Made by a program: the position numbers and the translations under genes. From the NCBI GenBank assembly GCA_018970255.1, contig JAGWWS010000029.1, positions 1-32,520 of the forward strand: a stretch of 32,520 bases of DNA, in the 5' to 3' direction. The notes below the pieces were generated by a model. It searched no databases, had not been told where the DNA came from, and saw only the letters and a program-made list of their open reading frames with translations. This stretch comes from Verrucomicrobiota bacterium (lineage in GTDB: Bacteria; Verrucomicrobiota; Verrucomicrobiia; Chthoniobacterales; Terrimicrobiaceae). Every line of letters begins with the position of its first letter. Positions within the stretch are counted from its first letter, which is position 1. Of this stretch, positions 1-32,520 are shown piece by piece.

Positions 1-2
1 CT

Positions 3-464
3 TTTTTGAATTCCCTAAATCTTGAGGGGCGGCGTGCCTTTCTTCGAGCGTGGCACATGCCGGCGAATCGCGAAAAGGTGGATGCCTTCCTAATGGCGAA
101 TCCGGATTGGGAGGAGGCGGCGTGGTCGGCGCGAGTGCGGCAGATGATGGCCGACAAGCGTTTCGAGGAATTAGTGACGGCCCTGCGTGACCGAAACAAA
201 CTGGATTTATCGTTGCCCACGCTGACGCCCGAGCAATTGGATTCGTCCCAACCTCCGTTTGAGCTGGCTGAGCAGGTTTCATGGTTCTTTGCCCGGGGAA
301 ATTCGGTAAGCGCGCGGCGGATCGTTGCCGAGGCGGTCGAGGCGGGGCAACTGGAGGGGCTTCGTGTCCAGTGTGCGCTGGCGATTCAGTCTGAAAACTG
401 GGAGGCGGCTTGGCAGGCGCTCGATAAATACCTGCGGGAAACGAAGCGGGCCGATTACCTCTGA
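3..464 (+). CDS. C-terminal part of an unrecognised protein (5' truncated by window edge)
   Basis: The frame is open from the first base to a TGA at 462-464, so the true start probably lies before the window; a TTG at 6 would be the first start inside it. About 152 residues are visible. They are soluble and alpha-helical in character, rich in Trp/Ala/Glu, with a C-terminal segment (EAAWQALDKYLRE) resembling a TPR-type helix. I do not recognise the family. Its last 10 bases overlap the 3' end of the convergent pssA gene, so the two transcripts must terminate inside each other's genes or be antisense at their ends. Confidence 0.6.
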   Translation, partial: FLNSLNLEGRRAFLRAWHMPANREKVDAFLMANPDWEEAAWSARVRQMMADKRFEELVTALRDRNKLDLSLPTLTPEQLDSSQPPFELAEQVSWFFARGNSVSARRIVAEAVEAGQLEGLRVQCALAIQSENWEAAWQALDKYLRETKRADYL

Positions 465-1285
465 GGTTCTGGCGGCAGGGTCTCCGAATCCTCCGCGGAG
501 TCTTCTTCGATTTCGCGGCGCAGAGCCTTTGAGATGAAGGGTCGCACGAAGCCGTAGATGAGGAAGGAAACGAAGATGACGGCCGGCATCCACTGGTAAT
601 TCATGGCGGTGAATGCCATCAAAAAAATGAGACCGAGAAAGGCGGGTAGGGAGCGCTGGGTGCGCCAGTTGACTGTTTTGAAACTCGGATACTTCACATG
701 GCTGAACATCATGAAGGAGAGAAAAACGAGAAGCACCGGCAGTGCGAATTTCCAAGGGCCGATGGTGCGCTGGTCCTGTTGAATCCAGAGCATGAAGAGG
801 GTGAGGGAGGCGATGAGGCCGGCCGCGGCGGGAATCGGGAAGCCGTTGAAATCCTTTTCCGGTTTGTCGCCGGCGGCGGCAGCGACGCAATTGAAGCGTG
901 CCAGACGAAGCGCGCCGCAAAGTAGAAAGAAAAAGGCAATCAGCCATCCGGTCCGTTCAAAATCGCGTAGGACGATGTGGTAAACCAAAAGTGCGGGGGC
1001 GATTCCGAAGGAAACGATGTCGGCGATGGAGTCGAACTCGCGTCCGAACGGGCTCTCATGTCCACCGAGTCGGGCGAGACGTCCGTCGAGGAGATCGAAG
1101 ACGCAGGCTCCGAGGATGAACGCGATGGCCTCGTGGTAAAGCGACCCGGGGGCTTCTCCCGCGGCGACGAGCGCCGAGGCTTCGATGATCCGCAAGGTGG
1201 CGGCGAAGCCGCAGAAGAGGTTTCCGGCCGTCATGAGATTCGGCAGGAGGTAGATTCTCGGCTCGTTCGGATACTTCAGACTCAT
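455..1285 (-). CDS. pssA: CDP-diacylglycerol--serine O-phosphatidyltransferase
   Basis: Integral membrane enzyme that transfers a phosphatidyl group from CDP-diacylglycerol to serine, giving phosphatidylserine. The CDP-alcohol phosphotransferase signature is complete (DG-x2-AR-x8-G-x3-D-x3-D; DGRLAR ... GREFDSIAD, around residues 67-89), followed by several hydrophobic helices. The protein is 276 aa, normal for the family. A longer frame runs upstream, but the ATG at 1285 begins the conserved MSLKYPNEPRIYLLPN start and overlaps the psd stop as ATGA, so translation is probably coupled to psd. The C-terminal tail is acidic and Pro-rich. The product is the substrate of the Psd encoded just upstream. 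Confidence 0.93.
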   Translation of the reverse strand: MSLKYPNEPRIYLLPNLMTAGNLFCGFAATLRIIEASALVAAGEAPGSLYHEAIAFILGACVFDLLDGRLARLGGHESPFGREFDSIADIVSFGIAPALLVYHIVLRDFERTGWLIAFFFLLCGALRLARFNCVAAAAGDKPEKDFNGFPIPAAAGLIASLTLFMLWIQQDQRTIGPWKFALPVLLVFLSFMMFSHVKYPSFKTVNWRTQRSLPAFLGLIFLMAFTAMNYQWMPAVIFVSFLIYGFVRPFISKALRREIEEDSAEDSETLPPEPQR

Positions 1286-1914
1286 GGTGCGAGCCGGGCG
1301 ATTGGCGTTTCGGCGCCGCGGACCTTGTCGCCTTTTTTGACAAGAATCTCGGCCTCGAGCGGGAGGTAAATTTCCGTGCGCGAGCCGAAGCGGATCATTC
1401 CGAAGCGCTCGCCACGCGCGAGTTTGTCGCCGACCACAGCCCACGGACAAATCCTGCGGGCAATGGCGCCGGTGATTTGTTTCACGGCCACGGTTCCGAG
1501 AGGACCGGAAATGACCCAGGTGCGGGACTGGTTTTCGAAAGAGGAGCGCGGGTTGCGGGCATCGAGGAATTTGCCAGGCTTCGGCTCCGAGTGGGTGATT
1601 TCTCCCTGAATCGGAGACCGGTTCACATGGACATCAAAGACGGAGAGAAAAATTCCGATTCGGCGGACCTTTTTTTTCAGGAAATCGGGCTCTTCGACTT
1701 CATCGATCGTATCAACAAGTCCGTCGGCCGGTGAGACTGCGATTCTGGGATCCTCCGGCGGCGTTCGTTCCGGATCGCGGAAGAAGTAGAGCGTAAAGAG
1801 GAGGAGTGCGGCGAAGATGATCGAGGCGAAGGGAAGAAAAGCCAGCGTCACAAGCCAAGCGGCAGCAAGAAACCCAAGGATCCAATAGGCCTCGGAAATA
1901 GCTTTACCCTTCAT
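1282..1914 (-). CDS. psd: Phosphatidylserine decarboxylase proenzyme (short type)
   Basis: Decarboxylates phosphatidylserine to phosphatidylethanolamine, the step after PssA. At 210 aa it matches the short Psd class. Two hydrophobic helices lie at the N-terminus (about residues 10-45), then FRDPER, SPADG, the FLSVFDVHVNRSP block and the self-cleavage site FGSR near residue 178, whose Ser is expected to become the pyruvoyl cofactor. It is the first gene of psd-pssA, overlapping pssA by 4 bases. An A8 tract in the coding strand (1670-1677) encodes part of a Lys-Lys-Lys stretch. A promoter-like element lies immediately upstream. Confidence 0.93.
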   Translation of the reverse strand: MKGKAISEAYWILGFLAAAWLVTLAFLPFASIIFAALLLFTLYFFRDPERTPPEDPRIAVSPADGLVDTIDEVEEPDFLKKKVRRIGIFLSVFDVHVNRSPIQGEITHSEPKPGKFLDARNPRSSFENQSRTWVISGPLGTVAVKQITGAIARRICPWAVVGDKLARGERFGMIRFGSRTEIYLPLEAEILVKKGDKVRGAETPIARLAP

Positions 1915-1923
1915 CAGGCGGGC

Positions 1924-1951
1924 AAACTAACAACAGGCGGTTTTTTGCCAA
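1924..1951 (-). promoter_or_regulatory. Candidate psd-pssA promoter, near-leaderless
   Basis: On the minus strand TTGGCA (1951-1946), 16 bases, then TAGTTT (1929-1924), leaving 9 bases to the psd ATG. The -35 box is one arm of an inverted repeat, TTGCCA-TGCT-TGGCAA (1960-1945), which could be an operator. The -10 match is only moderate. Confidence 0.45.
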
Positions 1952-1972
1952 GCATGGCAACGGCCCAACGAT

Positions 1973-3892
1973 TCAGGGCAGGAGTTTCTTGAAGGCGGCG
2001 AGGGCGAGGAGGGGGAAGTGGTTCCGATACATGTCGTATTTGAGGTAGAACACGCAGGGGAAACCGGTGCCGGTGGTGAGCTCTTCGGTCCAGGAGCCGT
2101 CGGGGTTTTGCGATGAGGCGAGCCAATCGATGCCGCGGCGGATGGATTCGCGCGAGGGGTCGCCGGCGGCGCAGAGGCCCATGAGCGCCCAAGCGGTCTG
2201 GCTGGGCGTGCCGGCGCCGCGGCCCTTGAGGGCGGGGAAATTGTAGGACTCGCAGGTTTCGCCCCAGCTGCCGTCGTCGTTTTGGCAACTCTCCAGCCAG
2301 GTGAGCGCGCGGCGGATCCATTCGGCGTCCATGTTTTCGCCGATGGCTGCGAGGCCGCGGAGGACCTGCCAGGTGCCGTAAATGTAGTTCACGCCCCAGC
2401 GGCCATACCAGGAACCGTCGGGCTCCTGCGTGCGGCGGAGCATCGAAACGGCGCGGCGGACTTCGGGGGATTTCGGGTCGTGGCCGATGAGGCCGAGGAG
2501 TTCGAGGACGCGGGCGGTGAGGTCGCTGCAGGTGGGGTCGAGGATGGCGTTGTGGTCGGCGAAGGGGACATGCTCGAGCCAGGCGGCGTTGAGGTTTTTG
2601 TCGAAGGCAGCCCAACCGCCATCGTCGCACTGGAAGGAGAGGAGCCACTTGAGGGCGCGGCGGTGGAGGGCTTCGCGGGCGGCGGCATCCGCGGGCGCGC
2701 AATGGCGGAGCGCCATGAGCACCATCATGGTGTCATCGGTGTCGGGATAGAATTTGTTCGCGTGCTCGAACGCCCATCCGCTGGGTTCGATGCCGGGATT
2801 GCGGGCGGTCCAGTCGCCGGCGAAGCGCACCTCGCGTTCCTCAAGCCAGGCGGCGGCTTTTGCGAGGGCCGGGTGGTTTTTTGGAACCCCCGATTCGCCG
2901 AGGGCGATGGTGGTGATGGCGGTGTCCCAAACCGGCGAGAGGCAGGGCTGGATGCGGAAGCCGGATCCGTCGTCCACGAACAGGCCGGCGAAATCGTCCT
3001 CGGCTTTTTTGACAACCGGGTGGTCCGGCGCGTAGCCGAGGGCGTGGAGCGCCATCATGGCGTTGAGCATCGCGGGAAAAATGGCGGAGAGGCCGTCGCT
3101 GCCTTCGCCCATGCGCTCGACCATCCAGGACTCGGCGGCGGCGAGCGCGCGGCGGCGGAGCGGGTGGAAGGGGAAACGGTTGTGGATTTTTAGGAGCGCG
3201 TCGCAGCGCAGGAAAAAATTCCGCCACGACCAGAAGCGCGGGTCTTTTTTCAGGGAGAAGTCGGCGTTTTCCATGCCTGCGGGGTAGAGCTCGTGCAGGT
3301 GGAGTGCGGCGGGGAGGGTGCGCGTGGGCTTGAAGTGGTTCAGGATCGCGAGGGGGGCGATGATCGTGCGGCTCCACGAGGACATTTCGTGGAGGTTGAA
3401 AAAGAACCAGCGCGGGAAGAGGAAGATTTCCGGCGGGATGGTGGGCACATAGTCCCAAGGGAACTGGCCGAGGAGGGCAAGGTAGAGGCGGCAGTAGGTG
3501 TTCACCTGCGGGATGCCGCCGAGGCGGAGGATGTTCGCGCGCGCCTCCCGCATGTGGTGGGCGTTCGGCGAGTCGCCGGCGAGCTTGAGGGCGAAGTAGG
3601 CTTTGACGGAGGCGTTGATCTCGCTGGGGCCGCCGATGAAAATGTTCCAGCCGCCGTCGGCGGTTTGCTTGCGTCGGATGTGGTCGGCGCACTTCGCCTG
3701 GAGGATTTCGTCCACCGTGCCGCGCCAGTGCATGAAGAGGATGGTGTCCGAGCAAAGGGTGGAATCGACGGTGAGTTCGCCCTGCCAGAATCCCCCGGGC
3801 TTTTGGAGCGAGAGGAGGAATTCCTGCGAGCGGCGGATGGCTGCGGCGGGGGAATTCGCGGGTTGGTTTTTTTCAGCGTGGAGCGCGTTCAC
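1973..3892 (-). CDS. shc: Squalene-hopene cyclase
   Basis: Cyclises squalene to hopene or hopanol at the membrane, giving hopanoid lipids. The protein is 639 aa, the usual length. The catalytic acid motif is DTDD (about residues 384-387), matching the family DxDD. Several QW repeats are visible (QTADGGW, FQCDDGGWAAF, QEPDGSWYGRW, CQNDDGSWGE, SQNPDGSWTE). The start is taken as the GTG at 3892 because it overlaps the rpiB stop as GTGA; an in-frame ATG 63 bases upstream would lie inside rpiB. No other hopanoid genes are adjacent, so hopanoid side-chain and squalene synthesis genes must be elsewhere. Confidence 0.95.
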   Translation of the reverse strand: MNALHAEKNQPANSPAAAIRRSQEFLLSLQKPGGFWQGELTVDSTLCSDTILFMHWRGTVDEILQAKCADHIRRKQTADGGWNIFIGGPSEINASVKAYFALKLAGDSPNAHHMREARANILRLGGIPQVNTYCRLYLALLGQFPWDYVPTIPPEIFLFPRWFFFNLHEMSSWSRTIIAPLAILNHFKPTRTLPAALHLHELYPAGMENADFSLKKDPRFWSWRNFFLRCDALLKIHNRFPFHPLRRRALAAAESWMVERMGEGSDGLSAIFPAMLNAMMALHALGYAPDHPVVKKAEDDFAGLFVDDGSGFRIQPCLSPVWDTAITTIALGESGVPKNHPALAKAAAWLEEREVRFAGDWTARNPGIEPSGWAFEHANKFYPDTDDTMMVLMALRHCAPADAAAREALHRRALKWLLSFQCDDGGWAAFDKNLNAAWLEHVPFADHNAILDPTCSDLTARVLELLGLIGHDPKSPEVRRAVSMLRRTQEPDGSWYGRWGVNYIYGTWQVLRGLAAIGENMDAEWIRRALTWLESCQNDDGSWGETCESYNFPALKGRGAGTPSQTAWALMGLCAAGDPSRESIRRGIDWLASSQNPDGSWTEELTTGTGFPCVFYLKYDMYRNHFPLLALAAFKKLLP

Positions 3893-4377
3893 AGCGAGGA
3901 TTTCCTTTCGAGTATGGCGACCATGTCCTTTTGCGAGCCGCCGGCTTCGTGGCAATCGAGTTCCTGGATGCGGCGGGCGTGGCGGCCGCCGTCGAACGGC
4001 GTGGCGAGCCAGGTGTCGACAATGCGCAGGGCAAGTTCAAGCGGGATCATGCGCTGGCCGATGGAGAGGGCGTTGGCATCGTTGTGCCGGCGGGAGAGTT
4101 CGGCCGTTTCGAGGTTCCAGCAGAGGGCGCAGCGGATTCCGCGGACTTTGTTGGCGGCGATGGCTTCGCCGTTGCCCGAACCGCCGAGGACGATGGCTCG
4201 CTCCGCCTCGCCGCGGACCACCGCCTGCGCGGCGGGGATGATGAAGATGGGATAGTCGGTGCTTTGGTTCCCGTAGGCGCCGAAGTCCGTGACGGAGTGG
4301 CCCGAGCGGCGGAGGTGGGCTGCAATGGCTTCCTTGTATTCGAAGCCCGCGTGGTCGCTGCCGATGGCGATCCTCAC
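3889..4377 (-). CDS. rpiB: Ribose-5-phosphate isomerase B, cysteine-less (mycobacterial-type) active site
   Basis: RpiB/LacA/LacB-family sugar-phosphate isomerase interconverting ribose-5-phosphate and ribulose-5-phosphate. At 162 aa it shows the N-terminal SDHAG motif, the loop GGSGNGEAIAANKVRG (residues 65-80) and RRHNDANALSIGQRMI. In the E. coli type the loop is CGTGIG with a catalytic Cys; here Gly replaces Cys and a Glu (residue 71) follows the loop, as in mycobacterial RpiB, where Glu is the base. The start is a GTG at 4377 overlapping the bioB stop (GTGA); its own stop overlaps the GTG of the cyclase. No Shine-Dalgarno site is visible. Confidence 0.92.
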   Translation of the reverse strand: MRIAIGSDHAGFEYKEAIAAHLRRSGHSVTDFGAYGNQSTDYPIFIIPAAQAVVRGEAERAIVLGGSGNGEAIAANKVRGIRCALCWNLETAELSRRHNDANALSIGQRMIPLELALRIVDTWLATPFDGGRHARRIQELDCHEAGGSQKDMVAILERKSSL

Positions 4378-5348
4378 GCTGCGGCGGCGGGTTCGGGTTG
4401 GGCCGGCTGCGGGGGTTGCGGGGCGAGGCCGAGGGATTCGAGCAGCGAGCGGTCCTCGTCCACGCCGGGGTTCGCGGCGGTGAGGAGTTTGTCGCCGTAG
4501 AAAATCGAATTCGCGCCGGCGAAGAGGCAGAGCGCCTGGGCTTCGCGGCTGAGGCGGTCGCGGCCGGCCGAGAGGCGGATTTTCGCGCGCGGCAGGAAAA
4601 TGCGGGAGGTGGCGATGAGGCGGACGAGTTCGAAGACATCGACCGGAGGCGTGTTTTCCAGCGGCGTGCCCGCGATGGGGGTGAGGCAATTGATCGGGAC
4701 GCTCTCGGGCTCGGGGTCGAGCGAGCAGAGGACCTCGAGCATGCGGAGGCGGTCGGTTTCGTTTTCGCCCATGCCGATGATGCCGCCGCAGCAAACGCTG
4801 ATGCCTGCGCGCTGGACGGAGGCGATGGTGTTCAGCCGGTCCTGGAAGGAATGCGTGGAAACGATCTTCGCGTAGTGCCCGGGGGAGGTGTCGATGTTGT
4901 GGTTGTAGGCGGTGAGGCCGGCTTCCTTGAGCTTGCGGGCCTCGTTGTCTCCGAGTTGGCCGAGGGTCACGCAGACTTCCATGCCCAACTTGCCGACCTC
5001 GCGGACGGTTTCGAGCATGGTTTCGAATTTGCCGTCGCCCTCGCGCACGCCTTTCCATGCGGCGCCCATGCAGAAGCGGGTGGAGCCGTTTTCCTTCGCG
5101 CGGAGCGCGACCGGCATGACCTCGTCTACGGTCATGAGGCTTTGCTTCTTGAGGCCGGTGTCGTAGTGGGCGCTCTGGGCGCAGTAGCCGCAATCCTCGC
5201 TGCAGCCGCCGGTCTTCACGCTCAAGAGCGTGCAGAGCTGGACTTCGTTTTTCGGCCAGAATTCGAGGAAGACGCGGCGACTTTCCTGGATGAGGTCGAA
5301 GAGGGGGCGGCGGTAGGTTTGCTCGAGCTTCTCAAGGGTGGGCTTCAC
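4374..5348 (-). CDS. bioB: Biotin synthase (radical SAM)
   Basis: Inserts sulfur into dethiobiotin to form biotin. It is 324 aa. The radical-SAM cluster motif CxxxCxxC is at residues 49-56 (GGCSEDCGYCAQS). The conserved YNHNIDTSP, CCGGIIGMGE and FAGANSIFYGDKLLT blocks are all present. A longer open frame exists upstream, but homology begins at the GTG at 5348. The C-terminus is a Pro/Ala-rich tail. It is first in a three-gene run with rpiB and squalene-hopene cyclase. A good promoter ends only 7 bases before the GTG, so the mRNA may start at or next to the start codon. Confidence 0.95.
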   Translation of the reverse strand: MKPTLEKLEQTYRRPLFDLIQESRRVFLEFWPKNEVQLCTLLSVKTGGCSEDCGYCAQSAHYDTGLKKQSLMTVDEVMPVALRAKENGSTRFCMGAAWKGVREGDGKFETMLETVREVGKLGMEVCVTLGQLGDNEARKLKEAGLTAYNHNIDTSPGHYAKIVSTHSFQDRLNTIASVQRAGISVCCGGIIGMGENETDRLRMLEVLCSLDPEPESVPINCLTPIAGTPLENTPPVDVFELVRLIATSRIFLPRAKIRLSAGRDRLSREAQALCLFAGANSIFYGDKLLTAANPGVDEDRSLLESLGLAPQPPQPAQPEPAAAA

Positions 5349-5355
5349 GCGGGCG

Positions 5356-5384
5356 TTTGTAGCGGCGGGCGTGCGGGGAGTCAA
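5356..5384 (-). promoter_or_regulatory. Candidate bioB operon promoter, leaderless geometry
   Basis: On the minus strand TTGACT (5384-5379), 17 bases, TACAAA (5361-5356), then 7 bases to the bioB GTG at 5348. Normal initiation 6-8 bases after the -10 box would begin the mRNA at the start codon. No Shine-Dalgarno sequence lies between. Confidence 0.6.
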
Positions 5385-5407
5385 ACCGCGGCGGGGTAAA
5401 TCGCGGC

Positions 5408-5437
5408 TTGCCAAGCGGCGCGGGCGGGCGCGAATTT
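5408..5437 (+). promoter_or_regulatory. Candidate promoter of the RelE-like gene, leaderless geometry
   Basis: TTGCCA (5408-5413), 18 bases, GAATTT (5432-5437), then 7 bases to the GTG at 5445. The -10 box is poor, but the -35 and the spacing match other gene heads in the window. It is divergent from the bioB promoter. Confidence 0.4.
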
Positions 5438-5444
5438 CGGCGGC

Positions 5445-5804
5445 GTGTTCCAAGTGATTTTCAACGGGATCAGCGCCGGGGAAATGGCCGCGCTGCCGAA
5501 GGACCTCCAGCTCGACCTGCTGGCGGAATTCCAATTCCTGCCCGGCGACCTCGATTCGGCCGGGGACGGGAAGTTCGGGAAGGTCTCGCGGGACGGGAGG
5601 TCGCTCCTGCGCTACCGGGCGAGGGATTACCGGATCTATTTCGAGAGGCATGCCGAGGGCGTGGTGGTGCACCGCGTGCTGCACAAAAACACGATCAGGG
5701 ATTTCCTGTTCCGCTCCGACCTGCCCATGGACGACGAGGACGAGGGGGTCGGGCAGGCGGGGGATTTTTGGAAATTGATCCGCGAGGCCGAGGAGGCGCG
5801 GTGA
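5445..5804 (+). CDS. RelE/ParE-fold protein without an adjacent antitoxin
   Basis: A 119-aa protein with the RelE/ParE pattern: an FQVIFNGISAGEMAALP start, a helical QLDLLAEFQFLP segment, then GKVSRDGRSLLRYRARDYRIYF and VVVHRVLHKNTIRDFLFR, followed by an acidic, helical C-terminal tail. RelE relatives are mRNA endonuclease toxins normally paired with a small antitoxin. Neither neighbour looks like an antitoxin: bioB lies divergently and a class V aminotransferase begins at its stop codon (GTGA overlap). It may be a domesticated RNA-binding or RNA-cleaving protein; toxicity is not shown by the sequence. The GTG start fits the upstream promoter. Confidence 0.75.
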   Translation: MFQVIFNGISAGEMAALPKDLQLDLLAEFQFLPGDLDSAGDGKFGKVSRDGRSLLRYRARDYRIYFERHAEGVVVHRVLHKNTIRDFLFRSDLPMDDEDEGVGQAGDFWKLIREAEEAR

Positions 5805-6967
5805 CGGCGGGGGTTTTCGCCGGCGAGGACGAACGGGTGCGCGAGTTCCCGGTGGCGGCGGAGGGGATTTTCCTCGCGCATGCGGGGGTCACGGTTTTGC
5901 CGAGGCGGGCGGCGGATGCGGTGAAGCGCCATGCTGAGGCGAGTTGCACCCGGCACCAGGAATTCGGTGAGGTGCTGCGCGATGTTTCGAGGGCGCGGGC
6001 GGTGGCTGCGGCGATGGTCGGGGCGCATGCCGACGAGGTGGCGCTACTGGGGCCGACGGCGCTGGGGTTGAGCCTTTTTGCGAACGGGATCGATTGGGAA
6101 GCGGGGGACGAGGTGGTTTATTATGCCGATGACTACCCCTCGAATGTTTACCCGTGGACCGCGCTGCGGCGGCATGGAGTGGTGCCCAAGGCGCTGCGGC
6201 CCGAGGTGCCCGGCGACATCACGGTGGAATCGGTCGAGGCGGCGCTGACTCCGAGGACGAAACTGGTGGCGCTGGCTTCCTGCCATTTTTTGAGCGGGCG
6301 GAGGATCGATGTGGACGGGATCGGGCGGATGCTGCGGGCGAGGGGGGTGTTGTTTTCGCTCGATGCGATCCAGACGGTCGGGGCGGCGCCGTTGTCCGTC
6401 GAGCATGTGGATTTCCTGAGCGCCGATGCCCACAAGTGGATGCTCGGTCCGATGGCGGTGGGGATCGTTTTCGTGGCGCGGCGGAATTTCGGGGTTTGCC
6501 GGCCCACGCTGCTCGGCGCGTGGAATGTGAAGTCGCCGGATTTCATCGCGCAGGAGGAAATCGAATTCGAGCCGACGGCGAAACGCTACGAACCCGGTGT
6601 GCTCAATGTCTCCGGCATGTATGGGATGAAGGCGAGCCTCGAGCTGATCCAGGAAAAGGGAATCGGGCGGGTGGGGGATGCGATCCTCGATGCGCGGGAT
6701 TATCTGGAGGATTTGCTGGATGGGATGGGTTTCGAGTTCCTCTCGCCGAGGAAGGGGGATGCGCGGCGCAGCGGGATTTTGACGGCGAGGCACCCGGGCA
6801 AGGAGAGCGCGGGGCTTTTTGCGCAACTCGAGGCGAATGGCATCACGGCCTCGCTGCGGTCGAACAGGGCGGGGGAGAAGTGGCTGAGGTTCAGCCCGCA
6901 CTTTTACAATACGCGCGCCGAGATGGAGCGGGTGGCAGAGGTTTTGCAGAAAGCCGGCGGACGCTGA
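5801..6967 (+). CDS. Class V aminotransferase / cysteine desulfurase-like PLP enzyme
   Basis: A 388-aa fold-type I PLP enzyme. FLSADAHKWMLGP (around residue 212) carries the probable PLP lysine; DDYPSNVYPW and SLDAIQTVGA are typical of the selenocysteine lyase/cysteine desulfurase/isopenicillin-N epimerase-like group (COG0520 type). Substrate cannot be decided. Its GTG at 5801 overlaps the stop of the RelE-like gene and is preceded by AGGAGG four bases away, so it has its own ribosome site as well as likely coupling. The open frame extends much further upstream, but that part is the RelE-like gene read out of frame. Confidence 0.88.
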   Translation: MTAGVFAGEDERVREFPVAAEGIFLAHAGVTVLPRRAADAVKRHAEASCTRHQEFGEVLRDVSRARAVAAAMVGAHADEVALLGPTALGLSLFANGIDWEAGDEVVYYADDYPSNVYPWTALRRHGVVPKALRPEVPGDITVESVEAALTPRTKLVALASCHFLSGRRIDVDGIGRMLRARGVLFSLDAIQTVGAAPLSVEHVDFLSADAHKWMLGPMAVGIVFVARRNFGVCRPTLLGAWNVKSPDFIAQEEIEFEPTAKRYEPGVLNVSGMYGMKASLELIQEKGIGRVGDAILDARDYLEDLLDGMGFEFLSPRKGDARRSGILTARHPGKESAGLFAQLEANGITASLRSNRAGEKWLRFSPHFYNTRAEMERVAEVLQKAGGR

Positions 6968-6973
6968 GGCGGC

Positions 6974-7002
6974 TTGCCAAGGCGGGGCGGGGTTTCCATA
7001 GT
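6974..7002 (+). promoter_or_regulatory. Candidate promoter of the Lrp/AsnC gene, leaderless geometry
   Basis: TTGCCA (6974-6979), 17 bases, CATAGT (6997-7002), then 7 bases to the GTG at 7010. It begins just 6 bases after the preceding stop codon, so the regulator-aminotransferase pair probably has its own promoter. Confidence 0.55.
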
Positions 7003-7009
7003 CCGCGCC

Positions 7010-7489
7010 GTGAATTCGATCGTGGACCTGCTGGAGAAAAACGCGCTCATGCCGCGCGACGAGATGGCGAAATTGCTCAACATGCCGCGCGCGGAACTCG
7101 ACGCCGCCATTGCAAGACTCGAGGCCGACGGCGTGATCCTCGGCTACCAGGCGGTTGTGAACCACGAGAAATGGGAGACCGACAAGGTCGTGGCCATCAT
7201 CGAGGTCAAAATCACGCCGGAGCGCGACGGCGGCTTCGACCGCATCGCCTCGCGCATCGCACGGTTCGACGAGGTGCAGGGCTGCTACCTCGTGAGCGGC
7301 GGCTACGATTTGCTCATCATCCTCGAAGCCCCGAACCTCCGGGCCGCGGCGGCCTTCGTGGCCGAGAAGCTGAGCACCATCGAGGCCGTGCAGGCCACGG
7401 CCACGCACTTCCGCCTGAAAACCTACAAGGAGAACGGGACCTTCCACCTTTTCGATCCGGCGTCCGAGCGCCTCGCCGTCTCGCCGTGA
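7010..7489 (+). CDS. Lrp/AsnC-family transcriptional regulator
   Basis: A 159-aa regulator with an N-terminal winged helix-turn-helix (about residues 8-45; MPRDEMAKLLNMPRAELDAAI) and a C-terminal ligand-binding RAM domain (VVAIIEVKITPE ... VQGCYLVSGGYDLLIILEAP). Such proteins sense amino acids and often control the neighbouring metabolic gene. It overlaps the next aminotransferase by GTGA. The same pairing (an AsnC-type regulator with a class I aminotransferase) is known from Bacillus yugG-yugH, so it likely regulates its own operon. The GTG start is supported by the promoter 7 bases upstream. Confidence 0.9.
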   Translation: MNSIVDLLEKNALMPRDEMAKLLNMPRAELDAAIARLEADGVILGYQAVVNHEKWETDKVVAIIEVKITPERDGGFDRIASRIARFDEVQGCYLVSGGYDLLIILEAPNLRAAAAFVAEKLSTIEAVQATATHFRLKTYKENGTFHLFDPASERLAVSP

Positions 7490-8649
7490 GCATCCGGATT
7501 GCGGAACACATCCGGGACATCCCGCGCTCGGGTATCCGGGATTTTTTCGAAATCGTCCAAACGATGGACGATGTGGTTTCGCTCGGCATCGGGGAACCGG
7601 ATTTCGCCACACCCTGGCACATCCGCGAGGCGGCCGTGTATGCGCTGGAAAAAGGGCGCACCGGCTACACCTCGAACCTCGGGTTGCCTCGGCTTCGCCG
7701 CAGCATCTCCGATTATGTCTCCCGGAATTTCGGCATCCGCTACGAACCGCTCTCAGAGGTGTTGGTTTCGGTGGGCGTTTCGGAGGCGATCGACCTCGCC
7801 TTGCGCGCGCTGCTCGATCCGGGCGACGAGGTTGTTTACCACGAGCCCTGTTATGTCTCCTACGCACCAAGCATCGCGATGGCCCGCGGGGTGGCGAAGG
7901 CGGTGCGGACGCATGCGGCCGATGGTTTTTCGCTGAGGGCGGAGGCGCTCGCGGGGGCTGTGACGCCGAGGACGCGAGCCGTGATGCTGAATTTTCCGAC
8001 CAACCCGACCGGTGCGACGATGGAGCCCGCGGAACTCGAAAAAATCGCCCGCGTCTGCGTGGAAAAGGACCTCGTGGTCCTGAGCGATGAAATTTACAGC
8101 GAGCTGACATTCGATGGCGGCAAGCACACGAGCATCGCCTCGTTCCCGGGGATGCAGGAACGCACGGTGTTCCTGCACGGGCTTTCAAAGGCGTTTGCGA
8201 TGACCGGGTGGCGCATCGGGTTCGCCTGCGCTCCGGCGGAACTGATTGAGGCCATGATGAAAATCCACCAATATTCCATCCTGTGCGCGCCGATCATGGG
8301 CCAGGATGCGGCGGTGGAAGCACTCGAGCGCGGTGCCGACAGCGTGGCGAAGATGCGGGACGAATACGAATTGCGGCGGAATTTCATCGTCAGCTCGCTG
8401 AACGAAATGGGCCTGCCGTGCCGCAGCCCGCGCGGGTCGTTTTATGTGTTCCCGGAGATTTCGGGGACCGGGCTTTCGAGCCGGGATTTTTCGATGCGGT
8501 TGCTTCAGGAAAAGCGCGTGGCGGTCGTGCCCGGGACGGCTTTCGGCCCCGGCGGCGAGGGCCATGTCCGCTGCAGCTTCGCCACCGCCCTCGACCAAAT
8601 CAAAACCGCGATGCTCCGCATGGAGGAGTTCGTGCGGGGATTGAAATAG
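7486..8649 (+). CDS. Class I/II pyridoxal-phosphate aminotransferase
   Basis: A 387-aa fold-type I aminotransferase. LGIGEPDFATP near residue 32, NFPTNPTGA, VLSDEIYSEL and SKAFAMTGWRIGF (PLP lysine, about residue 235) are the classical AspC/AlaT-like motifs. Substrate is uncertain; aspartate, alanine or an aromatic/branched amino acid is possible. The start is the GTG at 7486 overlapping the regulator's TGA; no Shine-Dalgarno site is visible, so translation is likely coupled. The 3' end is 6 bases from the end of the convergent agmatine deiminase gene, with no room for separate terminators. Confidence 0.92.
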   Translation: MSIRIAEHIRDIPRSGIRDFFEIVQTMDDVVSLGIGEPDFATPWHIREAAVYALEKGRTGYTSNLGLPRLRRSISDYVSRNFGIRYEPLSEVLVSVGVSEAIDLALRALLDPGDEVVYHEPCYVSYAPSIAMARGVAKAVRTHAADGFSLRAEALAGAVTPRTRAVMLNFPTNPTGATMEPAELEKIARVCVEKDLVVLSDEIYSELTFDGGKHTSIASFPGMQERTVFLHGLSKAFAMTGWRIGFACAPAELIEAMMKIHQYSILCAPIMGQDAAVEALERGADSVAKMRDEYELRRNFIVSSLNEMGLPCRSPRGSFYVFPEISGTGLSSRDFSMRLLQEKRVAVVPGTAFGPGGEGHVRCSFATALDQIKTAMLRMEEFVRGLK

Positions 8650-8655
8650 CCTGAA

Positions 8656-9702
8656 TCAAACCGCCGGCTGCTGCTGCGTGAGGCAGTGGAAGGCGCCGAG
8701 GCCCCAGATCAACTCCTGGCAATCAATCGGCACGATGCGGCGGCTGGGGAACGCCTCGTGGAGCGCCGAGACGGCCCAGGCGTCGTTGCGCTCGCCGTAA
8801 ACGGGGAGCAGGACCACGGTGTTGGCGATGTAGAAATTTGCGTAGCTGGCCGGGAGCCGCTGCCCGTCGCGCTCGATGCGGCGAGGCATGGGCAGCGTGT
8901 GGACATGCAGGGGAGTGCCGTCGGCCAGACGCATCGTGTGGAGCCGGTCGAGGTTTTGGCGGAGCGGTTCGAAATTCGGGTCGGACTCGTCCTCCTCGAC
9001 AACGGTGAGCACGGTATCCCTCGAGATGAACCGCGTGATATCGTCCACATGCCCGTCGGTGTCGTCGCCCTCGATGCCGTCGCCGAGCCAGAGGATTTTT
9101 TCGACGCCGAGCGCGGCGCGGAGCTTTTTCTCAATGGCATGACGGTCAAGCGAGGGGTTGCGGTTCGCGTTGAGAAGGCAACTTTCGGTGGTGAGGAGGG
9201 TGCCTTCGCCATTGGTGTCGATGGACCCGCCCTCGAGGATGAAATCGTGGAAGCCGAAAACCGGAACGCCGAGCGCCCGGGCGGCGGCAGCGGGGACGGC
9301 GTTGTCCTCGTCGAAGGGCGAGAGTTTGTAGCCCCAGGCGTTGAAGCCGAAGTCGAGCGCGGCGAGTTTTGGCTCCTTTTTCCGCGTGACAAAAATCGGC
9401 CCGTGGTCGCGGCACCAGGGTTCGTCTGTCGGGATGTGGAAGAATTCGATGCGGTCGGGCGGACAGTTTTTCAGGAGCTTGCGGACCTCTTTTTCCTGCG
9501 CGGCGCAATTCACATTGATGCGGACCATTTCGGACTCCGCGAGCGCCTCCGCCATTTTCACAAAGGTGGGAATGACGCGCGGCAACGAGCCCGGGAAGCT
9601 GTTTGATTCGGGTTGTGGCCAGGAAATCCAGGTCGCCTCGTGGGGCTCCCACTCGGCGGGCATGCGGTAGCCTTTTTCTGCGGGGGAGACTGCGTGCTTC
9701 AT
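8656..9702 (-). CDS. aguA: Agmatine deiminase
   Basis: Hydrolyses agmatine to N-carbamoylputrescine, part of arginine-to-putrescine synthesis or agmatine breakdown. The 348-aa protein belongs to the peptidyl-arginine deiminase (PAD_porph) family: MPAEWEPHEATWISWP at the start, DEPWCRDHGPIF, EGGSIDTNGEGTLLTTESCLLN, EGDDTDGHVDDITRF, and the catalytic Cys in GAFHCLTQQQ at the C-terminus. No N-carbamoylputrescine amidase lies next to it. The ATG at 9702 is preceded by a promoter-like element. It is divergent from the nuclease-fold gene. Confidence 0.95.
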   Translation of the reverse strand: MKHAVSPAEKGYRMPAEWEPHEATWISWPQPESNSFPGSLPRVIPTFVKMAEALAESEMVRINVNCAAQEKEVRKLLKNCPPDRIEFFHIPTDEPWCRDHGPIFVTRKKEPKLAALDFGFNAWGYKLSPFDEDNAVPAAAARALGVPVFGFHDFILEGGSIDTNGEGTLLTTESCLLNANRNPSLDRHAIEKKLRAALGVEKILWLGDGIEGDDTDGHVDDITRFISRDTVLTVVEEDESDPNFEPLRQNLDRLHTMRLADGTPLHVHTLPMPRRIERDGQRLPASYANFYIANTVVLLPVYGERNDAWAVSALHEAFPSRRIVPIDCQELIWGLGAFHCLTQQQPAV

Positions 9703-9710
9703 CTTTTGCG

Positions 9711-9739
9711 AGAATTCGCGGAAGTGGAACGGCGGACAA
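9711..9739 (-). promoter_or_regulatory. Candidate aguA promoter, leaderless geometry
   Basis: On the minus strand TTGTCC (9739-9734), 17 bases, AATTCT (9716-9711), then 8 bases to the ATG at 9702. Box matches are moderate; the spacing repeats that of neighbouring gene heads. Confidence 0.4.
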
Positions 9740-9784
9740 GGGCAAAGTCCTGGTGGACGAAAATCGCAAAGCCGAGATGCGCGT

Positions 9785-9813
9785 TTGCCATAGCGGAAAT
9801 GAGCAGGCAGGAT
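9785..9813 (+). promoter_or_regulatory. Candidate promoter of the nuclease-fold gene
   Basis: TTGCCA (9785-9790), 17 bases, CAGGAT (9808-9813), then 9 bases to the ATG at 9823. If used, the in-frame ATG at 9799 lies upstream of the transcript, which favours the 9823 start. Confidence 0.4.
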
Positions 9814-9822
9814 TTCTTACCG

Positions 9823-11355
9823 ATGCAGAGGTTCCCCGTTTTGTTGGCAGTTTTTTTCGCTTTGTCCTTCCGTCCGCTGGATGCGCGGGAGTTCACGGTT
9901 CTCACTTACAATGTCGAAAACCTCTTCGATGCCGATGGCGCGGCGGCATTCGATGACTACAAGGAAACAGGTGAGCCAAATTCTTACACACGCGCGCATG
10001 CATTGGAAAAAATCCGGACGATCGGGCGCGTGCTCGAAAGCTTCAACGGCGGGCAAGGTCCCGAGGTGGTTTTGTTCAATGAATTCGAGATCGATTTCAC
10101 GCCGGAGTCATCCACCACAGATTTGTCTGCGTTTTTGGAAAAACACCGGAATACGAAGCTGGAGAGGATGCTCGGCGATCGATTTGACGCCGGGGTGAAG
10201 GGGTTGCCATCCGAGGCGCTGCTTTTGAAGCATCTCGATGATATCGGACTCAAAGGCTACCATGTGGCGATTGGCGGAGATCAACCCGATCCCGGCGCGG
10301 TCGAGGGGAATTCGAGGGAGCGACAAGTGAAGGCCCACAAAAATGCAGTCTTCAGCAAATTTCCGATCACGTCCGTAAAGAGTCATTCGACGGCAAACGC
10401 CCGCGACATTCTTGAAGCCACGCTGGATGTGGACGGGAAGCCATTCACTGTTTTCGTGAACCATTGGAAATCCGGTGCGAGCGATCCGGAGTCCGAGGTT
10501 TCGCGGCGGGAAAATGCGGCGACACTACGCAAGCGCCTCGATGAAATTTTCGCCACCGATCCGTCTGCCGATGTCTTGATTGCCGGAGATTTTAACAGCA
10601 ATCACAACCAGAGTGTGGTGTTCCCGGAAGTGGCGCCGTCGGGATTGAACGATGTCCTCGGATCTCGTGGGAACGAGGCGGAGACGGCCTCGGCACGCGG
10701 GCTGTCGCTCTACAACCTCTGGTATGAACTGCCTACCGCCGAACACGGCTCGGATCATCATCGCGGATACTGGGGGACATTGATGCAAAAAATCATCACG
10801 CCCGGTCTCTACGACAAAAATGGAATCCAATATGTGGACAATTCCTTCACCCGGGTGGTCCTGCCCGGCGTGAATGCGGTCGAGCCGTTGAAATTACCGA
10901 AACGCTGGACCAATGCGGGACGCAGCGGCGGCGGGGCGAGTGACCACTTCCCTGTCGCGGCGAGGTTTCGCACCGTGGAGGAGGGTGACAAGGAATCGCG
11001 ACTGGCGCCCGAGAATCCCGGAAGCGATCAGGGGGAAACGGCGGATCGATTGAAGATTCCTTACGGGAGCATGAAGCCGGACGATGTGCCGGTGTTCTCC
11101 CACCAGCACGCGCGGGAACCGGGTTTGAATGGCGGTGGATTTTTTCTGGTGCGCGGGCGGGTGGTTTCTGTTGACCCAACCGTAATCGAGACTGCGGGAG
11201 ATCAATACGAGGTCTTTGCGCACGATGAGGGACTGCGGGGGAGGATTCGCTCTTGGGAGAAGGACAGTCGGGTGGAATTTCTCGGACAACTCGGGCTTCA
11301 CAGGGGCCGACAGCAGTTCGTGGTGTTCGATCCGGGTTGGATTTTGGAAGAGTGA
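9823..11355 (+). CDS. Secreted endonuclease/exonuclease/phosphatase-fold protein
   Basis: 510 aa from the ATG at 9823 (an in-frame ATG at 9799 would add 8 residues). The N-terminus FPVLLAVFFALSFRPLDA looks like a signal peptide, suggesting export. The EEP (DNase I-like) fold is shown by FTVLTYNVENLFD, VLFNEFEIDF, FVNHWKSGA, LIAGDFNSNHNQS and SDHFPVAARF, which carry the metal-binding Asn, Glu, His and Asp positions. A C-terminal domain of about 100 residues is unassigned. The substrate could be nucleic acid, a phosphoester or a lipid head group. It overlaps the following methyltransferase gene by GTGA. Confidence 0.85.
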   Translation: MQRFPVLLAVFFALSFRPLDAREFTVLTYNVENLFDADGAAAFDDYKETGEPNSYTRAHALEKIRTIGRVLESFNGGQGPEVVLFNEFEIDFTPESSTTDLSAFLEKHRNTKLERMLGDRFDAGVKGLPSEALLLKHLDDIGLKGYHVAIGGDQPDPGAVEGNSRERQVKAHKNAVFSKFPITSVKSHSTANARDILEATLDVDGKPFTVFVNHWKSGASDPESEVSRRENAATLRKRLDEIFATDPSADVLIAGDFNSNHNQSVVFPEVAPSGLNDVLGSRGNEAETASARGLSLYNLWYELPTAEHGSDHHRGYWGTLMQKIITPGLYDKNGIQYVDNSFTRVVLPGVNAVEPLKLPKRWTNAGRSGGGASDHFPVAARFRTVEEGDKESRLAPENPGSDQGETADRLKIPYGSMKPDDVPVFSHQHAREPGLNGGGFFLVRGRVVSVDPTVIETAGDQYEVFAHDEGLRGRIRSWEKDSRVEFLGQLGLHRGRQQFVVFDPGWILEE

Positions 11356-12044
11356 AGAAGGCGGTCGCCGATTTTTTCGCGCACTGGGAGGTTTATCGCC
11401 TCTGCATCGAGCACAACACGCTTCATCACCGCGAAGTCGAATCGGCTCTCAGAATCGAAATGACCGGAGCGCCAGCTGGATTTCGTTTTTTGGATTTGGC
11501 TGCGGGGGATGCATGGACAACTTCGCGGGTCTTGGCCGGCAAGTCCGTGGATTTTTATCGGGCGGTGGATTTTTCGGCTGAGGCGTTGGATTACGCACGG
11601 CGCAACACGGAGCAGCTGCGCTGCCGGAGAGATTTTTGTCTCGAGGATCTCAGGACTTATCTGCGCGCGGAGGTTGAACAGTTCGATTTCGTTTACCTCG
11701 GCCTTTCCCTTCATCACCTGCAGCTCAATGCCAAAAAAGAAGTGATGCTCGACATTCATCGCGCCATGGCACCGGGCGGATTCTTTTTTCTCTACGAGCC
11801 GATTCTTCATGGTGATGAAGGACGCGAGGCGTGCCTGTCTCGTTGGAAGGCAAACATGGACCGCACTTGGACGGGATTTCCAGAGAAGGCACAGGCTGCG
11901 GTTTGGAAACATGTGGAGTCTTCCGATTTTCCCGAGTCGTTTGCGACTTGGACCGAAATGGCCGCGGCAGCCGGCTTTCGCGAGCCCGTGGAACTTTTCC
12001 GGGATAGCGGAAATTTTTATTCCCTGATGCGTTTCAGGGCTTGA
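11352..12044 (+). CDS. SAM-dependent methyltransferase, class I
   Basis: 230 aa. The glycine motif is FRFLDLAAGDAWTTSRVL, followed by FYRAVDFSAEALDYAR, FDFVYLGLSLHHL and MAPGGFFFLYEPI, the order of motifs I-IV of a Rossmann methyltransferase of the UbiE/ubiquinone-methylase type. Substrate unknown. The start is the GTG at 11352, which overlaps the stop of the nuclease-fold gene; a longer frame upstream is out-of-frame reading of that gene. Its end is 5 bases from the end of the convergent Hsp70-like gene. Confidence 0.85.
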   Translation: MKKAVADFFAHWEVYRLCIEHNTLHHREVESALRIEMTGAPAGFRFLDLAAGDAWTTSRVLAGKSVDFYRAVDFSAEALDYARRNTEQLRCRRDFCLEDLRTYLRAEVEQFDFVYLGLSLHHLQLNAKKEVMLDIHRAMAPGGFFFLYEPILHGDEGREACLSRWKANMDRTWTGFPEKAQAAVWKHVESSDFPESFATWTEMAAAAGFREPVELFRDSGNFYSLMRFRA

Positions 12045-12049
12045 GTGCG

Positions 12050-13861
12050 CTACTGCAGCCGGACGTTGAATTCCAACTTCCAGCGTTGCGAAGTCGCGGG
12101 GTGGATGAAGTAAAGCTCGAGGTTGCCGAGTTCGGTCACGCGGGATTCGAGTCGCACCGGAACTTCCTCGCCGGGTTGGTGGCCGGACGGGGGTGGGATT
12201 TCGATTTGGAGCTTTGCAGATTCCTCGAGCACGGACGCGTCGGGAAGAATCTCGCCGGGTCGGTCTCCCGCACGGATTTCGGATTGGAAGAAACGAAATT
12301 CAGATGTCTCGCCGGTGTAGAGCAGGAACTCTCGGTCGCAGAGTTCGTGCGAGGTTCCTTCTTCCATTCCTTGCGGTGCCACGCAGAGCGCTTTCACGAC
12401 GGGACGGCGGCCGGGAACCGCCATCGCGGCGGATTGTATTCCGATGTAGTAGGAGCGCGCCGTGCCGGATTTGATGCGAAGGCCTTTGCCTGTGGCTCGC
12501 AGCCGTGAATAGATGGCCGCGCCGATTGCAACCGCATGGTCCGGTCGCGCGCCGAGAAGTTCACGAACCTCGATACCGGACCACCCGGAAAGAAGCTTCA
12601 AAATGCGGGCGCGAAGTGGGGCTGCGTTGAAAACGCCGCCGTTGAAGAGGACAGCGTCGGGAACGATGAGCGGACCGGTGACGGTTTTTTTCAATCCGCC
12701 GATGGAGTCGAGTAGGGTGGGGGAGGAGACGATGTTTTCGCGGGCGCGTGTGAGGAAGCGGGCGAGATGCTTGGAAATGGCCGCATCGGCCGCGTAGGGG
12801 AGCCCCGATTCGCGAAGGCCGCCAGGACGGCGAAGTAGCGGCATTTCGGTGGGGGCTGTGAAGGGCAGAAAGCCATCGAGGACGATGGAATCGACTTCAG
12901 CGCGGGTCAGCTTGGCGGAAATCGTCGAGGCGACCAGACGACTGCTTCGTGATGGAATGGCAAGCGAGACCTCGGCAGGGGCGGAGTCGGAGAGCAGGGT
13001 TTCCTTGGCGGAGCGGATGGATTGGACGAGGGCGAGGAATTGCCACTCGTCCAATGAGGTGCCAGCGGCCTCAAGTTGCGAGGCGGTGTGGTGCGCGAGG
13101 GCGAGGTCCATGTTGTCGCCACCGAGCAAAAGGTGCTCGCCCACCGCGACGCGCTCGAGCGCGAGATTTCCGTCGCGTTCGAATACGGCAATCAAGCTGA
13201 AGTCCGCTGTGCCGCCGCCGATATCGCAAACAAGAATGAGGTCGCCGGCGCCGACTTGCTCACGCCAATCCGACTCGTGATTCCCGAGCCAAGCGTAGAA
13301 CGCCGCCTGCGGCTCTTCCAACAAGGTGGCGGAGCCGAGTCCGGCTTGTTGTGCCGCTTCGAGAGTCAGACTGCGTGCGGCTTCGTCGAAAGATGCCGGG
13401 ACCGTGATGACCGTGTGGTCGGTTTGGAGCGAGGGTTCCGTTTCGCGGAAATTTGACAGCAGGTGGGCTAAGAGCTTTTCGGAGACCGCAAGCGGGGACC
13501 ATTTTTCGGAAACTTTTTCGCTTTGCCACGGGAGAATCCCGGCGCGGCGGTCGACTTGCGGATGGCACAGCCAGCTTTTTGCGGAAACAATCAAGCGGTC
13601 TGGTTGCAAGGCACCGCGTGCGCGCGCGTGGGAGCCGCAAAACCAATTCCGGGCTTCGTCTTGCCAAGGCAACGCCGGCGCGCCTTCCGGAAATTCGGCG
13701 GAGGAGGGGAGATAAACTGCCGAAGGCAGAAGGTCGCGTTCGCCTATGCCATTTGTGGATTCGACCTGTGAAATGGGTAGAATTTCCGGCGAAGCTTCGC
13801 CCTTCGCAATGGCGATGGCACAATTGCTCGTTCCGAGGTCGATTCCGATGAATTCGCTCAT
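12050..13861 (-). CDS. Hsp70-family ATPase, divergent (DUF2760-associated)
   Basis: 603 aa. The actin-like ATPase is clear: FIGIDLGTSNCAIAIA (phosphate 1), HTVITVPASFDEAARS, LLEEPQAAFYAWL, VCDIGGGTADFSLI (phosphate 2), VLFNGGVFNAAPLR (adenosine) and a hydrophobic GAAIYSRL helix. The C-terminal ~120 residues are a beta-rich region with little resemblance to the DnaK peptide-binding domain, and there is no long helical lid or EEVD-like tail. The ATG at 13861 gives the canonical start. It lies 26 bases after the DUF2760 gene. In other bacteria DUF2760 proteins neighbour similar Hsp70 genes; the pair may be a specialised chaperone. Confidence 0.9.
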   Translation of the reverse strand: MSEFIGIDLGTSNCAIAIAKGEASPEILPISQVESTNGIGERDLLPSAVYLPSSAEFPEGAPALPWQDEARNWFCGSHARARGALQPDRLIVSAKSWLCHPQVDRRAGILPWQSEKVSEKWSPLAVSEKLLAHLLSNFRETEPSLQTDHTVITVPASFDEAARSLTLEAAQQAGLGSATLLEEPQAAFYAWLGNHESDWREQVGAGDLILVCDIGGGTADFSLIAVFERDGNLALERVAVGEHLLLGGDNMDLALAHHTASQLEAAGTSLDEWQFLALVQSIRSAKETLLSDSAPAEVSLAIPSRSSRLVASTISAKLTRAEVDSIVLDGFLPFTAPTEMPLLRRPGGLRESGLPYAADAAISKHLARFLTRARENIVSSPTLLDSIGGLKKTVTGPLIVPDAVLFNGGVFNAAPLRARILKLLSGWSGIEVRELLGARPDHAVAIGAAIYSRLRATGKGLRIKSGTARSYYIGIQSAAMAVPGRRPVVKALCVAPQGMEEGTSHELCDREFLLYTGETSEFRFFQSEIRAGDRPGEILPDASVLEESAKLQIEIPPPSGHQPGEEVPVRLESRVTELGNLELYFIHPATSQRWKLEFNVRLQ

Positions 13862-13887
13862 GGTGAAGCTCGAAATTTGCCGGCGGC

Positions 13888-14478
13888 TTACTTGCAAATC
13901 TCGATCTCGGCGGGCGCGATGACCGGCAGAGAAGAGCCCGTTTTCGCGGCGATTCTTGGGAGTTTCACCGATCGAGAAACCCAGCCGGGATGAAGCAATT
14001 TGCCATGATAGGGGGGATTTTCAGGAACCGAGCCCAGCAAGCGATGTCCCTCCGCATCGAATCCCGCCTCAAGGGTCACCGCAGCGCCTTCTTTCTCGGT
14101 TCGGAGCGGAGCGATGTCGAAATACTCGTCGAGGACCTTCTTGCATCCGGAATGAACGACGCGCGCGGCCGAGCCGAGTTGTTGGTCCGTGGCCGTCGAA
14201 ATGTCCTCTTTGGCAAAATCCACGAGTCGACCGTGTTCCTGGAGCAGTGCCAGCAGGGAAACAATTTCGGCCTCAGGGCGAGGGGCGGGAGCCGACGGCT
14301 GAGCAGTTGGAGTTGCTGAGATTGGCTTTTTCGTGCGAAGCCCCAAAAAAACCAGCGCCACGCCTATAATGACGGACAAAATTTGAGCAGCGAAATGCCC
14401 ACGTGGATCCGGACAAAACGGCGCTGCGATGTTCAACAAAGCGATGACGACAGCGCAAACAACGATCGGATTTTTCAT
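13888..14478 (-). CDS. DUF2760 membrane-anchored protein
   Basis: 196 aa. Two hydrophobic helices lie at the N-terminus (about residues 5-20 and 30-48), then a Pro/Ala-rich linker, then a conserved soluble domain: LLALLQEHGRLVDFAKEDIS, ARVVHSGCKKVLDEYFD, LRTEKEGAAVTLEAGFD, HGKLLHPGWVSRSVKLP. This matches my knowledge of the DUF2760 family, whose biochemical role is unknown. It sits immediately upstream of an Hsp70-like ATPase, which suggests it anchors or feeds substrates to that ATPase at the membrane (inference). Confidence 0.8.
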   Translation of the reverse strand: MKNPIVVCAVVIALLNIAAPFCPDPRGHFAAQILSVIIGVALVFLGLRTKKPISATPTAQPSAPAPRPEAEIVSLLALLQEHGRLVDFAKEDISTATDQQLGSAARVVHSGCKKVLDEYFDIAPLRTEKEGAAVTLEAGFDAEGHRLLGSVPENPPYHGKLLHPGWVSRSVKLPRIAAKTGSSLPVIAPAEIEICK

Positions 14479-14489
14479 AGCGGGCGGAG

Positions 14490-14518
14490 TGTGTAGGAGA
14501 AGGGTGTTCGCTTGGCAA
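14490..14518 (-). promoter_or_regulatory. Candidate promoter of the DUF2760-Hsp70 pair
   Basis: On the minus strand TTGCCA (14518-14513), 17 bases, TACACA (14495-14490), then 11 bases to the ATG at 14478. No Shine-Dalgarno site is visible. It is divergent from the rpsO promoter. Confidence 0.45.
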
Positions 14519-14553
14519 TTGGAGTTTCCACCCGAGGCCGAACCGCTTTTCCC

Positions 14554-14582
14554 TTGTCAGTCCCGCGAACGCATGGCATTAA
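14554..14582 (+). promoter_or_regulatory. Candidate rpsO promoter
   Basis: TTGTCA (14554-14559), 17 bases, CATTAA (14577-14582). Expected initiation near 14589 leaves a leader of about 22 bases, A-rich and lacking a Shine-Dalgarno sequence. Unlike most gene heads here, this one is not leaderless. Confidence 0.55.
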
Positions 14583-14610
14583 CCAAGTCCTACAACAAAA
14601 GAAAAACCAA

Positions 14611-14871
14611 ATGGCCAAAGCAGCAGCAAATCCTGTGGATGCATTGAAACTCCACGACAAAGACACCGGCAGCGCAGATGTTCAAGTCGCGCTCCTCACA
14701 AAGCGAATTTCGCTTCTCACCGAGCATCTCAAAACCAACGCCAAGGACCACTCGTCCCGCCGCGGTTTGCTCAAACTCGTCGCCAAGCGTCGCAGTTTGC
14801 TTGATTACCTCAAGCGCACAGCCGCCCCTCGCTACAGCGCCGTCATCGAGAAACTCGATCTCCGCAAGTAA
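14611..14871 (+). CDS. rpsO: 30S ribosomal protein S15
   Basis: 86 aa, the normal size. Binds 16S rRNA and the central domain of the small subunit. Typical features are [42 protein letters not shown] and LLDYLKR. The ATG at 14611 gives the canonical MAKAAANP start; the frame extends upstream with no support. It is followed after 130 bases by pnp, a widely conserved neighbour. The leader has no Shine-Dalgarno site but is A-rich. Confidence 0.97.
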
Positions 14872-14962
14872 ACCCTCGCGGATTTCCTCAAAAACGAACC
14901 GGGCCGGGGCTACTCACCTCGTGACCAGTTCGATCGTAGCCTCGCAGAATAAGGCTCATTCA

Positions 14963-14992
14963 TTAACACGCACATCTATTCCATTTTAAAAT
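14963..14992 (+). promoter_or_regulatory. Candidate pnp promoter, near-leaderless
   Basis: TTAACA (14963-14968), 18 bases, TAAAAT (14987-14992), then 9 bases to the ATG at 15002. Both boxes match the consensus at 5 of 6 positions. The remainder of 14872-14962 contains no clear hairpin terminator. Confidence 0.6.
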
Positions 14993-15001
14993 AAAGACAC
15001 C

Positions 15002-17125
15002 ATGACACACACCATCACAGCCCAAGCAGGGGCAAACCCCATCACATTCGAAACAGGCAAAATCGCCAAACTGGCCGACGGCGCCGTAACCATCCGCTCG
15101 GGTGACACCATTGTTGTCGTCACCGCAGTCTCCGCCACCACCATCAAAGAAGGCCAAGACTTTTTCCCGCTCACCGTCGAGTATAAAGAGAAAGCGGCTG
15201 CCGTAGGAAAATTCCCCGGTGGTTACTTCAAGCGCGAGGGGCGTCCTTCGGAAAAGGAAATCCTCACGGCGCGCATGACCGATCGTCCGCTTCGTCCGTT
15301 GTTCCCGAAAGGCTACCTCTACGACACCCAGATTATTTCTCTGCTACTCAGCGCCGATGGCCAGAACGATCCCGACATTCTCTCGATCAACGGCGCTTCT
15401 GCCGCTCTTTGCGTTTCAGACATTCCATTCGCCGGACCTGTCGGAGCCGTGCGCATCGGCCGCATCAGCGGGGCATTCGTGGTCAATCCCACACACGACC
15501 AGCGGGAATCGAGTGACCTCGATCTCGTTTATGTCGGCGACGGAGAAAAGGTCATCATGATCGAGGGGGCCGCCAATGAGCTTCCCGAATCCGAATTCAC
15601 CGCCGCACTCGATTTTGCACGAGATGCCGTCCGCCAAATCGTCGCCGCCCAGCGTGAGCTAGCCTCGAAAGCCGGCAAGTCGAAACGCTCCGTGCCGTTG
15701 TTCCAAGTCGATGCCGCGATTTTGGAAATCGCGTATCAAGTGGCAGGCGACCGCATCGAGGCCGCTCTTTACACCAGTGGAAAAGTCGCCCGTGGAAAAG
15801 CTGTCGGAGCATTGCGCGAAGAGGTCGAAAAAGCCGTGCTCGAAAAGTTCCCGGCCGCCTCGAAATTCGAAATCTCGCAAGCGTTCGACTACTTGCAGAA
15901 AAAAGCGTTCCGGGTTTCGATTCTGGATCGCAAGCAGCGCTGCGACGGCCGCGGCCTTCACGACATCCGTCCGCTCTCCGGCGAGGCGGGTTTGCTGCCT
16001 CGCACCCACGGCAGTGCGATCTTCGCCCGTGGCGAAACCCAGGCCCTCGGCATCGCGACCCTTGCGCCCGCCGAAGAAGCCCAGATGATCGATTCCTACG
16101 GCGGCGGTGCGGACACCAAGCGCTTCATGCTTCACTACAATTTCCCGCCGTTCAGCGTGGGTGAGACGGGGCGTTTTGGCGGTCAAAACCGCCGCGAAAT
16201 CGGCCATGGAGCCTTGGCCGAGCGTTCGATCGAGCCCGTCGTTCCCAGTGAGAAGGATTTTCCGTATGCGCTCCGAGTAGTCAGTGAAGTCATGGAGTCG
16301 AACGGCTCCACCTCGATGGCCAGCGTTTGCGCAGGTGTTTTGGCGCTCATGGACGCGGGCGTTCCTCTTCGCCGTCCAGTCGGCGGCATCTCCGTCGGCC
16401 TCGTCACCGAATACGACGGCGACCATCTCAAGCGCTACACCACGCTCACCGACATCATCGGAAGCGAAGACCACTTCGGCGATATGGACTTCAAGCTCTG
16501 CGGCACCACGGAAGGCGTCACCGGCTTCCAGCTCGACCTCAAGCTCCCCGGCATTTCGCACGAGATCATGGCCGAAGCCGTCGGAAATGCCAAAGCGGCC
16601 CGAGTCAAAGTCCTGGAAGCCATGGACAGCGTTCTCTCGGCACCCCGCTCGGAACTCAGTCCCTACGCGCCACGCATCGAGACCATCCGCATCAATCCTG
16701 AGAAAATCGGCCTCATCATCGGCCCCGGCGGCAAGACCATCAAGGGCATCGTGGCCGAAACCGGCGCTGAAATTAACATCGAGGATGACGGTTCAGTCCA
16801 CATCTACTCAAACAACGGCGACAGCCTCAAACGCGCCAAGGAAATCATCCTCGGCATGACCAAGGAAATCACTGTCGGTGAGCTCTACCAAGGCACCGTT
16901 GTTTCCATAAAAGAATTCGGCGCCTTTGTCGAAGTCCTGCCCGGCAAGGACGGCCTCTGCCATATTTCCGAGCTTGCCGACTTCCGCGTGAACAAGGTAG
17001 AGGATGTCGTGAAAATGGGCGACTCGATCTGGGTCAAGTGCATTGGCGTCGACGACAAAGGCCGCGTGAAACTCAGCCGCAAAGCGGCCATGAAAGACCG
17101 CGACGAAGCCGCAGCCAAAGCATAA
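15002..17125 (+). CDS. pnp: Polyribonucleotide nucleotidyltransferase (PNPase)
   Basis: 3'-to-5' phosphorolytic RNA exonuclease, a core enzyme of mRNA turnover. At 707 aa it has the full domain order: first RNase PH core ([14 protein letters not shown]), the [11 protein letters not shown] and [14 protein letters not shown] motifs, an alpha linker, second RNase PH core ([23 protein letters not shown]), KH domain ([15 protein letters not shown], residues ~564-578) and S1 domain ([26 protein letters not shown]). It lies downstream of rpsO. Codon usage is less GC-extreme than in the later part of the window. The strong promoter would give almost no 5' leader. Confidence 0.98.
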
Positions 17126-17143
17126 AAAGCTGAAGAATTTTTC

Positions 17144-17172
17144 TTGGAAGCCATACGAACTCGCAATAACTT
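17144..17172 (+). promoter_or_regulatory. Candidate tRNA-Lys promoter
   Basis: TTGGAA (17144-17149), 17 bases, TAACTT (17167-17172), ending 28 bases before the tRNA. The -10 box lies in a small inverted repeat, CGCAA-TAAC-TTGCG (17162-17175). Confidence 0.45.
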
Positions 17173-17200
17173 GCGACAGCGACAAAGGTCTTTTCGAGAA

Positions 17201-17272
<72 letters not shown>

Positions 17273-17350
17273 TTTCTATCGTAATAAAACTCTTACCCGA
17301 GTGGGGTTTGACATAGTTTTCTGCCAAGGTTGCTTTCCAATACAGAACTC

Positions 17351-17371
17351 TAATACCTCCTACATGTATTA
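17351..17371 (+). terminator. Possible weak terminator after tRNA-Lys
   Basis: Inverted repeat TAATAC (17351-17356) and GTATTA (17366-17371) with a 9-base loop, followed by TTTTACTTTTT on the plus strand. The stem is short and AT-rich and lies 80 bases after the tRNA. Otherwise 17273-17402 holds nothing I can name beyond an isolated TTGACA at 17308. Confidence 0.3.
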
Positions 17372-17402
17372 TTTTACTTTTTACAGGTGCAGGTCTCGGA
17401 GT

Positions 17403-18410
17403 TCAGGCTAAGCCTTCAAGGAAGGTTTTAAGGTCATCCATTCCCAACTTCTCAGAAGCACTGACGGAAAAGGTTTTGATTCTGGGGAATCGTTTTTTGA
17501 AGCGCTGAAGTCCATCTTTTGAAGCATCGAGATCCATTTTATTGGCAATCACGCAATGAGGCTTTTTCGCCAGAATCGGGTCATACAATCGCAGTTCACT
17601 TCGCAAATTCTTGTAGTCCTCAACCGGATCGCGCCCGTCACTTCCAGATGCATCCAGAACAACGAAAAGATACCGGCATCTAAGAATATGCCGCAGAAAC
17701 TCATGCCCTAACCCCTTGTTCTCATGGGCGCCTTCGATGAGGCCTGGAATATCGGCCACCGTCGCCCTCCGGTATCCCGGCAATTCCACAACGCCAACCA
17801 TCGGGTGCAAGGTTGTGAACGGATACGCCGCCACTTTGGGTTTGGCCGCGGAGAGCGCCCGCAAAAGCGTGGACTTCCCTGCATTCGGGAACCCGACCAG
17901 TCCGACATCGGCGATGGTCCTGAGTTCCAAAAAAAACCACCCTTCCTCACCCGGGTAGCCTTTTGTAAACTGCCGCGGCACGCGGTTGGTCGAGGATTTG
18001 AAATGCGTGTTGCCCTTGCCGCCGTCCCCGCCTTTGCAAAGAAGGAATTCCTGCCCGGGTTCCGCCAGGTCCGCGATCGGCTCCTCTTCGGCCTCGGCGC
18101 CGGGTTCCTGTCCTGCGCGGCGCACGATCGTCCCGACCGGAACCAAGACCCTGGTGGGTTCGGCGCTGCGCCCCTGTTTGTCCTTTCCCTTGCCATGCGC
18201 CCCGCGCTTCGAGTGCACCAAAGGTTCGAAAAAAAGCGCCACGAGGCTGTCCGTGTCGGTGCTTGCCGCCAAAACGATATCCCCGCCCCGCCCGCCATCG
18301 CCGCCATCCGGCCCGCCACGCGGGATGAATTTTTCCCGGCGGAAACTGCAGCAGCCATTGCCCCCGTCGCCGGCTTTGGCGTGGATTCGGATTTGATCGA
18401 CAAACTTCAC
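17403..18410 (-). CDS. obgE: GTPase Obg/CgtA
   Basis: Large-subunit ribosome assembly and stress GTPase, 335 aa. N-terminal glycine-rich Obg domain (KAGDGGNGCCSFRREKF, GGPDGGDGGRGGD), then the G domain: G1 GFPNAGKST, switch region around FTTLHPMVG, G3 DIPGLIEGAHENKGLGHEFL, G4 NKMDL, G5 SAS. It ends soon after the G domain, so it lacks the longer C-terminal OCT extension. The GTG at 18410 starts the conserved VKFVDQIRIHAKAG; an in-frame ATG at 18482 would lie in the divergent promoter region. An A8/T8 tract (17939-17946) encodes Phe-Phe-Leu. Confidence 0.95.
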   Translation of the reverse strand: MKFVDQIRIHAKAGDGGNGCCSFRREKFIPRGGPDGGDGGRGGDIVLAASTDTDSLVALFFEPLVHSKRGAHGKGKDKQGRSAEPTRVLVPVGTIVRRAGQEPGAEAEEEPIADLAEPGQEFLLCKGGDGGKGNTHFKSSTNRVPRQFTKGYPGEEGWFFLELRTIADVGLVGFPNAGKSTLLRALSAAKPKVAAYPFTTLHPMVGVVELPGYRRATVADIPGLIEGAHENKGLGHEFLRHILRCRYLFVVLDASGSDGRDPVEDYKNLRSELRLYDPILAKKPHCVIANKMDLDASKDGLQRFKKRFPRIKTFSVSASEKLGMDDLKTFLEGLA

Positions 18411-18416
18411 CTCCGA

Positions 18417-18446
18417 AACCTGCCACCCCAGAACGCGGGAGTCGAA
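18417..18446 (-). promoter_or_regulatory. Weak candidate obgE promoter
   Basis: On the minus strand TTCGAC (18446-18441), 18 bases, CAGGTT (18422-18417), 6 bases to the GTG at 18410. Box matches are weak, and the GGAG abutting the GTG is too close to act as a ribosome site. Spacing agrees with other heads. Confidence 0.3.
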
Positions 18447-18463
18447 TGCGAATTCCCTGCGAA

Positions 18464-18493
18464 CTGGCGCCCAGCGAGCCAAGGTGCTAACTT
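18464..18493 (+). promoter_or_regulatory. Weak candidate promoter of the omega-aminotransferase
   Basis: CTGGCG (18464-18469), 18 bases, TAACTT (18488-18493), then 6 bases to the ATG at 18500. TGC precedes the -10 box (extended -10 like). The -35 is poor. Confidence 0.3.
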
Positions 18494-18499
18494 TTCCGC

Positions 18500-19849
18500 A
18501 TGAGCACGCACCCCTCGGTTGACGCCCTGCGCGATCTGGACCGCCTCCATCACATCCACCCGTTCACCAACCACCCGGACATGCACGGCTCCGGCACCCA
18601 CATCATCAAGTCCGGCGACGGCTGTTTCCTCGTCGACCAAAACAACCGCCGCCTCCTCGACGGGCTCGCCGGCCTCTGGTGCGTCAATGTCGGCTACAAC
18701 TGCGCCGAAATCGTTAAGGCCGTCACCCGCCAAATGGAGGAACTCCCCTACTACCCCTCCTTTTTCAATTCCACCACCGAGCCGCCCATCCGCGTCGCCG
18801 AGTTCCTCGCAAAAAAATCCCCAGCCCGCACAAAGCGCACCTTCTTCTCGAACTCCGGCTCCGAGGCCAACGAGAGCGCCCTGAAAATCATCCGCGCCTA
18901 CCACAAGCTCCGCGGCCAGCCCGGGAAATTCAAAATCCTCTCCCGGTCCTTCTCCTACCACGGCGTCACCCTCGCCACCTCCAGCATGACCGGCCTGCCC
19001 ACGGTCTATGAACCCTTCGGCCTGCCGCTGCCCGGCTTCATCCATGTCCCCGGCCCCCACGCCTACGGCCACAATTCCCCGCTCGACCCCGAAGCCTTCG
19101 GAAAATGGTGCATCGAAGACACCGCCCGCACCATCCGCGAGCACGGCGCCGGGACCATCGCTGCCATGTTCGTCGAGCCCGTCCAAGGCGCAGGCGGCGT
19201 CATTCCCCCACCCCCCGGCTACCTCGCCGAACTCCGCGAACTCCTCCGGAAAAACGACATCCTCTTCGTCGCTGACGAAGTCATCACGGCATTCGGCCGC
19301 CTCGGCGACTGGTTCGCCAGCAACCTCTGGAACCTCGACCCCGACATCATCACGCTGGCCAAGGGCATCACCAGCGGCTACCTCCCGCTCGGCGCCACGA
19401 TGGTCAGCGACGAAATCGCCGAAACCATCCACTCCGCCGGCTACTTCGCGCACGGCTACACCTACTCCGGCCACCCCACCAGCGCCGCCGCCGCCCTCGC
19501 CAACCTCGAAACCATCGAAAAACTCGGCCTCGTCGAACGCGTTCGCAACGACGCCGGACCCTACTTCCAGGAAAAACTCAAGGAACTCTCCGCCCATCCC
19601 GCCGTGGGCGAAATGCGGGGCACCATGCTCATCGGCGCGCTGGACCTCGTTCCACGCGGAGGCCGCTCCGCCATCACCACGCCAAATACCCTCGGACTCA
19701 AAGCCGCTGCGCTCATCCGCGAGGAGGGCGCCATCGTGCGCGGCATCCGCGACCTCATCGCCGTCGCCCCGCCACTCATCATCACGCGAGCCGAAACCGA
19801 CCACCTCTTCGACTGCATCCGCCGCGGCCTCGACAAGCTCTGGGACTGA
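18500..19849 (+). CDS. Class III omega-aminotransferase (putrescine/beta-alanine--pyruvate type)
   Basis: 449 aa, fold-type I PLP enzyme. HHIHPFTNHPDMHGSGTHII, LLDGLAGLWCVNVGYN, FFSNSGSEANESALKIIRAY, FVEPVQGAGGVIPPP, FVADEVITAFGRLG and TLAKGITSGYLPLGA (PLP lysine) resemble the SpuC/putrescine-pyruvate and beta-alanine-pyruvate aminotransferases. Such enzymes move an amino group from putrescine, cadaverine or beta-alanine to pyruvate. The exact substrate is undecided, but putrescine would fit with the agmatine deiminase elsewhere in the window. It is divergent from obgE and monocistronic; the minus-strand operon end lies 3 bases downstream. Confidence 0.88.
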   Translation: MSTHPSVDALRDLDRLHHIHPFTNHPDMHGSGTHIIKSGDGCFLVDQNNRRLLDGLAGLWCVNVGYNCAEIVKAVTRQMEELPYYPSFFNSTTEPPIRVAEFLAKKSPARTKRTFFSNSGSEANESALKIIRAYHKLRGQPGKFKILSRSFSYHGVTLATSSMTGLPTVYEPFGLPLPGFIHVPGPHAYGHNSPLDPEAFGKWCIEDTARTIREHGAGTIAAMFVEPVQGAGGVIPPPPGYLAELRELLRKNDILFVADEVITAFGRLGDWFASNLWNLDPDIITLAKGITSGYLPLGATMVSDEIAETIHSAGYFAHGYTYSGHPTSAAAALANLETIEKLGLVERVRNDAGPYFQEKLKELSAHPAVGEMRGTMLIGALDLVPRGGRSAITTPNTLGLKAAALIREEGAIVRGIRDLIAVAPPLIITRAETDHLFDCIRRGLDKLWD

Positions 19850-19852
19850 CGC

Positions 19853-20104
19853 TCAAAGCACGCCGGGGTCGCCCGGCACGCTGATTTTGTAAACCGTCGC
19901 CCCGCCTTTGCCCGCCCCCTCAATGGGCTCCAATCCCAGTTCCCCGTAAGCCCGCTCGAGTGCCGCCGGGTCGTTGCGCAACTCGGGAAAAACCCGCTTC
20001 AACCTCTCCTTCACCCACCGCTTCGCGATCCTCCGGTCGATGGGATGCACAGGCGGTTCGCCGATGAGGCTGTGCCGGAAAAAATCCCAAAAACCCGCGC
20101 TCAT
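19853..20104 (-). CDS. Small conserved-looking protein of unknown function (83 aa)
   Basis: A soluble 83-residue protein, last of a four-gene minus-strand run. It is basic in the middle (HPIDRRIAKRWVKERLKRVFPELR) and helical, then has a Gly-rich turn and VYKISVPGDPG. I do not recognise a family. The ATG at 20104 overlaps the stop of the upstream membrane-protein gene as ATGA, which is the main reason to accept it. The long frame extending upstream is out-of-frame membrane-protein sequence. Confidence 0.7.
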   Translation of the reverse strand: MSAGFWDFFRHSLIGEPPVHPIDRRIAKRWVKERLKRVFPELRNDPAALERAYGELGLEPIEGAGKGGATVYKISVPGDPGVL

Positions 20105-20772
20105 GCCGAAACCACCCACACCAGGACATTCGCCCCCGCAAAGAGCAGGTTCATTGCGAGCAACACCAGAGCCGCATCGGACCACCGCCCGAGCTTGAGC
20201 GCCGTATCGGCCGGAAAAACCCGCACCACAAAAAAAGCCGCCACACCCAGAACCGCGAACGCCACAAACCCCGGCACCAACGCGCCGCCGCTCCCCCACG
20301 GATTCCAAAGCCACCAAATCCTCGCCTCCGCGAAAAATGCCACCCCATTCCCCAGCGTTGCCAAAAAAAACCCCGCCGCGACCCCCGCCAGCGCCCGTGC
20401 CTCCAATCCCGGAAACGCCACGCCAGCCGCCTTCCAAGCCAAAGCCAGAACCGCAAACGCCAACAAAACCGGAAGCAACGGCAAAACATTCCCGAGCACC
20501 AAAGCCCCCGGCCCAGCAAACCGCAGCGGGCCCAACGGCCAACCCGTCAGAGATGTCATCACCGCCATCCCGCCGAAGACCACAAGCGACACCGCCGCAC
20601 AAACCCTCGCACGGCCGAGTCCGCCGGTCTCCACAAGTCCCGTGTAGGCAGCGAGCGAAACCAGCAGCACCCACACCACATCCCACCAGGCATGGCTGCC
20701 CGCCTCACCCGCGAAGAGCGCGAACCCGCCGAGCGTCCATGCCGCCGCCAGCCATGCCGCGATGCGGTTCAT
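20101..20772 (-). CDS. Multi-pass membrane protein, possibly DUF422 (carotenoid biosynthesis)-like
   Basis: 223 aa with about seven hydrophobic helices. The segment TGWPLGPLRFAGPG followed by a long hydrophobic stretch and WWLWNPWGSG recalls the pattern GYPxGPYxYTD ... WxW seen in the carotenoid-biosynthesis membrane proteins (DUF422/CruF), but the match is loose and I would not assign activity. The ATG at 20772 overlaps the DUF2062 gene's stop (ATGA), and its stop overlaps the next gene (ATGA). A T8 tract in the coding strand (20363-20370) encodes Phe-Phe-Leu. Confidence 0.7.
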   Translation of the reverse strand: MNRIAAWLAAAWTLGGFALFAGEAGSHAWWDVVWVLLVSLAAYTGLVETGGLGRARVCAAVSLVVFGGMAVMTSLTGWPLGPLRFAGPGALVLGNVLPLLPVLLAFAVLALAWKAAGVAFPGLEARALAGVAAGFFLATLGNGVAFFAEARIWWLWNPWGSGGALVPGFVAFAVLGVAAFFVVRVFPADTALKLGRWSDAALVLLAMNLLFAGANVLVWVVSA

Positions 20773-21260
20773 GGCGCCTTCGCCGCACGCTTGGCCGCAC
20801 GGCGCTGGAAAACCGGCAGTGTCAAAAAATACCCCGCCGCGGCACCCGGCACCGCAAGGAACACCGAACCCACAAGCATCGGCAGCCCGATATCCAGGAA
20901 GGTCGTCCACTTCATCACATCATGCACATGCAAGTGCGTGGGCATCGGCTCCCGCCCGCCACCGCCAAGGATGTTCAAAACAAATTCCCCCATCTTGAAT
21001 TCCAACTCCAGGAGCACCGGCCAAAACGGCGTCACCACATCGTGCAGCGACACCGCGATCACCGCCGCCAGCGGATTGCAGCGCAGCGCATATGCCGCCG
21101 CGATGCACAGCAGCGTCTTCACCCCGAAGAGTGGAGTGAACCCTATGAACATCCCGATCGCCACGCCGCCCGCCAGCGAGTGCGGCGCGTCCTTCAAATC
21201 CAAAAGTTTTTCCGCGAGGCTGCGGAAATGCCCGAGGAGCTTCTTGAACACAGCGGACAT
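20769..21260 (-). CDS. DUF2062 domain membrane protein
   Basis: 163 aa. The hallmark DUF2062 N-terminal half is clear: PHSLAGGVAIGMFIGFTPLFG then KTLLCIAAAYALRCNPLAAVIAV, followed by an amphipathic middle and a second hydrophobic pair (LPMLVGSVFLAVPGAAAGYFL). The C-terminus is strongly basic (RRAAKRAAKAP). The function of DUF2062 is unknown; it is often found with glycan or cell-envelope genes. It follows the TamB/AsmA-like gene by 35 bases and overlaps the next gene by ATGA, so the four genes probably form one operon. Confidence 0.85.
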   Translation of the reverse strand: MSAVFKKLLGHFRSLAEKLLDLKDAPHSLAGGVAIGMFIGFTPLFGVKTLLCIAAAYALRCNPLAAVIAVSLHDVVTPFWPVLLELEFKMGEFVLNILGGGGREPMPTHLHVHDVMKWTTFLDIGLPMLVGSVFLAVPGAAAGYFLTLPVFQRRAAKRAAKAP

Positions 21261-21295
21261 CTATCAGCCCGCCGCCGCCGCACGGAACCCGAAAA

Positions 21296-24200
21296 CTACG
21301 GCGCCCACCGCAGCCGGTAATCCGCCAGGAAAGTCTCCATCGGCATCACCGGTCCGCGAAGCGCCAGGTCCATTCCCTCCCCGAACCGCAATCCGCCGCT
21401 CCAGGCAGTGTCCTGGACCACCCGCATCGACGCGGCGCCCGAGCCATCCTCCAAAATCCGAAAATCCACTGGAGTCAAGCCCCCGGGCCTCAAAAAAACC
21501 ATCCCGCGCTCGAACAAAAAAAACGCCTCCTGCGGCAGCAGTCCGTCCGCGAGCGGCATCCAGCGCCCCTCGGAAAGCGGACCAAAGGCGAACAAACCTA
21601 CTTCCCTCCCCCCAAACCACCCCGCCGCTTCCAACGAAACAAATGGGTCCCAAGGCACATCCGGCAAAAAATCGAGCCTCCCATCCATCACAAAGAAACT
21701 TCCCGCAGGCGCTGAGACCTCCACGCCAAAAAGCGAGACCCGCCCGACCGGCACGGGATTTTCCACCGTCCCGCCGAGGTGCATCGAGGGAACGAGAGCG
21801 CCATCGAACCGACCGCCACGAACAGCCACCGGTTCCACGCACCCCACCCCCACATCCAAACCCCAGGAGGTCCCCGACGCCAATTCGCCGAGCGTCCACA
21901 CCAGTTCCCGCAATCCCGCGAGTTCATTCCGCGCCCCCCCGAATCCGAAATCCACAGCGGCGCGCGCATGGATCCTCGAGCCCGTGAAATCCAGCCGCCC
22001 CCCGAGCCGCCCGCCATCCCGCCCGCCGGAGCCCGTCAACTCCCCATCCACATACAACCCCGCAAACTGGTCGCCGCGCACAGGCACACGCTCAAGTTTC
22101 CAATTCGCCTCGAATTCCGGCACCCAGCCTTTCGAGAACCGGCAAGCCCCGCCCATCTCGAACCGCCCGCCGCCGATAGCCCCTGTGACATTCTCCAACC
22201 GCACAGTGTCATTTTCAAAAACCATCCTGCCGCCCACCAAGTCCACCGGCTGCGGCAGCGTGCCGAAGCTGAAACCCGCCCGCACCAACTCCGCCCCGCC
22301 GCCGATGCGCGGCTCCGCCACCGTGTTCGAAACTGTTAAACTCCCCGCCGCCTCGCCATCCAGCCAGCGCAGCTTCGGAAAAAACGGCCGCAACAGAGCA
22401 AGCTCGGCACGCGGAAAATCGACCGCCACATCGATCTTGCCCGCCGGGTCGAACAGCACGGGGGTGCCTGCCGCATCCCTCTGCAATCCCAACGGGAACT
22501 TCGCCACCGCCTTCACCACACCGGAGCCCCGCGTTTGCAGTTTCGCAGTCAGCTCCGCCGCCCCTCCGCCTGCCTGGAAGCCCAAATCCAAAACCGACCG
22601 GGGCACATCGCCCGCGCCGATTGCGAAATCCGACGCCTTGAGCCACCCCTTCGCCGAAAAATCCGCAGGCGTCCCGGAAACCTCGGCATCCATCCGCAGG
22701 GTCCCCGCAATCGGATACTTCTGCCCCGCCAACCGCACCAGTTCCCCCAGCTCCACACCGCCCGGGGTCCCGATTTGCAAATACATCTTCCCGCCCTCCG
22801 CCAGCGCCGCTTTCCAAGCCGCCCCCCGCGCGAGCGCGAACACATCGAGCGGCACGAAGCCGCCCCCCGAAAGCAAAGTCCCGGCCCGCGAAGAAATTTC
22901 CGTGTCGTTCAAATTCACGCCCGCACCCGAGAGCGTCGCCCGGCTTTTCAAAACCAGCCCACCGTTCCGCATCTCGATTTTCGGGAAGTAAACATTCTCC
23001 GGCGAGTAGGTCGCCTCGAATCGCCCGGTGAGCCCCGCCGGCGTCAGCGGCGAGACAAAATCCCGCACATCCGCCTCGAACGCCCCGTAGTGCGCATCCG
23101 CCGAACCACTGCCCCGCCAATCCAGCGCGAGCGACCCGCCCATGCCATCCCTGCCCGCGAGTTTCAAATACCTCCCTGACTCGCGCAGCGCCATCGACAC
23201 CTTCGCCGAGTATCCATGGGGCTTCGCGAGCCCCACCGTGCCGCCCGCCGCCAGCCGGTCCTTGCCGGACTTCAACTCGAAAGCCACCACTTCAGCCTGC
23301 GTTTTTTTGAACAGCACCTCCGCCTTCGCCGCATCCACCGGCACGCCATCCACCACCACGCCCTTCGCCTCCAGCCTCGCGAACCCATCCACCGAGCCCG
23401 CCCGCCCGCTCACACTGCCCTGCGCCGAAATGCTTCCGCCTTCGCCGCACACCGTCACGCCGAGAAGGTCCCCGAGCGACTCCGGTTCGCGCACCTCCGC
23501 CCGCAGGTTCCACAAAAACGGCGCCCCGCCGATCCTCGACAGCCCCTCGTCCACCGAAATCTCCCCGTTCATCGCCACCGAATTCTCGCCCTGCCGGAAA
23601 TCGAAATTCGAAATCAACAGCCGCCGGTGGATCAAGCTCGCGCCGATTTCGAGCGATTCCCACCCGCGCTCGTTCCAGCGGAAATCCTTCGCCACCACGC
23701 GCAGCGAAGCCTCCGCATCCGTCGGCCGCCCCGCTTCCCCGCGGAAGGTGAACCGCCCCTCGGAGAGCCGCCCGTCCGCCTTGCCCTTCAAATCCAGCAG
23801 CGCCGGCAGCCCGCCCAGCCCAATTCCCGAGCCCACCAGCGCCACATCCCAAATCTGCCGTCCGCCCTCGCCCGCCAGCCTCACATCGCCCCGCAGCGTC
23901 CCGCCGAAAATCCCCGCACCCAGCGAAGCCGAAACTCCATCCATCCCGAAAGCCACCGACGCCTCGCGCAGCTCCACACCCGGGAAAAATTCCATCCCCG
24001 AGAGCCCGAGCCCGCCGTCCTTCCAGGCCGCAGCCGCCCGCAGCGGTCCCAGCACCTTCCCGAACCCGCCCGCCTGCAGCGCCAGGCCCTCCACGGCGAG
24101 TTCCCCCGCCCGCGACGAATCCAAATCCACATCCACCCCGTCCAGCACCCAGCGCGAATCCGTCGACACCACTTCCACGGTCGCCCCCGAAATCCGAATC

Positions 24201-24652
24201 CGCTCCGGCGCACCGCTGCCGATTCCCAGCACCCTTCCGAGCACCACCGCCCACTCGCCCCGCGTCCCCCCTGCCCCGCTCCAAGCCCTCTCGCGCAAAT
24301 CCACCGAAAGCGCCGCCCCATCCACTTCCACCGCCTCCACGAACCTCCCCGAAAAAATCCCCGCCGCCCCGCGCCACCGCACCGCCACACGCTCTGCGGC
24401 GAAAACCTCCGCCGCCCCCCTGCCCCTCGTCGAAACCCCCGCCCCCTCCACCACCAATGGGCTCCAAAGCCCCGCCTGCACCTTTTCCGCCGAAAAATCA
24501 TACCCGCTCCGCGCACAAACCACCTCGAGCGCGAAATCCGCCATGCCCGAGAGCACCGGCGCCTGCAGCACCCACACAGCCCCCGCTGCCAGAAGCGCAC
24601 CAAGCCAAAACCGCTTCATGCGGTAAAACCTTCTCCGTGCAGCCTTCGACAT
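21296..24652 (-). CDS. Large AsmA/TamB-like envelope protein
   Basis: 1118 aa, with a basic N-terminus and one membrane helix ([20 protein letters not shown]), then about 1050 residues of repetitive beta-rich sequence, as expected for a groove-shaped, periplasm-spanning lipid-transfer protein of the AsmA/TamB/YdbH group. The C-terminal part ([10 protein letters not shown] ... [17 protein letters not shown]) resembles TamB ends. Known relatives move phospholipid between inner and outer membranes or assist outer-membrane assembly. I chose the ATG at 24652 because a promoter-like element ends 7 bases upstream; an ATG at 24619 (preceded by GGAGAAGG) is the alternative. First gene of the 19853-24652 operon. 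Confidence 0.8.
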
Positions 24653-24659
24653 CGCCCCC

Positions 24660-24688
24660 ACCCTACCCCCGCCGCAGCCGCACATCCA
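24660..24688 (-). promoter_or_regulatory. Weak candidate promoter of the TamB-like operon
   Basis: On the minus strand TGGATG (24688-24683), 17 bases, TAGGGT (24665-24660), then 7 bases to the ATG at 24652. The -35 is poor; the geometry matches other heads. Confidence 0.3.
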
Positions 24689-24710
24689 GCGCCGCCTTCA
24701 CCCTTGCGCC

Positions 24711-24740
24711 TTGACGCCTCGCCTGCCCCGGCGCGAACTT
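24711..24740 (+). promoter_or_regulatory. Candidate promoter of polyphosphate glucokinase
   Basis: TTGACG (24711-24716), 18 bases, GAACTT (24735-24740), then 11 bases to the ATG at 24752. Good -35, weak -10. Confidence 0.45.
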
Positions 24741-24751
24741 CACCGGCACCC

Positions 24752-25489
24752 ATGGACATCCTCGGCATCGACATCGGCGGCACGGGAATCAAAGGCGCAC
24801 CCGTCAACACCGAAACCGGCGAACTCCTCGCCGAACGCTTCCGCATCCCCACGCCGCAACCCGCCCTCCCCAACGCCGTCGCCGATGTCGTCCAACAGGT
24901 CGCCGCCCACTTCGGCTACACCGGCCCGGCTGGCGTCACCTTCCCCGCGATTGTGAAAAAGGGGATCATCCACACCGCAGCGAATGTCGATGGATCTTGG
25001 ATCAATGTGGACGCCGCCGCCCTCTTCTCCGCCCACCTCGGCGGCGAAACCACCGTCGTGAATGATGCCGACGCCGCCGGCGTGGCCGAGATGCGCTTCG
25101 GTTCCGGCAAGGACCGCCCCGGCACCGTCATCATGCTCACCTTCGGCACAGGCATCGGCTCCGCCGTCTTCCACGACGGCGAACTCCTTCCCAACACCGA
25201 GTTCGGCCACCTGCAAATCCGCGGCAAGGACGCCGAACGCCGCTGCTCCGAGCGCGTCCGCGAGGAAAAAAACATGTCCTTCAAAAAGTGGGCGAAAATC
25301 GTAAGTGAGTATCTCGAAACGTTGGAAAAACTTTTCTCCCCCGAGTTGTTCATCATCGGCGGCGGTGTCAGCAAAAAAGCCGAAAAATTCCTCCCCCTAC
25401 TCACCGCGAAGACCCACGTCCTCATCCAACCGGCGAAAATGCAAAACGAAGCCGGCATCATCGGCGCCGCCTGCCTCGCCCGCCGGTAG
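24752..25489 (+). CDS. ppgK: Polyphosphate glucokinase (ROK family)
   Basis: Phosphorylates glucose to glucose-6-phosphate using inorganic polyphosphate (and usually ATP). 245 aa. ROK-type [13 protein letters not shown] at the N-terminus, [28 protein letters not shown], and the PPGK-type [15 protein letters not shown] that replaces the zinc-binding cysteine motif of other ROK kinases, then [15 protein letters not shown]. The ATG at 24752 gives the expected start; a much longer upstream frame is antisense to the TamB-like gene. Monocistronic, followed by a hairpin. Confidence 0.93.
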
Positions 25490-25492
25490 CGC

Positions 25493-25507
25493 GCGGCCTC
25501 CGGCCGC
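25493..25507 (+). terminator. Hairpin after ppgK
   Basis: Perfect inverted repeat GCGGCC-TCC-GGCCGC starting 4 bases after the ppgK stop. There is no T tract, so it may be a weak or Rho-assisted terminator or an mRNA-stabilising hairpin. Confidence 0.4.
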
Positions 25508-25550
25508 ACCGTCTCCCTTCAAACCGGAACCCGCCGTTCCAAAAATCCCA

Positions 25551-25578
25551 TTGCCTTTTTCCCCTACGCGAAGACCTT
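25551..25578 (+). promoter_or_regulatory. Weak candidate promoter of the AraC-type gene
   Basis: TTGCCT (25551-25556), 16 bases, GACCTT (25573-25578), 11 bases to the GTG at 25590. The -35 resembles the TTGCCA seen at other heads; the -10 is weak. Confidence 0.3.
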
Positions 25579-25589
25579 CTCCCGCGCCC

Positions 25590-26522
25590 GTGAAGCCTGC
25601 CAACGCCCAGCAACGCGCCATCGAATCGCTCCAAGCCAAGGACTGGGAAGCCCACTGGATGTGGGGCACGCAGGGCGCCGCGCCCGAGCCCAAATCCCGC
25701 GGCGGCCTCCTGCTCCTCGTGAATTTCGAAGGCCGCGCCGAATTCCTCCACGGCGGGAAGATCACCGAAGTCCCCGTCGGCCGCGTCGCCCTCGGCACCG
25801 GCATCCCCTCCATGTCCATCCGCCGCGCCGCCCCGGGCCACCACCGATTCCTCTGCCTGCGCGCCAAGCCCGCCTGGCTCGCAAAGTGGGGCATCGCCAA
25901 GCCCCGAGCCGCATTCCAGCTCCGCGAACTCAACGAGCACATCGGCCACGCCGCCCGAGACTTCATCGAAAATCCACCCGCCGGCCCCATGCGCCAGCCT
26001 TGGCGCGAAGCGAAGTTCGTCGAAATCCTCGCCCATGCCATGGCGCGCCCCGAGAACGGCTCCTTCCACGAAAAACTCAAAAACGGCATCGCCTCCCGAC
26101 GCGTCCACCAGGTCAAGCGCCTCCTCGCCGAGAACCTCGAAAACCCGCCCACCCTGGCCCAGCTTGCGAAAACGGCCGGCGTGAGCCCCTTCCACCTCAG
26201 CCGCATTTTTTCCGGCGAAACCGGCAAAACGATCCCCCGCCACCTCCGCGACCTCCGGCTCGAAAAAGCGGCCGAACTCCTGCGCAGCGGGCGCGCAAAT
26301 GTGACCGAAGCCGCCACCGCCGTCGGCTACTCGAGCCTCAGCCACTTCTCCACCGCCTTCACCGAAAAATACGCCGTCTGCCCCTACGGCTACCTCGTCT
26401 CCCCGTTTTCAAGCTCCACGCAACACACCACCCAGCATTCGAAAAAAACTCCGAAGCCTCAGCGTGGCAAACTCACCAAAGCTTTGAGTCCGTCCCGCTC
26501 GAGTCGCTCGACGCGGCACTGA
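25590..26522 (+). CDS. AraC-family transcriptional regulator
   Basis: 310 aa. The N-terminal ~160 residues are an unassigned sensor region. The C-terminal DNA-binding domain has two helix-turn-helix units: TLAQLAKTAGVSPFHLSRIF and VTEAATAVGYSSLSHFSTAF (about residues 188-265), then a basic Ser/Lys/Arg-rich tail of ~45 residues. It converges on hmuV and overlaps its 3' end by 64 bases. AraC-type regulators of the PchR kind control iron or heme uptake, so control of the facing heme operon is plausible but inferred from position only. The GTG start is chosen because the conserved region begins soon after it and upstream codons lack support. Confidence 0.87.
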   Translation: MKPANAQQRAIESLQAKDWEAHWMWGTQGAAPEPKSRGGLLLLVNFEGRAEFLHGGKITEVPVGRVALGTGIPSMSIRRAAPGHHRFLCLRAKPAWLAKWGIAKPRAAFQLRELNEHIGHAARDFIENPPAGPMRQPWREAKFVEILAHAMARPENGSFHEKLKNGIASRRVHQVKRLLAENLENPPTLAQLAKTAGVSPFHLSRIFSGETGKTIPRHLRDLRLEKAAELLRSGRANVTEAATAVGYSSLSHFSTAFTEKYAVCPYGYLVSPFSSSTQHTTQHSKKTPKPQRGKLTKALSPSRSSRSTRH

Positions 26523-27226
26523 TAAATTTCCGAAAGCTTCGCCGCATCCATCACCTCGGACGCAGCTCCCAAAGCGGCGACCCGCCCGGCCTTCAGCGCC
26601 AGCACTTCGTCGGCATACATCGCCGTGAGGTTCAAATCGTGGAGCACCGCCAGCACCGCATGGCCCTCAGCCGCAATGCGCCGCGCCTCCGCGAGGAGTT
26701 GGTGCTGGTGCGCGGGGTCCAAGCTCGAAACGGGTTCGTCGAGCAGAAGGGCGACTGGCGCGCCGGAGCCAAAAACCTGCGCAGCGGCGCGGGCGAACGA
26801 TGCCCTCTGCCACTCGCCGCCGGAAAGGTTCGCGCAATCCCTTTCAGAAATTTCCACCAAATCCATCCTCCGCAGCATTTCCTTGGAGATCGCCGCCGCA
26901 TCGCCCCCCACGGCGAACCTTCCGAGTTCGACCGCCTCCTGCACACAAATCCCCGCCGGCCGCGAATCCACCTGCCGCATCACGGCACAAAGCCGCGCGC
27001 GTTCCGCCGGCGCAAAGGAGGACACCGGCCGCCCCGCAAGCCTTACCGTGCCTGCATCCGGCTTCCACCACCCCGAGAGCACATTCAACAAAGACGATTT
27101 CCCCGCGCCATTGGGACCGATCACCGCCAGCACCTTGCCGGGCTCGAGTCGCAACGAAACGCCATCGAGGATGCGCTTCCCACCGCGTTCGAAAACCAAA
27201 CCCTCAGCCTCGAGCACCGCCGTCAT
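26459..27226 (-). CDS. hmuV: Hemin ABC transporter ATP-binding protein
   Basis: 255 aa ATPase powering heme import. Walker A GPNGAGKSS (residues ~31-39), Q-loop at VMRQVD, signature LSGGEWQ, Walker B LLLDEP, H-loop LHDLN, with the HmuV-like hydrophobic C-terminal extension. The ATG at 27226 overlaps the permease stop (ATGA); an ATG 27 bases upstream is an alternative within hmuU. Last gene of the heme operon; its 3' end overlaps the convergent AraC gene. Confidence 0.92.
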   Translation of the reverse strand: MTAVLEAEGLVFERGGKRILDGVSLRLEPGKVLAVIGPNGAGKSSLLNVLSGWWKPDAGTVRLAGRPVSSFAPAERARLCAVMRQVDSRPAGICVQEAVELGRFAVGGDAAAISKEMLRRMDLVEISERDCANLSGGEWQRASFARAAAQVFGSGAPVALLLDEPVSSLDPAHQHQLLAEARRIAAEGHAVLAVLHDLNLTAMYADEVLALKAGRVAALGAASEVMDAAKLSEIYQCRVERLERDGLKALVSLPR

Positions 27227-28233
27227 TCCGCCGCCCTCCGCCTCAGCAGCCATAGAAAAAACGGCCCGCCGGCCGCCGCCGTCAAAATCCCCACCGACAA
27301 CTCCGCCGGCGCCACCAGCGTCCTGGCACCGAGGTCCGCCCCGACCAGCAAAACCGCCCCGATCCCCACCGAAACTGGCAGCACCATTTTGTGCAACCCG
27401 CCGGCCAGCAGCCTCGCGATGTGCGGCGCCACGAGCCCGATGAAACCGATCATTCCCGCGAAGGCCGTTGCCGCGCCGGTGAGCAGCGCGCAGGCAACAA
27501 TGACCTCACCCCTCACCCGCCCCGTGGCGATCCCGAGGTGCGCCGCTTGCGCCTCGCCGAGTTGCAAGGCATCCAGCGCCCGGGCGTTGCGGGCGAGGAG
27601 GACCGCGCCGGCCACAAAAAAAACCGCCAGCACCAGGTTTTGCGCCCAGTTCGCCCCGCCGCAGCTGCCGAGCGTCCAGAAAGTGATCGACCGCAGCGCA
27701 CTGTCGCTCGCCGAAAACAGCGCAAACCCGAGCACGCTCCCGAGCATTGCATTCAAGGCGATCCCCGAGAGGATCAGCCCCGAAGCCCCGGCACCTTCAT
27801 GGCCCGCATGGAAAAGCCGCAGCAGCCCCACCGCGCCCAAGCCCCCTCCAAAAGCCATCGCCGGCAGCGCCCACCCGCCCAGCGCGGATTGCCAACCGGC
27901 CGCGAAACACACCACCGCCCCCACCGAAGCCCCCGCACTCACGCCAATCAGCCCCGGGTCCGCCAGCGGATTCCGGAAAATCCCCTGCACCCCCGCCCCG
28001 GCCAAGGCCAGCGAAGCCCCGACCAACGCCGCCAGCACCACGCGCGGCAGGCGGATCTCCCAAAAAACCGAAGACTCCATCGATTCCCCGAACGGGTTGA
28101 AAACAACTTCCAGCCACTGCGCAGGCCCGATCGAAACCGGCCCAAGCATCGCCCCCGCCAAAACCGCCAACGGCACAAAAAACGCGAGCGAAACCAAAAC
28201 CCCCGCCCCTCGGCCGGCGGAACCCGTTTTCAC
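27223..28233 (-). CDS. hmuU: Hemin ABC transporter permease (FecCD/BtuC family)
   Basis: 336 aa with about nine to ten membrane helices. Family motifs: LPRVVLAALVGASLALAGAG, GIFRNPLADPGLIGVSAGAS, GFIGLVAPHIARLL, ADLGARTLVAPAELSVGILTA. It moves heme (or a ferric siderophore) across the inner membrane; heme is favoured by the adjoining heme oxygenase. The start is a GTG at 28233 overlapping the stop of the binding protein (GTGA) with no Shine-Dalgarno site. A T8 tract in the coding strand (27616-27623) encodes consecutive Phe. Confidence 0.92.
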   Translation of the reverse strand: MKTGSAGRGAGVLVSLAFFVPLAVLAGAMLGPVSIGPAQWLEVVFNPFGESMESSVFWEIRLPRVVLAALVGASLALAGAGVQGIFRNPLADPGLIGVSAGASVGAVVCFAAGWQSALGGWALPAMAFGGGLGAVGLLRLFHAGHEGAGASGLILSGIALNAMLGSVLGFALFSASDSALRSITFWTLGSCGGANWAQNLVLAVFFVAGAVLLARNARALDALQLGEAQAAHLGIATGRVRGEVIVACALLTGAATAFAGMIGFIGLVAPHIARLLAGGLHKMVLPVSVGIGAVLLVGADLGARTLVAPAELSVGILTAAAGGPFFLWLLRRRAAE

Positions 28234-29225
28234 GGCTGGGCGAACCGCGAGGCGACCAAGCGCGCCGCCGAGGCGCTCCGGGGACCGAACCCCAAAAACG
28301 CCGCATCCTCCACGCGGAGGATCCTGCCATTCCTCGCCGCCGGCGTCTGCGCCAGCCCGGGCACGCTTTGCAGCAACTCCGCATCCGTCCCCAGAACACT
28401 CTCCGAAACCAAAACAAAATCCGGCTTCATCGCCGCGAACGCCTCCGCCGAAAGGGGCTTGTAACCTTCAAACCCCGCCCCGGCATTGGTTCCGCCGCAC
28501 GCCTCGACCATCGCATGCGCCGCCGTCCCGCTGCCCGCCGCCATCAGGTTGTTCCCCCCGCGCGCATGCAGGAAAACCACCGAAGGCTTCTTCCCGATCG
28601 CCGCCACCGCCGCATTCAATTTTTCCAGCTGCCCCCGGAACTCCGCCTGCATCCCGGCACCCTTTTCCGGCCGCCCCACAGCAGCGGCCACCTGCGAAAT
28701 TTTGCCATCCACATTCTCCAGCGAGCGCCCCGCATCCACCACCACGACCTCCACTCCCGCCCCGCGGATTTGCTCCAGCACCGCCGCCGGCCCCGCCTCC
28801 GAGGAAACCACCACCAAATCGGGTTTCTGCGACAGCACGCCCTCCGCCCCGAGCATCCGCACATAGCCCACATCCGGCTTGCCCCCCATCCCATGCAAGG
28901 CGCGGCTCGAAGTATCCACCGCCACCAACCGGTCCCCCAACCCCAACCCCGCCACAATCTCCGTCACCGCCGCCCCTGCCGTCACAATCCTCTGCGGCTC
29001 CCCAAACGCCAACCCCGCCCCGAAAAAAAGAAACGCCGCAAAAACCAAAAGGTAGGGACGCCGCTCCGCCGGGGTCCCAAGCTTCAGGCGCGAAGCGCCG
29101 TGGAAACGAGGAGGGCGCTGCTTGTCAGCGCCGGGCCGGCCTCCGCAAACACACCGGTTGGGCTTTGAAAAGCAGCCCTCCCGTGGGCGCGCATCCGGAC
29201 AGCCTGAAAATCCCCCCACCCTCAT
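28230..29225 (-). CDS. hmuT: Hemin-binding periplasmic protein with repeat-derived N-terminal extension
   Basis: Substrate-binding component (BtuF/HmuT type). The mature part starts near residue 75: RIVTAGAAVTEIVAGLGLGDRLVAVDTSS, LSQKPDLVVVSSEAGP, VVFLHARGG, KPDFVLVSESVLG. A signal-peptide-like core lies at residues ~59-73 (YLLVFAAFLFFGAGLAFG). The only in-frame ATG before it is at 29225, overlapping the heme oxygenase stop (ATGA). That gives a 331-aa protein with about 57 extra residues (Cys-, Arg-, Pro-rich), mostly encoded by palindromic repeat DNA. A TTG at residue 60 is the only other in-frame start, but it would leave a signal peptide without a basic n-region. Confidence 0.85.
   Translation of the reverse strand: MRVGGFSGCPDARPREGCFSKPNRCVCGGRPGADKQRPPRFHGASRLKLGTPAERRPYLLVFAAFLFFGAGLAFGEPQRIVTAGAAVTEIVAGLGLGDRLVAVDTSSRALHGMGGKPDVGYVRMLGAEGVLSQKPDLVVVSSEAGPAAVLEQIRGAGVEVVVVDAGRSLENVDGKISQVAAAVGRPEKGAGMQAEFRGQLEKLNAAVAAIGKKPSVVFLHARGGNNLMAAGSGTAAHAMVEACGGTNAGAGFEGYKPLSAEAFAAMKPDFVLVSESVLGTDAELLQSVPGLAQTPAARNGRILRVEDAAFLGFGPRSASAARLVASRFAQP
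29055..29178. repeat. Cluster of palindromes inside the 5' part of hmuT
   Basis: Four short inverted repeats lie in 124 bases: GGGAC...GTCCC (29055-29078), GGCGC-GAA-GCGCC (29087-29099), GGCGCTG-CTTGT-CAGCGCC (29114-29132) and GGGCT...AGCCC (29160-29178). The style, including phrases like GGAAACGAGGAGGGCGCTG, resembles dispersed intergenic repeat elements I associate with Verrucomicrobiota (from memory, not searched). It stays open in the hmuT frame and encodes residues ~16-57. Confidence 0.6.
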
Positions 29226-29857
29226 CCCGCATGGATCTCGTCATCCAGCGCCGAAATCGCGCGGAAGGTCTCCTTCGCCGCCTCCACCATCGCATCCTGC
29301 TCCGCCTCCGACCAAGCGATCGCATTCATATCCTCGCGGAACTTCATCCAAAGCCCGCGCTGCGCCTCCCCGTGCGGATCGAGATACTTCAGCCCCTGCA
29401 AGTCCGCCTTCCCCCAAGCCTTCGCCAGCGACTTCGCGATATACCGCGCCCCGTTCTTGCTCCCCTCGAAAACATAAAAAATCCCCATCAGCACGGCCGT
29501 CGACCCCGCCCCGCGGATCATCGCCAGCAGCCCCTCCGAGCCCCCCATCGCCCGGATCGAAGCGGTATCCGCCCCGAGGTGCGCGAGGTCCTCCTCGATA
29601 TTCCGCGTCTGGTAAAGCCCCGGCAACCCCAGCGCCGCCAAGCGCGAATCCGACGCCAACGCCCGGTCCGCCGCCGCCTCAAGCTCGCGGTGAACCACCC
29701 AGCGTTGTTCCAAATATTTTTTGTATTGGCCGTGGTTGATGGAACCGCCGATGAGCGCCTCCTCGAGCGGCTTCGCCTCCGCCACGGCATGCAATTCGGC
29801 GGTCTCTGTCTTAAGCCGGCCCATAATGCCGGTCGGTGCGGGTGCTGTTGGTGTCAT
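29222..29857 (-). CDS. hmuO: Heme oxygenase (biliverdin-producing)
   Basis: Opens the heme ring in the cytoplasm, releasing iron, CO and biliverdin. 211 aa, all-helical. The probable proximal heme His is in KTETAELHAVAEAKPLEEAL near residue 24; the distal glycine-rich helix appears as GSTAVLMGIFYVFEGSKNGARYI. The ATG at 29857 is 4 bases after the pseudopilin stop (TAA-TTTT-ATG), and its stop overlaps the hmuT ATG. This gene fixes the nature of the operon as heme use rather than general siderophore uptake. Confidence 0.9.
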   Translation of the reverse strand: MTPTAPAPTGIMGRLKTETAELHAVAEAKPLEEALIGGSINHGQYKKYLEQRWVVHRELEAAADRALASDSRLAALGLPGLYQTRNIEEDLAHLGADTASIRAMGGSEGLLAMIRGAGSTAVLMGIFYVFEGSKNGARYIAKSLAKAWGKADLQGLKYLDPHGEAQRGLWMKFREDMNAIAWSEAEQDAMVEAAKETFRAISALDDEIHAG

Positions 29858-29861
29858 AAAA

Positions 29862-30662
29862 TTATTCCGATGCCGCGTAGTTCGGGTCATCGTTGATAGC
29901 GGCGTTGCGGCTCCAAAGTCTCATGTCCCGCAATTCCTCAAGCGACATCTTTTTCACGGAGCCGTCGAGGAAGGCGACCACGGCCTTCCCATCATGCCGC
30001 GGGTGCACATATCCGTAATTTCCGGGGTCGGATTTCTCCGTCCATTTCCCGGAACCCCACGCGCCGCCCGGCGCCCCCGGCGCCCTCACATACTCGTAGC
30101 CCTCGACTTCGGTCGTGCCAGCGGATGCGAACGCAATAATGGAATGGTCGCCCTGCGCGACGGTCTTAACTGCCTCTGTGCTGTTCGCGCTGGCGCCACC
30201 CACGAAATGCCGGTTGATGCCGAGCGAAGGGAATGCGCTGACCCCGTAATAATACATGGTGCCTTCGGGCTTCGGGAGGTTCATGGCTTTCATGATCTGG
30301 CCCTTGTTTTTTCCAACCAGCAGCGTCCCGTCGATGTCATAGCCGAAATAGGGCGCGAGACGGAAAGGATAGCGCTCCCGGATTTGCTTCATCCGGATTT
30401 TTTTTCCCTGCGGGTCCATGACATCCTGTGCGGCCGGGTCGAAAGCAAGCGGAAACCGGCCCCCGTTGTCGGCGGCGGCGGACTGCAGTGCGGCAACCAG
30501 GCTCCTTCCCGCCGAAACCTCCGCCGCCGAGGAAGCCCGGTCCATGGCGGAATGGACCGCAACGCTGCCGAGCGCCGCCAGCAGCGCAACCACGGCGACC
30601 ACCACCATGAGTTCGAGGAGGGTGAACGCTTTTTTTCCATTGATCATTGTTTTTGCTCTCAT
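29862..30662 (-). CDS. Type II pseudopilin-like protein with H-X9-DG motif
   Basis: 266 aa. Short basic leader then AFTLLELMVVVAVVALLAALG, the type IV prepilin methylation signal with Glu at +5 and a long hydrophobic helix; Ala rather than Gly precedes the cleavage site. A large extracytoplasmic domain follows, ending with the H-X9-DG motif (HDGKAVVAFLDG), typical of PVC-group pseudopilin-like proteins. The ATG at 30662 overlaps the stop of the upstream secreted-protein gene (ATGA); an ATG at 30647 is an alternative. No other pilus or secretion genes are nearby. It sits 4 bases before heme oxygenase, so it is almost certainly co-transcribed with it. Confidence 0.88.
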   Translation of the reverse strand: MRAKTMINGKKAFTLLELMVVVAVVALLAALGSVAVHSAMDRASSAAEVSAGRSLVAALQSAAADNGGRFPLAFDPAAQDVMDPQGKKIRMKQIRERYPFRLAPYFGYDIDGTLLVGKNKGQIMKAMNLPKPEGTMYYYGVSAFPSLGINRHFVGGASANSTEAVKTVAQGDHSIIAFASAGTTEVEGYEYVRAPGAPGGAWGSGKWTEKSDPGNYGYVHPRHDGKAVVAFLDGSVKKMSLEELRDMRLWSRNAAINDDPNYAASE

Positions 30663-31612
30663 TGTCTTGTTGCCCTGAAAAACATCTTTTGCGACCAAGC
30701 CGCCCGCCTGTCGCCGGCGGCGCTGAAGGACACGCTGAAGGTTCCGTTGCCCGTGGAATAAGTGCCGGCGGAAGTCCATACCGCGGATTCCAGCGACTCC
30801 ATGTATTGGATCGAGTAGGTGGAATTTGCGTCGCCCTGGAAACCATGAACCACTGTCGTGTTGACCCCGTTGTGGGAAGGCTGGCCGATGGAGACCAAAT
30901 TAAGGACCGGCGGGCGGGTGGGCGTGGCGGCACTGAAAACGCTCCTATTCAAAACCGCCGTGCTTTGGTCGAGCCTCATGGCGTAAATCTGCGCGTGCGT
31001 TACTGCGCTGAAGTCGATCGCAATCGAGGTGGTGGTGGTGGACCCAAGGCTCCACTCGAAAGCGTATGTATTTACATAAACATTTTCATCCAAGCCGGTT
31101 TCTGGACTTTCAAAGAATCCATCCTGGTATCTATTCCTGCGTGTTGTGAAGCTCGGGGAAATAGAAGAGTTGGACCCATTCAATTTCAAAACCGGCCATC
31201 CCGAAGGTGTAAAAAAATCAAAACCAAGCGCCTCCCCGATTTGAATTTGAAGCACGATTGTGCGGATGCCTGAGAGTGGCGTTCCGTCGCTGGCACGGAA
31301 AGTCGCACCCAGCACATTTTGCTCCTGCACAAAGTCACCAAGGTAAAGGGTGTTTGTTGCAAAAAACGCCGCGCCGCCCAGTTTGTTCAATTCCGCGTCG
31401 CCAGAGCCCGCTTGGTTGGAGCCAGCAGGCGCAGTCCACGCGGAGCTTCCAGGGAAACTTCCGCTGATTCTTGGAAAAGACGCCCCGTTCATATTCACCC
31501 AACCATCAAAAACACTGCTGCCCGACCCAAACTGGGGTGCTGAGATTTGGGCTGTTGCCGAGCAAACCAAGCAAAGAACCGCAAGAACTATGGAAACGAA
31601 GAGACGCTGCAT
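30659..31612 (-). CDS. Secreted protein of unknown function in heme operon
   Basis: 317 aa with a clear signal peptide (MQRLFVSIVLAVLCLVCSATA, cleavage before QIS). The body is Ser/Thr/Gly/Asn-rich and beta-like (FDGWVNMNGASFPRISGSFPG ... GIRTIVLQIQIGEALGFDFF). The last ~70 residues (YSIQYMESLESAVWTSAGTY ... KMFFRATRQ) match a C-terminal beta-domain pattern I recall from many Verrucomicrobiota exported proteins. No heme motif is obvious. It is 12 bases after the PEP-CTERM gene and coupled by ATGA to the pseudopilin, so it likely works in the same surface process. Confidence 0.75.
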   Translation of the reverse strand: MQRLFVSIVLAVLCLVCSATAQISAPQFGSGSSVFDGWVNMNGASFPRISGSFPGSSAWTAPAGSNQAGSGDAELNKLGGAAFFATNTLYLGDFVQEQNVLGATFRASDGTPLSGIRTIVLQIQIGEALGFDFFTPSGWPVLKLNGSNSSISPSFTTRRNRYQDGFFESPETGLDENVYVNTYAFEWSLGSTTTTSIAIDFSAVTHAQIYAMRLDQSTAVLNRSVFSAATPTRPPVLNLVSIGQPSHNGVNTTVVHGFQGDANSTYSIQYMESLESAVWTSAGTYSTGNGTFSVSFSAAGDRRAAWSQKMFFRATRQ

Positions 31613-31624
31613 CCACCGATAGAC

Positions 31625-32350
31625 CTAAGGTTGGTTTCTTTTGCTGCGGAACCTGCACAGCCGTTGGAAGCCCAAAGCCGCCAGCCCAGCCGCAACCAGC
31701 CCCCATGCGCCAGGTTCGGGGACCACAGAAATCTGGTCGACATCAAATGTGAAAGTTTGGTTCGCCAAGCCGATGTTTGGGGCAACAACAAATTGGATGT
31801 TCTGCATGCTACCAAAGATGGCGTTGAAGCCCGCCGGGCTTGGGACGGCGCCACTTGGTGGATTGGCTTGCCCGTAGGATTGGAAGGAACCCACGGAATC
31901 CAAAATGGGAATACTCAGGCTCGTCCACGCATTCGGCGCCACCGTGAAACCAATCGAACTAGCCGCCCGCCCTCCGCCCGCATCCAAGCGCGCAAAGATT
32001 CCCAGTTCCGAAGGAGCATTGTGCCGGACAAACGCGGAGAAATTCGAAACTCCCCCGGAAATCCAGTTTCCGACAAATGCATCGCCGCTCGCATCGGCGC
32101 CGGCATTGCCCCGAAAGACGATCGTTCCAAACCCCGACGCCACAACCGTGCCGGTCGCCGAAATGTATGCGCCGTCCCCGACGCCGCCTGTCGGCAGCCA
32201 TGTGGCATTCGCGCTTGCCCCATCAAGCCAATTCGCCCTGTTGGTTGCGAAGTCCTCGATGAATGGCAAAGGCCCCAACGCAAACGCCCCCTGCGCCCCA
32301 GCGGCGAAAGCAACGGCAGCCAACCAAAAGCACCCTCGAAATTTCTTCAT
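31625..32350 (-). CDS. PEP-CTERM exosortase-sorted exported protein
   Basis: 241 aa. Signal peptide at the N-terminus (MKKFRGCFWLAAVAFAAGA), a beta-rich domain starting FIEDFATNRANWLDG that looks like a carbohydrate-binding or jelly-roll module, and a PEP-CTERM tail: VVPEPGAWGLVAAGLAALGF then RLCRFRSKR. An exosortase encoded elsewhere would cut and anchor it. The ATG at 32350 starts the signal peptide; upstream in-frame codons are unsupported. It follows the putative TonB receptor by 86 bases with no evident terminator. Its role in heme capture is inferred from position only. Confidence 0.85.
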   Translation of the reverse strand: MKKFRGCFWLAAVAFAAGAQGAFALGPLPFIEDFATNRANWLDGASANATWLPTGGVGDGAYISATGTVVASGFGTIVFRGNAGADASGDAFVGNWISGGVSNFSAFVRHNAPSELGIFARLDAGGGRAASSIGFTVAPNAWTSLSIPILDSVGSFQSYGQANPPSGAVPSPAGFNAIFGSMQNIQFVVAPNIGLANQTFTFDVDQISVVPEPGAWGLVAAGLAALGFQRLCRFRSKRNQP

Positions 32351-32436
32351 GGAACCCTGCTTTCTAAACAAACCCCCGCCCCCCGCTTCCGCCCGATTGC
32401 TCTTTCTTTGCGGTCGATTGCTGTCCATCGCGCGGC

Positions 32437-32520
32437 TCAAAACTCGACTTTCACGCCTGCATACCAGTTCCTCGGCGCCGCGGGGTCGATGCCCTCGGGG
32501 CGGATGCGCGCGTAGTATTG
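32437..32520 (-). CDS. C-terminus of a probable TonB-dependent receptor (truncated by window edge)
   Basis: Only 27 codons are visible, ending RNWYAGVKVEF and a TGA at 32439-32437. The ending (Pro-Arg-Asn-Trp-Tyr-Ala-Gly ... aromatic terminal residue) is the standard closing beta strand of outer-membrane TonB-dependent receptors. Lying just upstream of a heme-uptake operon on the same strand, it would be the outer-membrane heme receptor. The remainder is outside the window. Confidence 0.6.
   Translation of the reverse strand, partial: QYYARIRPEGIDPAAPRNWYAGVKVEF

Follow-up and report, generated by a model that had tools for sequence, protein, structure and literature searches.

The window, a 32,520-nucleotide stretch of DNA from a Verrucomicrobiota bacterium, carries a heme-uptake operon in which a pseudopilin and two exported proteins are encoded next to a heme oxygenase and a heme transporter. 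Comparison across genomes suggests that pseudopilin and exported proteins together make up a surface module, conserved in Planctomycetota and Verrucomicrobiota, that in the latter would serve mainly heme acquisition, a reading that we put at slightly under an even chance. As the gene set is conserved beside genes for heme uptake and breakdown, it suggests a surface step in obtaining iron from heme that is new to the literature, in Verrucomicrobiota with occasional cases in Planctomycetota. The module would probably capture heme or hemoproteins. The operon and the adjoining regulator gene are composed as follows.

32437..32520, minus strand: C-terminal 27 residues of a TonB receptor, cut by the contig edge, stop at 32437
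31625..32350, minus strand: PEP-CTERM protein, 241 aa, Pfam PEP-CTERM at the cut-off, predicted jelly-roll fold
30659..31612, minus strand: SP317, exported protein of 317 aa, no Pfam family found
29862..30662, minus strand: pseudopilin of a distinct family, 266 aa, prepilin signal and H-X9-DG motif
29222..29857, minus strand: heme oxygenase (HO), 211 aa, Pfam Heme_oxygenase 6e-21
28230..29225, minus strand: HmuT periplasmic binding protein, Pfam Peripla_BP_2 5e-32, true start perhaps near 29048
27223..28233, minus strand: HmuU permease, Pfam FecCD 7e-88
26459..27226, minus strand: HmuV ATPase, Pfam ABC_tran 7e-23
25305..26522, plus strand: AraC-type regulator, open frame with putative start, Pfam HTH_18 3.5e-21

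The eight closely packed minus-strand genes and their features, as described in an earlier note on this DNA, were confirmed when coordinates and spacings were rechecked. The gaps are 86 bases between the receptor tail and the PEP-CTERM gene, 12 between the latter and SP317, -4 between SP317 and the pseudopilin, 4 between the pseudopilin and HO, and -4 at each of the HO/HmuT (as annotated), HmuT/HmuU and HmuU/HmuV junctions. The spacing points to one operon for the FecCD permease, the Peripla_BP_2 protein and the ABC ATPase, and together with the heme-degrading enzyme these give the window operon an Hmu-type composition by Pfam. The heme oxygenase matched PDB heme oxygenases with phmmer (e.g. 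1iw0, 7e-7), and the His of its 'TAxxH' motif was aligned. The AraC-type gene faces HmuV in convergent orientation, and genome G005 (locus L015) has an AraC-like gene with this position and orientation.

The window pseudopilin matched N_methyl (PF07963, 4e-6, above the cut-off) and also TIGR02532, indicating an N-terminus for prepilin cleavage and methylation. It reached 21.4 bits with the H-X9-DG model TIGR04294 (cut-off 19, NCBIfam). The His of this motif is not conserved across the whole family, and the G005 relative, scanned with NCBIfam, had no TIGR04294 match. A family profile (A1) was made from the pseudopilins of heme loci and therefore favours such loci. In a search of 40 genomes it gave 29 full-length matches of 251-370 bits, and the next match had 70 bits; by sequence, the heme-locus pseudopilins are a sharply separate family. 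Across the class, with at most the best eight candidates per genome scored, 50 full-length members were found in 47 of 286 genomes, and the surroundings of all but those in G139 and G291 were covered.

A search for conserved adjacency in related genomes, as the earlier note had proposed, showed that the surface genes recur beside heme genes. Heme genes were present within 6 kb at 36 of 80 named loci, or at 26 of 80 without DUF6607, a family on which the literature search found no paper. They made up 68 of the 758 genes within 6 kb as compared to 0 of 407 farther out. Control pseudopilins from the same genomes had heme genes at 0 of 20 loci; all these loci had the prepilin motif at the matched place, 17 had 6 kb on both sides, and for five the gene caller placed a different frame at the centre. 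Among the 286 genomes sampled, the module adjoins 14 of 17 strong HO loci (at least 72 bits) and 8 of 15 strong HmuS loci (at least 84 bits), the other seven being without it, and no module was found beside five weak HO loci (L106-L110). The surroundings covered were those of 17 strong and 5 weak of 33 HO matches and of 15 strong of 23 HemS matches. HO or HemS matches occurred in 30 of the 47 genomes with the family and in 22 of the 239 without it, in raw counts that ignore kinship. The linkage was kept across families with HO, HmuS and one HugZ/HutZ-like enzyme (a DUF2470-PNPOx gene beside the module at L252) and with varied gene orientation, and HO lies beside the module also at two sister Planctomycetota loci (L201, L210). 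Mapped onto the pilin tree, the heme label switches 11 times, against a shuffled mean of 27; the label is clustered and does not trace to a single event.

The linkage of module and heme genes exceeds chance. Pseudopilin and PEP-CTERM genes are common, with as many as 62 matches to the profile in a single genome (E 1e-5) and PEP-CTERM-type neighbours at 12 of the 20 control loci, and could sometimes land in a heme operon as chance neighbours. Such an explanation is contradicted already by the gap around the family, the 80-locus count and the controls, and by recurrence in many lineages; we give it almost no weight. The joint function with heme uptake proposed earlier is well supported by the conserved linkage, while the surface relay harvesting heme is a step that we infer beyond it.

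The pseudopilin and its exported partner are replaced together while HO-HmuTU stays put. Between G254 and G263, HO, HmuT and HmuU are 88%, 80% and 83% identical, and the pilins are 37% identical with unrelated exported proteins; between the window's own genome (G000) and G022, HO is 78% identical and the pilin only 37%. Partner type changes four times on the pilin tree as compared to a shuffled mean of 19 (minimum 13), in a count where 16 of 81 rows were unlabelled and SP022 was the label for loci carrying both types. The earlier note had held that free variation of the surface genes beside a constant hmuO-hmuTUV would speak against a joint role; the identities do vary, yet the slot stays filled and the pair changes jointly. 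The junction before the pilin is a start/stop overlap in 22 of 49 distinct loci with a close same-strand gene there (19 of 49 with -4/-1 overlaps alone). These counts remain after removing places fetched twice; the junction was assessed at 122 of 126 loci, of which 60 had a close same-strand gene and 28 overlapped by -4, -1, -8 or -11. A recognised related exported protein lay within two genes at 16 of 22 HO/HmuS loci, and 8 of 26 members away from such loci were without one.

This pairing would also fit a pseudopilin that acts as a cargo-specific type II secretion subunit, with a partner that binds polymers or debris and supplies heme indirectly, and the frequency of PEP-CTERM-type genes beside the control pseudopilins agrees with it. 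The heme linkage is, however, specific to this pseudopilin family, and we consider secretion alone rather unlikely. T2SSE-type ATPases were found in 12 of 12 genomes; as the 14 control genomes all had them too, they prove little.

The PEP-CTERM protein matched PF07589 exactly at the cut-off (20.7 bits) and TIGR02595 at 14 bits, just below the cut-off of 16. Exosortase was found in 12 of 12 genomes tested, with three matches in the window's own genome. Met1, Tyr90, Gln122 and His206 of SP317 are invariant among 28 sequences, itself included, and His110 and Arg80 are among the invariant residues of the PEP-CTERM family in an alignment of 10 that contained the window protein and Planctomycetota sequences. 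In the SP022 family, no His, Tyr or Met is invariant. Tyr90 and His206 of SP317 are a lead for candidate heme ligands. The AlphaFold model of the PEP-CTERM protein (pLDDT 73) had Foldseek matches to CBM11 and laminin IV, and the SP317 model (pLDDT 87) had weak fold matches; both models suggest jelly rolls of the carbohydrate-binding type, with a weak resemblance in the case of SP317. No heme-binding family was recognised in the scanned exported proteins by Pfam or NCBIfam, and searching the PDB by sequence with profiles of SP317 and of the PEP-CTERM protein gave nothing meaningful. Homology of SP317 to the longer SP462/LONG families was supported (hhalign probability 97.9, E 4e-13). Homology to the SP022 family was unsupported (probability 1.1), and the alignment to the window PEP-CTERM protein was confined to some 30 columns of the sorting tail.

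Several known systems resemble parts of this arrangement. In the Isd system of staphylococci, sortase-anchored surface proteins are encoded next to a heme transporter and a heme-degrading enzyme. The window likewise has predicted sortase-like anchoring of surface proteins beside such genes, but with an exosortase instead of a sortase, a Gram-negative envelope and a pseudopilin, and no NEAT domain was matched in the window proteins by Pfam at E 0.01. HmuY of Bacteroidota is an exported beta protein encoded beside heme uptake. HmuY-type hemophores have His or Met as heme ligands (PMC6200708), and one motif of the SP317/SP462 superfamily carries His, or Met at the next position. SP317 and the PEP-CTERM protein nevertheless had no HmuY match (Pfam, E 0.01), the HmuY fold was absent among the best 50 fold matches listed for each model, and heme binding is putative only. 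The putative PEP-CTERM tail and the exosortase in the genome are those of PEP-CTERM/exosortase sorting, the literature function of which is exopolysaccharide association, in a text that, as far as consulted, does not contain the word heme (PMC1569441). PilA1 of Synechocystis is also a type IV pilin tied to iron supply; its abstract concerns growth on iron oxides, not heme, and mentions no heme operon (PMC4144903).

The window shares HmuTUV, a heme-degrading enzyme and a receptor tail with Hmu/Hem operons, to which it adds the pseudopilin and exported proteins. Outer-membrane heme uptake is taught as a matter of TonB receptors. The receptor tail noticed earlier proved real: 24 of its 27 residues are identical to the C-terminus of TonB receptor L291 from the same-genus genome G022; for receptor L290 of G244 the figure is 22 of 27. 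This match ruled out a misreading or artefact, which the lack of a plug or barrel in the own genome might have indicated. The 27-mer alone had no PDB match. Two TonB receptor models gave neither a plug nor a barrel match in the own draft genome, and the rest of the receptor therefore lies outside the assembled contigs; absence in other drafts can likewise be an assembly gap. Among the 22 module loci of the fetched class set, several of which end close to contig edges, none had an adjoining TonB receptor. Such a receptor is thus the exception in relatives, and the earlier idea that heme is passed to it does not hold as a general rule.

Seven genomes (G005, G008 on three contigs, G009, G010, G209, G254 and G263) have the module, a heme-degrading enzyme and HmuTUV and gave no plug and no barrel match; they are half of the 14 genomes in which the module adjoins HO/HmuS and at least HmuT is present. 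In addition, a receptor lies in the fetched stretch at 5 of the 7 HmuS loci that lack the module, as compared to none of the 22 module loci. By analogy with competence pili and DNA, a dynamic pseudopilus might bring heme or a heme-loaded partner through a secretin. Here jelly-roll proteins anchored by exosortase or by a dockerin-like tail would bind heme or hemoproteins, and the pseudopilin would couple them to a retractable pseudopilus that delivers to HmuTUV without a TonB receptor. If heme is what the module handles, it may even replace the receptor in genera where none was found. We regard both the entry route and this version of it as improbable. The window genome has a receptor next to its module that the searches missed, one to three plug matches were found in each of six further genomes with module and heme genes, and L196 and L215 combine module, HmuS and receptor. 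Moreover, G006 lacks plug and barrel matches without having the module, eight fetched HO loci without the module also have no receptor nearby, and porin leakage is a simpler route than a hypothetical pilus retraction.

A serious rival to heme acquisition is a co-regulated adhesive or protective pilus or surface layer, induced by iron or peroxide stress, which would share regulation with heme uptake but not the substrate. Members at L148 and L150 adjoin an AhpC-type peroxiredoxin and thioredoxin reductase and those at L175 and L015 a bacterioferritin (all named by eye), and the L149 member adjoins an Fe/Mn superoxide dismutase (Pfam). AraC-like regulators occur at 5 of the 26 loci that are not beside HO/HmuS and at none of the 20 controls, and heme genes within 6 kb at only 4 of these 26, three of them by DUF6607. 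Most Planctomycetota loci are without heme genes, with 3 of 27 having one nearby (2 of 27 without DUF6607). Among 97 of 102 eligible neighbours of Planctomycetota members, a list that included one Kiritimatiellota locus and two unassigned loci, no iron family was among the 25 commonest of 114 families. The carbohydrate-binding-like folds, as modelled, and the exopolysaccharide link of PEP-CTERM proteins would fit as well. Upstream Fur boxes gave no general signal, with 1 of 16 regions (L014) beating all 100 shuffles. Co-regulation needs no adjacency, yet the adjacency to heme degradation survives changes of orientation and enzyme, and heme neighbours are more numerous than the oxidative ones seen. 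We consider this rival possible, at about one chance in three.

For heme acquisition, the reading we prefer, the exported proteins, carrying a signal peptide and then a PEP-CTERM tail (a dockerin-like tail in Planctomycetota), would sit on the outer membrane or beyond it and would bind heme or hemoproteins, perhaps via the invariant His/Tyr of the SP317 family. The pseudopilin would be a dedicated subunit that lets the general type II/IV pilus machinery export or display the partner. Heme would then reach periplasmic HmuT, by way of a TonB receptor in genomes that have one, and HmuUV would import it, after which heme oxygenase or HmuS would free the iron. Should the module indeed act on heme, it would represent a new type of heme capture at the cell surface, in two phyla that are widespread in the environment. 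The earlier note knew of no described role for an exosortase substrate plus a pseudopilin in heme capture, and at the level of titles and abstracts the literature likewise linked no pseudopilin or PEP-CTERM protein to it. To our knowledge, the roles of many Verrucomicrobiota and Planctomycetota pseudopilins and PEP-CTERM proteins are largely unknown; a well-defined family and its exported partners here gain a testable physiological context, and cultured hosts exist, among them Cerasicoccus arenae and Haloferula rosea.

The spacings given earlier for the window operon stood except at the HO/HmuT junction. A palindromic repeat at about 29184-29105 lies within the first codons of the HmuT open reading frame, before the signal peptide, and makes the -4 overlap doubtful. 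The same repeat is found at at least 21 other places in the own genome (40 of 203 candidates scored), and HmuT may in fact start near 29048. The corresponding gap in four relatives ranges from -4 to about 30.

The heme operon of the window reads, on the minus strand, TonB-receptor tail, PEP-CTERM protein, exported protein (SP317), pseudopilin, heme oxygenase (HO), HmuT, HmuU and HmuV, with an AraC-type regulator at its other side directed towards it. The window is one entire contig (32,520 bases) of a draft genome of 2.56 Mb in 88 contigs that is 93% complete. The arrangement described in the earlier note is real and recurrent, and we judged the operon to be a variant heme-uptake operon whose surface module has a so far undescribed function. 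All gene spacings were as the note had given them, but the overlap of HO and HmuT that it reported is doubtful, because a palindromic repeat separates the first codons of the HmuT open reading frame from the signal peptide. HmuT may in truth begin further in, close to 29048. The features of the window are as follows.

31625-32350, minus strand: PEP-CTERM protein of 241 aa
30659-31612, minus strand: SP317, exported protein of 317 aa
about 29184-29105: palindromic repeat of about 80 bases in the 5' part of the HmuT reading frame, with at least 21 further matches elsewhere in the same genome
29045-29101: shorter second stretch of about 57 bases adjoining the palindrome, matching 4 other places in the same genome
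1973-3892: squalene-hopene-cyclase-like gene, judged on the translation alone

HO of the window type was found in 2 of 26 genomes of the family, including the window's own genome. In the other, the same-genus genome G022, a PEP-CTERM protein, an exported protein and a pseudopilin again precede HO. Genome G005, of the same family, has a pseudopilin that overlaps a related PEP-CTERM protein by 4 bases, and the two are followed by the alternative heme-degrading enzyme HmuS and by HmuT, HmuU and HmuV; an AraC-like gene is convergent with this run and a bacterioferritin-like gene, named by eye, lies upstream. A search of 286 genomes of the class gave a HemS match in 23 (22 over the cut-off) and an HO match in 33, from which 34 loci were fetched. 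The module of pseudopilin and exported partners adjoined 14 of 17 strong HO loci (at least 72 bits) and 8 of 15 strong HmuS loci, being absent from the other 7. The neighbourhood is kept though the orientation is not, since pseudopilin and HO lie on opposite strands and face each other in the g79 genus. In the g79 loci L093 to L103, except L100 and L102, HO and pseudopilin are adjacent and convergent, and no HmuTUV was recognised in the stretch shown. In L093 and L179 HO is followed by a secretory CAP-like protein (by eye).

Next we surveyed the pseudopilin family with profile A1, built from 16 heme-locus pseudopilins and hence biased to heme loci. In 40 genomes it gave 29 full-length matches of 251-370 bits, the next match being at 70 bits and covering the N-terminal part, and single genomes held up to 62 matches. 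The 286-genome sample contained at least 50 full-length members in at least 47 genomes, with scores of 216-370 bits and an internal stop in one of them. These counts are lower bounds, as up to 8 candidates were scored per genome and matches were taken to E 1e-17. An HO or HemS match was present in 30 of the 47 genomes with the family as compared to 22 of the 239 without it, uncorrected for kinship and with the heme bias of A1. A related exported protein was recognised in 16 of 22 HO/HmuS loci. Of 26 members away from these selected loci, 18 had such a protein within two genes; within 6 kb, 4 had a heme gene (DUF6607 in three cases) and 5 an AraC-like gene. As a control, 20 other pseudopilins of the same genomes were tested, 17 of them with 6 kb on both sides. 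None of the 20 had a heme gene or an AraC-like gene and 2 had a related exported protein, whereas a PEP-CTERM-like neighbour was present in 12. Thus a pseudopilin adjoining a PEP-CTERM protein is ordinary in these genomes, and the heme link is specific to the A1 family. The family pseudopilin with an internal stop codon in genome G058 (L164, 9057-10004) adjoins two SP317-like PEP-CTERM genes.

A scan of genome contigs with A1 confirmed 106 relatives, and 80 loci were kept. They belong to Verrucomicrobiota, Planctomycetota and, in one case, Kiritimatiellota, with Cerasicoccus frondis, C. arenae, C. maritimus, Haloferula rosea and Geminisphaera colitermitum TAV2 among the cultured hosts. The genes counted as heme genes, with a blastp threshold of 70 bits, were HO, HmuS, HmuT, HmuU and DUF6607 (Pfam PF20311), the last on its recurrence and not on a known function. 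Of the 80 loci, 36 had heme genes within 6 kb (26 when loci with DUF6607 alone are omitted); such genes made up 68 of 758 genes within 6 kb as compared to 0 of 407 beyond. In Verrucomicrobiota they occurred in 32 of 46 loci (23 without DUF6607-alone loci), and in Planctomycetota in 3 of 27 (2 likewise). Among Planctomycetota, HO adjoins the module in L201 (Pfam) and L210 (blastp), two loci that are close relatives. In L252 a DUF2470-PNPOx protein (Pfam), which we take to be of the HugZ/HutZ type, adjoins the module and HmuT/HmuU. DUF6607 recurs by the same module in L160, L162, L165, L195, L200, L204, L207, L213, L223, L224, L230, L238 and L245, with L160 and L223 being one and the same place, as are L165 and L213. 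An AraC-like gene is often present there, in L204 also a TonB receptor, and DUF6607 is perhaps another heme- or iron-handling protein.

The likeliest role of the surface module would be capture of heme or hemoproteins, to which we give slightly less than an even chance. A wider role in iron or peroxide stress is a serious rival, because some members have oxidative or other neighbours, most members in Planctomycetota lack nearby heme genes (97 of their neighbours showed no leading iron family), no general Fur-box signal was found and no heme-binding domain was recognised in the exported proteins. The neighbours in question are peroxiredoxin and thioredoxin reductase, named by eye (L148, 7659-9558; L150, 7714-9623), an Fe/Mn superoxide dismutase by Pfam (L149, 6929-10896) and, by eye or blastp, bacterioferritin (L175) and two ABC exporters with an AraC-like gene (L152). 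In L233, L253 and L254, from Planctomycetota and unassigned records, the pseudopilin and a partner of the SP022 type adjoin apparent genes for an outer-membrane efflux protein, a MacB-like permease and an ABC ATPase. No tie of a pseudopilin or PEP-CTERM protein to heme capture was found in a literature search that mostly lay outside subscription journals. The nearest precedents were PilA1 in iron use of Synechocystis (PMC4144903), HmuY-type hemophores (PMC6200708) and PEP-CTERM/EpsH (PMC1569441).

Comparison of related operons pointed to exchange within them. Between genomes G254 and G263, HO was 88%, HmuT 80%, HmuU 83%, HmuV 67% and the PEP-CTERM protein 59% identical, whereas identity was 37% in the pilin and the exported proteins in the middle position were unrelated, a forced alignment of them giving 22%. 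Similarly, the window's genome and G022 shared 78% identity in HO and 37% in the pilin, and both exported proteins differed. When the partner type, SP317-like or SP022-like, was mapped for 65 labelled rows onto a tree built from 81 pilins, it required 4 changes, as compared to a mean of 19 and never fewer than 13 in 300 shuffles; for Verrucomicrobiota alone there were 3 changes against a shuffled mean of 9.4 and minimum of 5. Taken together, low pilin and partner identity beside high HO-HmuTU identity and the few changes of partner type read as a functional pair that would be exchanged as a cassette within a fixed heme operon. The heme label took 11 changes against a shuffled mean of 27 (10 against 22.7 without DUF6607), so it is clustered by kinship, yet one event does not explain it.

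SP317 had no Pfam or NCBIfam family. In its alignment with 27 relatives (18-50% identity, some starts uncertain) only Met1, Tyr90, Gln122 and His206 were invariant among the 28 sequences. The longer SP462/LONG proteins are homologous to SP317 (hhalign 97.9%, E 4e-13) and retain Tyr, Gln and Trp; at the His motif 6 of 13 have HTS/HSS and 7 of 13 SMS, with Met one position past the His. Since heme is known to be ligated by Tyr, His and Met (PMC6200708), these residues of the superfamily are candidate ligands, a lead and nothing more. In the PEP-CTERM protein of the window, His110 occupies one of 16 columns that are invariant across all 10 sequences aligned, which include Planctomycetota. The SP317 model (pLDDT 87) gave only weak fold matches, none at E 0.001, mannan-binding CBM27 among them, and the PEP-CTERM protein model (pLDDT 73) resembles CBM11 and laminin IV jelly rolls. 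The 31 sequences of the SP022 family had no invariant His, Tyr or Met. The one Planctomycetota SP022 member scanned carries a C-terminal dockerin-type domain (L228, 7807-8835) in place of the PEP-CTERM or other tail of its Verrucomicrobiota relatives; it is possible that one protein family is anchored differently by lineage. All 12 genomes tested for exosortase had it. T2SSE-type ATPases were present in the same 12, which says little, as all 14 control genomes have them too.

The call of a TonB-receptor tail at the contig edge proved right, as 24 of the 27 residues are identical to the C-terminus of a receptor in G022 and 22 of 27 to that of one in G244. The assembly lacks the remainder of this gene, and neither a plug nor a barrel of a TonB receptor was found in the window's draft genome. 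Receptor absence in drafts can therefore be an assembly gap. Of 46 genomes searched for a plug, 33 had one. Seven genomes that carry the module, a heme-degrading enzyme and HmuTUV gave no match to either domain (G005, G008, G009, G010, G209, G254 and G263), of which G008 is assembled in 3 contigs, and neither did G006, a genome without the module. In the fetched stretches, a TonB receptor was present at 5 of 7 HmuS loci without the module (L083, L085, L088, L089 and L090), at 0 of 8 HO loci without it and, in that set, at 0 of 22 loci with it. Module, HmuS and receptor occur together in the named loci L196 and L215.
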